DNA of 60,748 bases from Actinomycetota bacterium (GTDB lineage Bacteria > Actinomycetota > Humimicrobiia > Humimicrobiales > Humimicrobiaceae): assembly GCA_028698215.1 (NCBI GenBank), contig JAQVDY010000010.1, positions 1 through 60,748 on the forward strand, written 5' to 3'. Each line of letters starts with the position of its first letter. The first letter of the stretch is position 1. A model generated the notes under the pieces. That model did no database searches and had not been told where the DNA came from. It worked only from the letters and a program-made list of their open reading frames with translations. This document shows, piece after piece, positions 1 through 60,748 of the stretch. The translations under genes and the position numbers were made by a program.

Positions 1-30
1 TGGATCTCATAGGTTTGACGGTTATTGATA

Positions 31-383
31 TGGTGGAGGCGGCGGGAATCGAACCCGCGTCCGAAGATATTGCCACTTGAACCTCTACAAGCTTATCCCT
101 TATTTTATTTTCACTTTTATGCCTGGTAAGAGCACCATTCATAAAAGCTAGCCCGTATAAATTTCCCCAGTTATACCTACAGACAGAACATAGCCGGGTA
201 TCCTGCTAAACGGCGCCTATCGAAAAGCACAGGAACCTTTTCGTAGACGAGCAACGTTAAACTACGCTGCTAAAGCTAACTGTGTATCGTCAGCATTTAT
301 GTTTATTTTCAGCTTTTTACGAGTTCTGATACTCGGCTTGCCATCCAAGCTCAACCTATCCCCGTCGAATCCAATTCGCCCCC
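31..383 (-). ncRNA. ssrA: tmRNA (ssrA)
   Basis: Transfer-messenger RNA that rescues stalled ribosomes and tags the nascent peptide for degradation. On the minus strand the 5' end starts GGGGGCGAATTGGATTCGAC at 383 and the 3' end carries a tRNA-like T arm (GGTTCGATTCC) and an encoded CCA at 31-33. The 5' GGGGGCG and 3' CGCCTCC pair as an acceptor stem with one G-U pair. The length of 353 nt is normal for one-piece tmRNA. The tag frame lies at 262-294. Its partner gene smpB lies immediately upstream on the same strand. The identification is close to certain; the exact 5' processing site is inferred from stem pairing. Confidence 0.97.
262..294 (-). other. tmRNA tag-peptide reading frame
   Basis: Reading from a GCT resume codon, the frame encodes ADDTQLALAA followed by TAG. 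The ALAA terminus is the usual degron recognised by ClpXP-type proteases. The resume codon is inferred from homology of position and from the common alanine start; an AAT codon precedes it in the same frame. Confidence 0.9.
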
Positions 384-399
384 ATATAGAAGCTAAATT

Positions 400-428
400 A
401 TCATACAACAATATCACTTATATTTCAA
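400..428 (-). promoter_or_regulatory. candidate sigma70-type promoter for ssrA
   Basis: On the minus strand TTGAAA (423-428) is followed after 17 nt by TATGAT (400-405), which lies 16 nt upstream of the mature tmRNA 5' end. This would give a short precursor leader to be trimmed by RNase P. The promoter overlaps the end of smpB, so ssrA could be transcribed separately from smpB. Sequence match only. Confidence 0.5.
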
Positions 429-881
429 AGCCCTATTTATTTCCCTCTTCATCTCCCGTTCCTGTATATCCCGCCTCTTATCTCTTTTTACCTTGCCCTT
501 GGCCAAGGCCAGTTCTACCTTAACCCGGTTATCTTTAAAATAAACTTCCAGAGGCACCAGGGTCAGGCTTTTATCGGTCAGCTTTCCAGCCAGCCTGTCT
601 ATTTCCTTCCGGTGCATCAACAGTTTCCTGGTTCTCACCGGGTCAATTTCTTCTATCCTGGCTTTATCATAAGGGGATATATGCACATTATATAAAAGCA
701 GCTGCCCATCTCTAACCCGGGCAAAACTATCTTTTAAGTTTATCTTATGCTCCCTTATGGATTTAACCTCACTGCCCTTTAACACTATACCTGCTTCAAA
801 ATTATCCAGTATGAAAAAATCCCTTAAAGCCTTCTTGTTCTTCGCAGCCAGGACCCTATGCTGGTCACCTTTTTTAGCCAT
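414..881 (-). CDS. smpB: SsrA-binding protein SmpB
   Basis: SmpB binds the tRNA-like domain of tmRNA and delivers it to stalled ribosomes in trans-translation. The protein of about 155 residues begins MAKKG, contains the family stretch GIVLKGSEVKSIREHK near its start, and ends in the basic tail (KREINRALKYK) that enters the empty mRNA channel. ATG at 881 is preferred over an in-frame TTG at 893 because GGTGAT lies about 5 nt before it and SmpB proteins usually begin this way. The start overlaps the stop of the upstream protease gene by 8 nt, suggesting translational coupling. The ssrA gene follows directly, so both trans-translation components are neighbours. Confidence 0.96.
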   Translation of the reverse strand: MAKKGDQHRVLAAKNKKALRDFFILDNFEAGIVLKGSEVKSIREHKINLKDSFARVRDGQLLLYNVHISPYDKARIEEIDPVRTRKLLMHRKEIDRLAGKLTDKSLTLVPLEVYFKDNRVKVELALAKGKVKRDKRRDIQEREMKREINRALKYK

Positions 882-2112
882 CCTGATCACCAATCATGGA
901 AATTAAGGTTTCTTTCGCCTGGTTTAGCTGAGTATCTTCTTCTGCTTCCAGGTCCAGCTCTACCGCCAGGTCAGGCTCTACCCCTACCTCATTAATAGAT
1001 TTTCCACTAGGAAGCAGGTAATTGGCGGTAGTTAATTTTAAACCGGCGCCATTGGATAACTCCTGTATGGTTTGTACAGTACCCTTTCCAAATGTGGTAT
1101 TTCCCACCAGCACCGCCCTACCATTTTCCTGCAAGCATCCTGCCACCAATTCAGAAGCACTGGCTGAAAACTCATTTACCAGCACTACCAGTGGTATATC
1201 TACCAACCCGCCTTCCTTGGCATTGAAAGTAGAAGTCCTTTCGTTTTCCCCTGACCTGCCCTTAACCATAACTATAATGCCATCATCCATAAACAAATCG
1301 CATACCGCTACTGCATCATCCAGCACTCCCCCTAAATTGTTGCGCAGGTCAATGATTATGCCTTGTGCACCTGCCTCCATCAGCTCTTCTATTTCTTCTT
1401 CCAGCTTCTCTGCTCCCCGGTCCTGGAATCCAATATATTGGACATAACCGATGTTTCCATCCTGCAGTTCTGAGAAAACATTGGGAACGTAAAACTGCTG
1501 CCTGGTAATATCCACTTTAAATCTCTTGTTTTCTGAAGTCCTGTATATAGTAAGGTTAACAGAAGTGCCTTCCTCCCCTTTTATCTTGGTTACCACTTTT
1601 TCCAACGGCAATCCCTTGGTAGCTTCCCCCTCTACCTCAGAAATTATATCTCCTTCCTTTAGGCCTGCTTCCCCGGCAGGGGTATCTTCTATTACGGTTA
1701 CTATAACCACCCTTTCCTGCTCATCCTGGGTTACTATGACCCCGATACCGCTCATGGTGCCCTGGTAGGATTCCATTATCTGCTGGTATTCCTCCTGGCT
1801 AAAATAATCGGCATACTTGTCATCCAGGCCTTCCAGCATGCCTTCTATGGCATTTTGAAGCAGCTGCTCCGGAGGCTGGCGGTATATGGAATTCTTTAGT
1901 ACAAGGTCTATGGCCTCCTGTAAAGGCTCTAGGCTAAAAGCTTGCTGGCTATCGCTAGCTTGGTTATCCCAGCCCAGCAAGCTCAGCCCCTGGTTATTGC
2001 TGGCTACCTGCTTAATGGTATAGAAGTTTATACCCAGCCAAAACCCCAGGCCGAATATAAGGATAATAGCCACCGTTACTGCTATAATTTTTAGGATTAA
2101 GCTTTTAAGCAT
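874..2112 (-). CDS. S41 family C-terminal processing peptidase (CtpA-like)
   Basis: Membrane-anchored or secreted serine protease of the carboxy-terminal processing family. An uncleaved-looking hydrophobic segment sits at residues about 5-28. A PDZ domain follows at about 105-190 (GIGVIV, AGLKEGDIISEV), then the S41 catalytic domain at about 205-370. The catalytic Ser is in FSASASELVAG and the Lys in FGKGTVQ, so the Ser/Lys dyad looks intact. The length of 412 residues is typical. GGTGAT precedes the ATG at good spacing. It lies between the M23 hydrolase gene and smpB, an arrangement seen near ftsEX in Gram-positive-type genomes. The substrate cannot be told from the sequence. Confidence 0.93.
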   Translation of the reverse strand: MLKSLILKIIAVTVAIILIFGLGFWLGINFYTIKQVASNNQGLSLLGWDNQASDSQQAFSLEPLQEAIDLVLKNSIYRQPPEQLLQNAIEGMLEGLDDKYADYFSQEEYQQIMESYQGTMSGIGVIVTQDEQERVVIVTVIEDTPAGEAGLKEGDIISEVEGEATKGLPLEKVVTKIKGEEGTSVNLTIYRTSENKRFKVDITRQQFYVPNVFSELQDGNIGYVQYIGFQDRGAEKLEEEIEELMEAGAQGIIIDLRNNLGGVLDDAVAVCDLFMDDGIIVMVKGRSGENERTSTFNAKEGGLVDIPLVVLVNEFSASASELVAGCLQENGRAVLVGNTTFGKGTVQTIQELSNGAGLKLTTANYLLPSGKSINEVGVEPDLAVELDLEAEEDTQLNQAKETLISMIGDQDG

Positions 2113-2193
2113 TAAAAAATCACCTATCAGTTATAAAAAATACCAGTTATAAGTTATATGCTTTTGGGATAAAATGCAATATAAGCTTAAATA

Positions 2194-3366
2194 TTATAGG
2201 AAGCCCATAGGGTTCTGGGCATTACCATTAATCCTGACTTCGAAATGAAGATGAGGGCCGGTGGACCATCCGGTAGAGCCTACATAGCCAATTACCTGTC
2301 CCCTCTGCACCATTTGGCCATTGGATACATTGAACCCGGACATATGCGCATACCAGGTAGCATATCCTCCCCCGTGGTAGATCATGATGGAATTGCCGTA
2401 ACCCCCAAAATAACCAGCCTGTACTACCTGGCCGCCATCAGCAGCAATAATGGGAGTACCGTAAGGGGCAGCCATATCTATTCCTGAATGAAACCTCACA
2501 TACCCAAAGATGGGGTGCATCCTGTTTCCAAACCCGGAAGTTATCCTGCCGGCAACAGGCCAGGCAAACTTGCCCCCGGGGGCGCTGCCGTAACGATAGC
2601 TATCCAGTATCCTTTTAACCTCAGATTCCTTGGATGCCAGCTGCTTTTCCATCTGGATGAGGGCATTCTTATTGGCAGTAGTCTGGTTTAGCAGGCTGTT
2701 TTTCTCATTATAGATGCCTTCTATTTCTGTTTTTTTGGATTCAGCCTGTACTACCAGGGCTTCTACCTTTGCTTTGCCTTCTTCCTGTTTCTCCCTCAGG
2801 TCCAGAATGGATTTTTTTACATTTAAGGTGGCTTGCTTCTTTTCCTTGATGGCAGTTATGATTTCGGTATCCTGTTCTGCCAGGTTATTCATCAGTTTGA
2901 TACGGGATACAAATTCCAGGAAGTTTTCAGCCTTAAGCAGGATTTCTAATACGTTTATGTTCCTGTTTTTATATATGGAAGCTACCCGGTCATTAAGGAC
3001 CTGGATTTTGGACTCCAGCTCCTGTTCAATATCCTTTAGCTCCTGTTCCTTTAATACCAGCTCAATAGTGGTTTTATCTATTTCTGATTTAGCTTCGGAT
3101 ACTTTGGCATTCAACCCTTCCAGTTCAGACAGGGCACCCAGCAGCTGGCCTTCTACTACCTCTACCTGCTGAATATATTCCTTTTCCTGTTTTTTGGTTT
3201 CCTCTATTTTTTCCTGGGTTTCTTTTCTTTCTTCCTGGATTTGTTCCAGCTCTTCTTCCAGGTTTTGGGCATGCAGCATGGAAGGTGAATAACCGAATAA
3301 AAAAGAAGTGGCGGCTATTATAATTGCTACAATTATGGCTATAAAGTTCTTACTGCAATTTTGCAT
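2194..3366 (-). CDS. coiled-coil M23 peptidase, probable FtsEX-dependent cell-wall hydrolase
   Basis: Secreted murein endopeptidase of the EnvC/CwlO-like type. There is a signal peptide or anchor at residues 8-26, long heptad-rich coiled coils at about 33-250, and a C-terminal LytM/M23 domain at about 270-388. The zinc ligands are visible in NRMHPI, HSGIDM and HLHFEV, so the enzyme should be catalytically active rather than a degenerate activator. The gene directly follows ftsE-ftsX. In known systems FtsEX gates hydrolases or activators with this coiled-coil architecture, so septal or side-wall peptidoglycan cleavage is inferred. No good Shine-Dalgarno sequence lies next to the ATG; instead a 20-nt palindrome abuts it. 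Confidence 0.92.
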   Translation of the reverse strand: MQNCSKNFIAIIVAIIIAATSFLFGYSPSMLHAQNLEEELEQIQEERKETQEKIEETKKQEKEYIQQVEVVEGQLLGALSELEGLNAKVSEAKSEIDKTTIELVLKEQELKDIEQELESKIQVLNDRVASIYKNRNINVLEILLKAENFLEFVSRIKLMNNLAEQDTEIITAIKEKKQATLNVKKSILDLREKQEEGKAKVEALVVQAESKKTEIEGIYNEKNSLLNQTTANKNALIQMEKQLASKESEVKRILDSYRYGSAPGGKFAWPVAGRITSGFGNRMHPIFGYVRFHSGIDMAAPYGTPIIAADGGQVVQAGYFGGYGNSIMIYHGGGYATWYAHMSGFNVSNGQMVQRGQVIGYVGSTGWSTGPHLHFEVRINGNAQNPMGFL

Positions 3367-3386
3367 AACAAAAAATATTTTTTGTT
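3367..3386. repeat. 20-nt perfect palindrome abutting the M23 gene start
   Basis: AACAAAAAATATTTTTTGTT is a perfect inverted repeat touching the initiation codon of the M23 peptidase gene. On the mRNA an AAGGA element lies just upstream of the palindrome, about 22 nt from the ATG. A hairpin could bring the two together, or the site could be an operator. Function is unproven. Confidence 0.5.
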
Positions 3387-3392
3387 TTCCTT

Positions 3393-3420
3393 ATTGTACC
3401 ATACCTTTTATAAATGTTAA
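3393..3420 (-). promoter_or_regulatory. candidate promoter for the M23 peptidase gene
   Basis: On the minus strand TTAACA (3415-3420) and TACAAT (3393-3398) are separated by 16 nt in the gap between ftsX and the M23 gene. It would add an independent transcript for the hydrolase, ctp and smpB downstream. Sequence match only. Confidence 0.45.
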
Positions 3421-3422
3421 CC

Positions 3423-4331
3423 CTAAACTTTAAGATATCTCCTAAGGGCTAAAGCACTGCTTAAAATTCCCACCAGTGCACCAAGGGCAATCAACGCCAG
3501 ATAAATATAGATGGCAATATTACTGCTGCCCACAATGGCCAGATCCCTGATGCTCATAGTATCCACTATGGCCCTTTCTCCTTTAATAAGCAGGAAATTA
3601 CCCAGAAAATAAAGGATCACTACTGCCAGTATGCTGCCCATAAAACCTTCAAAAAATCCTTCAAATAAAAAGGGTATCCTTACAAACCAATTGGAAGCCC
3701 CCACCAGTTTCATTACCTCTACTTCTTTTCTCCGGGCATGGATAGACAGCCTGATGGTATTGTAAATAAGCACAATGGTAGCCAGAAGCAGCACGATAAT
3801 GATCAGCAGGGCGATGGTTCCTACTACTGCAATTACCGAAAACAGCTTATTGACATAATTCTGCCCATATATAACATCATTGACCCCCTCTATGTAGGTC
3901 CCATCCCGGTCTACAAACCTCAATGCTACCTGATCTACTTTCTCCGGGTCAATTAAGGTAATTTCAAACGAAGCGGGCAAGGGGTTGCCCTGGATTTCCT
4001 TTAGGATATCACTGCCTTCATTCTTTGCCCTGAATTGTTCCAGGGCCTGCTCCTTGGATATGAAATTTACACCCTTTATCTCTTCCCAGCCTTCAATTTC
4101 CTGTTCCAGGTAAACTTTTAGTTCGTCAGAAATATTGTCTTCCAAATAAACAGCAATTTCCACCTGGCTCTTAATGGAATTTAGAATCCCCAGGACATCG
4201 TATACTATTACTGAAAACAGGCCTACCATAAATAAAGTTATGGCCACGGTAGTAATAGCAGTAAAGGCCATAAGGAAGTTTCTTTTAAAATTTGAAAAGG
4301 TCTCTCCAAAATAATACTTGGCCCTGGTCAT
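3423..4331 (-). CDS. ftsX: cell division protein FtsX
   Basis: Permease-like subunit of the FtsEX complex, which transmits cytoplasmic ATP hydrolysis to extracellular murein hydrolases. The 302-residue protein has one N-terminal membrane segment (about 20-45), a large extracellular loop (about 50-165), and three further membrane segments at about 170-200, 220-247 and 268-293. A cytoplasmic RRKEVEVMKLVGAS stretch typical of FtsX lies between segments two and three. Its start overlaps the ftsE stop (TGATG), indicating coupled translation. The next gene encodes the coiled-coil M23 peptidase, its likely effector. Confidence 0.96.
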   Translation of the reverse strand: MTRAKYYFGETFSNFKRNFLMAFTAITTVAITLFMVGLFSVIVYDVLGILNSIKSQVEIAVYLEDNISDELKVYLEQEIEGWEEIKGVNFISKEQALEQFRAKNEGSDILKEIQGNPLPASFEITLIDPEKVDQVALRFVDRDGTYIEGVNDVIYGQNYVNKLFSVIAVVGTIALLIIIVLLLATIVLIYNTIRLSIHARRKEVEVMKLVGASNWFVRIPFLFEGFFEGFMGSILAVVILYFLGNFLLIKGERAIVDTMSIRDLAIVGSSNIAIYIYLALIALGALVGILSSALALRRYLKV

Positions 4332-5017
4332 CAGTCTCCGTAAACCCCTCTCTTCTGGTCTCTTATTATTTCGCCGTTTTCCAGCTCTACTACTCTCCTC
4401 CTCATGGAGTTTACCACACTTTTGTCATGAGTAGCCATAACCACGGTGGTTCCGATTAAACTGATCCTGGAAAGCAGGGTCATAATACCGTCGCTGGTAT
4501 TCGGGTCCAGGTTTCCAGTAGGCTCATCTGCTAACAGTATGGGGGGACGGTTAACAAAAGCCCTGGCTATGGAAACCCTCTGCTGCTCTCCTCCGGAAAG
4601 CTGATGGGGGAAAGAATGCATCTTTTGGTACAGGCCTACCAGCTTCAATACTTGGGGCACCTGGATATTTATGACATAGGTTGGTTTACCTATGACATCC
4701 AAGGCAAAAGCTACATTTTCAAATACGGTTCTATTGGGAAGAAGCTTAAAATCCTGGAAAACACAGCCTATATTTCTTCTCAAATGAGGTATACGGGAAG
4801 ACTTTAATTTGCAGATATTCCTGCCGGCAATAAAAATGGACCCGCTGGATACATCATATTCCTTGATTAATAGTTTAATAAAAGTTGATTTTCCTGAGCC
4901 GCTGGGGCCTACCAGGAACATGAATTCCCCTTTTTTAACTACCACATTTATATTTTTTAAAGCGATGGTATTGTCATCATATATCTTGGTTACATTCTTA
5001 AATTCAATCATATTCAT
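4331..5017 (-). CDS. ftsE: cell division ATP-binding protein FtsE
   Basis: ABC-type ATPase that pairs with FtsX. The 228-residue protein has a Walker A (GPSGSGKST), a Q-loop region (VFQDFKLL), the signature LSGGEQQR and a Walker B followed by the FtsE-typical [11 protein letters not shown] second ATG lies two codons into the frame (5011), and either start is possible because no clear Shine-Dalgarno sequence is visible. It leads the ftsE-ftsX pair and lies 39 nt downstream of prfB. Confidence 0.97.
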
Positions 5018-5056
5018 ATTTAAAAAAGAAAGGTAATTTTTTTTAATAGATAGAGT

Positions 5057-6161
5057 TTAACCTCTGGCCAACATTTTTTCAAGATAACCCCTTATAAATT
5101 CGTCTATATCCCCATCCAGAACAGACTGCACATCCCCAATTTCCACTCCTGTACGGTGGTCCTTTATAAGTTGGTAGGGCTGCAGGGTATAACTGCGGAT
5201 CTGGTTGCCCCAGGCTATGTCTTTCTGCTCTCCCCTGACTTTGTCCATTTCTTCCTGTTTCTTTTGAATCTCCAGCTCATAAAGCTTGGATTTAAGTATC
5301 TGCATGGCTGTCTGCCGGTTAAGCATCTGTGACCTTTCATCCTGGCAGCTAACCACAATTCCGGAAGGAATATGGGTTATCCTTACTGCCGAGTCAGTAA
5401 CATTGACATGCTGTCCCCCCGCTCCGCTGGAACGGTAGGTATCTATTTTCAAGTCTTCCTTGTTAATGCTTATATCCACATCCTGCTCAAACAAGGGAGT
5501 AACCTCAACTGAAGCAAAAGAGGTATGCCTTCTTTTGGAAGAATCAAAGGGCGAAATACGGACCAGCCGGTGTATTCCCTTTTCCCCTTTAAGCAGGCCA
5601 TAAGCATGGTCCCCAGTCACGGTAAGGGTAACATTCTTTATTCCGGCTTCGTCCCCTGCTGAAAAATCCACCACCCTGTATTTAAGTTTTTTCTTTTCCA
5701 TCCACCGGGTATACATCCTCAACAGCATTTCTGCCCAATCCTGGGACTCTGTCCCTCCTGCCCCGGGGTGTATATTTAGAACGGCCGGATAGGAATCGTA
5801 GGGGCCGGACAGTATAGCTTGCTCTTCAATATCGTCTACCGCTTTTTTCAGTAGATCCAGGTTCTGGTTAAGCTCTGCCTCCAGTTTTTTATCAGGCCCT
5901 TCCTGCAGAAGCTGCAGGGCCAGCTCTACATCTTCAGCCAGCTGGCTGGCCTGGTGGTAGCGGTCAACTGCCTGTTTTACTGTATTCATCTCCTGTAAGG
6001 TTTGCTGTGCCTTTTCTTTCTGGTCCCAAAATTTTGGCTGCAGGGATTTCTTTTGTAGGGTATCCAGCCTCTCTTCCTTTTTACCTATTTCAAAGACAAT
6101 CCTTTAAAAAAACCAGCTTCTCCCTTATTTCCTTTAATTTATCTGAGTAGTCATTTAACAT
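5057..6161 (-). CDS. prfB: peptide chain release factor 2 (programmed +1 frameshift)
   Basis: RF2 terminates translation at UGA and UAA. The gene is read in two frames. A 23-codon leader starts at ATG 6161 (MLNDYSDKLK...) and reaches an in-frame TGA at 6090-6092. After a +1 shift at CTT-TGA it continues EIGKKEERLD into the main body. The body contains the GGQ peptidyl-hydrolysis motif (GAGGQHVN) and an SPF tripeptide in the codon-recognition domain (ISPFDSS), the anticodon mimic of RF2. A plain ORF call begins at ATG 5989 and misses the first 57 or so residues. The start is 2 nt after the secA stop. Low RF2 favours frameshifting, so expression is autoregulated. Confidence 0.95.
6090..6095 (-). 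promoter_or_regulatory. RF2 programmed +1 frameshift site
   Basis: The slippery CTT (6093-6095) is followed by in-frame TGA (6090-6092). AAAGGA lies 4 nt upstream and could act as the internal Shine-Dalgarno-like stimulator. This is weaker than the textbook AGGGGG. The protein reads through only in the +1 frame. Confidence 0.9.
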
Positions 6162-6163
6162 AA

Positions 6164-8680
6164 TTACCTTCCACAACATTTCTTATATTTCTTACCGCTG
6201 CCGCAGGGGCAGGGATCATTCCTTCCAACCTTGTCCTGGTGCGGAACTTGCTTAGGCTTAGCAGGTACAGCCTGGGAAGGACCGCTGGTGCTAATGTTTT
6301 CCAGGGGGTTGGGGCGGGGTTCCTGTTTTTTAGTTACCACTTTAGCATTAAACAAAAGCTTTACCGTATCCTGCCTTATTTCTGAGATAAGATCCTTAAA
6401 CAAGGCAAAAGCCTCATGCTTGTATTCCACTAAAGGATCCCTCTGCCCGATAGCCCGGAGCCCGATACCTTCTTTTAAGTAATCCATTTCCAGCAAATGC
6501 TCCCTCCACCGGTTATCAATTACATCCAGCATTACCAGCCTTTCCAGGTTCCTCATAATTTCCGGGCCCAGTTCCTGTTCCCTCTGCTCATAAGCCTTTA
6601 CCGCTTTTGCCTTTAAATCCTGGGTAAACTGCTCGGCTTTCAGGTTTTCCAAATCTAAATCATTATCCAGCATATCTTGGCCAAATTCGGCGGCCAAAAC
6701 AGTCCCCAAGCCCTTAAGATCCCAGTTTTCAGGATAGTCATTTTTATTGATATGGGCAGCTGCCAGGTCATCTACCGCTTCACTGGTAAGCATAACAGCG
6801 GTCTGTCTTAAATCCTGCTCCAGCAGTACCTTTTTCCGGCGGCCGTAAATGATCTCCCTCTGCTTGTTCATTACATCATCATATTCTAAGACATGCTTCC
6901 TTATCTCAAAATTTCGGGATTCTACCTGTCTCTGGGCATTTTCTACCGCCCTGTTTATCATGGGATGCTGAATGGGCAGGTCATCTGGAAAACTAAACCT
7001 GTCCATTATGGCTCCTATCCGTTCAGAACCAAACAGCCTCAGCAGCTCATCCTCGGTGGAAAGGTAGAATTGGCTGGAGCCAGGGTCACCCTGCCTACCG
7101 CTCCTACCCCTGAGCTGGTTGTCTATTCTCCTGCTTTCATGCCTTTCTGTACCCAGCACATGTAAGCCTCCCAGGCCGGCTACTTCCGGGCCTAAAACAA
7201 TATCAGTTCCCCTTCCAGCCATATTGGTGGCAATGGTAACTGCCCCCTTCTGCCCGGCATCAGCTACTATTTGCGCCTCTTTTTCATGATGCTTGGCATT
7301 AAGCACGTTATGGGCAATTCCCATCCGGTTAAGCATGGCTGACAGCTTTTCTGATTTCTCGATGGAAATGGTCCCCACCAGCACTGGCTGGCCTTTCTGG
7401 TTACGCTGTGCTATATCCTGTACCACATTGGCAAATTTTACCTCTTCACTCTTGTAAATCAGGTCAGGAAGCTCGTCTCTTTTTAAGGGTTTATTGGTAG
7501 GTATTACTACCGTTTCCAGGTTGTATATATGCCTGAACTCAGCCGCTTCGGTAATTGCGGTTCCGGTCATACCCGCCAGCCGGTCATACATCCTGAAATA
7601 ATTCTGGATGGTGATAGTAGCCAGAGTCTGGTTTTCATCCTTAATAGCTACCCTCTCTTTGGCTTCAATAGCCTGGTGCAGGCCTTCTGAATACCTTCTG
7701 CCGGGCATAAGCCTTCCCGTAAATTCATCCACTATGATTACTTCGCCTTCTTTGACAATATAGTCTACATCCTTTTTAAACAGATGCCTGGCTTTCAAAG
7801 ACTGGTTTAGGGCATGAACCATCAAATAGTTGGCAGGATCGTATAGATTATCTATACCGGTCAGCTGCTCTACCCTGGTTACCCCCTCCTCAGTTATGGC
7901 TGCATTCTTGGCCTTTTCATCGACCTCAAAATCCTTATCCGGCTCCAGCATAGGTACAATGCGCGAAAACTGCTGATATATTTTGGTGGTACCGGTAGCT
8001 ATTCCGGAGATGATAAGGGGGGTTCTGGCTTCATCGATTAAAATACTGTCCACCTCATCAATTATGGCGTACTGGTGTTCTTTTTGCACCATCCTGTCTT
8101 TGCTGACCACCATATTGTCCCTGAGGTAATCAAAACCAAACTCATTATTGGTGCCGTACACCACATCAGAATCATACTGCTGTTTCTTTTCAGCAGTATC
8201 CATGCCATGCTGCAGCAGGCCCACTTCCAAGCCCAAAAACTCATAGACTTTACCCATCCACTGGCTGTCTCTTTTAGCTAGATAATCATTTACGGTTACC
8301 AGGTGGGTGCATTTATTGGCTATGGCATTAAGGTAAACCGGCAAAGTGGCCACCAGGGTTTTTCCTTCCCCGGTTTTCATCTCTGCGATCTTGCCCTCAA
8401 AAAGTACAGCCCCACCCATAATCTGCACATCAAAATGCCTCATGCCAAGCACTCTCCTGGCTGCTTCCCTGACCACGGCAAAGGCAGGGGCCATCAGTTC
8501 TTCCAGGCTCTGGCCCTGCTTATGCCTCTGCTTAAATTCTATGGTCTTGGCCGCTAAAGCCTGGTCATCCAGTTTCTTTAAGCTGTCCTCAAATCCGGCT
8601 ACCTGCTCTACCAGCAGCTCATAGGCTTTTAGCTTCTTGCCTTCTCCAAATTTCAATAAATTTCCAATTTTTTCAAACAT
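6164..8680 (-). CDS. secA: protein translocase subunit SecA
   Basis: ATPase motor of the general secretion pathway. The roughly 838-residue protein has nucleotide-binding domain 1 with Walker A (MKTGEGKTL) and the DEVD box ([12 protein letters not shown]), the preprotein cross-linking region, domain 2 with GRGTDIVLG and [10 protein letters not shown], and the C-terminal zinc-binding tail [16 protein letters not shown] 8680 is preferred to the upstream TTG at 8686 because GGTGG stands 6 nt before it and the protein then begins MFEKIGNLL. It follows hpf with a short gap and precedes prfB by 2 nt. Confidence 0.98.
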
Positions 8681-8694
8681 TTCCAACCACCATA

Positions 8695-9234
8695 TTATTC
8701 TGTAGTGGGCTCAATAAGCCCGTAATTAGAATCTTTCCTCCTGTACACTACCGCCGTGGAATTAGTATCGGAATTGATAAACACAAAAAAGTCATGCCCC
8801 AGCAGCTCCATCTGCATTACTGCTTCCTCCGGGGGAATAGGCTTTAGCGTAAAGGACTTGGTTTTAACTATCTGCTTCTTTATTTTCTCAGCAACATTAT
8901 TTTCTCCGGCGGAAGCAGGGGATTTCCTGCCCCTCTGTATCCTTTTATTCTTAAATCTTTTGGCCTGCCGTTCCAGCTTATCACTGACCTTGTCAATAGC
9001 AGAAAATACATCCGTTCCTGTATCTTCGGCCCTGATTACCGCCCCTGCCGTAAAAACGGTAACCTCAGCCCGGGTATTTTCATTTATTCTGGGATTCTTT
9101 TCAAAAATAAGTTTTAATTCGGCTTCTACCACTTTATCTAAAAATTTATCAACCCTGTCCCTTATCTTTTTTTGGGCATATTCTTTAATCTTGTCATCCA
9201 AATCAATGTTCTTGCTTCTGATTTTGAATTCCAT
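8695..9234 (-). CDS. hpf: long-form ribosome hibernation promoting factor
   Basis: Ribosome-associated factor that dimerises 70S ribosomes into inactive 100S particles in slow growth. At 179 residues it is the long form: an N-terminal RaiA/YfiA-type domain at about 1-100 ([10 protein letters not shown]..., [11 protein letters not shown]) and a C-terminal dimerisation domain at about 120-175 ([24 protein letters not shown]). A near-ideal AAGGAGG lies 5 nt before the ATG. It is 14 nt downstream of the start of csp and 14 nt upstream of secA, so the three are probably co-transcribed. Confidence 0.95.
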
Positions 9235-9248
9235 GTTTGCCTCCTTGG

Positions 9249-9461
9249 TTAATTATTTTTAATACAAACATCAACTGCCACCGGCCCCCGGCTGTCCCGG
9301 CTTAATTCAAACTCTACCTGTTGGCTCCGGGTCAGGCTCTTGAAACCGGCACTGCTGATTCCGCTGTAGTGAACATAAATGTTATCCATATCCTGGGCCT
9401 GTATAAAGCCAAACCCCTTTTCAGGGCTGAACCATTTTACTACACCCATCATCTTTTTCAT
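9249..9461 (-). CDS. cold shock domain protein
   Basis: Single-domain nucleic-acid chaperone of 70 residues. RNP1 (KGFGFIQA) and RNP2 (IYVHYSGI) are both present and the VVKWFSPEKG opening is typical. ATG 9461 is supported by GGGAGAG about 8 nt upstream, though two further Met codons follow within five residues. The start overlaps the comF-like stop in an ATGA. In RNP2 the usual Phe residues are Tyr, which is tolerated in the family. Confidence 0.94.
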   Translation of the reverse strand: MKKMMGVVKWFSPEKGFGFIQAQDMDNIYVHYSGISSAGFKSLTRSQQVEFELSRDSRGPVAVDVCIKNN

Positions 9462-10141
9462 ATACGGTGCTCTCCCCTGGCTACAGTTAATAAATAAATT
9501 TTAGCAGCCCCTGCTTTTTTAGCCAGCCAGCAGACATGATTCAAAGTGCTGCCGGTAGTAAACACGTCATCTATCAGCAATAGATTGCGTCCGTAATACT
9601 TAAGGCAGTCCCTCACCTTATAGTCTCCTACCGGATTAAACTTACGGGTGCTGCTGTCCAGTTGTTTCTGCTCCTGGCCTTTCCTTATCTTCAGTAAGTT
9701 GTTAGCATAAGGTATTTTTAGCCTGCTTTCAAGATGAGAGCATATCATTTGGATATGGGAGCCCGGCACCCCATCCATTATCTCTATATCTTCCCCCCTG
9801 TAATGCTGGTTATAGCTAAGCTCAAGCCAGGAAGCCAAAAGACCTGACAAGAGGCTGATACCCTGCTGCTTATAACGGAAAATTACAGCTCTAATGGTAT
9901 CACCGTAATAGGCAAAGCTTCGGCTGCGGTAATAATAGAGGGATTGCTGGGAGCAAAAGCTGCAGACTTCCGGTGTATGGGGACAGCCGCATCGGGGACA
10001 AATATCTTCCCCTATAATCTCTATTTTCTGCCCGCAGTCTTGGCATAAGGGAGCAGTGGACACCCGGCCGCAAACACAGCAGGCAGGGGGTAGGATTAAA
10101 TCTTTTAATGCTTCCCCTAAATTTATCTGCCTTAAATTCAC
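9458..10141 (-). CDS. ComF family phosphoribosyltransferase-like protein
   Basis: ComFC-like protein of 227 residues. The N-terminus has several CxxC pairs (CCVCG, CQDCG, CPRCG, CSFC) forming zinc sites. The C-terminus has the PRTase-like fold with the PRPP loop LLIDDVFTTGSTL. Homologues take part in DNA uptake in competent bacteria, and many occur in species not known to be competent. No other competence gene is visible nearby, so the role here is open. It starts with GTG and overlaps csp by 4 nt. Confidence 0.9.
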   Translation of the reverse strand: MNLRQINLGEALKDLILPPACCVCGRVSTAPLCQDCGQKIEIIGEDICPRCGCPHTPEVCSFCSQQSLYYYRSRSFAYYGDTIRAVIFRYKQQGISLLSGLLASWLELSYNQHYRGEDIEIMDGVPGSHIQMICSHLESRLKIPYANNLLKIRKGQEQKQLDSSTRKFNPVGDYKVRDCLKYYGRNLLLIDDVFTTGSTLNHVCWLAKKAGAAKIYLLTVARGEHRI

Positions 10142-10148
10142 TGAATAA

Positions 10149-11291
10149 TTATTTTTCCTGCTGTTTTTTATTATTCAACTTATCAATATTTATGACCTCA
10201 TTGGACATTATCTTTACACTGGGATGTATAATTATCCCGTCTTCGATAACGCTTTTGGAGCCTATGACAGCCCGCTCCAGCACCGATACCTTATCCTTTA
10301 TTTTAGCATCATAACCAATAATAGCTCCAATCAAGGAAGAATCCTTGCCAATATAGCCGCTTCCCCATTTTATTCCCCGGTACAGCACTGCCCTCTGGTC
10401 CACTACCGTATTATCGCCCAAAATGATAGGCCCAAACAGCTTGGCTTCCTTCTTTATGGTACAGTTATTGCCAATACATACCGGAGGAATGATGATAACA
10501 TCTTCTTCTATCTTGCAATGCTTGCCGATCCATACCCCTTCTTTTATCTGTTTGCCCGGTATCTTTACCTTAACCTTTCCTTCCAGGGCATCAAAATTAC
10601 CCTGCTGGTATTCATCCAGGCTGCCCACATCATTCCAGTATTGGGAATGGGTATAGCCATAATAAGGGATGTCCTGTTCTAAAAGATGGGGAAATAGGTT
10701 CTTGCCAAAGTCGTAAAATTTACCCTGGGGCATATGCTCAAAAATATGGGGTTCAAAAAAGTAGATTCCGCTATTGGCCAGGTCTGATTTTGCTTCTCCG
10801 CTTAAAGGTTTTTCCTGGAAACCATAAATACGTTTTTCATCATCCAAAAGTACAACCCCGTACTGAGATGTATCTTCCACCCTGGTCAGCACCATGGTGC
10901 AGATTCCTCCTTTTTTCTGGTGAAACCCAGAAGCGCTGGTTAAATCTATGTCGGTCAGGGCATCCCCGCTGATTACTAAAAAAGGCTGCCCTTCAAAAAA
11001 GTCTTCCACATTTTTTACTCCCCCGGCAGTCCCCAGCAGCTCTTCCTCATAGGAATACACCAGGTTAACACCCCATCTGGAGCCGTCACCGAAATGGTCT
11101 TTGATGGCTTCAGGATACCAGTGGAGGTTGCACACTATATCCTTATAGCCATGGCTGGCCAGTAAGTCAATAATGTGTTCCATAACCGGCTTATTAACAA
11201 TAGGAGCCATAGGCTTGGAGATAAGGTCTGTAAGCGGCCTCAGCCTGGTTCCCAGACCAGCTGCCAGTACCATTGCTTTTTTCACTTTCAT
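10149..11291 (-). CDS. nucleotide-sugar pyrophosphorylase with left-handed beta-helix tail
   Basis: Transfers a nucleotidyl group to a sugar 1-phosphate. The N-terminal nucleotidyltransferase fold (VLAAGLGTRLRPLT, KPMAPIVNKP, SGDALTDID) spans about residues 1-235, and hexapeptide repeats follow at about 250-370. The architecture matches bacterial mannose-1-phosphate guanylyltransferase or glucose-1-phosphate nucleotidyltransferases; the base specificity cannot be read reliably. ATG 11291 is chosen over GTG 11303, which lies in the Shine-Dalgarno AGGAG itself. It is a paralogue of the gene at 17176-18291. It ends the sugar-activation block and abuts comF. Confidence 0.85.
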   Translation of the reverse strand: MKVKKAMVLAAGLGTRLRPLTDLISKPMAPIVNKPVMEHIIDLLASHGYKDIVCNLHWYPEAIKDHFGDGSRWGVNLVYSYEEELLGTAGGVKNVEDFFEGQPFLVISGDALTDIDLTSASGFHQKKGGICTMVLTRVEDTSQYGVVLLDDEKRIYGFQEKPLSGEAKSDLANSGIYFFEPHIFEHMPQGKFYDFGKNLFPHLLEQDIPYYGYTHSQYWNDVGSLDEYQQGNFDALEGKVKVKIPGKQIKEGVWIGKHCKIEEDVIIIPPVCIGNNCTIKKEAKLFGPIILGDNTVVDQRAVLYRGIKWGSGYIGKDSSLIGAIIGYDAKIKDKVSVLERAVIGSKSVIEDGIIIHPSVKIMSNEVINIDKLNNKKQQEK

Positions 11292-11305
11292 ATCTATACC
11301 CACTC

Positions 11306-12358
11306 CTATCCCAAGTTAGCAATATTTTTTTCATAAGGAGGATAAACAGTTCCTTTTTCCGTAATTATCCCGGTAATATTCTGATGGCTGGTTACATCAA
11401 AAGAAGGGTTTTTAACCTGTATATAGCCAGGGATTATCCTGGTGCCCAATACAGTCCTTACTTCTTCTTCATCCCTTTGCTCTATTGGTATTTGGCTGCC
11501 CTCCTCTATGCTGAAATCCACAGTAGACAAGGGAGCAGCAATAAAGAAGGGAAGATTATAGTAATGGGCCAGTACCGATAAGCCCAGGGTACCAATCTTG
11601 TTGGCGCTGTCACCGTTTTTAGCTACCCGGTCTGCCCCCACTACCACTGCATCCACCTGGCCCCTGGACATAAAATAGGCAGCCATATTATCGGTTATTA
11701 CCCAGTGGGGTATGCCATCCTGGTACAATTCCCAGGCAGTCAGCCGGGCTCCCTGAAGATACGGCCTGGTCTCATCTACCAGCACTTTCTCTATCATATC
11801 CGCCTCATGCAGGCTCCTGATGACTCCCAGTGCGGTTCCGTATCCGGCCGTAGCCAAGGCTCCAGCATTGCAATGAGTAAGTATGGATAATTTTGGTTTG
11901 CCCAGCTTGCTTAAAGCTTCCCGGCCATGCTGGCCTATGGCTTTGTTGATGCTAATATCTTCCTGCTCTATCTTTTTGGCTTCCTTTTCCAGTATCTGCT
12001 TAATGGAGTCAATGCTTTGTGCAATATTTTCATCTACCAGTTTTTCCATCCTGTCTAAGGCCCAGAACAGGTTCACTGCGGTAGGCCTGGATTTGGACAG
12101 CACATATACCCCTTCCCTTACAAGGGAAAGGAATTCATCCTTGCTGTCTCCCTCATACCTTTTGGCGGCCAGCAGCACTCCATAGGCAGCTGCCACTCCA
12201 ATAGCCGGAGCGCCCCTGATTACCATATCCTGGATGGCTTGGGCCGTGCTGTTGGCATCCTTGCATATTACATATTCTTGTGTAAAAGGAAGTTTTCTCT
12301 GGTCAATCATTTCCAGAGAATCGCCTTTCCAGATTAAGGTTAGGTTCCCAGCTCCCAT
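11306..12358 (-). CDS. mtnA: S-methyl-5-thioribose-1-phosphate isomerase (MtnA)
   Basis: Converts 5-methylthioribose 1-phosphate to the ribulose form in methionine salvage. Family members can also act on 5-deoxyribose 1-phosphate from radical SAM by-products. The 350-residue protein has the substrate-binding RGAPAIG motif near residue 50, the catalytic Cys in [15 protein letters not shown] and the Asp in [18 protein letters not shown]. Its start overlaps the end of ahcY by 19 nt, tying two SAM by-product recycling enzymes together. No mtnP, mtnK or aldolase is in the window. Confidence 0.95.
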
Positions 12359-13596
12359 GAATTTAAATACTCCTCCTGCTCGGGGGTAAGCTTGTCTATC
12401 ACTACTCCCATGGTTTGCAGTTTTATTTCAGCAATCCGGGCATCTATGGCTTCCGGCACCGGATATACTTTCTTTTTTAGATTATCGGCATTCTGGTAAA
12501 TATATTCTGCACTTAAAGCCTGGTTGGCAAAACTCATATCCATAACGCTGGCCGGATGGCCTTCTGCTGCTCCCAGATTTACCAGCCTGCCGTCTGCCAG
12601 CAAATATATCCTTCTGCCGTCATTCATCTTGTACTCGGTTACAAAAGGCCTTACCTCCCGGCTGGACTGGCTGTTTTGTTTTAAATAATTAATATCAATC
12701 TCCGCATCAAAATGGCCGGAATTAGCCACAATGGTACGGTCCTTGCAGTTAGCCAGTATGGGTTCACCTATTACATTCTTATTTCCGGTGACTGACAGGA
12801 ATACATCCCCCAGCTTAGCTGCCTGGGTATTGGTCATTACCTCAAATCCGTCCATTTTAGCTTCCAGGGCCTTAAGGGGATTGATCTCTAATACTACCAC
12901 CGAGGCACCCATGCCCCTGGCCCTCATAGCCACTCCCCTGCCGCACCAGCCGTAGCCTACCACCACAAATTTCTTGCCGGCCAGCAAAATATTGGTAGCC
13001 CTGAGTATGCCGTCTATGGTACTCTGCCCGGTACCATAACGGTTATCAAAAAAATGTTTGGTCTTGGCATCATTTACCGCCACTATGGGATAACCCAAAA
13101 CCCCTTTGGTTTCCATGCTTTTTAGCCTTATTACCCCGGTAGTGGTCTCTTCGGTGCCTCCCAGCATATGGTCCAGCAATTCCCTTCTTTTGCTGTGCAG
13201 GCAGGACACTACATCCGCACCGTCATCCATGGAAATGCGGGGCCTGGTATCGAGCACGCTGTTTATATGCCTGTAGTAAGTATCATTATCCTCACCTTTT
13301 ATGGCAAACACTGATATGCCATAATCCTTTACCAGGGAAGCAGCCACATCGTCCTGGGTGCTTAAGGGGTTAGAGGCACATAAAGCCACCTGGGCTCCTC
13401 CTGCTTTTAAGGTAATCATAAGGTTGGCGGTTTCGCTGGTCACGTGCAGGCAGGCTCCTAATGCCAGGCCTTCCAGGTTCTTGTTCTTGGCAAAATCTTC
13501 TCTAATGCCAGCCAGCACAGGCATATCCTGGCCAGCCCATTCAATCTTGTTTTTACCCTGGGCAGCCAGGTTTATATCTTTTACATCGTACTCCAT
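12340..13596 (-). CDS. ahcY: adenosylhomocysteinase
   Basis: NAD-dependent hydrolysis of S-adenosylhomocysteine to adenosine and homocysteine, relieving product inhibition of methyltransferases. The 418-residue protein has the family features SETANL, the NAD-binding [20 protein letters not shown] at about 210-230, and the catalytic region KRRELLDHM. The length matches the shorter bacterial/archaeal form. It overlaps mtnA, and upstream lies the sugar isomerase gene with a 17-nt gap. Confidence 0.97.
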
Positions 13597-13613
13597 TATC
13601 TTTCCTTTCTAAA

Positions 13614-14687
13614 TTAATCAAGCTTGGCAAGTTCTGCTTTTAGTTTTTCAATCTTTTCTACCGGGGTGGGATCTACCCCGTGGTAAAGGGCCAAATAAAC
13701 ACTGGCTATATCTCCAGTATACAGGGTAGATATGGCTTGGGCAAAACTGCTTTGGCCCTTAACCGGAATTTCTATTACCTTGCCCAAATTATTATCAATC
13801 AATTTTTTAGTAGCTTCTACCCTGGCCCTTATCCTGGGATGGCCTTCCGGACGGCTCAAAATTATAAGGGCAAAATCTTTGGTTAGCTTATCCAGCCTTT
13901 CCCAACCTACAGTTTCATTATGGTTCAGCTCCGGAAACTGGGCCCAGAAACAAGGTGTCTTGGCATTTTCATTTATCTCGCATTTCCAACGGTAAGCAAT
14001 AGGAGCCAAATAACCTTCCTGCCCATATACCAGGGGAAGACGGTCTCCTATATTCACCGCTACCTGCTTGGCAAAATTTTTACCAGTTTCCACCTTGCGG
14101 TTATATTGGCTGCTAAGTTTTTTTACTATTTCCAAACCTTCTTCTATATGGCTCTGCTTTACTGCTAACAGCCCCAGCTGTGCCAAAGCCAGGTAAGCAG
14201 GCATAAACAAATAACCAAAAGCTCCCCTGGGCTGTAAGCCTGCGGGAACAGTTATGGCTGATACGCTGTCATAATCTTGGACCAGCTGTTCCAATCTGCC
14301 CCCAGAAGTTATAAACAGCATGGTAGCCCCCATATCCATGGCCTGCTGCACGCAGGAAAGGGTTTCTTCAGTATTGCCGGAATAGCTGGAAGCCACTACC
14401 AGCCAATCCTTGGTAATAAACCGGGGCAGCCGGTAACCCTTTACTGAAACCATAGGGGCCTGGCTGCTGTCTGCGGCCAGTGCAGTAATGATATCTCCGC
14501 TGATGCCCGAGCCGCCCATTCCCGTAAATACCACTCCTGAATATTTTTTGCCCGATATCTTGCTTAAATCAGATTGGCCGGCGATTTCAACTCCCTGCTG
14601 CAGCTGTTGGTAGAAACCTTCTTCCACTGCCAGCATTCCCTGGGGGTCCAGCTCCCTCAATTTATCTAAATGGTCTAAATTATTCAT
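13614..14687 (-). CDS. bifunctional phosphoglucose/phosphomannose isomerase
   Basis: Interconverts fructose 6-phosphate with glucose and mannose 6-phosphates, feeding mannose 6-phosphate to the GDP-mannose route. The 357-residue protein has two SIS domains: the first has FTGMGGSGISGDI and SYSGNTEETLSC (about 50-130), the second a characteristic ELNHNETVGW. It resembles the archaeal/actinobacterial PGI/PMI family rather than classical PGI. Downstream of the mutase gene by 39 nt on the same strand. Confidence 0.92.
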   Translation of the reverse strand: MNNLDHLDKLRELDPQGMLAVEEGFYQQLQQGVEIAGQSDLSKISGKKYSGVVFTGMGGSGISGDIITALAADSSQAPMVSVKGYRLPRFITKDWLVVASSYSGNTEETLSCVQQAMDMGATMLFITSGGRLEQLVQDYDSVSAITVPAGLQPRGAFGYLFMPAYLALAQLGLLAVKQSHIEEGLEIVKKLSSQYNRKVETGKNFAKQVAVNIGDRLPLVYGQEGYLAPIAYRWKCEINENAKTPCFWAQFPELNHNETVGWERLDKLTKDFALIILSRPEGHPRIRARVEATKKLIDNNLGKVIEIPVKGQSSFAQAISTLYTGDIASVYLALYHGVDPTPVEKIEKLKAELAKLD

Positions 14688-14726
14688 AAAAATAATACTC
14701 CTGCCTACTGTTAATACTACAAATTT

Positions 14727-16178
14727 TTAGCCTAATATGCCATCAATAACTTTTTTACCAGCTTGCAGCAAGCCCGCTAGTTTTTCATCTTGGCTGCTTT
14801 CAGCATAAATCCTTACCACTGCTTCGGTGCCCGAGGGCCTTATCATCAGCCAGCTTCCATCCTGGGTTACATATTTATAGCCGTCTATGGTAATAGTCTC
14901 TGCTATTCCCAGTTTTTCTATATCTGGGGGGATGCTGCTTGCCAGCAGCTTCCCCAGTTTATTTTTCTGGCCAACAGTTACTTCCAGGTCTACCCGGTCA
15001 TAGACAAATCCCCCAAACTGGCTGTATATGTCTTCCAAAATTTGCCCTATGGTTTTTTGCTTCAAAGCGCAAATTTCCATTAATTTCAAGCCCATCAACA
15101 TGCCGTCTCTTTCCGGAATATTGCCATAACACCACAAGCCTCCGCTTTCTTCTCCCCCCATAATGACATCGCCTTCCAATATCTTTTCTCCAATGTACTT
15201 AAACCCTATAGGGGTAACTTCCAAATCCAGGCCATAGTGGCGGCATATGCGGTCAATGATAGAGGAAGTGGATACGGTTTTAATTACCCTCCCCCTTAAC
15301 TTGCGGTCAGCAGCCAGATGATTTAAAACCACTGCAAATATATGGTGGCTGCTGACATAGCTGCCATCTCCAGCCAAAGCTCCAATGCGGTCTGCATCTC
15401 CATCCAGGCATACCGCCATATCCAGCTGATGGGCCTTAAGGTATTGCCGGGCTTGGTTAAGGTTTTCCCCTATGGGCTCAGGAGCCAGGCCTCCGAAAGC
15501 AGGATTGACCTCAGAGTGAATTTCTTCTACTCTCCCTGGAACCAGGCTGGCAACCATTTTACGATAAATATTCTGCCCTGCCCCGTACATTGGATCCAGG
15601 AGCAAGCTAAAATTATATTTACCCACTTCACCGGTATCTATAAGGCTGAATATATGGTCCTGGTAGGGTGAGATAAAATCTACCTTATTAATATGCTGGT
15701 CTCCATGTTGGCTATCCGGAGGTATGCAGCGGTAAAAAAGGCCATCTGCTATGCCCCGGTTTACCCTGGTTTCAATCTTATCAATTATTTCCATGGTAGC
15801 TGACCCTCCATAAGGCCCCTTTACCTTATAGCCGTTATAGGGGTAGGGATTATGGCTGGCCGTAATCATTATGCCCAGGTCGGCACCATGGTTTACCACT
15901 GCATGGGACAGCACCGGGGTGGGTACCGGGCCATCAGATATAAAAGTATCTACCTTATTGGCAGCAAATACAGCAGCTGCCATGAGGGCAAAACGGTCGG
16001 ATAGGAACCGGGTGTCATACCCAATTACCACCTTGCGCTGATGGCTATCACCCCCGGCCTTATGCTCCAAGTATTCACATACTCCCTGGGTCACTACTTT
16101 AACATTTTCAAAGGTAAACTGATCAGCTATTATTCCTCTCCAACCGTCAGTACCAAACTGGATGTTTCTTTCTGTCAT
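14727..16178 (-). CDS. phosphohexomutase (phosphoglucomutase/phosphomannomutase)
   Basis: Moves phosphate between C6 and C1 of hexose phosphates. The 483-residue alpha-D-phosphohexomutase starts with FGTDGWRGIIAD, has the phosphoserine loop ITASHNPYPYNGYK, the metal loop CLDGDADRIGAL, the sugar-binding loop GGEESGGLW and the phosphate-binding RPSGTEAVVRIY. Glucose versus mannose preference is not decidable by eye; neighbouring gmd and rmd favour a mannose role. It follows gmd with a 9-nt gap. Confidence 0.93.
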   Translation of the reverse strand: MTERNIQFGTDGWRGIIADQFTFENVKVVTQGVCEYLEHKAGGDSHQRKVVIGYDTRFLSDRFALMAAAVFAANKVDTFISDGPVPTPVLSHAVVNHGADLGIMITASHNPYPYNGYKVKGPYGGSATMEIIDKIETRVNRGIADGLFYRCIPPDSQHGDQHINKVDFISPYQDHIFSLIDTGEVGKYNFSLLLDPMYGAGQNIYRKMVASLVPGRVEEIHSEVNPAFGGLAPEPIGENLNQARQYLKAHQLDMAVCLDGDADRIGALAGDGSYVSSHHIFAVVLNHLAADRKLRGRVIKTVSTSSIIDRICRHYGLDLEVTPIGFKYIGEKILEGDVIMGGEESGGLWCYGNIPERDGMLMGLKLMEICALKQKTIGQILEDIYSQFGGFVYDRVDLEVTVGQKNKLGKLLASSIPPDIEKLGIAETITIDGYKYVTQDGSWLMIRPSGTEAVVRIYAESSQDEKLAGLLQAGKKVIDGILG

Positions 16179-16187
16179 GGCTGCTTC

Positions 16188-17150
16188 CTAAACCTGTTTT
16201 TTTAAATAATTATAATCATACTCTACCATTATTTTAACCAGCTGCTCAAAATCCACCTTGGGCTTCCACCCTAATTCTTTCCTGGCCTTGGAGGAGTCAC
16301 CTACCAGCAGATCCACTTCGGCCGGGCGCAGGAACCGGGGATCAACTTTTACATATTTTTTCCAGTCCAGATCCAGACAGCTAAAAGAAGCCTCCACCCA
16401 TTCCTGCACACTATGGGTGTGGTCTGTAGATACTACATAATCACTGGGCTTGTCCTGCTGCAGCATAAGCCACATGGCCTCCACATAATCCTTAGCATAA
16501 CCCCAGTCCCGTTTGGACTCACGGTTGCCCAGGTAAAGGGCATCAGCCAAGCCCAGCTTAATCCTGGCCACTCCATCGGTAATTTTTTTAGTAACAAACT
16601 CCATCCCCCGGCGGGGAGACTCGTGATTAAACAGGATGCCACAGCAAGCAAACAGGTCGTAGCTTTCCCTGTAATTGACTGTAATATAATGTCCATAAGC
16701 CTTGGCTGCCCCATAAGGGCTGCGGGGGTAAAAGGGGGTATCCTCATTCTGGGGAACTTCCCTTACTTTGCCAAACATCTCTGAGCTGGAAGCCTGGTAA
16801 TATTTGATATCCCGGTTTAAGTTCCTAACCGCTTCCAGCATCCTGGTAACTCCCAGCCCCGTAAACTCGCCGGTAAGCACCGGCTGGTTCCAGGAGGTGG
16901 GTACAAAGGACATGGCCGCCAGGTTATAGATTTCATCCGGCTGGGCTTCTTTTATTGCATTAACAATAGAAAGCTGGTCCAGCAGGTCTCCCTGAACAAA
17001 CTTTATCTTGTCCTTGATATGCTCAATCCTGTACAGGTTCTCTACAGAAGACCTCCTTATCATGCCATAAACCTCATAGCCCTTTTCCAGCAAAATTTCT
17101 GCCAGATAAGAGCCGTCCTGGCCGGTTATGCCTGTAATCAATGCTCTCAC
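16188..17150 (-). CDS. gmd: GDP-mannose 4,6-dehydratase
   Basis: Converts GDP-D-mannose to GDP-4-keto-6-deoxy-D-mannose. The 320-residue short-chain dehydrogenase fold has [14 protein letters not shown] at the N-terminus, the GMD-typical MIRRSS, the [10 protein letters not shown] active-site Tyr/Lys and the [13 protein letters not shown] substrate region. It starts with GTG and lies 25 nt downstream of the nucleotidyltransferase gene. With the reductase at 18294 it completes a pathway to GDP-D-rhamnose. Confidence 0.97.
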
Positions 17151-17175
17151 TTTGCTCTCCTCTTTTCTTTACCCA

Positions 17176-18291
17176 TTAAAATTGTATTTGCCCTGACTGT
17201 ATCCTGGAGTTAATGCATATTTTTATTCCATTTTTTAACACGTTATTTTTGGCAATAATGCTATTGTCTCCAATCAGGGACACCCCTTCGATCCTTACAT
17301 TTTCATCTATTTTAACATTTTTAGATAGTATTGAATCCTTTATTATTGTATTTTTACCGATACGGCAGCTGTTAAACAGGACGCTTCCCGAAATTTCAGC
17401 CCCGCAGCTCAGGTAGCAGTTATCCCCAATAACCGTCAACGGCAGGATTTTAGCCCCTGGTTCAATGATAGTGCCATGCCCTACCACCACCGGCCCTGAA
17501 GTAAAATTAGAATCATCAAATTTTACCTTATCAGCTATATATATACCCCGCTTATATTCCTGGTAGGGAAAATCAAACTCAATCTTCTTATCCAGTATGT
17601 CATGATGGGCAGCCAGGTATTTCTGGGGAGTGCCTACATCCAGCCAGTAATCCTGGGAACGGTAGCCGTATATGCGGTAACCTTCAGCCAGGGCCTTGGG
17701 AAAAAGCCCCCTTTCAAAAGAGTAATTAATTCCTTCCGGCACCATGTCCATAACCTGGGGCTCAATAATATAGGTTCCGGCATTGATAAGGTCGGTAGTA
17801 ATCTCTTCTTCACTGGGTTTTTCCAAAAACTCGGCTACTTTTCCCTCCCCGTCTATAGGAACCAGCCCATAAGCGGAAGGGTCTTCCACCGGGGTCAGGG
17901 ATATGGTTATATCAGATTTTTTACTCTCGTGGTAATTAATCATTTCAGTAAGATTAAGGGAAGTAAGAATGTCCCCATTAAATACCATAAATTTTGAGCC
18001 ATCCAGATACTTCATAACATTCTTTACCGCCCCGCAGGTACCCAAAGGGCTTTCTTCTACCACATAGGTAATACTTACTCCCAGCCTAGAGCCATCGCCA
18101 AAATAATTCTTAAATGCCGAAGGCAGGTAGCCTGTGGAAAAAATTATTTCTTTTATACCATGCGATTTAAGCCAATTAATAAAATTATGCATAAAGGGAC
18201 GGTTTACCAAAGGAAGCATGGGCTTGGGGTTCAGGTAAGTAATGGGTCTTAGCCTGGTTCCCTTTCCTCCCACCAGTATTACTGCTTTCAC
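17176..18291 (-). CDS. mannose-1-phosphate guanylyltransferase-like nucleotidyltransferase with LbH tail
   Basis: Likely supplies GDP-mannose to the adjacent dehydratase. The 371-residue protein has VILVGGKGTRLRPIT, KPMLPLVNRP and FNGDILTSLN in an N-terminal nucleotidyltransferase domain, and hexapeptide repeats at about 250-365. It is a paralogue of the gene at 10149-11291, sharing the layout and many motifs. GTG start. The GMP specificity is inferred from position between gmd and rmd. Confidence 0.88.
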   Translation of the reverse strand: MKAVILVGGKGTRLRPITYLNPKPMLPLVNRPFMHNFINWLKSHGIKEIIFSTGYLPSAFKNYFGDGSRLGVSITYVVEESPLGTCGAVKNVMKYLDGSKFMVFNGDILTSLNLTEMINYHESKKSDITISLTPVEDPSAYGLVPIDGEGKVAEFLEKPSEEEITTDLINAGTYIIEPQVMDMVPEGINYSFERGLFPKALAEGYRIYGYRSQDYWLDVGTPQKYLAAHHDILDKKIEFDFPYQEYKRGIYIADKVKFDDSNFTSGPVVVGHGTIIEPGAKILPLTVIGDNCYLSCGAEISGSVLFNSCRIGKNTIIKDSILSKNVKIDENVRIEGVSLIGDNSIIAKNNVLKNGIKICINSRIQSGQIQF

Positions 18292-18293
18292 TT

Positions 18294-19244
18294 CTACCTC
18301 CTATTCTCCTGGTTTACTTTCTCTCTCCACCAGTTTAAGGTGTCGGAAAGAGAGGTTATTAAATCATATTGGGGCTGCCAGCCGGTGTCCTGCTTTAGTT
18401 TCCGGTTATCCCCGTATATGGACGGTATGTCTATCGGCCTGAATTTATTTGGGTCTATCTCTACCTTAATATCCTGCCGGGCGCTGCTTAAGCCTATTAG
18501 GATATTAAGTATTTCTGCTATTTTTATCTTCTGCCCGCTGCAAACATTATAGGGTTCTCCCTGCCTGCCCTGGGCCAGTATAACGCTATAGGCAGCGGCC
18601 ACATCCCTCACATCCAAAAAATCCCGGTAAGCCTCCAGGTTGCCTACCTTTATTACTGGATCTGCGCATCCTTGTTCAATACAGGCTATCTGCCTGGCAA
18701 AATCACTGCACACAAAACGGTCAGACTGTCCCGGCCCTATATGGTTAAAAGACCTGGTCACCAGCACCTGAAGCTGGTAGGCCTGGCTGTAGGTAAGAGC
18801 AAAAAAATCCAGGGCTGCTTTGCTGATTGCATAGGGGTTCTGGGGATTTAGCGGAAACTGCTCATCAATGGCCTGGTGACAGGGAGGCTGGCCGTACTCC
18901 TCCGCGGTGCATACCATCAGTACACGGGCACCAGGACTGAATTTTTTAACTGAATCCAGCAGGTTGATTCCCCCAAATACATTGGTCCTGAAAGTATCCA
19001 CCGGATTCTGCCAGGAATAGGAAACTGAAGCCTGGGCAGCCAGGTGGAATATCCCCTCCGGTTTAACCTGCTTTATGAGCTGGTCTACCTGTTGCTGTTT
19101 GGTCAGGTCAACACCCTGGATAGGGAAACCCAAACCATGATCCTGATTGATATCAATACCTACGATGCTGTGGTTCCGGGATAGAAGCAGCCGGGCCAGA
19201 TGCCTGCCTACAAATCCTGCTGCTCCGGTTATTATTATATTCAA
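18294..19244 (-). CDS. rmd: GDP-4-dehydro-6-deoxy-D-mannose reductase (GDP-D-rhamnose forming)
   Basis: Reduces the GMD product to GDP-D-rhamnose. The 316-residue extended SDR has IITGAAGFVGRHLA, the active-site YAISKAA, and the RMD-family block FNHIGPGQ followed by FARQIACIEQG and a DVRDV motif. It leads the gene string rmd, nucleotidyltransferase, gmd, mutase, PGI/PMI. It starts at TTG with AGGAG 9 nt upstream. An L-fucose synthase is less likely given the FNHIGPGQ block. Confidence 0.9.
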   Translation of the reverse strand: MNIIITGAAGFVGRHLARLLLSRNHSIVGIDINQDHGLGFPIQGVDLTKQQQVDQLIKQVKPEGIFHLAAQASVSYSWQNPVDTFRTNVFGGINLLDSVKKFSPGARVLMVCTAEEYGQPPCHQAIDEQFPLNPQNPYAISKAALDFFALTYSQAYQLQVLVTRSFNHIGPGQSDRFVCSDFARQIACIEQGCADPVIKVGNLEAYRDFLDVRDVAAAYSVILAQGRQGEPYNVCSGQKIKIAEILNILIGLSSARQDIKVEIDPNKFRPIDIPSIYGDNRKLKQDTGWQPQYDLITSLSDTLNWWREKVNQENRR

Positions 19245-19276
19245 AAGTATATACTCCTAAATCTGTAGCCTAAAAA

Positions 19277-19305
19277 TATATAAACCATTTTAATATAAAA
19301 TACAA
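19277..19305 (-). promoter_or_regulatory. candidate promoter upstream of rmd
   Basis: On the minus strand TTGTAT (19300-19305) and TATATA (19277-19282) are separated by 17 nt in the AT-rich 77-nt gap between the GT2 gene and rmd. It would drive the nucleotide-sugar operon. AT-rich context makes chance matches likely. Confidence 0.35.
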
Positions 19306-19321
19306 ACTATACAAACTAAAA

Positions 19322-20209
19322 TTAAGACCTGCTTTTCCTAAACAGCAAACTTTTGGCAGCAGTTACCAGGAACCTCAAAGCCAGTACAACCAGCAGAACG
19401 GGTAAAAAGCATACCTTCCAGCTCTTGCGGTAATGTTTCCAGTAAAAATAAAAAACACTTTTTTGCATAAGGTAAGAAGCCCTGATATTCCTGCCCCTGC
19501 TGCTGCCTCCAATATGATGGAGGACCTGGCTGTAAGGAAAATAGTATACCTTCCAACCCTTCTGCCATACCCGGTAGCAAAGGTCCAAATCTTCCACATA
19601 CATGAAATATCTTTCATCCAGGCTGCCCACCTGTTCTAAAGCCTGTCTTCTTATGGCCATGCAGGAACCCGATACCCAATCTACCTCAAAGGGCTTGCTT
19701 TTATCTGCTTCCATAAGCTTGTACTTCCTGGAAAAGGGATTATGGGGATAAACAGCAGTCAGCAGGCTGTGCAGGGCAGCATTAAACATGGAAGGAAACC
19801 GGCGGCAGGAAGGCTGGAGGGTGCCGTCACTGTTTATTATTTTTGGCCCCGCTATAGCTGCCCTGGGGTTCTCTTCCAAAAAGGAAATGAGGTTCTGTAC
19901 CGAACCGGGATACAACTGGCAGTCACTGTTTATAAGCAGCACATAATCAGAATCAAAAGCAGCCATGGCCCTATTATTGGCTGCTGCAAAACCTTTATTA
20001 TCCGGATTTTCAATTAGGTCTACCCAGCTATAGTCCTGTTTTAGGTGTTCAGCAGTCCCATCACTGGACCTGTTATCCACCACCACTGTACGGTAAGGGA
20101 AAGAAGGGGGGTTTTGCTTTAAGGAATTTAACAAATCCACTACATAGTTCAAGCTGTTATAGCTGACTATGCTTATCAGCAGTTTAGTTTTTTGTGTTTG
20201 TGGTGACAA
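19322..20209 (-). CDS. GT2 family glycosyltransferase (rhamnosyltransferase-like)
   Basis: GT-A fold glycosyltransferase of 295 residues. It has the N-terminal SIVSYNS, VVVDNRSSDGT and the DxD-type LINSDCQL, then the acceptor-side WVSGSCMAIRR and the ED motif YFMYVEDLDLCYR seen in WbbL/rhamnosyltransferase-like enzymes. A hydrophobic stretch near the C-terminus suggests membrane association. It starts at TTG. Position upstream of GDP-D-rhamnose genes suggests it uses a deoxyhexose donor, but this is inference. Confidence 0.87.
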   Translation of the reverse strand: MSPQTQKTKLLISIVSYNSLNYVVDLLNSLKQNPPSFPYRTVVVDNRSSDGTAEHLKQDYSWVDLIENPDNKGFAAANNRAMAAFDSDYVLLINSDCQLYPGSVQNLISFLEENPRAAIAGPKIINSDGTLQPSCRRFPSMFNAALHSLLTAVYPHNPFSRKYKLMEADKSKPFEVDWVSGSCMAIRRQALEQVGSLDERYFMYVEDLDLCYRVWQKGWKVYYFPYSQVLHHIGGSSRGRNIRASYLMQKSVFYFYWKHYRKSWKVCFLPVLLVVLALRFLVTAAKSLLFRKSRS

Positions 20210-20269
20210 TAGCGCAATAATCTTTTTTCTTTATTTTAATATATTTGGAACAGCAGTGCTATAACCGCT

Positions 20270-20851
20270 TTACGTCAGCAGCATCAGTATACTTTTTTTT
20301 ACCAGCCCAATCCAGTCCGCACCATCGGGATCAAGCAGTCCCTGCACCATAAAACCTATGGTTAGGGAAAACAATATCCGGGAACACTCCCCCACATCCA
20401 CCTTTTTTATGGATCCCTGTTTTATGCCCTGCTCAATTATATGGCTAAAGAAAGAAGTAAACTTATCATAGGTTCTTTGGCTGACTACCTTCAGCTCGGG
20501 GTCACTTAACCCTTTGATATAAAGCTCTAAAAACAGGTTTAGCTGACCCTTAATCCTGGTGAAAGCCGGTTTCATGGCTTCTGGAAGGCTTAACAGCAAT
20601 TCCAAAAAATTAGGGTTGTTTAGCTCTACCGGCCTTATGCTCAAAGCTATCTGGTCCATCCATCTTTCCATCAGCTCCATCATCAACTGCTGTTTGCTTC
20701 GATAATGATGATAAAAGGCTCCCTTGGTTATACCTGCCTGGCTGCAAATATCATCAATGCCGCTTTCGTAAAAACCTTTTTCTGAAAACACTTCCGCCGC
20801 TGCAGCCAGGATACTGCTCCTGGTGTCCAGCCCTCGTTGTTCCTGGGTCAT
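20270..20851 (-). CDS. TetR/AcrR family regulator
   Basis: DNA-binding repressor of 193 residues. The N-terminal helix-turn-helix covers about 10-55 (TRSSILAAAAEVF, GIDDICSQAGITKGAFYHHY, SKQQLM). The C-terminal ligand/dimerisation domain is not diagnostic. It is the last gene of the isoprenoid/hopanoid operon, overlapping ispE by 4 nt, so it may sense a pathway intermediate or lipid and repress this operon. That is inferred from position only. Confidence 0.93.
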   Translation of the reverse strand: MTQEQRGLDTRSSILAAAAEVFSEKGFYESGIDDICSQAGITKGAFYHHYRSKQQLMMELMERWMDQIALSIRPVELNNPNFLELLLSLPEAMKPAFTRIKGQLNLFLELYIKGLSDPELKVVSQRTYDKFTSFFSHIIEQGIKQGSIKKVDVGECSRILFSLTIGFMVQGLLDPDGADWIGLVKKSILMLLT

Positions 20852-21738
20852 GGTACCGTCCTGGCTACATAATTGCTTAAACCGCTGCCTTCCAGCAGCC
20901 TGGTTATATCCCTCACCTTTTCCCGGGAAGAAGATATAAAATAAACGGCAGGGCCGCTTCCTGCCAAATGTATGGGGGCTATACCCATTGACTGCAGTTT
21001 ATCAATCCAGTATGAAAACTGCTTAAACTGGGTACTGTAAACCCTCTCAAACACATTAAACAGCTCTGACTGAAAGTTATTGCCCCCATTGTTGGGCCCC
21101 AGTTTGTCCAGCAGCCGGCTGCTGTATTCTCCTCCCGAATAATGATAGGGATTTATATAGGAGTAAATTTTGGCTGTTTTATTGGGCATAGCCAGGGGCA
21201 GCAGTATCACTGTCATCCACTTGGTTTTTAGGTCTTTTACCTTTTTTACTTTTTCTCCCCTGCCGGTTACCACACAGGTTCCCCCATATATAAAATAAGG
21301 TACATCTGAACCTATTTTGGCTCCCAGCTGGGCCAGGTCGTCCTGGCTTAAATTAAGCTTCCACAGCTGGTTAAGTCCCCTTAAGGTAGCTGCTGCATCG
21401 CTGGAGCCTCCCCCCAGACCGGCAGCCGAAGGTATGCTTTTTCTTAAATTGATTAAAGCCCCGCTGCTGTATCCGGTTTCTTCCTTTAGGAGCAGCGCCG
21501 CCTTATATACCAGATTATCAAACAGGTAGTTATTTTTGTCTTCCCCAAACAGCATATCCTTGGCCGGCAGCCCGGAGTATTCCGGCACCACCTGGATCCA
21601 TTCATTTTCCCAGAAAGTAAGCACATCGCATATGTCTATAGTTTGCATTACGGACTCAATATCATGGTAGCCGTCATCCCTCCTGCCAATTATTTCCAAG
21701 GTAAGGTTTACCTTGGCCGGTGCTATTTCACAAATCAT
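20848..21738 (-). CDS. ispE: 4-diphosphocytidyl-2-C-methyl-D-erythritol kinase IspE
   Basis: GHMP kinase of the MEP pathway, phosphorylating CDP-methylerythritol at O2. The roughly 296-residue protein opens with the conserved APAKVNLTLEI and has the ATP-binding PSAAGLGGGSSDAAA and a C-terminal AGSGPAVYF glycine motif. ATG 21738 is preferred (AGGTGA about 5 nt upstream, start matching the family), although a GTG at 21747 and an ATG at 21744 are in frame. It sits between the DUF116 gene and tetR. Its presence shows the cell uses the MEP route. Confidence 0.96.
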   Translation of the reverse strand: MICEIAPAKVNLTLEIIGRRDDGYHDIESVMQTIDICDVLTFWENEWIQVVPEYSGLPAKDMLFGEDKNNYLFDNLVYKAALLLKEETGYSSGALINLRKSIPSAAGLGGGSSDAAATLRGLNQLWKLNLSQDDLAQLGAKIGSDVPYFIYGGTCVVTGRGEKVKKVKDLKTKWMTVILLPLAMPNKTAKIYSYINPYHYSGGEYSSRLLDKLGPNNGGNNFQSELFNVFERVYSTQFKQFSYWIDKLQSMGIAPIHLAGSGPAVYFISSSREKVRDITRLLEGSGLSNYVARTVP

Positions 21739-21747
21739 TTCCATCAC

Positions 21748-22209
21748 CTACAGCCTGATTATCCTTTCTGCTTCTTCCTCATTAACCTCGGTATCCACAC
21801 AACCATCCTTGGTTAAGGGTATGGTAACTATTAATGGCAAGTGCCTGATGTCATCATCCTTAAGTATATCTCCTACAGCGCAAACTCCCTCTTCCAGCTC
21901 TTTGTTGCAGGCAATAGCCACTATACCTTTGGGTTTTTTCTCTTTAACAAACCTTAAGGCCATAGAGCCGCCGGGAGCGATGCATATACCCCCGTAACCC
22001 AGCTCCTGTGCCAATATTCTCAATCTGCCTATGGTACAGCGGTGGGGACAGTCATCCCTGCACTCCAACCCCTGTTTTCCCACCCTGGCCTGGCACAGCT
22101 GTGAAGGCCGCAAACAATGGGATATAAGGAGGACCCTGTCTTGGGGCTTAATAGAGGCCAGTTGGCGCTCCTGTTCATTTTTAGCCAGATTTGTTTTTTG
22201 CATGCTCAT
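21748..22209 (-). CDS. DUF116 family protein
   Basis: Cysteine-rich protein of 153 residues with the DUF116 pattern: HCLRPSQLCQA, LECRDDCPHRCTIGRL and GGICIAPGGSM, then IACNKELEEGVCA. The six or so Cys suggest a metal or Fe-S site. No experimentally settled function is known to me. It lies flush between the cyclase and ispE genes (gaps of 2 and 0 nt), so it is expressed with hopanoid synthesis; a functional link is possible but unproven. Confidence 0.88.
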   Translation of the reverse strand: MSMQKTNLAKNEQERQLASIKPQDRVLLISHCLRPSQLCQARVGKQGLECRDDCPHRCTIGRLRILAQELGYGGICIAPGGSMALRFVKEKKPKGIVAIACNKELEEGVCAVGDILKDDDIRHLPLIVTIPLTKDGCVDTEVNEEEAERIIRL

Positions 22210-22211
22210 AA

Positions 22212-24134
22212 TTATCCTTGCTGTTTTCTGTCTATTCTCTTTTTATATTCCGCTAAAGCCATTAAAGGAAAGTAATCCTTATACAGCTCGTATTTTAAAT
22301 AGAAAGCCCGCGGAAATCCACCTCCGGTAAAATGTTTCTCGCTCCAGCTGCCGTCAGCATTCTGGGTAGAAGACAAATATTCTACTCCTTTTTCCACCTG
22401 TCGGCAAAGGCCCCGGGAGGCTATAAGGCCCAATAAGGCCCAGGCGGTCTGGCTGGCAGTGCTGACCCCCAGGGGCTGATAGCTGCCTGCCTCGTAAGAA
22501 GCGCAGCTTTCCCCCCATCCCCCGTCTTCATTCTGTATAAACATAAACCATTCAGCTCCCCGCTCTATATGGGGCCCTATGCTGCTGTTGGCACCCAAAC
22601 CCAAAGCAGCGGCTGCCTGCAGCACCTTGCTGGTGCCGTAAATATAGTTTACACCCCAACGTCCATACCAGCTGCCGTCAGCATTCTGGGACCTTTTGAT
22701 ATATTTAAGGGCCCTGGATATGGGGCCTATCTCACTGGTATAACCCAGCTTGGCCAAAACCCACAGCACATGAGCGGTTATATCCGGGCTGCCAAAATCA
22801 AGGGGGGTTATAAAATCAGCAAAGGGTATATCCCTGATAATCCTCTTATTATTATCCCGGTCAAAGGCAGCCCAGCTGCCGTCCTTGTTTTGCATATCAA
22901 GCACCCAGTCGATACCCCTGCTTACTGCCTGTTGATGCTGGCCGGAGCTATCCTTTAATAAGCTTAGGGCCATACTCACTATGGCCGTATCGTCGATATC
23001 GGGATAATATTTATTTTCAAATTCAAAGGACCAGCATCCTGAGGCTGTACGGGGATTGTTTACCTTCCAATCGCCTTCCTCGGTTACCTGCTTGCTTAAC
23101 AGCCATTCTAACGACCGGCTTAGCCGGGGATGGCCCGCAGGCAGGCCTGACTGCCTTAAAGCAATCACCGACCAGGCGGTATCCCATACCGGTGAGGTAG
23201 CCGGCTGCAGTATGATATGGCGGGATCCCTCCGAGATAAAATCATCTAAACCCTTTAGCCCTTTGGAGATTACCGGATGGTCATTGCTGTAGCCCAATAT
23301 TTTTAAAGCAATTAATGAAAACAGCCAGGGCAGCATTATTCCTCCCCAGCTTCCGTCATCTTCCTGGCGGTCAATAATCCATTTTTCCACCTTGCTGATA
23401 GCTGGCTGGCGCCCTATCTTGAGCCTATTGTGCAGGCTGTCCCATATCTTTAGCGCCCGGTTAAACAGCAAAAACAGGTTCCCCAAAGAACACCTGCTTC
23501 CGGCCTGGTAGGGCACTGGATGTTTAATCCGTTCCGGATTACGGTATAGCTCAAACACCGATTGCTCCCGGTTTAATTTGTATACCGGTTTTTTGGCTAT
23601 GATAATGGAAAAGGCCATAATGGTAGACCGGGTCCAGCTGGCAAAGTCATAGATATTTATGGGAAACCACCGGGGCAGGTATATAATCTCCGGAGGTATC
23701 TCCGGTATGCCTTTCCAGCTGTATTGCCCAAAAAGAGCTAGGATAATTTTGGTATAGGTATTGGCTGCTTCTATCCCTCCCTGGTTAAGTATAAATTTTT
23801 TAGCCCTGGCCAATTGCTCATTTTCCGGTTTAAGACCTAAAAATTTTAAGCCGAAATAGGTCTGGATGGTTACATCAAGGCTGCCCTGCCCCCCGTAGAA
23901 CATGCTCCAGGAACCATCCGTATTCTGATGGTCTAGAAGATAATCCATGGCTTTCTTTTCTTTGCCCAGGTTCTCAATTCCCAAAAACCTGATAAGGGGG
24001 ATAAAACCGCTGACCACAGAGACATCAGCTTCCAGCAGTCCTACCCAGTATCCTTCCTTATGCTGCCGGGATAATAGATAATCCTGGGACCTCTCTATGT
24101 GATCCGCAATTTTTTCGGTATCAATGCTTAACAT
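22212..24134 (-). CDS. shc: squalene-hopene cyclase
   Basis: Cyclises squalene to hopene, the core of hopanoid lipids, as a monotopic membrane enzyme. The roughly 640-residue protein is an alpha/alpha-barrel terpene cyclase with repeated QW motifs (for example QNTDGSW, QEDDGSWGG, QNKDGSW, QNADGSW). The catalytic DxDD is present as DIDDTA at about residues 379-384, matching the position in characterised enzymes. The C-terminal family block GSWYGRWGVNYIYGT is intact. ATG 24134 is chosen over an upstream in-frame start at 24176 because AAGGAGG stands 6 nt before it. It overlaps hpnA by 14 nt. Confidence 0.95.
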   Translation of the reverse strand: MLSIDTEKIADHIERSQDYLLSRQHKEGYWVGLLEADVSVVSGFIPLIRFLGIENLGKEKKAMDYLLDHQNTDGSWSMFYGGQGSLDVTIQTYFGLKFLGLKPENEQLARAKKFILNQGGIEAANTYTKIILALFGQYSWKGIPEIPPEIIYLPRWFPINIYDFASWTRSTIMAFSIIIAKKPVYKLNREQSVFELYRNPERIKHPVPYQAGSRCSLGNLFLLFNRALKIWDSLHNRLKIGRQPAISKVEKWIIDRQEDDGSWGGIMLPWLFSLIALKILGYSNDHPVISKGLKGLDDFISEGSRHIILQPATSPVWDTAWSVIALRQSGLPAGHPRLSRSLEWLLSKQVTEEGDWKVNNPRTASGCWSFEFENKYYPDIDDTAIVSMALSLLKDSSGQHQQAVSRGIDWVLDMQNKDGSWAAFDRDNNKRIIRDIPFADFITPLDFGSPDITAHVLWVLAKLGYTSEIGPISRALKYIKRSQNADGSWYGRWGVNYIYGTSKVLQAAAALGLGANSSIGPHIERGAEWFMFIQNEDGGWGESCASYEAGSYQPLGVSTASQTAWALLGLIASRGLCRQVEKGVEYLSSTQNADGSWSEKHFTGGGFPRAFYLKYELYKDYFPLMALAEYKKRIDRKQQG

Positions 24135-25113
24135 AGCCTTCCTCCTTAAACCAGTTAATGGACTTGGTAAAGGCATCCTGAACCGGGCCTGGTTTTAATC
24201 CCAGTTCTTGTTTGGCCTTGCTGCAATCAAAAAATCTTTTCTTGGCCGCAGTTTTTACTGCCGCTAAAGGAATCCGGGGATGTTTTTTGAGTATCTTGTC
24301 ACTTATCAGCTGGTCAAAACAGGCAGCTCCTGCAGCTACCCATAGAGGTATCTGTATTTTAGGCGGTTTTAGGCCGGCCAGATTGGCTACCATCTCTAGT
24401 ATTTGCCTTAAAGTCATATTTTCATGGCCCAGTATATAGCTCTGGCCGCATTTTCCCTTGTGGTAGGCCAGCAGGTGGCCGGCAGCCACATCCTCTACAT
24501 CGATTATGTTTAAACCGGTATTAACATAGGCGGGCATCTTCCCCTGCAGGAAGTCCAGCACTATCTTTCCGGTGGGTGTAGGCTTTATATCCCTGCTTCC
24601 GATAGGGGCGGTGGGATTTACAATAACAATGGGCCATCCCTGTCCACATAACTTGGCTACTTCCATCTCTGCCAGCACCTTGGAACGCTTGTAATGGCTG
24701 TATACCTGCTGGGGATGGTTAAGTCTGCCTTCTGTTCCCAGGGGTTGGTTTTTATCAATAGCAATGGTGGACTCGCTGCTGGTGTATATTATCTTTTCTA
24801 CGCCATGGTCAACTGCTGCTTCCATGATATTGCGGGTACCTTCTACATTTACCCTATAGGGAAGCAGGGCATCCCGGCACCAGAAGCTGTAACTGGCCGC
24901 CACGTGAAACAGGCTATCGCAGCCTTTAACCGCGTCATCTAAAGACTCCCGGTTGGTCAAGTCCCCATAACATAGTTTGACATCGAGTCCGCTTAGGTTG
25001 CTCAGATTGCTTTCAGGCCTCACCAGTGCCCTAACTTCAAACCCTTCCTTTATAAGTTTTTCTGCCACATGGCTTCCTATAAACCCGGTAGCGCCGGTAA
25101 CCAGTGCTTTCAC
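24121..25113 (-). CDS. hpnA: hopanoid-associated sugar epimerase-like SDR (HpnA)
   Basis: NAD(P)-dependent extended SDR of 330 residues. It has the VTGATGFIGSHVAE dinucleotide loop, the DLTNRESLDDAVKGCD acidic region, HVAA-SYSFW and the catalytic YSHYKRSKVLAE. The pattern and its position between hpnH and shc match HpnA, an epimerase/dehydratase-like protein linked to hopanoid genes whose exact reaction is not firmly established. Starts at GTG directly after the hpnH stop. Confidence 0.87.
   Translation of the reverse strand: MKALVTGATGFIGSHVAEKLIKEGFEVRALVRPESNLSNLSGLDVKLCYGDLTNRESLDDAVKGCDSLFHVAASYSFWCRDALLPYRVNVEGTRNIMEAAVDHGVEKIIYTSSESTIAIDKNQPLGTEGRLNHPQQVYSHYKRSKVLAEMEVAKLCGQGWPIVIVNPTAPIGSRDIKPTPTGKIVLDFLQGKMPAYVNTGLNIIDVEDVAAGHLLAYHKGKCGQSYILGHENMTLRQILEMVANLAGLKPPKIQIPLWVAAGAACFDQLISDKILKKHPRIPLAAVKTAAKKRFFDCSKAKQELGLKPGPVQDAFTKSINWFKEEGYVKH
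24141..24147 (-). promoter_or_regulatory. strong Shine-Dalgarno fixing the shc start
   Basis: AAGGAGG on the minus strand, 6 nt before ATG 24134 and inside the end of hpnA. It decides between two in-frame cyclase starts. Confidence 0.85.
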
Positions 25114-26118
25114 CTATCTTCTCCCGGTAAAGTTCCATTTTGCCAGTTTAAGTAGATCCGAAAAGCTTTTTTGGCCTAAAATTGAGCTGGCTTCATAACC
25201 GCTGTGGACCATACAGTTTTCACATCTGGGATCTCTGCCCCTGCCGTATTTATGCCAGTCAGTATTTTCTATCATCTCCCTGTAGCTGGGATAATGGGAA
25301 TCGGTTATCAGGTAACAAGGGCTTTTCCACCCCCGGGGATTTACCGTAGGGTTGCCCCAGGGAACACATTCCAGCTCCCTCCTGCCCTGTAGGAAATCCC
25401 AGTAAAGGGGAGTATTGTAAAGCCTTACCGAATCCAGGTTCCCGTATATCTCTTGAAAGGCCTTAAAAGTTTTTTCCCGGGGCAAAAACAGGTCATGGTC
25501 CACTTCCTGGTAGCTGAAAGCGGGAGATACCATTACCCCGTCTGTTCCTATCTCCTTTAACAGGTCAAACAGGCTGTTTATCTCCTGGGGGCTGCTGTGA
25601 TTATAAACGGTGGTATTGGTCCTTACCGCAAACCCCAGCTTCTTGGCTTTTTTTATGGCCGATACCGCAGCATCAAACACATTTATATTCCCTGCCATCT
25701 TATTATGGGTCTCTTTTAGGCCATCCAGGTGGATAACCAGGCTTAATCCCGCATCAGGCTCAATAGTGTCTAAAAAATCCTCCATGAGCAGGCCGTTACT
25801 GCATAGATAGACAAAATATCCTTCCTTTAGCAGCCCCTCAACAATCTGCTTTGCCTGGGGGTGCAGCAAAGGCTCTCCCCCGGTAACTGAAACTATAGGT
25901 GCGCCTGCCTGCCGGGCTGCATCCAGGCATTGCTCCAAATCCATGGTCTGGTCAAAGATATCCTTATATTCCTTGATCCTGCCGCATCCGGCACATTTGA
26001 GGTTGCATTTAAATAATGGCTCCAGCATAAGCACAAAGGGAAACTTGCTGTTGCCGGCAGCCAGGTTCCTCCTGATATGGGACAGAAGACGCAGGGAAAG
26101 CCGGGCTGAATAGATCAA
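25114..26118 (-). CDS. hpnH: adenosyl-hopene transferase HpnH (radical SAM)
   Basis: Radical SAM enzyme that joins the 5'-deoxyadenosyl group to hopene, giving adenosylhopane, the precursor of side-chain-extended hopanoids. The 334-residue protein binds its [4Fe-4S] cluster through C38-x3-C42-x2-C45 in FKCNLKCAGCG and carries VTGGEPLLHP. Further Cys lie toward the C-terminus (CYLI, CENC). It starts at TTG and overlaps fni by 4 nt. HpnG, the next step in known pathways, is not in the window. Confidence 0.94.
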   Translation of the reverse strand: MIYSARLSLRLLSHIRRNLAAGNSKFPFVLMLEPLFKCNLKCAGCGRIKEYKDIFDQTMDLEQCLDAARQAGAPIVSVTGGEPLLHPQAKQIVEGLLKEGYFVYLCSNGLLMEDFLDTIEPDAGLSLVIHLDGLKETHNKMAGNINVFDAAVSAIKKAKKLGFAVRTNTTVYNHSSPQEINSLFDLLKEIGTDGVMVSPAFSYQEVDHDLFLPREKTFKAFQEIYGNLDSVRLYNTPLYWDFLQGRRELECVPWGNPTVNPRGWKSPCYLITDSHYPSYREMIENTDWHKYGRGRDPRCENCMVHSGYEASSILGQKSFSDLLKLAKWNFTGRR

Positions 26119-27149
26119 CTGGGTACCCCCTTAACTAGGTGTTTGGTATTCTTCAGGCTCAAGATATCCCTGGCTCCAATGCCAAACATGGCTATCCTTA
26201 GGCCTGCTTCTATCTGGCGTATATAATCCAGGCAGACCTCTACAGAATAATTTACATTCTGCAGCATGGGAAGTCCTATTCCCACCAGGTCTGCCCCTAA
26301 AGCAATACATTTGGCTGCTTCCAATCCGCTTCTTATTCCCCCGGAAGCAATAAGGGGGATACTGCCGGATTCAGCCCTTACCATATTCAGGGAATCAGCG
26401 GTGCTAATCCCCCATTGGCTAAAATGCCCTGCTACTTCTTTTAGTATAGGGTCCCGGCTTCTGATCTTTTCAATCTCAATCCAGGAAGTACCTCCACGGC
26501 CCCCTACATCTATAGCTGACACCCCCGCATCCAGCAGCATCCTGGCGGCATTGGCATCTATCCCGAAACCAACTTCCCTTGCTATTACCGGAAATCCCAG
26601 GCTGGAGCATATTTCTTTAATTTTTTCCGCCAGGCCGCTAAAATTTTGATTGCCTTCGCTTTGGAAAGCTTCCTGAATGCAGTTTAGATGCAGGCATAGT
26701 CCGTCAGCTTCAATCATTTCCACCGCCTGCCGGCATTCTGTTAAGCCATAGCCGTAATTTAACTGTACTGCCCCCAGATTGGCCAGCAGCAGTATGCCCG
26801 GAGCTACATCCCTTATCCGGTAGGTCTCTGCCTGGCTGCTGTCTTCTATGGCAGTCCTCTGTGACCCCACCCCCATGGCAATACCCATCATTTGGGCTGC
26901 CTGGGCCAGTTTGCGGTTAAGGCTTTGGGCTTCCTTTATTCCGCCCACCATAGGGGATATCATCAAGGGCAGCTTTAAAGGCTTGCCTAAAAAATTAGTG
27001 GAAGTATCAATAGCTTTCAGGTCAGCCTGGGGCAGGGCTTGATGTAAAAAACGGTAGCCGGAAAGGCCATTGCTTCCCTGGTTTAAGTTATAGCTGCCGT
27101 TTAAACTGATATTTAAATGCTCCAGCTTCCTGCCGCTGTTGGACACCAT
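26115..27149 (-). CDS. fni: type 2 isopentenyl-diphosphate delta-isomerase
   Basis: FMN- and NADPH-dependent isomerase interconverting IPP and DMAPP. The 344-residue TIM-barrel protein begins with the R-K-x-E/D-H-type segment GRKLEHLNI, has PLMISPMVGG, LNCIQEAFQ, the VGFGID loop and IASGGIRSGLEAAKCIALGAD for FMN phosphate binding. It sits between the prenyl synthase and hpnH genes in one operon, balancing the C5 substrate pools. Confidence 0.95.
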   Translation of the reverse strand: MVSNSGRKLEHLNISLNGSYNLNQGSNGLSGYRFLHQALPQADLKAIDTSTNFLGKPLKLPLMISPMVGGIKEAQSLNRKLAQAAQMMGIAMGVGSQRTAIEDSSQAETYRIRDVAPGILLLANLGAVQLNYGYGLTECRQAVEMIEADGLCLHLNCIQEAFQSEGNQNFSGLAEKIKEICSSLGFPVIAREVGFGIDANAARMLLDAGVSAIDVGGRGGTSWIEIEKIRSRDPILKEVAGHFSQWGISTADSLNMVRAESGSIPLIASGGIRSGLEAAKCIALGADLVGIGLPMLQNVNYSVEVCLDYIRQIEAGLRIAMFGIGARDILSLKNTKHLVKGVPS

Positions 27150-27150
27150 A

Positions 27151-28176
27151 TCAAAATTCTCTTTTTACCAAAAATTCTGAAATCTCTAAATAGTGTTTTT
27201 CAGTACCGCCCTGCAGGGGCAATCCTTTTAAAGCCTGCTGGGATTTTAAATAATAATGGTCAGCCTGCTTCTGGCAATACTCCCTGGCCCCTGCCTGGTC
27301 CAGGTAATCTAGAACCTGCTGCAGATCCCTTTTGGAAATCTTGTCCTGGCTGTATATTGATGACAAGCCTTTCTTTACCTGTTCAGAACCGTTTTCCATA
27401 AGGTAGACGATGGGCATTGATTTTTTCCTCTTTAATATGTCGCTGCCGCTGCTCTTGCCGGTTTTCTGGTCATTGCCCCAGATTCCCAGCATATCATCCT
27501 TTATCTGGAAAGCCAGGCCCAGGTTCCTGCCCAAGGCGCCAAATGCCTCCAGCTTCCTGCCCCCTACAAACAGGCAGGCCCCCATCATTAGGCTGGCCTC
27601 AATAAGGGCCGCTGTCTTCTTTTCAATCATAACCAGGTAATCCTGCAGGCTAATATTTTTTTTATGCTCAAAACTAATGTCCAGGTATTGGCCCTCTATC
27701 ATATTAAGGCAAGCCTGGTCCATGATGGATGAAGCTTTCATCTGCCTGCTGCAGCTTATGCCGTACCGGGAAAGCTTGTGCACTGCCAGGCTGGCTATTA
27801 CCCTCATGGCCGAACCCACATTAATGGCCTGGGGTTTGCCCCAGATACTCCAAACAGTGGGTTTATGCCTTCTCTTTTGGTCATTGTCCTGGATATCGTC
27901 ATGTACCAGGGAAAAATTATGGACATATTCAATAGCCTCTGCCAAAGGCAGGGCAGGCTTAAAATTAGAACTTAAGCTTTCGCAAGCCAAAAGACACAAG
28001 GTAGCCCTTAAATACTTGCCCCCCTTGGTGGCAATGGGCTTACCCTGCTCATCCACCCAGCCCAGGTGATACCGCAGCATCTGGTAGAAAGGTAAATCCC
28101 TGTCCTGGAGGCTGCTGCTGAGCTGTTTTTCTATATGGGGCTTATAATAATTAAATACCGGAGGTAATTTATCCAT
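27151..28176 (-). CDS. polyprenyl (farnesyl/geranylgeranyl-type) diphosphate synthase
   Basis: Trans-prenyltransferase of 341 residues condensing IPP with allylic diphosphates. The first Asp-rich motif appears as LVHDDIQDNDQKRRHKPT and the second as FQIKDDMLGIWG. Chain length is uncertain: farnesyl diphosphate would be needed for squalene, while the sequence resembles C15-C20 synthases. No squalene synthase or HpnCDE genes are in this window, so that step must be encoded elsewhere. It overlaps the upstream oxidoreductase by 8 nt. Confidence 0.92.
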   Translation of the reverse strand: MDKLPPVFNYYKPHIEKQLSSSLQDRDLPFYQMLRYHLGWVDEQGKPIATKGGKYLRATLCLLACESLSSNFKPALPLAEAIEYVHNFSLVHDDIQDNDQKRRHKPTVWSIWGKPQAINVGSAMRVIASLAVHKLSRYGISCSRQMKASSIMDQACLNMIEGQYLDISFEHKKNISLQDYLVMIEKKTAALIEASLMMGACLFVGGRKLEAFGALGRNLGLAFQIKDDMLGIWGNDQKTGKSSGSDILKRKKSMPIVYLMENGSEQVKKGLSSIYSQDKISKRDLQQVLDYLDQAGAREYCQKQADHYYLKSQQALKGLPLQGGTEKHYLEISEFLVKREF

Positions 28177-29485
28177 AGGTCTGCTCTTGCATTTTCCTCA
28201 ATTTGTAAAGAACGCTACTCTCATTTATGCGTACCATTTTAGAGGTTAGGGGCTGGCCCTTGGCTACATCAACAGTAAGCTGGGCCCCTTCTACCATCCC
28301 CAGGGGAATAAGGTCCTGGCTGCGGGCAGTATGGTATTCCTCTATCAGCCCGTATACTGTATAACCCCCTATGCCATCGATTGAGTCCCCTTTGTGCAGA
28401 TCTTTTTTAGCTACAGTTATTACCTGGGATACGGGGCCATCCAAGGGAGAAATAGTAGCCTGCTGGTAAAAATAAGCCAAAGCTACCGATAAAGGTACTT
28501 CCATGCTGGCCAGGTGATAAGGGCGGTACAGAAGATAATTGGGCCCGTCCCCAAACAGCAGGTACTTTAATTCATCTTTTAAAATTTGATTTTCAGTGGT
28601 ATATATCAAAAAAACCCCGGGGGCCACATCTCCGATAGCAAAATCTACAGCCGGTATCCTTTCCAGTATGCCCCCCTGCTTTTTGCTGGCAAAAACAGTG
28701 GCCAGCTCATCAATATTGGCTTTAGCTCCGTGCATGCCCCTGACATCAGGGAGTATGCCGGTGGCATTGGAAAAACAGGCCATCTCTTCCATGGATTTAG
28801 TGCCGTCTACAAAAGAGGTCATCATCCGGGGATTGGCTCCCTTGATTTTGCTATATTCGGCTAAAGTAGTTGGGGTGGCATCCCGGTCCAAGGGATTGTT
28901 CTTACCTTTTCCTGCAGCCACTACTGTAAACCCTAATGCTGTTGCAAAATCATATAATTCCTTTAGGGCACCAGGTTCGTCTCCCGCTCCCACAGTGTAA
29001 ACCAGTCCCTGTTTATCGGCCATTTTTTTTATCATGGGCCCTATGGTAACATCCGCTTCCACATTGAGGCTTACCATATGTTTTTTATGCTGGATAGCGG
29101 ACATGGCAATCACTGCTCCTGCTTCAGGGCTGCCGGTGGCATCTATAACTATGTCTGCTTTATTTAAACTGGTCATTAGGTCAAGACTGTCAGTTAATAC
29201 CACCCGGCCTTCTTTAGCAGCCAGGTTAGCTTGTCTTTCAATTCTTTCAAAGGAAGAGCCTTTGCTGGCAATTACTTCCGTTTTACCCGAACCCAGCTTA
29301 AGATGTTTTAATTTATCAGCTATAAGGTCAACATGGCGGTTAGCTACAGCTGCTACCTCTATGCCCTCTACATCCTGCAGTTGTGAAAGCAGGCTAATGC
29401 CCATATGGCCAATGCCTGCTACTGCTACCTTTATGGATTTTCCCTGTTTAGTTAATTGTTTTAATTTAGTGTTTATGCCCAGCAT
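28169..29485 (-). CDS. homoserine dehydrogenase-like oxidoreductase with SAF domain; candidate DRL-type DXP reductoisomerase
   Basis: NAD(P)-dependent oxidoreductase of 438 residues. The Rossmann motif VAVAGIGHMG occurs at about 20-29, a homoserine-dehydrogenase-like catalytic region follows (VIDATGSPEAGA, YTVGAGDEPGALKELYDFA, GKGKNNPLD) and a SAF-type domain covers about 355-425. This matches the group often annotated as predicted homoserine dehydrogenase with SAF domain. The Brucella DRL enzyme, an alternative DXP reductoisomerase of the MEP pathway, belongs to this group as I recall it. First gene in an operon with prenyl synthase, fni, shc and ispE, so the DRL role is attractive; other SAF-oxidoreductase functions remain possible. 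Confidence 0.75.
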   Translation of the reverse strand: MLGINTKLKQLTKQGKSIKVAVAGIGHMGISLLSQLQDVEGIEVAAVANRHVDLIADKLKHLKLGSGKTEVIASKGSSFERIERQANLAAKEGRVVLTDSLDLMTSLNKADIVIDATGSPEAGAVIAMSAIQHKKHMVSLNVEADVTIGPMIKKMADKQGLVYTVGAGDEPGALKELYDFATALGFTVVAAGKGKNNPLDRDATPTTLAEYSKIKGANPRMMTSFVDGTKSMEEMACFSNATGILPDVRGMHGAKANIDELATVFASKKQGGILERIPAVDFAIGDVAPGVFLIYTTENQILKDELKYLLFGDGPNYLLYRPYHLASMEVPLSVALAYFYQQATISPLDGPVSQVITVAKKDLHKGDSIDGIGGYTVYGLIEEYHTARSQDLIPLGMVEGAQLTVDVAKGQPLTSKMVRINESSVLYKLRKMQEQTYG

Positions 29486-29526
29486 TTACTGCCGTTTAAA
29501 AATAAGTTAATAGATAATTGAATACA

Positions 29527-29555
29527 ATCTTAAGGTATGTATTAAAATAAAGCAA
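29527..29555 (-). promoter_or_regulatory. candidate promoter of the isoprenoid/hopanoid operon
   Basis: On the minus strand TTGCTT (29550-29555) and TAAGAT (29527-29532) are separated by 17 nt. The site lies between the upstream terminator and the first operon gene, the only space available for an operon promoter. Both boxes are imperfect. Confidence 0.35.
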
Positions 29556-29570
29556 GAACAAAAAAGGGTA

Positions 29571-29614
29571 AAAAAAATTATCCCAGCAGTTTTGCTACTG
29601 GAATAATTTTTTTT
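29571..29614 (-). terminator. Rho-independent terminator downstream of the antitoxin-like gene
   Basis: On the minus-strand RNA a 13-bp stem (ATTATTCCAGTAG with CTGCTGGGATAAT, two G-U pairs) with a CAAAA loop is followed by a T run. On the plus strand the same stem would contain C-A mismatches, so it is built for minus-strand transcripts. It separates the antitoxin-like gene from the isoprenoid operon. Confidence 0.88.
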
Positions 29615-29629
29615 CAAAATAAGGTAAGC

Positions 29630-29839
29630 CTAGTTGCCCTTTTCTCTTTCTGCGGCCTCTATCATTTTCTTGGCAATCCTCAGCTCCGTTTTTCTCCTGA
29701 TGTCTTCAGTGTAAACCCTCAGCTCAGCTACCAGTTTGTTATACCTGGTAATGTATATAGTATCACCCAAGTTCTCGGTTAAGTATTTGGTTAAGTTTAC
29801 CCGAAGCTCATTAGTATCGATTCTTTTTATATCATTCAC
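29630..29839 (-). CDS. Phd/YefM-like antitoxin, no visible toxin partner
   Basis: Small protein of 69 residues resembling the N-terminal DNA-binding part of Phd/YefM antitoxins (IDTNELRVNLTKYLTE, DTIYITRYNKLVAELR). GTG start with GGGGGTGA upstream. A terminator follows 16 nt after the stop, and no RelE, Doc or PIN-like frame exists in the adjacent gaps, so it is monocistronic. It could be an orphan antitoxin, a relic, or a stand-alone regulator. Confidence 0.75.
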   Translation of the reverse strand: MNDIKRIDTNELRVNLTKYLTENLGDTIYITRYNKLVAELRVYTEDIRRKTELRIAKKMIEAAEREKGN

Positions 29840-29921
29840 TGGTTCACCCCCAAAAAACTTATATAAACATTTCTTATTTATAATTACTGTAATAAGTAAA
29901 TTATAAAGAAATAAGCATAAC

Positions 29922-29935
29922 TTATGATATCATAA
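29922..29935. repeat. 14-nt palindrome upstream of the antitoxin-like gene
   Basis: TTATGATATCATAA is a perfect inverted repeat in the 159-nt AT-rich gap between the GT2 gene at 29999 and the antitoxin-like gene. A second, imperfect inverted repeat of about 45 nt (CTTATTT...AAATAAG arms) lies at 29872-29914. Antitoxins of this family bind palindromes near their own promoter, so this is a candidate operator. AT-rich context weakens the case. Confidence 0.4.
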
Positions 29936-29998
29936 TATATAATTTATATCTATAATAAAATTATGAAATTTTTAATATAATTTTTTTTAATAAATTGG

Positions 29999-30958
29999 TT
30001 ATAGTTGCTTGGGGCTGCACCAGCCGTAAATATAACCGGCCAGTTTGGCCAAATCTATGTAGGGAAGTAAAAAAAGCATAAATATGGAAGCTGCTGCCTT
30101 TTCAATTACGGATCTGCCTTCAAAAACAGCTCCTATCCTTCTCCAGGCGGGCCAGGCATAAAATGCCAGCAAGGGGGCCAGCATCAGTAAAATCCACCCG
30201 CTTAGGCTGAAAGCAAGGACTAAAACCGCTATAAATAAAAACAATGATATTATCCTGATCATATGCCTCATTTTATACATCCTGCCTATGGCATCTCCCT
30301 TGGCATAGCGGAAAAACTGCCTGAATATAGAGGGCAGGCTGGCTCTCATCTTCCATTGAACCACTGCTTGAGGCACAAATTTTATATGGTATCCCGCCTT
30401 TATTAAATTGAAATTAAATTTCATGTCTTCGCCATAATCCATATATTGAGGGTATCCTCCCACTTTCTCCCAGGCTGACCGGTAAAAACAAACATTGCGG
30501 GAAGAAGGCATGAATTTTTCCTCTTTTACCTGTTCAGGCAATACCACTACCGCTGCCGCCAGGCACCTTTCCAAAAAAGAATCTGCCCAGGCTGCGCTGT
30601 ATCCGCCCACTACCAAATCCGGTCCCGCCTCCTCCGTTAAGTTTTTTAGCCAATTAGGATTAAGTATGCAGCCAGCATCACTAACGCAGATAATAGGGGC
30701 CCGGGCAGCGGCAATAGCTGTATTCCTGCCCTCCGATATACCGGCTGGTTTCTGCATCAGTATTACTTCTGTCTGCTGGTAATGGCTAAAATAATCCTGC
30801 AGCATTTGGTAAGTCCCATCTTTGGAGCCGCCGTCTACTATAATTATCTGGCCCGGCAGCAATTCTTGCCCGGTAAGGCTGTCTAAAAAGTCCGTTATGG
30901 AACTAGATTCATTGTATACGGTAGCAATAAAAGCAGTATCTTTTTTTACCGGTTTCAT
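29999..30958 (-). CDS. GT2 family glycosyltransferase with C-terminal membrane segments
   Basis: GT-A glycosyltransferase of about 319 residues. FIATVYNESSSI, IIVDGGSKDGT and the metal-binding CVSDAGCIL define the catalytic domain (about 1-210). Hydrophobic segments at about 235-280 and 290-315 anchor it in the membrane. ATG 30958 is preferred over an earlier start at 31027: GGGTGAT precedes it and the longer frame would overlap the upstream gene by 65 nt. Last gene of the glycan cluster. Donor and acceptor unknown. Confidence 0.85.
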   Translation of the reverse strand: MKPVKKDTAFIATVYNESSSITDFLDSLTGQELLPGQIIIVDGGSKDGTYQMLQDYFSHYQQTEVILMQKPAGISEGRNTAIAAARAPIICVSDAGCILNPNWLKNLTEEAGPDLVVGGYSAAWADSFLERCLAAAVVVLPEQVKEEKFMPSSRNVCFYRSAWEKVGGYPQYMDYGEDMKFNFNLIKAGYHIKFVPQAVVQWKMRASLPSIFRQFFRYAKGDAIGRMYKMRHMIRIISLFLFIAVLVLAFSLSGWILLMLAPLLAFYAWPAWRRIGAVFEGRSVIEKAAASIFMLFLLPYIDLAKLAGYIYGWCSPKQL

Positions 30959-30962
30959 ATCA

Positions 30963-31874
30963 TCACCCAAAATAATTGATAAATACCCGGCCCCATTCCC
31001 GGGCTTTAGGTATTTGGCCCAAAACAAAAGCTAAAATAGTGCGGTTAAGTATTCCCCATCCAAACAGTATGCTGGCTGCCTTGCTGTAGCACCAATTGAA
31101 ATTTTTTTTAAAATAGATGGTTCTGGATTCCCAAATTTGGGACATCCTCAATGACCGGTTTCTGGAAGCTATGCCGCTGTCTGCATGGATCACTTCCCAA
31201 AAGGGATAATAATAGTTATGGTAGCCTTTTCTAGCCAGCTGCAGGCATAAATCGGTATCTTCGCTGTACATAAAATAGCTGGGGTCAAAGCCCCCTGCTT
31301 CCCCGAAAGTATCTTTGGCTATAAACAGGCAGGCTCCGGAAAGCCAGTCCACTTCCCGTACACTGGCATGGTCCCACCAGAGCAGAAAATAGGAACTAAG
31401 CCAAGGTATGCGGCGTATACGGTACAGGAAACTGCTTTCTAGAAACTGCCTCCCCAGATTGGGGAAGCTGCGGGCATTGTACTGCAGGGTACCGTCTGTA
31501 TTAACCATGCGGGGCCCCACAGCCCCTATCTTTTCTGTATTGCCCTTCAGGCAATAAAACTCTATCAGCTTATAGATACCCCTCTGGCTGAACCGGGCAT
31601 CAGGATTTAAAAAAAGAAGGTATTTGCCCCTGGCCAGGCCAGCTCCCAGATTGGAGGCAGAGGCAAATCCCTGGTTGCTGCCTGACTTTATCAGCTTAAG
31701 GCTGGTGCTCTGGCCGGCTATATCTTCCAGGTAAGCCAGGCTCCCATCCTGGGAGTCATTATCCACCACTATCATCTCCCAGCTGAGCCCGGCATCCAGG
31801 TTGCCGGTGCTTTCTATGCACTCCCTTATGAAAGGCAGCCCATTATAATTTACGGTTATTATGCTCAGATCCAT
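30963..31874 (-). CDS. GT2 family glycosyltransferase (rhamnosyltransferase-like)
   Basis: GT-A enzyme of 303 residues: IITVNYNG, VVDNDSQDGS, LFLNPDARF (DxD-type), then WLSGACLFIA and YFMYSEDTDLCLQ, the ED pattern of WbbL-like rhamnosyltransferases. It is a close structural relative of the genes at 19322 and 37629. Overlaps the end of the GT4 gene upstream by 32 nt. Substrate unknown. Confidence 0.87.
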   Translation of the reverse strand: MDLSIITVNYNGLPFIRECIESTGNLDAGLSWEMIVVDNDSQDGSLAYLEDIAGQSTSLKLIKSGSNQGFASASNLGAGLARGKYLLFLNPDARFSQRGIYKLIEFYCLKGNTEKIGAVGPRMVNTDGTLQYNARSFPNLGRQFLESSFLYRIRRIPWLSSYFLLWWDHASVREVDWLSGACLFIAKDTFGEAGGFDPSYFMYSEDTDLCLQLARKGYHNYYYPFWEVIHADSGIASRNRSLRMSQIWESRTIYFKKNFNWCYSKAASILFGWGILNRTILAFVLGQIPKAREWGRVFINYFG

Positions 31875-33441
31875 GCCGGAGGTAATCCTGTACTATTTTT
31901 AATAATTTTTGGGAAAAATTCTGGCTAGAAAACATCTGGGCCCTCTCCCTGGCCCTATCTGCAACCAGCTTTAGGTCCAGCCTGCCCTGTACAGCATCCA
32001 GGGTGATCTGCTTTAGCTGGTCCAGGCTGTCAAACAGGTAACCGTCTATTTTATCCCTGATGATTTCTCTTTGCCCTCCCTTATTTATAACTATAGGCAC
32101 GCAGCCTGCGGCCATGGCTTCCACCGTGGTTATACCAAAATGTTCAAATTTTTCCGGATGCCTGGCCTCATCTTCCCCCATCCCGGCAGCATGCCAGAAA
32201 AATGTGGATTGGGCAAACAGCTGGCGCAGCTGGTCATAACCAATATTAGGAAGAATATGGACCGGATAGCCTTTGGCGCTGGCTTCTATGGCCCTCATAT
32301 AATCCTGGTGTTCTTTTTTAGGGGAAAGGCCCCCTGCCAGATACAACTGATAACCTTCCATTTCCAAGCTATGCTGGTCACACAGCTGTTTGAAAGTTTC
32401 CACCATCTCCAGCTGCTTCTTATTATGATGCTCGGGAAAGAACCTGCCTACGCTAAGTATGGCTTTTTGTTTTTTACCTGGTTTAAACTGCTCTACCTCC
32501 ACCGGGGGAAAAAGCAGCTCTGACCGTCTTTTCCACCATTGCTCTATCCATTTCTGGCTGTAACGGGAAATGGAGATTATTCCCTGGTAGGTATCCAAAA
32601 AATCCAGGTTACGGGGGTAGGAAACTATAAACTGGGGTATATAACCTATTATCTTTAATAAAAATTTCTTTAACGGGTTTTTGGTGCCCAGCTGGTAGGC
32701 CACTGCTCCCAGCTCCCGGGTATCCTTTCCAGGCAGGCTGAAAGTATCAGACTTAATCTCTACCTGCAGCGGCCCCCGGCCTAAATCCAAAATCCTGGCC
32801 TGCCCCCGCTCTAAGGCTAAAGGGATTGTTTGCATACCGTTTTCTGCTATTACCTTGATTTCAGCAGCAAGCTGGTCCAAAGGGCTAGACGAAGGGTTCT
32901 TTAATCCCACTACAGCAGGACCGCTAAACTTCAAGCTGGCCTGGCCGCTGGTCCAGCTTCCCCTGCCCAGCAAAAACCGCTGGGGTTCATACAGGCCGGA
33001 CAGTATCTCTATCTGCCTGAAGCTGGGACACCATTTTTCAGCCAGGTGGAACAAGGCCAGGGCAGGGCCCCTGAACAACAGCAGAAACCGGTGAAGCCAT
33101 CCAAAATCCACATCAAAGGGAGTAGGGAAATAGCACAGGTATAGATTGACTGCCCCGTATGCCGGCAAAGAACTTAGGTAAGTGGCATTTATAAACAAAT
33201 CATAATCGCTGGTAATATTTTGGGCATAATGGGGAGAAATAAAGGCAAAATGCTTTAGCCTTACCTGGCTCAAATCCAATCCCAGCCGGCCTGAAAGCTG
33301 GTTAAGATCAGCATGCAAGTCAGTGAGCAGGTCTACCTGGTAGCCCTGCTGCCGGGATAATATCTCCGCTGCCTTGCAGCTGTATCTTTCCCCTCCCCCC
33401 GCAGTGGAAAGGTAGCGATCGTAAATTCCAATTCTTACCAT
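31843..33441 (-). CDS. GT4 family glycosyltransferase with inserted beta-rich domain
   Basis: GT-B glycosyltransferase of 532 residues, longer than typical GT4. The N-terminal Rossmann domain has the GGGERYSCKAAE start; the C-terminal donor domain has SVGRFFPEHHNKKQLEM, EHFGITTVEAMAAGCVP and NKGGQREI. Between them, residues about 145-255 form a beta-rich insert beginning GLYEPQ and containing W163-T164. A similar motif (GFYTPE with RWT) occurs in the GT2 at 33454-34824. The insert may bind carbohydrate. Donor unknown. Confidence 0.85.
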   Translation of the reverse strand: MVRIGIYDRYLSTAGGGERYSCKAAEILSRQQGYQVDLLTDLHADLNQLSGRLGLDLSQVRLKHFAFISPHYAQNITSDYDLFINATYLSSLPAYGAVNLYLCYFPTPFDVDFGWLHRFLLLFRGPALALFHLAEKWCPSFRQIEILSGLYEPQRFLLGRGSWTSGQASLKFSGPAVVGLKNPSSSPLDQLAAEIKVIAENGMQTIPLALERGQARILDLGRGPLQVEIKSDTFSLPGKDTRELGAVAYQLGTKNPLKKFLLKIIGYIPQFIVSYPRNLDFLDTYQGIISISRYSQKWIEQWWKRRSELLFPPVEVEQFKPGKKQKAILSVGRFFPEHHNKKQLEMVETFKQLCDQHSLEMEGYQLYLAGGLSPKKEHQDYMRAIEASAKGYPVHILPNIGYDQLRQLFAQSTFFWHAAGMGEDEARHPEKFEHFGITTVEAMAAGCVPIVINKGGQREIIRDKIDGYLFDSLDQLKQITLDAVQGRLDLKLVADRARERAQMFSSQNFSQKLLKIVQDYLRHGSEHNNRKL

Positions 33442-33453
33442 AGGTTATCCTGA

Positions 33454-34824
33454 CTAAAAACTCCGTATCCATTCCTTGATCTGCTTATCCTTTACTGATG
33501 CAGCCGACCTTACTTTTATCCTTTTAGGTATAAAGATTATAAACAAATAGAAAAATTTAAAAAATAGTTTTAGCCGTATGGGTATATCTACCCGGTTAAG
33601 CCGCCTGCCTAATGCCAGGGAACCCCCGTAAAAGAACAGGTGATACAGCATGGACACGCTAAAGGCCAGCCAGGTCCTGGCCCACAGGGCAAACCATCCG
33701 CATTTAAAAATAGCCAGCATACGGTTTCTTAACACATAATAAGTAAAGCTATGGGACCATTCCTGCCCCGAACCACAATGAAAATGGCGGGCTATGGAAT
33801 TGGGAACAAAGAAATGTTTCCAACCTTTTAGCCTGGCCCTCCAGAAAAGGTCTATATCTTCATAATAGGTAAAAAAATAAGGGTCAAACCACCCTACGTC
33901 CTCCAGCATGGCCCGGTTTACCATAAAACTGGAACCGCTTAAGGCAAACACCTCTTCCACCCGGCTGTATTGTCCCTCGTCAAAGCAATTAAATCCCCGT
34001 TCCCGGGCATAAAAAGAACGGTTTACCTTAACCCCGCAGGAATTTATGATATCCTTCTGGTACTGTAGATAATCCCGGGGTATGTCCAGTGTAATTACCT
34101 GTTCGGTTTTACCCAGGTCTATTTCCTTTAGGATTTGCTCCCCCAACAGTATCTTTGCCCGGTTAGGCTCCAGATAGGAAGATAGGGTTACATTGATGTT
34201 CATGTCCTGGTCCTGGCGGGCAACAGGTACAGCCAGGTAGCCGTCCCCATTGGTCCACCGGCCATCTCCCTCCGGGGTATAGAAGCCATCCAAATATTTT
34301 ATGCTGGCCTGTACCCAGGGATTTTGGGAGGAAAGGCTAAGGCCTGATACTTTTACCCCCAGCCTCCTGCCTTTTTGGGACTTGCCTTTAGTGCTAATGC
34401 TGTCTGAAACCAGCTCCAGGGGCAGGTAAGGATAATAGAAAAGAACCTTGGAGCCCACCGCCCCTATTTTGGCATCAGGGCTTGATTCTTCAAATATAGC
34501 CAGCATCTGCCGGGCCCAGTCGGCATCCACTACGCAGTCATTATTTATGAGGGCGATATATGAACCCCGGGCATGCTTGAAACCTTCATTATTGCCCCCG
34601 GCGTAGCCTGTATTTTTATCCAGGGCAACAATCTGTACCCAGGGGTAGTTCTGCTGTACAAAATCAACGGAGCCATCAGTGGAAGCATTGTCCACCATTA
34701 TTATCTGAAGCTTGGATTGAGGATAATCCAGATGGGCCAGGGACTGAAAAAGGCCAGGCAAAAAATCCTTGCCATTATAGTTAACCGTAATTATGGATAA
34801 TAATGGGTCAGCATCTTTTTCCAA
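33454..34824 (-). CDS. GT2 family glycosyltransferase with inserted beta-rich domain
   Basis: Large GT2 enzyme of 456 residues. The catalytic N-terminal half has IITVNYNG, MVDNASTDGS and LINNDCVVD. Residues about 135-290 are an insert rich in predicted beta strands (GFYTPE at 180-185, RWT at 189-191). The fold then resumes with EVFALSGSSFMVNR and the YYEDIDLFWR motif. A hydrophobic segment near 390-420 suggests membrane contact. TTG start. The split catalytic domain with this insert recalls O-antigen/teichuronic-type glycosyltransferases; substrate unknown. Confidence 0.85.
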   Translation of the reverse strand: MEKDADPLLSIITVNYNGKDFLPGLFQSLAHLDYPQSKLQIIMVDNASTDGSVDFVQQNYPWVQIVALDKNTGYAGGNNEGFKHARGSYIALINNDCVVDADWARQMLAIFEESSPDAKIGAVGSKVLFYYPYLPLELVSDSISTKGKSQKGRRLGVKVSGLSLSSQNPWVQASIKYLDGFYTPEGDGRWTNGDGYLAVPVARQDQDMNINVTLSSYLEPNRAKILLGEQILKEIDLGKTEQVITLDIPRDYLQYQKDIINSCGVKVNRSFYARERGFNCFDEGQYSRVEEVFALSGSSFMVNRAMLEDVGWFDPYFFTYYEDIDLFWRARLKGWKHFFVPNSIARHFHCGSGQEWSHSFTYYVLRNRMLAIFKCGWFALWARTWLAFSVSMLYHLFFYGGSLALGRRLNRVDIPIRLKLFFKFFYLFIIFIPKRIKVRSAASVKDKQIKEWIRSF

Positions 34825-34859
34825 TTGATATTCTCACCCCTTATAGCCTGTTTGCTAAA

Positions 34860-35258
34860 TCAGCCTCTGGAGATAACAATAACCCCTACTGTGATTATTG
34901 CCGCTCCTGCCCATCGAAGAGGATTTACATCCTCTTTTAGAATAAATTTGGATAATACCAGTACAAAAACATAGGTCAATCCTATGAAAGGATAAGCAAA
35001 ACTTAAATCTACTGCAGACAGCACTATCAGCCATAAGGCTGCAGATATTACGTATAAGAACAGGCCTATTATAACTATAGGGCTTTTAATTACTGCTAAA
35101 AAAAGCCTGACCAGGCTGCCCAGCCCGTTAAAATCCAAGGCCCCGATACGATTCATGCCAATCTTAAGCAGTATCTGTCCCCCTACTGCAATAGCTACAC
35201 TTATAAGAATAAGGGTTACGGATTTAGCCAAGCTCAATTTTTCCTTCTCCCCACCCAT
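34860..35258 (-). CDS. EamA/SMR-like small membrane protein, possible lipid-linked sugar flippase
   Basis: Integral membrane protein of 132 residues with four predicted helices (about 8-30, 48-75, 78-100, 108-130) and the motif SFAYPFIGLTYVFVLVLS, as in ArnE/ArnF-like and EamA half-transporters. Such proteins flip undecaprenyl-linked sugars or export small molecules as dimers. Its place inside a glycosyltransferase cluster favours the former, which is inference. Confidence 0.78.
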   Translation of the reverse strand: MGGEKEKLSLAKSVTLILISVAIAVGGQILLKIGMNRIGALDFNGLGSLVRLFLAVIKSPIVIIGLFLYVISAALWLIVLSAVDLSFAYPFIGLTYVFVLVLSKFILKEDVNPLRWAGAAIITVGVIVISRG

Positions 35259-35311
35259 TTATCAATTGCCTTTTTTATTTATACCCTTATAACAAATTTA
35301 TAAATAAAAAT

Positions 35312-37594
35312 CTACAGTTTTCTAGCCAAATAGAACTGATTGGATACAGTGAGCCCCATAATGCGGTCAATATTTTTAAAATCCAGCAGCATGGAGTCCA
35401 GGCTTTCTTCCAACAAAAGATCATCTGTCCTGGGCAGGGTCGTACCTTTTTCCAGCACTTCCCTCATTCTTAAAGCATCCATTCCCAGTTTGCTGATCTC
35501 TGTCTGCAGTGCCCGGAAAATATTAAAATATATAAGAAGCATCCTCTCCCTGTTCTTCCGGTTAAGCTCATTTATCTCCTGGTTTACCTGCAAATGCAGG
35601 TTATGGTTAAGGTTTTTCATGGATTCATTATAACTTTTCCTAATATTCTCAAAGTACAGGCTGGCTAAAGAGTACATATACCTTTTAAGTTTGCCTTTAA
35701 TGCTTTTATCCTGGGCCAGCTGTTCTGAGTTGAGCATATTAAATCCCGATAGCAGTTTAAGTTGTTTAAAGCCTTCCCGTGAAAACTGTATTTCAAACAG
35801 GTCAAACAGCTCATTTTTGCCGTATATATCCATAATTTCTTTCGTTTGGACTGTCTCTGGATCCAGTACCTGCTTCCAGGTTCCCTGGTCAATTATTTCA
35901 AAATCTGCATTTTTTAAAATATAGGCAGCCATGAAATCATCTAACGTGGTTTTAGCCTTGTCCTGGGTTTGGGACCGGCCAAAATAGTCAGCCAGGCCCT
36001 TGGTTTCCGGTATGGAAATAAACAGCAGGCCTTCCGTTTTGAGCTTGGTGCTTAAAATGTTTACCAGGTCGTGAAAAAATTTGGCGGTTATGCTCTCAAA
36101 GGCATTATTTATAATAATGCCGTCAAACTTGGTCCGGGAAGATATCTTGGATTTTAATTTTCCTACCAGGTCTATCTCTTCACCTTCCTGTTCCTGCTCC
36201 ATTTCCTGGATCTGTACCGTATATATTTTGCCCAGCTCCCGGTTCTCTAAAAGATGCCTGTCTTCATATTTTTCAGACGTGATGGCTAAAATATTATTGC
36301 TGCGGCCAAAATTATCCTCAAGCACCTTGCTTATCTTTTGGTTCTGCTGGTCGATCAGCTCTATAATCTTCTTCTTGTCATAGGCATAATCCGGTTCCGT
36401 GCAGAACTTAACCAAAGGTTTAGCTACATTTTCCCAGGAAAAGGAAGGGGCAATCTTGTTCATGTTCTTTTTGTAGATTTCCTTTAAGCTGTTATTGGTA
36501 AGCATGGACTCCATTACCCGGGCCAGCTGCTGGGCATCCTGGTATCTAACTACTTCCCCCAGGTTGAACCTCTTTACCAATTTGGCAATAGAATCGCCTT
36601 CCGTAGTTATTACCGGAAGCCTGGCCCAAATATAGTCTATTACCCGGGTACGGAAGGAATACTCGGTTTCTATCCTTTTTTGGTGGATGGAAAGCCCTAG
36701 ATCCGATTCCAGTAAAAAATCCTGCCTTAACTCATAAGGTGCCCACTGGTTAAAAAATACAAACTTGTCATAAAGGTCCAGCTCTTTGGCCAATCTTATG
36801 GCTTCCAGGCATTTATTCATCTGGGGCAGCTTGGGATCAGGGTGCCTGGTACCCAAAAACAACAGCTTTACATCCTGGCGGTGGCGGGTAATCTCCCATA
36901 TAGCCTTAATGGCGGTTATGGGATCCAGCCAGTTCCAGATGCCTCCGCCCCAAAGGGCTATTTTGTCATCTTCCCTTAAGTTAGGTATAACCTGCTTTAG
37001 CTTCATTTCCTGGCTGTGCTGGGGCGGCTGGGACGGTATGCCGAAAGGAACCACATCAATAATTTTCCTCAAGGTACTGTCATCATCGTAATTATAGGTA
37101 TTTATCCTGCCCATGGCATTGAGCATGCCTACCCAGTAGTCCCTCTGTTTTTCACTGGCGCAGATAAAGAAATCTCCAATTACCAGCTGAAGCTTGAGTA
37201 TATTTAAGTTGCTCTTATCGATTCTTATTCTTTCTCCAATATCCCGGTCTGCAAACATTTCCAGGCTTTCTAAGTTAAAGGGATTATAGAGGTCTACTAT
37301 AATTTTCCCCTTAAAGTTTTTAAGGTAGGGAAAATAATAGATTATATGGCCCTGGATAAGAATGATATCAGCATTATCGGTCAGCGCTTTTAAGCTGCGG
37401 TAATCCTGGGTGTTGTACTGCCTCACCTTAAAACCATCTGCTTTTAAGTCTACCCGGTTAGGGGTAGCCAGGGTAACTTCACAGAATGGCGACAGCACCC
37501 GGGCAAATTCATAAAATCTGATGCCCGGTCCCGCCATCTGGGAACCAATTACATCATGGGATATTATCAGCAGCCGGATTATATTATTTTCCAT
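35312..37594 (-). CDS. GT4 glycosyltransferase fused to methyltransferase-like and helical C-terminal regions
   Basis: Composite protein of about 760 residues. Residues 1-400 are a GT-B glycosyltransferase (ALWGGGIWNWLDP, FLGTRHPDP, IWARLPVITTEGDSIA). Residues about 420-590 resemble a Rossmann-type methyltransferase (FDGIIINNAFES, LLFISIPET) but lack a clear glycine-rich SAM-binding loop. The last 150 residues are helical and charged (coiled-coil-like). ATG 37594 is chosen because AAGGA lies 6 nt upstream. Placed in the middle of the glycan cluster. The second domain's activity is doubtful. Confidence 0.75.
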   Translation of the reverse strand: MENNIIRLLIISHDVIGSQMAGPGIRFYEFARVLSPFCEVTLATPNRVDLKADGFKVRQYNTQDYRSLKALTDNADIILIQGHIIYYFPYLKNFKGKIIVDLYNPFNLESLEMFADRDIGERIRIDKSNLNILKLQLVIGDFFICASEKQRDYWVGMLNAMGRINTYNYDDDSTLRKIIDVVPFGIPSQPPQHSQEMKLKQVIPNLREDDKIALWGGGIWNWLDPITAIKAIWEITRHRQDVKLLFLGTRHPDPKLPQMNKCLEAIRLAKELDLYDKFVFFNQWAPYELRQDFLLESDLGLSIHQKRIETEYSFRTRVIDYIWARLPVITTEGDSIAKLVKRFNLGEVVRYQDAQQLARVMESMLTNNSLKEIYKKNMNKIAPSFSWENVAKPLVKFCTEPDYAYDKKKIIELIDQQNQKISKVLEDNFGRSNNILAITSEKYEDRHLLENRELGKIYTVQIQEMEQEQEGEEIDLVGKLKSKISSRTKFDGIIINNAFESITAKFFHDLVNILSTKLKTEGLLFISIPETKGLADYFGRSQTQDKAKTTLDDFMAAYILKNADFEIIDQGTWKQVLDPETVQTKEIMDIYGKNELFDLFEIQFSREGFKQLKLLSGFNMLNSEQLAQDKSIKGKLKRYMYSLASLYFENIRKSYNESMKNLNHNLHLQVNQEINELNRKNRERMLLIYFNIFRALQTEISKLGMDALRMREVLEKGTTLPRTDDLLLEESLDSMLLDFKNIDRIMGLTVSNQFYLARKL

Positions 37595-37628
37595 AATCAT
37601 TCCTTCTGTTTTTAAATTAAGGTTGCCT

Positions 37629-38609
37629 TTATTTTAACTTCAATCTGTTTAATATAAAATGGTTTTTTATTCTAACTGCCAGGTTGAAAAGCAGCAGTAA
37701 AAAATTCTTGGCATAGGCAGACCGCAAAGCCCTTTTCTGGTCTGCAGTAGACTGCTCCCTTACCCATTTTCTTTCAGCAGCCCAAAATTCACGGTAAGGC
37801 AGTTTGGCATTAAGCACAGCGCACCTTATCCTGTTCTTATGGTAAAGGTGGTAAAAACTGCTGCTGTATTTTTTCAAGGTCACCGCTTCAGCATGCCTGG
37901 CCATGGCCAAAGGGTTTACCGCCACCCTGTATCCCAGCCTGGCGCATTTCAAGCAATAGTCCAGCTCCTCAAAATAAGCTGGCCTGTACCCGGTATCAAA
38001 GCCCCCTAGACCAGTAAACAGTTCTGTCCTGGTAGCCAGCATGGCCCCCGTTACATATCTTACATCCCTTACTGTATCCAGCACATTTTCCTTTTCCTGT
38101 TTGTATTTATCCTTAAGCTGGCTGTAGCTTTTACCTGACCCTATATGTGTGGTTAGATAATTGGAGGATACCAGCCCTCCCAAATGCTGTATGGTATCCT
38201 GCTCATAGTCCAGTATCAGTCCTCCCGCCACCCCTATCCTGCGGTCACCCTCCAGGGCTCTTATAAGTTGGTCCAAGGCGCTGGTATCCAAATACAGGTC
38301 AGGGTTTAAAAAGATTATGTAACGGTAATCCTTTAACCTTTTTTGCATGTAACCCCAGCAGGCTTTCCTGATAGCCCCGGCAAAACCATAGTTTTCATTC
38401 ATCTTTAGCAATTTGAAATTCTTGGGCGATATCCCGGGGACAGAATTCCTAAACTCCCTTATCCTGCTTAAGCTTAAGTCGGTAGAATTATTGTCCACTA
38501 CCAGCAAAAACCAGGAATGATAATCCTGGGATACTACTGAATTCAGGCATTTTTCTATAAAACTTTCGCTGTTGTAACTTATAACCACAATCAGGCTTTT
38601 TGGTTCCAT
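37629..38609 (-). CDS. GT2 family glycosyltransferase (rhamnosyltransferase-like)
   Basis: GT-A enzyme of 326 residues: VVISYNSESF, VVDNNSTDLS, IIFLNPDLYL, VTGAMLATR, and YFEELDYCLK in place of the usual YxED. The C-terminal third is basic and ends in a hydrophobic stretch. It lies 34 nt upstream of the GT4 fusion gene. Substrate unknown; family resemblance is to rhamnosyltransferases. Confidence 0.85.
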   Translation of the reverse strand: MEPKSLIVVISYNSESFIEKCLNSVVSQDYHSWFLLVVDNNSTDLSLSRIREFRNSVPGISPKNFKLLKMNENYGFAGAIRKACWGYMQKRLKDYRYIIFLNPDLYLDTSALDQLIRALEGDRRIGVAGGLILDYEQDTIQHLGGLVSSNYLTTHIGSGKSYSQLKDKYKQEKENVLDTVRDVRYVTGAMLATRTELFTGLGGFDTGYRPAYFEELDYCLKCARLGYRVAVNPLAMARHAEAVTLKKYSSSFYHLYHKNRIRCAVLNAKLPYREFWAAERKWVREQSTADQKRALRSAYAKNFLLLLFNLAVRIKNHFILNRLKLK

Positions 38610-38683
38610 AGGGATTGATGTAAGGTTTTACAAGCTAATTGATTTTAATACAGAAAACCTATTATTACAATTTTTGCACAAGC

Positions 38684-40120
38684 CTACCTGCCTATTTTCC
38701 CCTTTAATTTTTTAAGGTAGGCATAACTGCGATAAACAAAGCCCCTCTTTACTATGGCTTCCAGCTCGCCCAGGCGGCGGTCTCTTTCTTCTATCATCTT
38801 CTTCTGCCTGTAGGTAATATCCTCTAAATTGGCCAATGCTTCTTCCTTAAGGAACATCATCTCTTTTCTGTGGCCGCTGTCCGGGGCATGGGCGGGGCTA
38901 TCTACCCATTGCCTTAAACTTTTAGCAGTAAGGCCATAGCTGAAATTATCCAATCCATACTGCCTCCCTTTTTGGCCCCTCTCCTTTACTTGGCTGCGGT
39001 GGGAAGCCAGGTAGATTAGCAGCTGGGCCAAATCCTGGCTGTCATGGGGAGAAAAGGTATACCCTATTTTTTCCTGCTTTACTATATGGGTAAGCTCGCA
39101 TACATCGGAGCTAACCACACAAAGGCCGGCCCGCATCCAGTCCAGTATACGGTTTTTGCTTCCCAGCCTCACTTCATAAATATCCTTATCAATATTTATA
39201 CCTATATCGGCTTCCAGGTAATAATTAGGCACATCCTCGCCCTTAACCCATCCTTTCATGATAAAGTTATCCTTAAATTTACTTTTTTCAATCAAGGATA
39301 AAAAATGGGGATAGGTTTTGATATCCTGCTCCGGGATCTCCCCTCCGGTGGAAACAAACTTTATGCTCCGGTTAGAGGCCATGGCCTGCTGCAGGCCTTC
39401 AAACAGGGTATCTACGTCGGTCCAGGTATTATAGCCTCCCGTCCATAACACTACAAAGTCATCTTCTGAAACCCGGCCGGTGTTCCTGATGACTGTTTTA
39501 GTATGCTCATAGTTTTCGGCAGCCATGCCGCAGGGTATGCTGCAGCTGAAATCATAGCCCAAAGTATGCCGGTTAAGCCTGCCTGCCGCCCCCAGCTCTC
39601 CTATTAGGGCATATTCCTGCCTGCCGGATACACAGGAAAACATATCTGCCTGCTGCAATATGTGGTATTCCCGGTTCCAGTAATGAAACAGGCAGCCGTC
39701 GTTTTGGTCTACTGCCGCCCTGGCCTGGGCCTCAGCCATTACATGACCAAACAAATCCGCCCACATGGGCTGGGTGGATTTAATCCTGGAGGCGATATAG
39801 GAAGGGTAAAAGCTGCAGCCTATTATACAGTCCGGATTAAATTTCTGGCATAAACCAGAGACTAATTCCCTATGTTCAAAATCATGGGGGGAAAGCAGGT
39901 GGTAATCGAAACTGTAAGCGCCATATTTAAACCCCTCCCTGTGGCTGGAAGAAAAATCCTGGTTGTAGGCGCTGGGTATGGCATAACTTACCAGGCAAAC
40001 CTGGTGCCCGTCCTGGAGCAGGGGCTGGACAAACTGCCAGGTCCTAATCCCTGTGCCGTAAACTTTTTTATCGTTTTCAAAAGGCAGGGGACTCATCCCC
40101 AGTATGAATAATTTCCCCAT
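38684..40120 (-). CDS. GT4-like glycosyltransferase
   Basis: GT-B fold protein of 478 residues and first gene of the minus-strand glycan cluster. The C-terminal donor domain contains VLWTGGYNTWTDVDTLFEG, IMKGWVKGEDVPNYYLEADIG and NRILDWMRAGLCVVSSDV. A charged helical tail (about 425-478) follows. It starts at ATG 40120 and is divergent from the VTC/CotH operon. Donor and acceptor unknown. Confidence 0.82.
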   Translation of the reverse strand: MGKLFILGMSPLPFENDKKVYGTGIRTWQFVQPLLQDGHQVCLVSYAIPSAYNQDFSSSHREGFKYGAYSFDYHLLSPHDFEHRELVSGLCQKFNPDCIIGCSFYPSYIASRIKSTQPMWADLFGHVMAEAQARAAVDQNDGCLFHYWNREYHILQQADMFSCVSGRQEYALIGELGAAGRLNRHTLGYDFSCSIPCGMAAENYEHTKTVIRNTGRVSEDDFVVLWTGGYNTWTDVDTLFEGLQQAMASNRSIKFVSTGGEIPEQDIKTYPHFLSLIEKSKFKDNFIMKGWVKGEDVPNYYLEADIGINIDKDIYEVRLGSKNRILDWMRAGLCVVSSDVCELTHIVKQEKIGYTFSPHDSQDLAQLLIYLASHRSQVKERGQKGRQYGLDNFSYGLTAKSLRQWVDSPAHAPDSGHRKEMMFLKEEALANLEDITYRQKKMIEERDRRLGELEAIVKRGFVYRSYAYLKKLKGKIGR

Positions 40121-40235
40121 ATACCAGCCTTAATAAATTTTGTCTTAACTTTACCATAAAAATAGTAAAAGAAAAATTTATAAGAACCAGCATTTGTTTC
40201 TGCCCTTTACAGCCCGCGCTAAATTTATTACTTAG

Positions 40236-40266
40236 TTGATGATTTTTAGGTCTTATAGTATATAAT
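40236..40266 (+). promoter_or_regulatory. candidate promoter of the VTC-DUF4956-CotH operon
   Basis: TTGATG (40236-40241) is followed by TATATA (40259-40264, spacing 17) overlapping TATAAT (40261-40266, spacing 19), 27 nt before the first gene. It lies in the 172-nt divergent gap, which otherwise shows nothing distinctive. Confidence 0.5.
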
Positions 40267-40292
40267 TACCATATAAATTTAATACAAACTTT

Positions 40293-40985
40293 ATGCATAT
40301 GCACAAAAATTATAGGAATGAACTAAAGTACTATATAAATCATATCGACCACATTAAACTTTTGGACCGCATGAAGGGGATATTTGTAGAGGATACCCAT
40401 TCCAAAGACCGGGGGTACCTGGTTAGAAGCCTTTATTTTGACAATAAATCCAATAACAGCTATTACCATAAAATTGCCGGGGTAAGCGACCGCCAAAAAT
40501 ACAGGATTAGGATATATGATCTTAATCCCAGTCCCATCAAACTGGAGATAAAATCTAAAAGGCAAACCTATATCCATAAGCAGTCTGTTACCATAGCCCA
40601 GGACCAGGCCAGGCGCCTTATAGAGGGGGACTATAGGTTTTTAGCCCAGCATGACCACCGTACCGCCCGCCTGGTGCTGGCCAAGTTTTCCCAGGACAGC
40701 TTCCATCCGGCAGTAATAATTGATTATTTTCGGCAGGCTTATGTTTATCCTGAGAGCGGGCTTAGGGTTACTTTTGACCGCTGCCTGGGTAAAAACGAGA
40801 CCAGCTTCAGCCACTTTTTCCAATCAGGCTTGGATTTAAACCCGGTTATAGATTCCAAGAGGATAATAATGGAAATAAAGTTTAGCCAGCCTATTCCCCT
40901 ATGGATAAAAAAGATACTCCAGGTGGGCAGCTTTGAAAGCTGTGCCATAAGCAAATATACTTTATCAAGATATATAGAAGGGTAA
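40293..40985 (+). CDS. VTC domain protein (polyphosphate polymerase-like)
   Basis: Soluble tunnel-fold protein of 230 residues with the catalytic-type residues of VTC polyphosphate polymerases: basic YRIRIY (70-75), KLEIKSKR (83-90), a late IIMEIKF (191-197) and SKYTLSRY (220-227). VTC4 of yeast makes polyphosphate from ATP; bacterial relatives beside CotH genes have no settled role that I know of. It is followed after 4 nt by a DUF4956 membrane protein and then the CotH protein, an arrangement seen in other bacteria. No Shine-Dalgarno sequence is evident; the second ATG (40299) is also possible. Confidence 0.88.
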   Translation: MHMHKNYRNELKYYINHIDHIKLLDRMKGIFVEDTHSKDRGYLVRSLYFDNKSNNSYYHKIAGVSDRQKYRIRIYDLNPSPIKLEIKSKRQTYIHKQSVTIAQDQARRLIEGDYRFLAQHDHRTARLVLAKFSQDSFHPAVIIDYFRQAYVYPESGLRVTFDRCLGKNETSFSHFFQSGLDLNPVIDSKRIIMEIKFSQPIPLWIKKILQVGSFESCAISKYTLSRYIEG

Positions 40986-40989
40986 GATA

Positions 40990-41685
40990 ATGGATAGGAT
41001 TACGTTCAGGAGCTTTTTGGAATCCTTAAATGTGGATTCCATACAGGATATCACCCAGCAGATCAGCCTGGTCCAGGTAGTATTGAACCTGGTATTAGCA
41101 TTAGCTATTGCCATGTTCATCTATTGGATATACAAGATTACCTTCTCCGGAGTATTGTATTCCAAGAATTTTAATATAACCCTGGTGTTGGTATCTTTAG
41201 TAACCACTTCCGCGGTGATGATTATCGCCTCCAATATAGTGTTAGCTTTGGGTATGGTAGGAGCCCTTTCCATAGTAAGATTCAGGATGGCGGTAAAGGA
41301 CCCCAAGGATGTGGGCTTTCTGTTCTGGGCTATCACCAACGGCATAATCTGCGGGATATCCGCCTATGCTTTAGCTATTATCTGCGCCCTGTTTATAGGC
41401 CTGGTAATATTCGTACTTTCCAAAAAACTAAGGGTCACCGAACCTTACCTGCTTTTAGCGGAAGCCAGCCAGGATAACTGGCAGCAGGTGGAAGGGATAT
41501 GCCAAAAACTATGTCAGGTGTATAAGCTCAGGTCCAAAAACATAAGGGACAACCGGTACGATTTGGCAGTGGAGGTAAAGATTAAAAAAGATAATCTGCA
41601 GCAGTTCATATCAGAAGTTAAAAACCTGCCTTCCATGGAAAATATAAAGGTAGTATCTTATGAAGGAGACCTGGAAGAGGGTTAG
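40990..41685 (+). CDS. DUF4956 membrane protein
   Basis: Protein of 231 residues with three to four membrane helices in the first 150 residues (about 28-48, 56-78, 82-97, 108-150) and a soluble C-terminal domain of about 75 residues. The central block GMVGALSIVRFRMAVKDPKD is the DUF4956 hallmark. The consistent linkage with VTC and CotH proteins suggests a membrane component of one system, perhaps coupling cytoplasmic phosphate-polymer chemistry to an extracellular kinase. That role is inference. Confidence 0.88.
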   Translation: MDRITFRSFLESLNVDSIQDITQQISLVQVVLNLVLALAIAMFIYWIYKITFSGVLYSKNFNITLVLVSLVTTSAVMIIASNIVLALGMVGALSIVRFRMAVKDPKDVGFLFWAITNGIICGISAYALAIICALFIGLVIFVLSKKLRVTEPYLLLAEASQDNWQQVEGICQKLCQVYKLRSKNIRDNRYDLAVEVKIKKDNLQQFISEVKNLPSMENIKVVSYEGDLEEG

Positions 41686-41690
41686 GTTTG

Positions 41691-44600
41691 ATGTTTAAAA
41701 AAAGGGACCTGGTAATCATTTTAATTTTGGCCGCGGCCCTGGCCCTATCCTTGTTTCTATACTGGTCCCAACACCAGGATTTTTCTGTAGGAAAAACCTC
41801 TGCTGTTTTTGGCTCCAATAGCAATACCCTCCTGGTAAGGCTTGATCCAGAGGCAGAAACCCTGCAGAAAATATCCTTTGATTTTCCCTTCAGCAACCAT
41901 CAGGTATACCTGGAGGATCCACTTACCGGGGAAATGGTTAAGCTAAGTTCGGGTGACTATTATGATTTTGGCTCCTATATCTTTCATTCCACCCTTAAAG
42001 TAGGCAGAGAAGAGTATGACTTATGGGTAACCAATGGCCAGCTGCCCATAATCTCTATTGCTACTGCAGGGCAGGATATACCTAATGAACCCAAGGTTCC
42101 CTGTATCATATCCAGTTTGGATAAAAACATCAGCCATAATATAACGGCAGAAATAGAGACTGTAAACAATTACCAGCATTGTCCCCAACCAAGTTACAGC
42201 TTTAATCTAACCGGCAATCCCTTAACTGGAAAACCTGCCCCTTTGATGGATTACGGCAATGATACCCGCTTTATATTAAGCGCCCCTTATTTTGACCCTT
42301 CACTGATGAGGGAAAAATTGGCTTATGACCTGTATTCATTAATAGATGAGCAGGACAGTTTAGCCCCCCGTTACGTGGAGCTTTTTGTAGAAGGCGGTTA
42401 CCAGGGCATATATATCCTGTACCAGAGGCACTCCCCTTCCCTGTTTTCTGTAGATGAAAAGCAGGGAGCCTTATTTGAGGCTTCCGGATGGCAGGCTAAT
42501 TTTGCCCATGGCATTCAGGGTTTTTCCCAGGTAGGCTCGCAGGATGATAGGTTTTTTATGCTGGAAGGGTTAATCCAGCAGGTATACCAGCAGCAGTTCC
42601 CTTCCGGCCTGGACCTGGAAAGCGCAGTGGATAATTACCTGCTTTACCTCTATTCCGGATGCAGCCACCCTTTGGCGGCACATCAGTTTATCTATGGCCA
42701 AACTGCTGATGAGAAACTTAAATTGGCCCCGGGAGATTATTATCAAAGCAGCTGGGGCAGGGACAGCCGTTCTATAAAGCTGCCCCCGGAAGTGCTTAAG
42801 CTGGGCCGGCTGTTCAGCCTGCTGGAAGAGGAGCCACAGTTTAAGCAAATGCTACAAAACAAATGGGAAGATTTAAAGGATAGCCTGTTAAGTACCCAGC
42901 AGATGCAGTCCCTTATCCAGGCTAATGCCGGGCAGCTTAAACCCGCCCTGGAACGCAACCGTATAAGGTGGCCCTATCAGCCGGAACTGTTTGAAGACAG
43001 CCCTAGCTTCAGCCAGGAACTGGAATATATGCAAAGCTATATGGGCCAAAGATGGGAATGGTTAGACAGCTACCTTAATACATCCCTGGATATATACATA
43101 GGGGGGCAAAAGGCAGCCGTCAACCATGAAACCAAAACCATCTACTGCTCCTTGGAGCCGGGAGCAGATACCCGCCAGGTTATTGAAGCCAGCCTGCCAG
43201 CAGGTTCCAGTATACATATACAGCCGCTTTCCTATGGCAGCTTCAACCTGGACTACCTGCAGCAGAAAGACAGGTACCCTGATGATGGCTTTCTAAATTT
43301 AGATGAGCCTTCACCGCAGATCAAAATCAATATAGAGAGCATCGAGGAAGGTGCTGCTTTGTCCGGTATCATTGAGGTAACCGGCTGGGCAGTCAACAGT
43401 CAATTCCAATCCGACCCGGGAATAGAGGCCATATACCTATCCGATGGCCCCCTGTCTGGGCAGAATTACCTGGGCCAGGCTGGCTATGGGCAGGCTAGGA
43501 TAGATGTAGCCCAAAATTTTGGTAACCAAAACTACAGTAATTGCGGTTTTTCCTTTTCCTTTGACTCTGCCTACCTGGCTAACGGAAGCCACTCCCTTTA
43601 TGTTTACGCTGTGGGTAAGGACGGCAGCTACTCTGTGGCCAGGGTAGACTTTAACCTGGACAACCTTAACAGCATGTCCGATTATCCGGTTCCCCAGACA
43701 GGCTACCTGTCTCCTGGACAGCATTATGACTTTGTGGATTTCATATACCATGGCAACCTGGCCCTGGAAGGCCACGGAACCTATGAGTTATGGGTAACTA
43801 CTGGACAGATACCCATAATCACCATAGACACCGGGGGGCAAGATATAATTAACTTTCCCAAGATTGGCTGCCAGTTCCAGCTTATCTCTGCAGAAAACTG
43901 GTATAACTACCATACCCCGCCCATGGAGGGCCTGATAGAAGTAAGGGGAGGATCCAGCCGGTTTTCCCAAAAGAAGTCCTATAGCTTTAAATTTGAAAGA
44001 AGCCTGGTGCATAATATTGACCTGGACCTGCTGGACATGGTCCAAGCCAGGAAGTGGATATTAAACAGCTGCTTTTTGGATCGCTCCTTTATGAGGGATA
44101 AGATATCTTATGATTTGTTTAACCAGCTAAGGGATGACCGGCATTACGATTTTGCTTCCCAGACCAAGTTTGTGGAAGTGTTTGTAAACGGCAGGTACAA
44201 CGGGCTTTACCTGCTTACGGAAAGAATAGATGAAGACAGCTTAAACCTAGCTGACTACAGCCCTGATGACCCTATGCATAGTGTAGTGTATAAATCCTAT
44301 AGTTCAGCTACCAGCTGGAGGAGGTTCAATACAGACCTGGATTATATACCTTTTGACAAGCTGGGGCCCTATCACGGCTATTTGCAGAAAGAGCCCAACC
44401 CTGACAATCCGGACCATCAGGAATTCTGGAGTCCTTTGGCTTATTTTAAAGAGATGGCCATAAAATCCCCTGACCCTTATTTCAGCCAGCATATAGAAGG
44501 CATGCTGGATACTTCCAATGCTATCGACCTGCATCTGTTGATACTGGTTACCGGGGCTGATGATGCCTTGCTGAACAACCAGTACCTGGCCCGGGATAAC

Positions 44601-45380
44601 CAAGGGGACAGCCTCTTTTTCTTTGTCCCCTGGGATTACAATGCGTCTTTTGGCAGGAATGCCTATAGTATTAAAACCTCTTTTGCCCGCTGGTATTCCA
44701 ATGGGCTGCTGGACCGGCTGTTACTGCTTTCTCCCTATCAGCAAGAGTTTAAAAACAGGTGGAACCAGGTTAGGGAATCGGTGTTTTCCTACCAGAATAT
44801 AGAGCAGATGATAGAGGAAAATGCACGGCTTATAGAAGATGCAGCCGCGCGTAATTTTAAGAAATACCCCATTATAGTGGGCGATGACTGGAAAAAGGAC
44901 CAGCATATAGACCCTTATGACTTTAACCAGGAACTGGACTACTTAAAATCATGGGCCCATAACCGCATTAATTTTTTAGATGCCTATATTAATTCCACTA
45001 CTGATTTGGCCCAGAATATGGTAAATGAAGCCATACGTATAAATGTAGATTATCCCCTGGCTGCCCAGGAGGTAAACCAGGAGTTTGTCCTTAGCGGGTG
45101 GGCAGTAAATATTGCCAGCCAGCAGGAGACTGGTATCCAGAGGCTAACAGTGTTTAAGGAAACGGGAGGCAGGCTTGAGCTTCTTACTGAAGTTTCTTAC
45201 GGGCAGCCCCGGGAAGATGTAGCCCAATTCTTTTCGGTTCCCGGCTATGAGCCCTGCGGATTCAGTGCTCCGATTGCCTTAGACCAATTGGATAAGGGGA
45301 TAAACCTGCTGTGGATTTTTGCCTATGATTATCAGGGAAAATACAATATTGCACCTTTAGAGATAACGGTAAAATATTAA
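41691..45380 (+). CDS. tandem CotH-like protein kinase (pseudokinase plus kinase), membrane anchored
   Basis: Large extracellular protein of about 1229 residues with one N-terminal anchor (about 7-24). Two homologous halves follow. Each has an opening beta-rich segment (DLWVTNGQLPIISI; ELWVTTGQIPIITI), a CotH-like domain and a small beta domain with GWAVN (565-569 and 1136-1140). The second CotH copy has KKSYSFKF (761-768), LLTERIDED, NNQYLARD and PWDYNASFG, the expected kinase elements. The first copy has PSYSFNL, LYQRHSP, AHQF and GDYY at the same places, so it looks inactive. ATG 41691 is preferred to TTG 41688. Its stop overlaps the convergent gene's stop. Target protein unknown. Confidence 0.88.
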   Translation: MFKKRDLVIILILAAALALSLFLYWSQHQDFSVGKTSAVFGSNSNTLLVRLDPEAETLQKISFDFPFSNHQVYLEDPLTGEMVKLSSGDYYDFGSYIFHSTLKVGREEYDLWVTNGQLPIISIATAGQDIPNEPKVPCIISSLDKNISHNITAEIETVNNYQHCPQPSYSFNLTGNPLTGKPAPLMDYGNDTRFILSAPYFDPSLMREKLAYDLYSLIDEQDSLAPRYVELFVEGGYQGIYILYQRHSPSLFSVDEKQGALFEASGWQANFAHGIQGFSQVGSQDDRFFMLEGLIQQVYQQQFPSGLDLESAVDNYLLYLYSGCSHPLAAHQFIYGQTADEKLKLAPGDYYQSSWGRDSRSIKLPPEVLKLGRLFSLLEEEPQFKQMLQNKWEDLKDSLLSTQQMQSLIQANAGQLKPALERNRIRWPYQPELFEDSPSFSQELEYMQSYMGQRWEWLDSYLNTSLDIYIGGQKAAVNHETKTIYCSLEPGADTRQVIEASLPAGSSIHIQPLSYGSFNLDYLQQKDRYPDDGFLNLDEPSPQIKINIESIEEGAALSGIIEVTGWAVNSQFQSDPGIEAIYLSDGPLSGQNYLGQAGYGQARIDVAQNFGNQNYSNCGFSFSFDSAYLANGSHSLYVYAVGKDGSYSVARVDFNLDNLNSMSDYPVPQTGYLSPGQHYDFVDFIYHGNLALEGHGTYELWVTTGQIPIITIDTGGQDIINFPKIGCQFQLISAENWYNYHTPPMEGLIEVRGGSSRFSQKKSYSFKFERSLVHNIDLDLLDMVQARKWILNSCFLDRSFMRDKISYDLFNQLRDDRHYDFASQTKFVEVFVNGRYNGLYLLTERIDEDSLNLADYSPDDPMHSVVYKSYSSATSWRRFNTDLDYIPFDKLGPYHGYLQKEPNPDNPDHQEFWSPLAYFKEMAIKSPDPYFSQHIEGMLDTSNAIDLHLLILVTGADDALLNNQYLARDNQGDSLFFFVPWDYNASFGRNAYSIKTSFARWYSNGLLDRLLLLSPYQQEFKNRWNQVRESVFSYQNIEQMIEENARLIEDAAARNFKKYPIIVGDDWKKDQHIDPYDFNQELDYLKSWAHNRINFLDAYINSTTDLAQNMVNEAIRINVDYPLAAQEVNQEFVLSGWAVNIASQQETGIQRLTVFKETGGRLELLTEVSYGQPREDVAQFFSVPGYEPCGFSAPIALDQLDKGINLLWIFAYDYQGKYNIAPLEITVKY

Positions 45381-46450
45381 TCTATTTGGTAGGCAAACAG
45401 CCGGGTAGGTATATGTTCAGCTATGGGCCAATCAGGGTCATGCATCAGCAGCTCAGAGCTAACCACCAATAAATAAGGGTGGCAGTAGGCCAGGTGCCGG
45501 GCCAATCCCTCTACCGGCTGCTGGTATATGATATCCATGCTGTCCTGCTGCAGGACTGCCAGCTGGCTGCTGGTTTCAGCCTGTACCAGCGCCCATATCC
45601 GGCCGTCTTCCACTTTTATTTGCTGCACATAGCCATCCAGCCCCGCGCTTTGCTTTAGCTGGGGCTTTGGCCCCAGGCTGTAGGAATTTACTCCCTGGCT
45701 GCCGGCAGTATAAAGATATCCGGATGATATCTCTAAATGGTTTATCCATCCTTCAATGTTATGGATGCTCTGCCGGCCGGGCTGGCCGTCCTTTGCCTCT
45801 AACACCCAAAGCACCCCGCTTCCTCCCGCATAAATAAATCCATCCTGGGCTGCCAGCGAATATAGCCTATGGTCCACATCAAGCTGCCACATAATTACCG
45901 GCCGGCCGGGCTCTGAAATATCAACAGCATAAATTCTAGCCAGCTCCTGCTGTTCCGGTCCCATATAGGAGGCTTTCAGGTACAGGGTGCTGCCTTCCCT
46001 GGCCATCTTTATATCAAATCCCTCCAGGTCCAGGACGGCCAGATGCTGCAGGGTTCCCTGTTCTGTACTTATAATATCCAGCCGGTGGTTGGGACAGGCA
46101 TATATGATATTTTCAGCCAAATTAAGGTTTATGGCCCATCCCTGGTTTTCGGTCCATCCGGCATAACTGTAATCAGCAGCCAGGCTTGGCTGGCCTTCCT
46201 GCAAAAAGTCTACCACTGCTATACGGTTGTTTAAGCCCATATACAGGTATTGGGGTGAAATATCCAGGCCGTAACACTCTGAATCCAAATCCATATGCCC
46301 CAGCAAATCAAGTTTAAGCTGGTAGGCGGCATCCGCGCTGCTGCCTTGGTTTTGCAGCTCCGGCTGCCGTTCTGCCAGAAAATAGTACAGCAGGCTGGAA
46401 AGAATCAGCAGCAGGATTAAAATAGTTACTGTAAGTATCCATTTTTTCAT
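45377..46450 (-). CDS. membrane-anchored beta-propeller-like protein
   Basis: Protein of about 357 residues with an N-terminal anchor (about 4-27) and repeated short blocks resembling blades of a beta-propeller (NRIAVVDFL, HRLDIISTEQG, ARIYAVDIS, GVLWVLEAKDG). No enzyme motif is visible, so a binding or scaffolding role outside the membrane is possible. ATG 46450 is chosen over 46489 because GGGTGG stands 6 nt before it and the anchor then begins MKKW. It is convergent with the CotH gene. Confidence 0.72.
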   Translation of the reverse strand: MKKWILTVTILILLLILSSLLYYFLAERQPELQNQGSSADAAYQLKLDLLGHMDLDSECYGLDISPQYLYMGLNNRIAVVDFLQEGQPSLAADYSYAGWTENQGWAINLNLAENIIYACPNHRLDIISTEQGTLQHLAVLDLEGFDIKMAREGSTLYLKASYMGPEQQELARIYAVDISEPGRPVIMWQLDVDHRLYSLAAQDGFIYAGGSGVLWVLEAKDGQPGRQSIHNIEGWINHLEISSGYLYTAGSQGVNSYSLGPKPQLKQSAGLDGYVQQIKVEDGRIWALVQAETSSQLAVLQQDSMDIIYQQPVEGLARHLAYCHPYLLVVSSELLMHDPDWPIAEHIPTRLFAYQID

Positions 46451-46531
46451 GTTCGGCCACCCATAATTCAATAGAAAAAATATGAGCAAACTTGTATAAT
46501 GTTAAAATATTTATCAATTTTAGCATAATCA

Positions 46532-47491
46532 ATGAAGAATTTACTAATAACCGGAGGAGCCGGCTTTATAGGCTCCAGTTTTATAGGCCGGCTGCTAAAA
46601 AGTAATTACCGGGGCAGGATTATTTGCCTGGATGATTTTAATGATTATTACTCGCCTGCCATTAAGAGAAGTAATATTGCAGAGTATAGGAATTATCCTA
46701 ACTTTCTGCTTTATGAAGCAGACATAACTGATTATGAGTCACTAGTGCAGCTGTTTAAGGCCCATAAGATAGACAAGATAGTACATCTGGCTGCCCGGGC
46801 AGGGGTAAGGCCGTCTATCGAGGACCCGCTGCTGTATGGAAAGGTAAATGTAAGCGGTACCCTTAATTTGCTGCAGCTGGCCTGCCAGTATAAAATACAC
46901 AAATTTATATTTGCCTCATCCTCCTCTGTTTATGGCAATAACCAGAAAATACCTTTTGCCGAGCAGGATAATGTAGATTTTCCAATCTCCCCCTACGCAG
47001 CTACCAAAAAAAGCGGGGAGCTGATTTGTTATACCTATCACCACCTGTATGAAATGGACTGCTTCTGCTTGCGGTTCTTTACCGTATACGGCCCCCGGCA
47101 GAGGCCGGAAATGGCTATTCATAAGTTTGTGGACCTGATAGAGAAAGGAAAGCCAATACATATGTACGGGGATGGTTCCACCAGCAGGGATTATACTTTT
47201 ATCGATGATATAACCCAGGCACTGGAGACCTGCCTGGACCGCCTGCAGGGCTACCAGATCTTTAACCTGGGCAACTGCCATCCTATCACCCTTAAGCAAT
47301 TAATCAGGCTGATTGAGCAAAAGCTGGGCAAGAAAGCCCAAATTGTGCCTATGGAAATGCAGCCCGGAGATGTGGATATTACCTATGCTGATATAACTAA
47401 AGCCAAAAAATGGCTGGACTATAATCCTGCTACCCCCATAGAAGAGGGGATTGAAAAATTTATTACATGGTACCGAGAAAAGGAAAATTAA
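46532..47491 (+). CDS. NAD-dependent nucleotide-sugar epimerase (UDP-glucuronate/UDP-glucose 4-epimerase-like)
   Basis: Extended SDR of 319 residues with ITGGAGFIGSSFIG, the DDFNDYY segment typical of UDP-glucuronate 4-epimerases, HLAARAGVRPSIEDP, the catalytic YAATKKSGE and RFFTVYGPRQRPEMA. Likely supplies a galacturonic- or galactose-type donor for the glycan genes. Starts divergently from the propeller gene with TATAAT at 46495-46500 upstream. The following gene begins only 1 nt after its stop. Confidence 0.9.
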   Translation: MKNLLITGGAGFIGSSFIGRLLKSNYRGRIICLDDFNDYYSPAIKRSNIAEYRNYPNFLLYEADITDYESLVQLFKAHKIDKIVHLAARAGVRPSIEDPLLYGKVNVSGTLNLLQLACQYKIHKFIFASSSSVYGNNQKIPFAEQDNVDFPISPYAATKKSGELICYTYHHLYEMDCFCLRFFTVYGPRQRPEMAIHKFVDLIEKGKPIHMYGDGSTSRDYTFIDDITQALETCLDRLQGYQIFNLGNCHPITLKQLIRLIEQKLGKKAQIVPMEMQPGDVDITYADITKAKKWLDYNPATPIEEGIEKFITWYREKEN

Positions 47492-47492
47492 A

Positions 47493-49385
47493 TTGGCTAA
47501 GACAAAAGATAATCCTTCATCTTTTTTTAAAAGCAAAGCTTTCATCATACTGATACTGGCAGCCCTGCTGCTGGCTATTGCCATACCAGTGGGTTACATG
47601 TACTATCTGGACTACCTGAACTCCCCCAATTTTGTAAGCCCGGAATCCAACTTTATTTCCGTCTCTGCTGACCAGGCCAGCCCGGGAGACCAGCTTACCT
47701 ATACTATCAGGCTTGCCAATGAGGGCAGAAAAGAGGCAAATGATATCCATGTAACTACCGATTTGCCGGAACATACTACCCTAACTGATGAGGATACAGA
47801 CTACCTGGAACAGATAATCGGAAACCAGGTTAAGTTTTTGATAGACAGCCTTCCTGTGGGCCAGAATATAGAATTTAGCTACACAGTTACCATAGACAAT
47901 CCCCTGGACAATGGGACAGTTATCAGCAATAACAGCTTCCTGGTTAATTACCAGAGGCAGGGAGACCAAGAAACTGTAGAGAAAAAGTTTGAGACTGACC
48001 TTAAGACCACTGTTACCAGCAATATTGATTTCTCCGAATCCTATTACAAGATAACCGATGAAAATGGTGGGTACATCAGGATGGGAGATACCTTAAACAT
48101 TGTATATTTTGTTAAAAACAGCGGTAATATGATAGCTGAAAATGTAAAGATAAAGGGTATCATACCCGCTAATACCAATTTGGTGGAAGGAAGCTTCTCT
48201 TCAGATTCAGCCTATATGGACCAGGTGGACGGGGAAACAGTAATAAAGCTGGATAAGGTAGAAACCAATGCCAAGATGTTTATTAATTATTCAGTACAGG
48301 TGGCTTCCGGCCTGGCAGATAATACCAAGGTTTTATTTGAGCCCACTATTGAAAACGGAACCATGCAGGCAGTGATGGAAAACCAGGAATTTACAGTGCG
48401 GGCTTTTCCCCAGTTTACACCCTTGAGCCTGGCCGGGGTAGATGAAAACGGAGGTGACCTGCTTCCCAATGAAACGGTAAGGTATACGGTAACCTTTAAA
48501 AACGAAGGGGACGGCAGCGCCTTTAATGTATTTGTAGAAAATGCCATCCCGGACAATACCACCCTGCTGGACTACAGCCTAGAGCCTTCCCAGTTTAACT
48601 GGGAATTGCAGGATAAGGTGTTCAGTATAAGAATAGCAGAACTGGCCCCGGGCGAAGAGTTCAGCTATTCTTACCGGGTAAAAGTAGCCGGAGGCCTTTA
48701 TTACGGAACCAAGATTACCAATACCAATACCCTGATACACCAGGAAGAAAGGCTCAGTTCCCAATCTGTAACCCATACAATTATCTCCAATTATGGTTAT
48801 AATGTGGTGGTAATGGGAGATTCCCAAGTGGCCAATACCAACTGGGCAGGCCATCTTAACGGTATTTTTGAGCAAAAGTATTTTTATGGCGATTTTAACT
48901 TCATAAAAAGCGGCAAGGGCGGAGAGACAGTGCTGATGGGATACAACCGCATGCTTAGCTCAGGTGTTTTGGGACAAAGCCCCTATATCTTCATCCTCAA
49001 CTATGGCACCAATGATGCCGATACCTCTTCCGGCTATTACCGTATAGCGCCGGAGACTTTCCGGTACTACCTGGGAGCCATGATAGATACCATTAAAACC
49101 AATACCGGTGCCCTGGTGGTAGTAATGTCTACCGGGCCGGTAAATGAAGGAGTAAATGAAGCCCACACCAATTCCGATTTGGCCACCTATAGTAACCTGG
49201 CAGCACAGGTAGCCGCCCAGCATGGAGCTGTATTTGTGGATGTGTTCAATCCCATGATGCAGAGCGGAAATCCTAATCAGTACCTGGGCGATGGGCTGCA
49301 TTACAACAGCAATGGAGACCAGTTTGTAGCCAGTATTGCCTTTAATACTATTTCCAGGCATTTAAACCAGTATGGAACCAGGTAG
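47493..49385 (+). CDS. membrane-anchored SGNH/GDSL hydrolase with DUF11-like stalk
   Basis: Extracellular protein of about 630 residues. A membrane anchor (about 16-37) is followed by three DUF11-like repeats (about 54-150, 190-300 and 305-420; for example SPGDQLTYTIRLAN and LPNETVRYTVTFKN). A C-terminal SGNH domain has the nucleophile GDS (442-444), GTND (505-508) and DGLH (600-603). Likely a carbohydrate or peptidoglycan O-acyl esterase. TTG 47493 with AGGA 8 nt upstream is preferred; an in-frame ATG at 47451 would overlap the epimerase gene by 41 nt. Confidence 0.85.
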   Translation: MAKTKDNPSSFFKSKAFIILILAALLLAIAIPVGYMYYLDYLNSPNFVSPESNFISVSADQASPGDQLTYTIRLANEGRKEANDIHVTTDLPEHTTLTDEDTDYLEQIIGNQVKFLIDSLPVGQNIEFSYTVTIDNPLDNGTVISNNSFLVNYQRQGDQETVEKKFETDLKTTVTSNIDFSESYYKITDENGGYIRMGDTLNIVYFVKNSGNMIAENVKIKGIIPANTNLVEGSFSSDSAYMDQVDGETVIKLDKVETNAKMFINYSVQVASGLADNTKVLFEPTIENGTMQAVMENQEFTVRAFPQFTPLSLAGVDENGGDLLPNETVRYTVTFKNEGDGSAFNVFVENAIPDNTTLLDYSLEPSQFNWELQDKVFSIRIAELAPGEEFSYSYRVKVAGGLYYGTKITNTNTLIHQEERLSSQSVTHTIISNYGYNVVVMGDSQVANTNWAGHLNGIFEQKYFYGDFNFIKSGKGGETVLMGYNRMLSSGVLGQSPYIFILNYGTNDADTSSGYYRIAPETFRYYLGAMIDTIKTNTGALVVVMSTGPVNEGVNEAHTNSDLATYSNLAAQVAAQHGAVFVDVFNPMMQSGNPNQYLGDGLHYNSNGDQFVASIAFNTISRHLNQYGTR

Positions 49386-49393
49386 GGTTTTAT

Positions 49394-49660
49394 TTAGTTT
49401 CCCCTGATGATATAGAACAATATATTGGCCAGCAGCAGAACTGCCAGCAGCAGTACTGCCAATATTATATTAACCGCAGCTATAGCTTTTTTGCTCCGCC
49501 CGGATATATGCAAACTTAAATTCACTATGCCTATAATAGCCAGGCCTATTAATAACAGGTAGACTGTAAAGAATATGTAGTCGCTGGAGGCCTTGGCCAG
49601 CATAGTGCTGATAGGCCTGGTAGTGATTATCCTTACTATAAGCTGTTTAATGGTCCCCAA
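49394..49660 (-). CDS. small integral membrane protein
   Basis: 88-residue protein with two hydrophobic helices (about 26-48 and 60-84). Not recognised. It starts at TTG and overlaps the GT-C-like gene by 14 nt, so it is expressed with it. Its small size and position suggest an accessory subunit of the glycan machinery; this is only a guess from context. It is convergent with the SGNH gene. Confidence 0.7.
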   Translation of the reverse strand: MGTIKQLIVRIITTRPISTMLAKASSDYIFFTVYLLLIGLAIIGIVNLSLHISGRSKKAIAAVNIILAVLLLAVLLLANILFYIIRGN

Positions 49661-51044
49661 GCTTAGCCTCCCTTAGCTGGTCTGCTATATCCTTTCCCAG
49701 CAGCACCATGATCCAGATAATTATGGCGCTGTATGCGGTCCTGAAAAAATTGATAAAGGTTTCCACGCTTACCGTAGTGCCGAATTTTATGCTTAATATC
49801 TGCAGCTTGAAGTTCTCTGCTACCTGATGAAAATAAGTGCCGTCTATGGGGCTGAAAAGATAAGGGGTAAATACTCCTATATCAGAATTAAACAGCCAGA
49901 AGAAGAACCAGGCAACTATCAACAGGTAAAATAGGCCCATGTATTTGGAATGCCGGCAGATAATAATAGCAGCAAAGGGAATAAACCAGCTGAACCACTG
50001 GGCAGCAGAAGGGGATGTTAGGTAAAATATTAAAAAGAAGATCAGGCAAAACATGGATACCATGGTAAGCTGGGAGTCAGGATAAATAAGGTTAACTGCT
50101 CCTTTTCCCTTTATTTTGTAGCTGTAGGTTATATACAGCAGGGCAGCTAAAAATAACAGGTAAAACAATACAAACAGCTGCAGCTTAAATCCGCCCAAGG
50201 CTATCAGGGAATAATCAAATAAAAACCGCAAGAACTGGCTTTCTGCTTCCAGGCCATGCACAGTCCGGGTACCGGGATAGGTCATATGGAATCCAAATAC
50301 GGCCAGGATGGGAAGCGCGGTAAACAGTATAAATATAATCTTGTCCTTAATCCTTTGAGGCAGCAGGATAAACAACACCGGTATTAAAAAGAAGGTATAA
50401 GCCCTGCTTACTACTGACATTCCCAAAAACAGGCCGGCCAGGTAGATATTTTTTTTCCTTATGCCAAAATACAGGCACAGGGCCAGTAAAAAGAAAATAT
50501 AAATTTCATACCTGCCAAAGATGTATACCGCATATATTATTACCGGATTAAACATCCAGAATTTTAAAAAAGCCATAGTATATTTTCTTTGCCCTATCAG
50601 TTTAAGCACCAGCAGCACGGTGGCTATCTCCAGCAACAGGTAAGGAACTTTTAGCATAAACAGGGTCCTAAAGATATAGGGGGAATCCACAAAATTAAGC
50701 ATATTGCCAATTTCTATGGTAGTGATACCCCCTTCCATGGGCACAAAGACCTGGGATGCATTGGGGATAAGGGGCATCATTATCTTCATAAAAAAGGCAT
50801 CCATGTAATGGGAGACAAACTGGAAAAAACTGGGGAAAAGGTTTATGCCTTCTGCAATCTGGTAAACCCTTATATGTTCAGATAAGAAATCATTATGGGC
50901 AGTAAAAGGCATGAATAAAAACCGCAGAAGTATTCCTCCCAGAATAACCCTGTTAATCCTCATCCTTAAACCGGGCTGATTGCTGGCTTCAGTAGGATAA
51001 CAACCCAGATAGATCCGGTTTAGCCTAGCTTTTAACCCCTGCAT
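49647..51044 (-). CDS. multi-spanning GT-C-like glycosyltransferase
   Basis: Integral membrane protein of 465 residues with about ten helices. Acidic residues in the first extracytoplasmic loop (HNDFLSEH) fit the GT-C mannosyltransferase-type catalytic pattern. It likely uses a polyprenyl-phosphate-linked sugar made by an enzyme such as the GtrB-like GT2 at 54056. It overlaps the YfhO-like gene by 20 nt and the small membrane protein by 14 nt. Exact activity unknown. Confidence 0.75.
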   Translation of the reverse strand: MQGLKARLNRIYLGCYPTEASNQPGLRMRINRVILGGILLRFLFMPFTAHNDFLSEHIRVYQIAEGINLFPSFFQFVSHYMDAFFMKIMMPLIPNASQVFVPMEGGITTIEIGNMLNFVDSPYIFRTLFMLKVPYLLLEIATVLLVLKLIGQRKYTMAFLKFWMFNPVIIYAVYIFGRYEIYIFFLLALCLYFGIRKKNIYLAGLFLGMSVVSRAYTFFLIPVLFILLPQRIKDKIIFILFTALPILAVFGFHMTYPGTRTVHGLEAESQFLRFLFDYSLIALGGFKLQLFVLFYLLFLAALLYITYSYKIKGKGAVNLIYPDSQLTMVSMFCLIFFLIFYLTSPSAAQWFSWFIPFAAIIICRHSKYMGLFYLLIVAWFFFWLFNSDIGVFTPYLFSPIDGTYFHQVAENFKLQILSIKFGTTVSVETFINFFRTAYSAIIIWIMVLLGKDIADQLREAKLGDH

Positions 51045-53871
51045 CCCTCCGCCTTTCCCTGATGAAGATAAATACCGCGCCGGCTGCCGATATCAGTAAT
51101 ACCAGTACCGATACCGCGGCGCTAACAAAGAACCATACCGGCACATACCTGAATTCTACCACATGTTGGCCTGGTTCCAAATACAAGGCCCTAAACAAGT
51201 AGTTGGCTTTTACTATATCTGCCCGCTGCCCGTCTATAAATGCCCTCCAGTCTGGATCGTAGCGGTCCAGAAGTACCAGGTAGGCCTCTTTTTCATTTTC
51301 CGCTTCTATCACTACCCGGTTATAGCTGTAGTCGGTAATCTCTACCCTGCCGGCAGTCTCTCCGGTTACCGGTACCTGCTCTCCTTCCAGCAATACGGTA
51401 TGGCTTAGATCCAGCTTATGGTTGGCCACCAGGTAAGCTAAAACATGATCTTCTGATTCAAATTCCATGGAACTGCCCGCCAGGTAAGCCCGGGGAAGAT
51501 AATTGTAGTTTCGGTATATTTTTACCTCTTTATTATAGTTTAGCATCAGGTTTCCCAGCCCCAGGCTGTCCTTGGGGATGATGGTAGGATTACCCCAGCC
51601 AGCCTTGTCATTTTCGCTGTTTTGCTTACTGGCAGTCTGGAATACTATTTTTACCTGCCGGTCCCCGTAACCGGAAAGATCGATACGGTGAACAAACCAT
51701 CTCCGGTCATCCTCTACCTGTATGGGGTTTAAATCTTGTTCAAATATCATTTCTGACCGATCTCCCTGCTGTATGTACACCCTGAATATTACCCCGTCTC
51801 CCTCCTGGGCCGACCAGTAATCAGGATGGATGGCATTGTAGAAAACCAGTTCACTGGAGGCAGGTACGAGGTATTCAAACTCCATGGCAGAATCAGGGCT
51901 GACTTCTATGGTAGGTATTATATGTTCCATAAAATTCCATACACTGAGTACGGAATTTTCCCTGCTGTGCTGGTTAAGGTTCTTATCCATATTATTATAG
52001 AAATAGCCCATCTCCTGCATAAAGGCATAGCTGGTTACGTATTTGGTATTGGTAAGGGCTAAGAAATTGGCGTACATCTTATCGGCGCCCACCTTGCCGT
52101 TGGGCCTTACCTGGCCGCTGCCCTGGAATGCTGCCCAGAACTGGGCATAATTGTAGGGCATTACCGGATCATATCCAGCGATGTCTTCCAGCCCATGTAT
52201 CCACAGGGAATTGGGGTTAAAGGTACCGCCCATTATCCCCAGGTTCCTACTCTTTTCCGTATCCTGCTTAAGGTAGGCTAAAGATTCGGTTTCAAAAAAG
52301 ACCTGGTCCGGGGATGAGGTGGTATTATAGTTTATGCCGAATAGGAATAAATCAGCTACAATCAATGGTACCATCAGCCAGGCCCAGGCTTTCCTGTTAG
52401 TCTTAACGGCCAGTATAATAAATACTGCCGAGACTGCAGCCAGTATTAGAAACAGGATAAAGGACCAGGTTTCCAGCCATATTATGGGGTGCTGGTCCAT
52501 GGTGGTTATACTTATATGGGTATTAAAAGTTAAGCTTAGCCCTACCATCAAGGCTATAAAAGAAGCGGCCAGGCCAGCTGTTACCATTATGATTTTCTTT
52601 TTTTGTCCGGTGGTTACTTTTTGCAGGTAAGATATTCCATAACCGGCCAATACTGCCAGGCAGAAAGGAATCAATAGCAATATCCTGGAGATAGATGATT
52701 TATCAAAAAAGGGAATGATGCGGTTAAACAGCTCAAATATCTGGGGCACAGAGTTTAGCAGTACCGCTACTGCGGCTACTGCCAGCAAAGACCATACCAC
52801 CTTGCCTCTTTTAAATATTACTGCTATAGCAGCCAGCAGCAGCGTAGCTATCCCGGAATAACGGACCGCCTCTATAAAATTGGTGCCCGGCAGCCAGAAA
52901 GAGCCCTTGATTCCATTGCCGAAAAAGTTGGGGTTGAGCATGGTAATCAAGTACCTGAAATTCATGCTGCCCCCGCCCCCTCTTTCCTGCACCGCCCGCA
53001 GGGAGTCCTGCAGCTCACGGTAGAAAGGCAGAATAAAACTGATCCCGATACCCAGCCCAATTACTGCCAGCAGGGCAGTACCCCCAATATTTTGGCCAAC
53101 CTGTTTAAACTTTTTATCCTTAAGGTCATAAATTATTTGCACCAGTAGTATTATAATTATGGCTATGGCCGTAAACTGAACTGCCTGGCTGTATCCGGAC
53201 AGTACCTGCAGGCCCAGGGCAATACCTCCCAGTATGGCAAAAATTGCCCTTCTTTCTTTAAAAAACCGGAACAAAAACAACAATATCAGCGGTATCCACA
53301 GCTCTCCCCTAAAATGGGTAGGAAATTCCAGCCATACCACCGTATTGGCATTAAACATAAACACCGAGGCTGCAAAAAAAGAGCCCAGCTTGCCTATGCC
53401 CAGGCTTTTACACAATATATAGGTAAACAATCCCCCCACCAGCAGGTGAAAAGCCACCGTAAAGCCAAAAGCATACTGGGCCGGCATAAGCAAATGCATA
53501 AAATCTAAGGGGTTAAACATCTCGCTAACCAGTTTGGCATTGTAGGGGTAGCCGCAAAAAGACAGGGGGTTCCACAGGGGTAAAGACCCCTGGTCCAGGC
53601 TGGCCTTCATATAATATTTCATGGGATAATAGATAAAAATGGGGTCAGACAAAGCATTATTGTAAGGGGCTTGGCCCGGGCTGTACTGGTTTTGTTGGTC
53701 CAGGACCCAGGGATGGACTGAAGTGTTAATCATATCTGCCGGCAGCAGCACTTCCCCGGCAAAGAATATCTTCCACATAAACCCCATGATCATTATTATT
53801 AGCAAAACCGATACTATGATGTATTCTTTTATTCTGGATTTATGGTTTGTATGTTTGCCTAACACCTGCAT
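51025..53871 (-). CDS. YfhO family membrane protein (putative GT-C glycosyltransferase)
   Basis: 948-residue protein with about 12 membrane helices in the first 530 residues, an extracytoplasmic beta-rich domain (about 560-900) and a final helix (about 915-938). The FFAGEVLLPADMI and NPLSFCGYPYNAK stretches match YfhO proteins, some of which are needed to glycosylate teichoic acids. It begins the three-gene minus-strand set and is divergent from the GtrB-like gene. Its beta domain could recognise the acceptor polymer. Confidence 0.86.
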   Translation of the reverse strand: MQVLGKHTNHKSRIKEYIIVSVLLIIMIMGFMWKIFFAGEVLLPADMINTSVHPWVLDQQNQYSPGQAPYNNALSDPIFIYYPMKYYMKASLDQGSLPLWNPLSFCGYPYNAKLVSEMFNPLDFMHLLMPAQYAFGFTVAFHLLVGGLFTYILCKSLGIGKLGSFFAASVFMFNANTVVWLEFPTHFRGELWIPLILLFLFRFFKERRAIFAILGGIALGLQVLSGYSQAVQFTAIAIIIILLVQIIYDLKDKKFKQVGQNIGGTALLAVIGLGIGISFILPFYRELQDSLRAVQERGGGGSMNFRYLITMLNPNFFGNGIKGSFWLPGTNFIEAVRYSGIATLLLAAIAVIFKRGKVVWSLLAVAAVAVLLNSVPQIFELFNRIIPFFDKSSISRILLLIPFCLAVLAGYGISYLQKVTTGQKKKIIMVTAGLAASFIALMVGLSLTFNTHISITTMDQHPIIWLETWSFILFLILAAVSAVFIILAVKTNRKAWAWLMVPLIVADLFLFGINYNTTSSPDQVFFETESLAYLKQDTEKSRNLGIMGGTFNPNSLWIHGLEDIAGYDPVMPYNYAQFWAAFQGSGQVRPNGKVGADKMYANFLALTNTKYVTSYAFMQEMGYFYNNMDKNLNQHSRENSVLSVWNFMEHIIPTIEVSPDSAMEFEYLVPASSELVFYNAIHPDYWSAQEGDGVIFRVYIQQGDRSEMIFEQDLNPIQVEDDRRWFVHRIDLSGYGDRQVKIVFQTASKQNSENDKAGWGNPTIIPKDSLGLGNLMLNYNKEVKIYRNYNYLPRAYLAGSSMEFESEDHVLAYLVANHKLDLSHTVLLEGEQVPVTGETAGRVEITDYSYNRVVIEAENEKEAYLVLLDRYDPDWRAFIDGQRADIVKANYLFRALYLEPGQHVVEFRYVPVWFFVSAAVSVLVLLISAAGAVFIFIRERRRDAGVKS

Positions 53872-54004
53872 CCTGACCTTGATTTTTAGATAGATTTTAT
53901 CATTTAAAATATAGATTTAAAACCAAAGGTTAAAAAAATAATCATTTTTAACTTTATATATTTCTAATTTTCAACCTTACAGGCTTGCATAGACAAACCC
54001 CAAC

Positions 54005-54049
54005 TATAATGCTAAACTTTTTTCATATTTTAGTTATAATTTCCAAGGA
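54005..54049 (+). promoter_or_regulatory. candidate -10 elements and Shine-Dalgarno for the GtrB-like gene
   Basis: Two TATAAT boxes at 54005-54010 and 54035-54040 lie upstream of AAGGA (54045-54049), 6 nt before ATG 54056. Neither has a good -35 at the ideal distance. The rest of the 184-nt divergent gap (53872-54055) is AT-rich with only a weak A/T stem. Confidence 0.4.
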
Positions 54050-54055
54050 TTTTTA

Positions 54056-55012
54056 ATGAATAACAGCGATAAAATTAATATTTCAATTATTGTTCCCATA
54101 TACAATGAAAAGGACAATATTGCAATGCTGCATCAAAGGCTTCAAAAGGTATTAAACCAAATGGGTCTTACATACGAAGTACTGTTAATAGATGACGGCT
54201 CCCGGGATGGAAGCTGGGAAGAAATGCTTAAAGTGCACCAGGCCAACCCCCGGTTCAGGATTATTAAGCTCAGGAGAAACTTCGGCCAGACCCCGGCTAT
54301 GAGCGCCGGTTTTGATTATAGCCAGGGAGAGATTGTAATAACTTTGGATGCAGATCTTCAAAATGAACCTGAGGATATTCCCAAGCTGGTGGAAGAAATG
54401 AATAAAGGTTTTGATGTGGTTAGCGGATGGAGAAAAAACAGGAAAGAGAATTACCTTACCCGCCGGCTCCCTTCCATTATGGCCAACCGCCTTATATCTT
54501 TTTTAACCGGGGTAAAACTGCATGACTTTGGCTGCACCCTTAAAGCCTACCGGCAAGAGGTGGTAAAAAACACCAAGCTTTATGGGGAAATGCACCGTTA
54601 TATTCCAGCTTTAGCCAGCTGGATGGGTATTAGTGTTTCCGAGGTGGTGGTAAATGATAATCCCCGGACACATGGTAAATCCAAATACGGCCTTAACCGT
54701 ATTTTCAAGGTGTTCCTGGATATAATAACGGTTAAGTTTTTGCTTAGCTTTTCTACCAAGCCCATACAGATATTTGGGTTGTTAGGTTTGATTGTCGGTT
54801 CCCTGGGAGGCATACTTACCCTGGTGCTGATCATTCAAAGAATATTCTTCCTGATAAGCCTGGGCAACCGTCCATTGTTTATACTGGCCATATTTTTGGT
54901 TTTTATCGGCATCCAGTTTATAACCTTTGGATTGCTGGCGGAATTAAATGTGCGGATATACCATGAATCACAAAAGAAGCCTACTTATTTTGTAAGGGAG
55001 ATAAAGGGCTAA
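54056..55012 (+). CDS. GtrB/DPM1-like polyprenyl-phosphate glycosyltransferase
   Basis: GT2 enzyme of 318 residues that attaches a sugar to a polyprenyl phosphate carrier. IIVPIYNEKDNI, LIDDGSRDGS, TLDADLQNEPED and the DPM-type HDFGCTLKAYR are present. Two C-terminal helices (about 232-260 and 270-295) match GtrB-like members. Such enzymes supply donors to GT-C transferases; the two at 49647 and 51025 are the obvious partners. It leads a three-gene plus-strand operon with abutting genes. Confidence 0.91.
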   Translation: MNNSDKINISIIVPIYNEKDNIAMLHQRLQKVLNQMGLTYEVLLIDDGSRDGSWEEMLKVHQANPRFRIIKLRRNFGQTPAMSAGFDYSQGEIVITLDADLQNEPEDIPKLVEEMNKGFDVVSGWRKNRKENYLTRRLPSIMANRLISFLTGVKLHDFGCTLKAYRQEVVKNTKLYGEMHRYIPALASWMGISVSEVVVNDNPRTHGKSKYGLNRIFKVFLDIITVKFLLSFSTKPIQIFGLLGLIVGSLGGILTLVLIIQRIFFLISLGNRPLFILAIFLVFIGIQFITFGLLAELNVRIYHESQKKPTYFVREIKG

Positions 55013-55990
55013 TTGGTGAATTTAAAAAAGGTATCCAGACTACTGAATTCATACCTTAACTACATAAAAAGAAATCCCCGGCCCAACTACTGGCCCTGCC
55101 GGGTATGGATAGAGGTGACCAGTAACTGTAACCTGGAGTGTCCACTTTGTCCTAACCGTGATATGGAGCCGGAGCAGAAAGGTTTTATGGATTACGGCCT
55201 TTTTACTGATATAATCGACCAGCTGGGCTCCCGGGTAAATGATATCTACCTCTTTCACAGGGGCGAGCCTTTCCTGCACCCCCAGCTGATGGATATGATT
55301 GGCTATGCCAAAAAGACACCGGCTACAGTTAGAATCCACACCAATGCTACCCTGCTGGATAAGGAAAAATCCCACCAGGTTATCAGCTCAGGGCTGGATT
55401 TTATTTCTTTTTCTTTTGATGGATACCAAAAAGAAACTTATGAACAGCACCGGGTAAACTCCAATTTTGAACAAACTGTAAAAAACATCCTATATTTTTT
55501 AAACCTAAAACGCCAGCTGGGCAGTAAGACTCCCTATACCGTACTGCAGATAATGGAATACGGCCCCCAGCCCCAACCGGAAGTAAAACAGGAATTTTTT
55601 AACCGGTTTAAAGGGCTGCCCTTAAATAGAGTCATTACCAGAAAACCCCATAACTGGGCGGGATTGGTGCCAGGCGCCTTGCCTGCTAAAAAAAGCTATG
55701 TGCCCTGCACCTTTCTGTGGTATGCTCTGGTAATATTATTTAATGGAGACATACTGCCCTGTCCCCAGGATTTTGAAGCCAGGCTTAACCTGGGAAATAT
55801 TAATAGTGACAGCGCAGAGGCTGTGTTTAAGGGCCAAAAGATGCAAAGACTAAGGCAAAAAATAACAGCTAAGGATATAGGCACCCTGGTTCCATGCAAG
55901 GATTGTGACCGCTTGTGGCGAAACACTTTCATGGGACTGCCCCAGGATTACCTAAAGACTTTCATAAAAGATAACTGGGGGGCAAATTAG
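55013..55990 (+). CDS. radical SAM/SPASM domain protein
   Basis: Protein of about 325 residues. The radical SAM cluster motif CNLECPLC lies near the N-terminus, an HRGEPFLHP segment follows, and C-terminal Cys in GDILPCPQD and LVPCKDCDRLW suggest a SPASM-type auxiliary cluster. The substrate is unknown. It is sandwiched with abutting ends between the GtrB-like and flippase-like genes, which suggests work on a lipid or envelope component. TTG 55013 and GTG 55016 are alternative starts. Confidence 0.88.
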   Translation: MVNLKKVSRLLNSYLNYIKRNPRPNYWPCRVWIEVTSNCNLECPLCPNRDMEPEQKGFMDYGLFTDIIDQLGSRVNDIYLFHRGEPFLHPQLMDMIGYAKKTPATVRIHTNATLLDKEKSHQVISSGLDFISFSFDGYQKETYEQHRVNSNFEQTVKNILYFLNLKRQLGSKTPYTVLQIMEYGPQPQPEVKQEFFNRFKGLPLNRVITRKPHNWAGLVPGALPAKKSYVPCTFLWYALVILFNGDILPCPQDFEARLNLGNINSDSAEAVFKGQKMQRLRQKITAKDIGTLVPCKDCDRLWRNTFMGLPQDYLKTFIKDNWGAN

Positions 55991-56971
55991 GTGAAATCCA
56001 AGATTTTCAATATTGCTAAAGTGATAGTAAGCCTTTCCCTTATTGGGTATTTGATTTACAAATACTGGGAAGAAATAACAAATTTTTTGTCTACGGTAAC
56101 TGTAAATGATATTAATTTCTGGTTCCTGTTTTTAGCTGCCTTTATGCACTTTACCGGCCTTATAATTTCAGCAGTAAGGTGGCAGATGCTGCTTAAGCTG
56201 CAGGGAGTAAACCCTTCCCTAAACTACCTTAACGGATCTTTGCTGATAGGGATTTTTCTAAATAATTTTCTACCCAGCAGCATAGGCGGGGACACCTACC
56301 GCGCTTATGATGCAGCCCAGCTTAAAAACAGCAGCTGGCCCAAGTCTATCACTGTGCTCCTGCTGGAACGGGGTACGGGGGTAATAGCCCTTATATGTTT
56401 TGTTATGCTGTCTTTGTTTTTAGGGTTTAGCCTTACCGAGCTAAATACCATATTTTTGGTGGTAATAATATTATTTGTAGTATTGGGTATTTTTTTATTA
56501 TTGCTTCTAAATCCCAAGCTGCTGAAGCCCTTTAATTTCATTTTTAAAATAAGGTTTATGGCTAAGCTAAAGGATAAATTTAAAAGCATTATGGATGCCC
56601 TTACTGCTTTAAAGAATAAAAAAGTGTTAACCCTGCTTATACTATTAAGTTTTTTAATGCAGTTTAATGTAATTTTGCATTACTACTTTGCCGCCCTGGC
56701 CTTAAAAATAGATATAAGTTTTGTATCCTTTGTATTTATGGTACCCATAGTGCTGCTGGTAGCCATGATTCCCATATCTATTGGGGGCATAGGTATCAGG
56801 GAAAATACTACCGCCTATTTCTTAACCAGCTTTGGGGTAGTTGCATCTAAGGCAGCCATATTCCCCCTGCTTATTTTATTTTTGCTCCTGGCTGAATCAA
56901 TTATAGGGGGAGTATTGTTTTTAATCAGAAAACCCAAGATTGCAAAAATGCGGCAGCCGGATAAAAAGTAA
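55991..56971 (+). CDS. lysylphosphatidylglycerol synthetase TM-region-like membrane protein (UPF0104)
   Basis: Integral membrane protein of 326 residues with about eight helices and the family signature FLNNFLPSSIGGDTYRAYDA. Members include the flippase half of MprF and AglD-like proteins. No aminoacyl-transferase domain is present, so it is a stand-alone membrane domain, possibly moving a lipid-linked sugar. GTG start directly after the upstream stop. It is convergent with the GGDEF-HD gene, 5 nt apart. Confidence 0.88.
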   Translation: MKSKIFNIAKVIVSLSLIGYLIYKYWEEITNFLSTVTVNDINFWFLFLAAFMHFTGLIISAVRWQMLLKLQGVNPSLNYLNGSLLIGIFLNNFLPSSIGGDTYRAYDAAQLKNSSWPKSITVLLLERGTGVIALICFVMLSLFLGFSLTELNTIFLVVIILFVVLGIFLLLLLNPKLLKPFNFIFKIRFMAKLKDKFKSIMDALTALKNKKVLTLLILLSFLMQFNVILHYYFAALALKIDISFVSFVFMVPIVLLVAMIPISIGGIGIRENTTAYFLTSFGVVASKAAIFPLLILFLLLAESIIGGVLFLIRKPKIAKMRQPDKK

Positions 56972-56976
56972 GCTTT

Positions 56977-59682
56977 TTAGGCCTTTACCAATTTGAATAA
57001 TATATCTACTATTTCCGGGTCAAATTTTATTCCCGCTGCTTTTTTAATCTCTTTTAAGGCTTCACCGGACGACATGGGTTTTGGCCTTAGCTTATTGGTC
57101 ATAGCATCATAGGCTTCTGCTACCCCTATTATTCTGGCGATCATGGGTATCTCTTTTCCCTTAAGGCCCTTGGGAAAGCCTGAACCATCCCAGTTTTCAT
57201 GATGGCTTAAAACCCCTTCAGCCAAATCCAGAGTCCTGTTGGATAAATTTAATATCCTATACCCTATAGCCGGATGCTGCTGCCAATGCATTTTTTGTTC
57301 ACCACTTAGCATATCTTCATTCAGGTTAAGGAGTTCCCTGCTTAATGCTATCTTGCCAATATCATGCAATAAACCTGCTTCCTTTAGTTTTCTAACTTCT
57401 GTATCCGGCAGCTCCATTTCTTGCCCTATGGCCTGGCATAGGTGGCTAACCGACTGGGAATGCAGTTTCTCCCGGGGGTTTCTCTCCTGCAGGGTTTCAA
57501 TAATGGTATCAACCATTCCCCTATCAATATCTTCCCGGTGTAAGGTTTTTTGGTTATACATTTTAACCTCTGCATCCTTAACAATAGAATCTATATCCTG
57601 ATGGGCTCCGGTTTTGGTTTCATAACCTATGGAGATACTGCCTCTAACTGCATAGGTCCTTTCCTTATTAAATTCATTTTTTATCCTGCTTATTATTTTT
57701 TCTGCTTCTTTGCCATCAGTATTGGTGAGCAGGATAGCAAATTCGTCTCCGCCCATACGGGCGACTATGTCCTGGTCCCTGCATGCATTTTTTAGTATTT
57801 CTGTAGATTTTTTGAGCAATTTATCCCCGGCTTCATGGCCAAATATGTCATTGGTTAATTTTAAGCCGTTTATATCCCCGAATATAATGGTTAGGGGGAG
57901 GTTGCCTTCATGGTCATTTTCTTTTAACTGCTGTTCAAAAAAGGCACGGTTGTAGAGCCCGGTTAGGGAATCATGCTGGCTTATATATTTTATATGTTCC
58001 TGGATTTTTTTAGACTCGGTAATATCCCAAAAAGTTATAACCGCCCCCACTATTTTCCTTTCCTTGTACTGGGGATAGGAATAGTATTCTACATCAAAGC
58101 TGGTGCCGTCTGCCTTCCAAAAGACCTCGTCATCCACATGGGTGCCTTTACCTGCCTTAATGGCTTCTACAATTTTGCATTCACTTATAGGCATTGCAGA
58201 TCCGTCCCTCCGGTATCGGTGTATCTGGTAATGCATGTTTTTCCCTATAAGTTCTTCCTGGTTTTTGTATCCTAAAATTTTTATTCCGCTAGCATTACAG
58301 AAGGTGCAGTTTCCCTTCATATCAATTCCGTAAATAGCTTCAGCGGTAGAGTTTAAAATCAGTTCCAGTTTTTCTTCGTTTGCTTCCAGCTCACTGTTGG
58401 CCAGCTCTAACTTTTCCGTTCTCTCTTTTACCTTTTTTTCCAGGTTGCCTACCAGGTAACTAAGCCTGTCCGCCATAAAGTTAAAAGACCTGGATAGCTT
58501 GCCCACTTCATCATTACGAGCTACTGGAGCCCTTTGGGATAAGTCTCCCTGAGAAAATTTCTGGGTGGTAGCTATTAGTTCATTTACAGGTTTTAGCAAT
58601 TTATTGGTAATAAGCAGATAGGCTAAGATAGCTGCCAGGATTGATGCCACAGCCAATATCAGGGCCAGCCTTATATTGCCAATTATCCCTGCAGTAAACA
58701 GGCTTTGAGGTACGGCAGTAATAATCATCCAATCCAATCCATTTTTATGGTATTCAATAAGGTTTATATGTAATTGTTCCCGGTCATAGTCTAGTATGAA
58801 ATTATTTTCACCATTATTTGCATACTGCCCGTAGGCTTCAACCATAGCCGGTATATTTATCTGGTCTATGGTTACCCTATCAATCGTGCCGTCTTCGAGG
58901 GTATTAAAATTAGCCATGCCCAGTGAATTAGCCACCAGCTGCTTTGAATCCAGTTCTGCTATCAAGGCGTATCCATGTACATCCTTTACTATTTCTTCCA
59001 AATAGCCGTCTATATTGGACAGGATAATATGGGTTCCCAGTACCCCCTTAAGCTGTCCTTTTTGAGTGTAGATGGGATAAGCGGCAGATACGGTCAAATC
59101 ATCCATAACAAAATGCTTGTATATGGGAGAGAATACCGGCCCTTGCTGTTCTTTAGCTGCCTTATACCAATCCCTGGTACGGGGGTCAAACTTACCCGCC
59201 TCCACTACCCGCTGGCCGGCTGTCATGTCTTCATTGACTTCATAGTACCAGGAGTTGCCCCCGGTTTCTGCATTATTTTTCATAATTTCTATGATATTTC
59301 CTGAATTCCTGCGGGCTCCATAGTATTCGCCAGTTTCTGTTCCAAAACTGAAACTGTAAACACCATCACTATGGTTGCTTAGAACCGAGACAAAAAATTT
59401 TTCCCTTTCAGCTTCATGGTTTAGATCTACAATTCCCTGCTCTATAAAATCATGATTTACTTCATTGATATGTAATGGGGTATTTATAAAATCATCCACT
59501 TGATTGAATATATTACTGTTCATATTTTCAGCCATATGGGTAACCGTCTGGTTGACAGAGGCCACCCAGTTAGAAAATACTATGTATCCTATCAAACCAA
59601 TAGTTACCACCATTATTGATATAAATATCAAAATCAATAATGCCCTGATGGAAACCGTTTTTCTAATAGTTTTATTATTCAT
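56977..59682 (-). CDS. dCache-HAMP-PAS-GGDEF-HD (HD-GYP-like) c-di-GMP sensor enzyme
   Basis: Membrane sensor of 901 residues. Helix at about 12-38, extracellular dCache domain about 40-330, helix about 335-358, HAMP about 360-412, PAS about 432-556, GGDEF about 562-712 and HD-GYP-like domain about 730-900. The cyclase active site is intact (GGDEF 644-648) and an inhibitory-site RxxD (RDQD 635-638) sits exactly five residues before it. The HD domain has LLHDIGK and HHENWDGSGFP, so the hallmark GYP is GFP. Both synthesis and hydrolysis of c-di-GMP look possible. A decayed EAL domain lies upstream. Confidence 0.92.
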   Translation of the reverse strand: MNNKTIRKTVSIRALLILIFISIMVVTIGLIGYIVFSNWVASVNQTVTHMAENMNSNIFNQVDDFINTPLHINEVNHDFIEQGIVDLNHEAEREKFFVSVLSNHSDGVYSFSFGTETGEYYGARRNSGNIIEIMKNNAETGGNSWYYEVNEDMTAGQRVVEAGKFDPRTRDWYKAAKEQQGPVFSPIYKHFVMDDLTVSAAYPIYTQKGQLKGVLGTHIILSNIDGYLEEIVKDVHGYALIAELDSKQLVANSLGMANFNTLEDGTIDRVTIDQINIPAMVEAYGQYANNGENNFILDYDREQLHINLIEYHKNGLDWMIITAVPQSLFTAGIIGNIRLALILAVASILAAILAYLLITNKLLKPVNELIATTQKFSQGDLSQRAPVARNDEVGKLSRSFNFMADRLSYLVGNLEKKVKERTEKLELANSELEANEEKLELILNSTAEAIYGIDMKGNCTFCNASGIKILGYKNQEELIGKNMHYQIHRYRRDGSAMPISECKIVEAIKAGKGTHVDDEVFWKADGTSFDVEYYSYPQYKERKIVGAVITFWDITESKKIQEHIKYISQHDSLTGLYNRAFFEQQLKENDHEGNLPLTIIFGDINGLKLTNDIFGHEAGDKLLKKSTEILKNACRDQDIVARMGGDEFAILLTNTDGKEAEKIISRIKNEFNKERTYAVRGSISIGYETKTGAHQDIDSIVKDAEVKMYNQKTLHREDIDRGMVDTIIETLQERNPREKLHSQSVSHLCQAIGQEMELPDTEVRKLKEAGLLHDIGKIALSRELLNLNEDMLSGEQKMHWQQHPAIGYRILNLSNRTLDLAEGVLSHHENWDGSGFPKGLKGKEIPMIARIIGVAEAYDAMTNKLRPKPMSSGEALKEIKKAAGIKFDPEIVDILFKLVKA

Positions 59683-59711
59683 TTTTAATTTTAATTATAC
59701 AGGGAACTTGG

Positions 59712-59960
59712 TTAGTCGTCTTCCCCTGCCGTTTTATCCTTATGTACTTGCAGCAAATCAACTGCCCTTTCCATGCCCAGGGGCTTGCTAAAAAGGTAGC
59801 CCTGCATATAGCCACAATTATTTTTGTTCAAATACACTTTTTATTCCTGTTGCCCTGCCTTTTAGGTTACACCAATATTGCCAAACGGTGGCCATGGCAA
59901 CAATATCACCTATTAGGGCTTTGTTTAAACCAATTTTTTAATATGAATTTCAGGACATAG
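59712..59960 (-). pseudogene. decayed EAL-domain (c-di-GMP phosphodiesterase) remnant
   Basis: Minus-strand frames in the 326-nt gap between two intact genes retain pieces of the C-terminal part of an EAL domain. KALIGDIVAMA occurs in one frame (about 59890-59937). After a frameshift, FEQK and then NCGYMQGYLFSKPL and a short tail end at TAA 59712-59714. The fragments are in the right order but interrupted by stops and shifts, and no upstream catalytic part is left. It is 30 nt upstream of the GGDEF-HD gene. Confidence 0.75.
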
Positions 59961-60008
59961 GCTATTAATGTATTAATGCCCCTTAGATTTGCCTTATCAG
60001 TGTATAAA

Positions 60009-60748
60009 TTACTCTATTCTACTCTTATGGGGTTTGGCAGGAATTCCGAAAGATATATAGTCCTTAGTTTCAACAGATTTATTTACCAGGGAATAAGCAC
60101 CGATTATATTTCCTTCGGCAATAGTCACCCCGTCAGTTACATTTACAGAAGCGCCCAGCCATACATTATCGGCTATGGTGATGCCCCCTTTGGAAACCAG
60201 CCCCTGTTTCCTTATGGGCAGGTCCGGTTTGCCAAAATTATAGTTTCCGCCCCCTATAAGGTACACATAGGCAGCCACCAGGACATCATTTCCTATCACT
60301 ACATTGCTGTCCTGCAGGGCATGCACCAGGCTGTTTATACCAATCACCGTATTATTGCCAATATTGATATCACCGTTTTTACAGCTCAAAATTACATTTC
60401 TGGACACTATGACCCCATCGCCTATGGTAATACCCTGGTTGCTGTCACCTTTGGCATCCAGCACGCAATTGTCTTCTACCACTGCCTGGCTGCCAATTTC
60501 TATCTTACCTGGATGCCTGATGGTTATGCCCCGGCCGAATACCACATTTTTGCCTACTTTTTTAAATATGGAGGGGTAGAAAATCTTCCTTAAAGCCAAC
60601 CCCAAGGCTCCCGGGGTATTGGAAAAAAGAAGGTATACCAGCTCAAACCATAAAGCTTTGGCCAAACTTATCTGGCCCCAATACAGTTCCCGGTATTTGG
60701 ACAGGTTTGATTTTTTACCCTCAGTTATTTCCTGGTGAAGTTTTCCCT
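60009..60748 (-). CDS. left-handed beta-helix acyltransferase (5' end beyond window)
   Basis: Hexapeptide-repeat acyltransferase of the LbetaH superfamily with repeats such as VVFGRGITIRHPGKIEIGS, ITIGDGVIVSRN and INIGNNTVIGIN over the C-terminal 170 residues. An N-terminal segment (SNTPGALGLALRKIFYPSIF) matches family members thought to work on envelope polysaccharides. The frame is open to the window edge beyond the TTG at 60665, so the true start lies outside. Donor (acetyl-CoA or other) and acceptor unknown. Confidence 0.85.
   Translation of the reverse strand, partial: GKLHQEITEGKKSNLSKYRELYWGQISLAKALWFELVYLLFSNTPGALGLALRKIFYPSIFKKVGKNVVFGRGITIRHPGKIEIGSQAVVEDNCVLDAKGDSNQGITIGDGVIVSRNVILSCKNGDINIGNNTVIGINSLVHALQDSNVVIGNDVLVAAYVYLIGGGNYNFGKPDLPIRKQGLVSKGGITIADNVWLGASVNVTDGVTIAEGNIIGAYSLVNKSVETKDYISFGIPAKPHKSRIE

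Follow-up and report, generated by a model that had tools for sequence, protein, structure and literature searches.

Results and Discussion

Genes at the Locus

The window, that is, the whole stretch of 60,748 nucleotides that was analyzed, contains a gene for a protein with two CotH domains (hereafter double-CotH), which follows genes for a VTC-domain protein and a DUF4956 protein (Table 1). The reading frame begins with the ATG at 41691, just 3' of a Shine-Dalgarno-like run (GGAAGAGGG); a TTG at 41688 is an alternative in-frame start. The DUF4956 gene ends 5 bp before the CotH start, and VTC-DUF4956-CotH is an apparent operon in which the double-CotH gene would be the last.

Table 1. Features of the VTC-DUF4956-CotH region (coordinates of the window).
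Feature	Coordinates	Strand	Evidence
VTC-domain (polyphosphate-polymerase-like) protein, first of the trio	40293..40985	+	PF09359, E 1.2e-35
DUF4956 (MgtC-like membrane) protein, second of the trio	40990..41685	+	PF16316, E 4.8e-10
Double-CotH protein, 1229 aa, N-terminal membrane anchor	41691..45380	+	ORF, hydrophobicity, start site
CotH copy 1 (residues 86–466), degenerate	41946..43088	+	Pfam 91.8 bits; AF2 model; 5JDA match
Linker and first GWAVN beta domain (GWAVN at residue 565)	43089..43709	+	
CotH copy 2 (residues 674–1103), catalytic set present	43710..44999	+	Pfam 163.2 bits; AF2 model; 5JDA match
Second GWAVN beta domain (GWAVN at residue 1136)	45000..45380	+	

The sole hydrophobic segment of the protein is N-terminal (approximately residues 7–25) and corresponds to the membrane anchor; the rest of the chain is predicted to be extracellular. 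An earlier reading of the same DNA made from the sequence alone (the sequence-only reading) had placed the protein on the outer surface. The single N-terminal anchor agrees with an extracellular location, but in an Actinomycetota genome it is the extracellular face that should be spoken of rather than an outer surface.

Internal Duplication and Predicted Fold

The sequence-only reading had also described the protein as an internal duplication with a period of about 571 residues, each half closing with a GWAVN beta domain, and both points were confirmed. BLASTP aligns copy 1 with copy 2 at E = 3e-42 (29% identity over 433 columns), and the distance from one GWAVN motif to the next is exactly 571 residues, with a spacing of about 588–589 residues between the kinase parts themselves. 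The repeat unit consists of a strand-rich YDF..DLWVTTG segment, the CotH domain, a linker, and the GWAVN beta domain, for which the profile search gave just a sub-threshold hint of a Big_7 Ig-like domain. The scores of both copies with the Pfam CotH profile (PF08757) exceed the cut-off of 23.8 bits, copy 2 scoring higher than copy 1 (Table 1), and a search with this profile found no CotH domains beyond these two in the 98% complete genome.

The AlphaFold2 models, calculated with a 53-row alignment, have a pLDDT of 88.7 and a pTM of 0.88 for copy 1 and a pLDDT of 82.4 and a pTM of 0.86 for copy 2. The top PDB match of both copies in Foldseek is 5JDA, CotH with Mg/AMP (copy 1: E 1.7e-17, TM 0.77 by target; copy 2: E 1.3e-18, TM 0.81 by target), and phmmer matches copy 2 to 5JD9 with E 6.9e-8. 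Both halves are thus predicted to fold as CotH, and a non-kinase fold for copy 1 was ruled out by its match to 5JDA.

In family profile and crystal structure, both copies are therefore like the bacterial CotH of B. subtilis and B. cereus (5JD9/5JDA). The protein of the window is unlike these in that its CotH domains are arranged in tandem in an anchored chain, GWAVN domains are added, and one of the copies is degenerate; there are also no spore coat substrates in view here.

Catalytic Residues of the Two Copies

The two essential Asp residues of B. subtilis CotH are D228 and D251 (PMC7821199), and their distance of 23 residues matches that between the Asp of FDGFVHN and the Asp of PWDYD in B. 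cereus CotH, according to the alignment with the PDB sequence. Both have equivalents in copy 2 (D958 and D982, respectively), where the catalytic set also includes the RG loop (R752/G753), K761, E844, and N963. In copy 1, V158/N159 stand in place of the RG loop, Q166 in place of the Lys, Q245 in place of the Glu, H326 in place of the catalytic Asp (the D228 equivalent), and H331 in place of its partner Asn; the equivalent of D251 is probably D349. The replacements of KKSY by PQPSY, TERID by YQRHS, and the NNQY region by AHQF, which had been noted by eye, hold in the alignment.

For the metal Asp of copy 1, the picture is more complex. The motif PWDYN of copy 2 had been contrasted with GDYYQ of copy 1 as a further loss; PWD is indeed present in copy 2, but the metal Asp of copy 1, although ambiguous, is probably kept, because two of three alignments pair D349, in APGDYYQ, with the metal Asp of PWD, namely the BLASTP alignment of the two copies and that of a copy-1 profile (HMMER) with the CotH crystal sequence. 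In the MAFFT alignment with 60 mostly Bacteroidota sequences, the register is shifted by one, and Tyr350 falls in the metal Asp column. Since MAFFT alone gives this shift, a full loss of the metal Asp was not adopted. As judged from these alignments, copy 1 is without the RG loop, Lys, Glu, and catalytic Asp whichever register is chosen; the concern that copy 1 might keep its catalytic residues in shifted positions is thus removed for the Lys and the catalytic Asp but not for the metal Asp.

Among 60 single CotHs, 47 columns are conserved at a level of at least 90%. When eight of these are taken, by our choice, as catalytic-type (R, G, K, E, D228, N/S, and the W and D of PWD), copy 1 retains 0 or 1 of the eight and copy 2 retains 7 (Fisher p 0.01); the conservation of the Lys is biased, as the reference CotHs were partly retrieved via a K-K/N-SYS motif, while D228, D251, and the Glu lay outside the search patterns used. 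The other 39 conserved columns are retained about equally, 17/39 in copy 1 and 20/39 in copy 2 (Fisher p 0.65).

Copy 2 belongs to the CotH kinase family (PF08757) by its profile, fold, and catalytic residues alike. Copy 1 belongs to it by profile and fold but not by catalytic residues, and the alignments define it as a CotH-fold domain rather than a presumptively active CotH kinase. Because 5JDA is its top match and because of its residue losses, copy 1 is, according to the model, a CotH kinase fold that lacks the greater part of the catalytic machinery, and it very probably has no ordinary kinase activity.

Evolution of the Tandem Arrangement

Four genomes of one Actinomycetota family carry the double-CotH arrangement: that of the window, one of the same genus (G002), and two of other genera (G007 and G016), with several fragments in G016 that resemble three paralogous genes. 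A local assembly artefact or recent decay was discarded as an explanation, since the orthologues share both the arrangement and the RG-loop and Glu losses. The copy-1 domains of the three genera form one clade (support 100/100), as do the copy-2 domains of the window, G002, and G007 (98/92), and copy-1 and copy-2 domains jointly form a clade (96/81), a pattern that fits a single duplication in the ancestor of the family.

The RG loop and the Glu are lost in all five copy 1s, with Gln in place of the Glu in the genus of the window and Arg elsewhere. The remaining losses differ by lineage: the Lys is kept in G007 and G016, and the copy 1s of G016 keep D228 and the Asn and lose D251. The interpretation of copy 1 as a putative pseudokinase, which had been proposed from the sequence, is borne out by the kept fold, by the contrast in catalytic-type positions with copy 2, and by the conservation of this copy across the family.

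Some presumed pseudokinases proved active through altered chemistry, and copy 1 might similarly use another nucleotide orientation or another mode of metal binding, given that its fold is intact, one metal Asp is probably kept, and the copy 1s of G016 keep the catalytic Asp, the Asn, and the Lys. We consider this very improbable: in the copy 1 of the window, the Lys, Glu, catalytic Asp, and Asn are all lost, and the lineage-specific character of the losses speaks against a single, conserved active site of another kind.

Between the window and G002, identity is 82% for copy 2, 59% for copy 1, and 55–56% for the beta domains. The dN/dS values for the same pair are about 0.17 for copy 1 and about 0.03 for copy 2; these estimates are rough, with dS near saturation, and point to a copy 1 that is under purifying selection, yet faster evolving than copy 2. 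The rate of copy 1, close to that of the beta domains, would also suit a role outside kinase function, in which copy 1 is a binding module for a glycan, polyphosphate, or a wall protein built on a kinase fold, like the GWAVN domains. The differences between lineages in the residue sets lost are in keeping with such a role, as is the shuffling around copy 1 seen in one of the paralogues of G016 (G016c), where copy 2 (L014:841-2181) groups with a planctomycete single CotH (100/98). The latter suggests domain exchange that put a copy 2 of a different type behind a conserved copy 1. In complete genes, however, copy 1 and copy 2 share one protein with the same domain order, and a pure binding role appears rather unlikely to us.

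Copy 2 itself is not uniform. In G007 (L013, around TGNWIGIQSNRY), it has Ile at the catalytic Asp, and neither copy of this double-CotH has a complete catalytic set; in G016c, Ser occupies the D228 position of copy 2. Because these two copy 2s lack the catalytic Asp, the pairing of one dead and one live copy is no family rule: the live twin claimed in the sequence-only reading stands, as far as residues can indicate, for the window and its congener G002 and falls for G007 and one G016 paralogue, and an intact live partner as a family-wide rule is not supported outside the genus of the window. The same losses in copy 2 and the incomplete sets in G007 could reflect a drift of the whole protein to a non-catalytic scaffold, with copy 2 dispensable as a kinase and the intact copy 2 of the window a retained ancestral state. 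This is unlikely in view of the low dN/dS, high identity, and full catalytic set of copy 2 in the genus of the window.

Distribution of Double-CotH Proteins

CotH occurs in 30 of the 396 sampled Actinomycetota genomes, and outside the family of the window (f1) none of the 396 has two CotH domains in one frame. In 198 Bacteroidota genomes, no double-CotH was seen by eye among the matches listed. An independent tandem CotH of 1068 aa was found in a Paludibacteraceae MAG (L080:7188-10391), and its first copy is also without the metal-binding Asp. This MAG has 17 CotH matches in its genome. Double-CotH as a common architecture is unsupported, as the family-wide search in Actinomycetota and Bacteroidota restricts it, among the matches listed, to f1 and the single Paludibacteraceae case.

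The VTC-DUF4956-CotH Trio and Pel

The trio is conserved, with orthologous genes, in G002 and G016, whereas G019 has a different, single CotH beside VTC-DUF4956 on the opposite strand. Of the 40 genomes of the class, precisely the five that have VTC have CotH, and the two genes are adjacent in most of these five; the chance of this co-occurrence is 1.5e-6 under the assumption of independent genomes, which these genomes are not. The trio-bearing genomes of the class are those of the window, G002, G007, G016, and G019. In G007, a transposase-like frame (L096:121-501) lies just behind DUF4956 on the contig concerned, in the place of the CotH gene in its relatives.

In Gram-positive bacteria, VTC-DUF4956-CotH has been reported as an accessory trio of pel loci (PMC7112168). 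In Streptococcus intermedius (SIR_1592-1594), deletion of DUF4956 and CotH leads to less Pel and less aggregation, and the authors found no VTC-DUF4956-CotH synteny outside Pel (PMC12345266). The trio of the window is like that of S. intermedius in having the same three gene families side by side and unlike it in that the CotH is doubled and PelG (PF16933), the Pel gene that we searched for, has no match in the 98% complete genome or in the other four trio genomes. All five trio genomes lack a PelG match, so that the trio occurs separately from PelG, contrary to the published Pel-only synteny. The genes are thus adjacent as in the Pel accessory trio but, as judged by PelG, not linked to a pel locus, and membership of the double-CotH trio in such a locus was discarded for want of a PelG match. 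The tight co-occurrence of VTC and CotH without PelG suggests that the three genes make up an independent functional unit and not a Pel accessory, which bears on the phosphate source of an extracellular kinase.

A Probable Pseudokinase Beside a Putative Live Kinase

In the model that we propose, a CotH kinase and its GWAVN beta domain would have been duplicated in tandem, as one unit, in an ancestor, giving rise to a membrane-anchored extracellular protein. In the genus of the window, copy 2 would be a working Ser/Thr- or glycan-directed kinase, while copy 1, having kept the kinase fold and lost catalysis, would persist as a non-catalytic, tethered partner whose role is to hold, stabilize, or activate copy 2 or to place the substrate of copy 2. 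Together with the VTC and DUF4956 proteins, whose genes appear to be co-transcribed with its own, the double-CotH protein would serve the assembly of the cell surface or of an exopolysaccharide in a step linked to polyphosphate. We estimate the probability of this model as a whole at about 0.5. For the genus of the window, the residues of the two copies give good support to the pairing of a putative pseudokinase with a live kinase. Kinase activity of copy 2 is somewhat favored, and an influence of copy 1 on copy 2 is possible, though short of probable. As in the sequence-only reading, we infer that copy 1 may regulate copy 2 or present substrate to it.

By analogy, the nearest precedent for copy 1 as a tethered pseudokinase would be the FAM20A/FAM20C pair of animals. 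FAM20A is a pseudokinase in which a conserved Glu is replaced by Gln and which activates FAM20C without catalysis (PMC4421793); it binds ATP without metal and in an inverted orientation (PMC5413348). As in the protein of the window, these are extracellular or secretory atypical kinases in which a degenerate paralogue is paired with an apparently intact kinase, and copy 1 also has a Glu to Gln replacement, which is not meant as a positional match to E306 of FAM20C. Such a pairing of a degenerate and an intact kinase occurs in the window and G002 and is absent from G007 and G016c. The FAM20 proteins, for which activation is known, are separate, whereas the two copies here are parts of one polypeptide. 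It is a speculative and rather unlikely extension that the protein is an extracellular kinase covalently fused to its own pseudokinase activator and represents, by convergence, a single-chain version of FAM20A/FAM20C, in a Pel-independent VTC-DUF4956 surface phosphorylation system.

In the open literature searched, we found no report of a CotH pseudokinase and, for the CotH family, none of a design with a dead regulator and a live enzyme; extracellular regulation of CotH-type kinases has been little explored. The fused pair is an easy test object, with both halves on one chain, and close relatives offer natural variants in which different residues are lost. The outcome would tell whether pseudokinase regulation of secreted kinases also arose in bacteria.

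The best clue to the pathway of the double-CotH protein is its VTC and DUF4956 partners, with which the sequence-only reading had not linked it. Because the surroundings of the trio in the window are rich in glycosyltransferases, a glycan or a surface protein of an exopolysaccharide system is a plausible CotH substrate.

Two further genes flank the trio. A glycosyltransferase gene at 38684-40120 (MGKLFILGMSPLPFEND...) is divergent from VTC and has conserved counterparts next to the trio in G002, G007, and G016. Downstream, the protein encoded at 47451-49385 has three DUF11 repeats and, at its C terminus, a GDSL/SGNH hydrolase domain; this possible surface partner is conserved downstream of the trio in G002.
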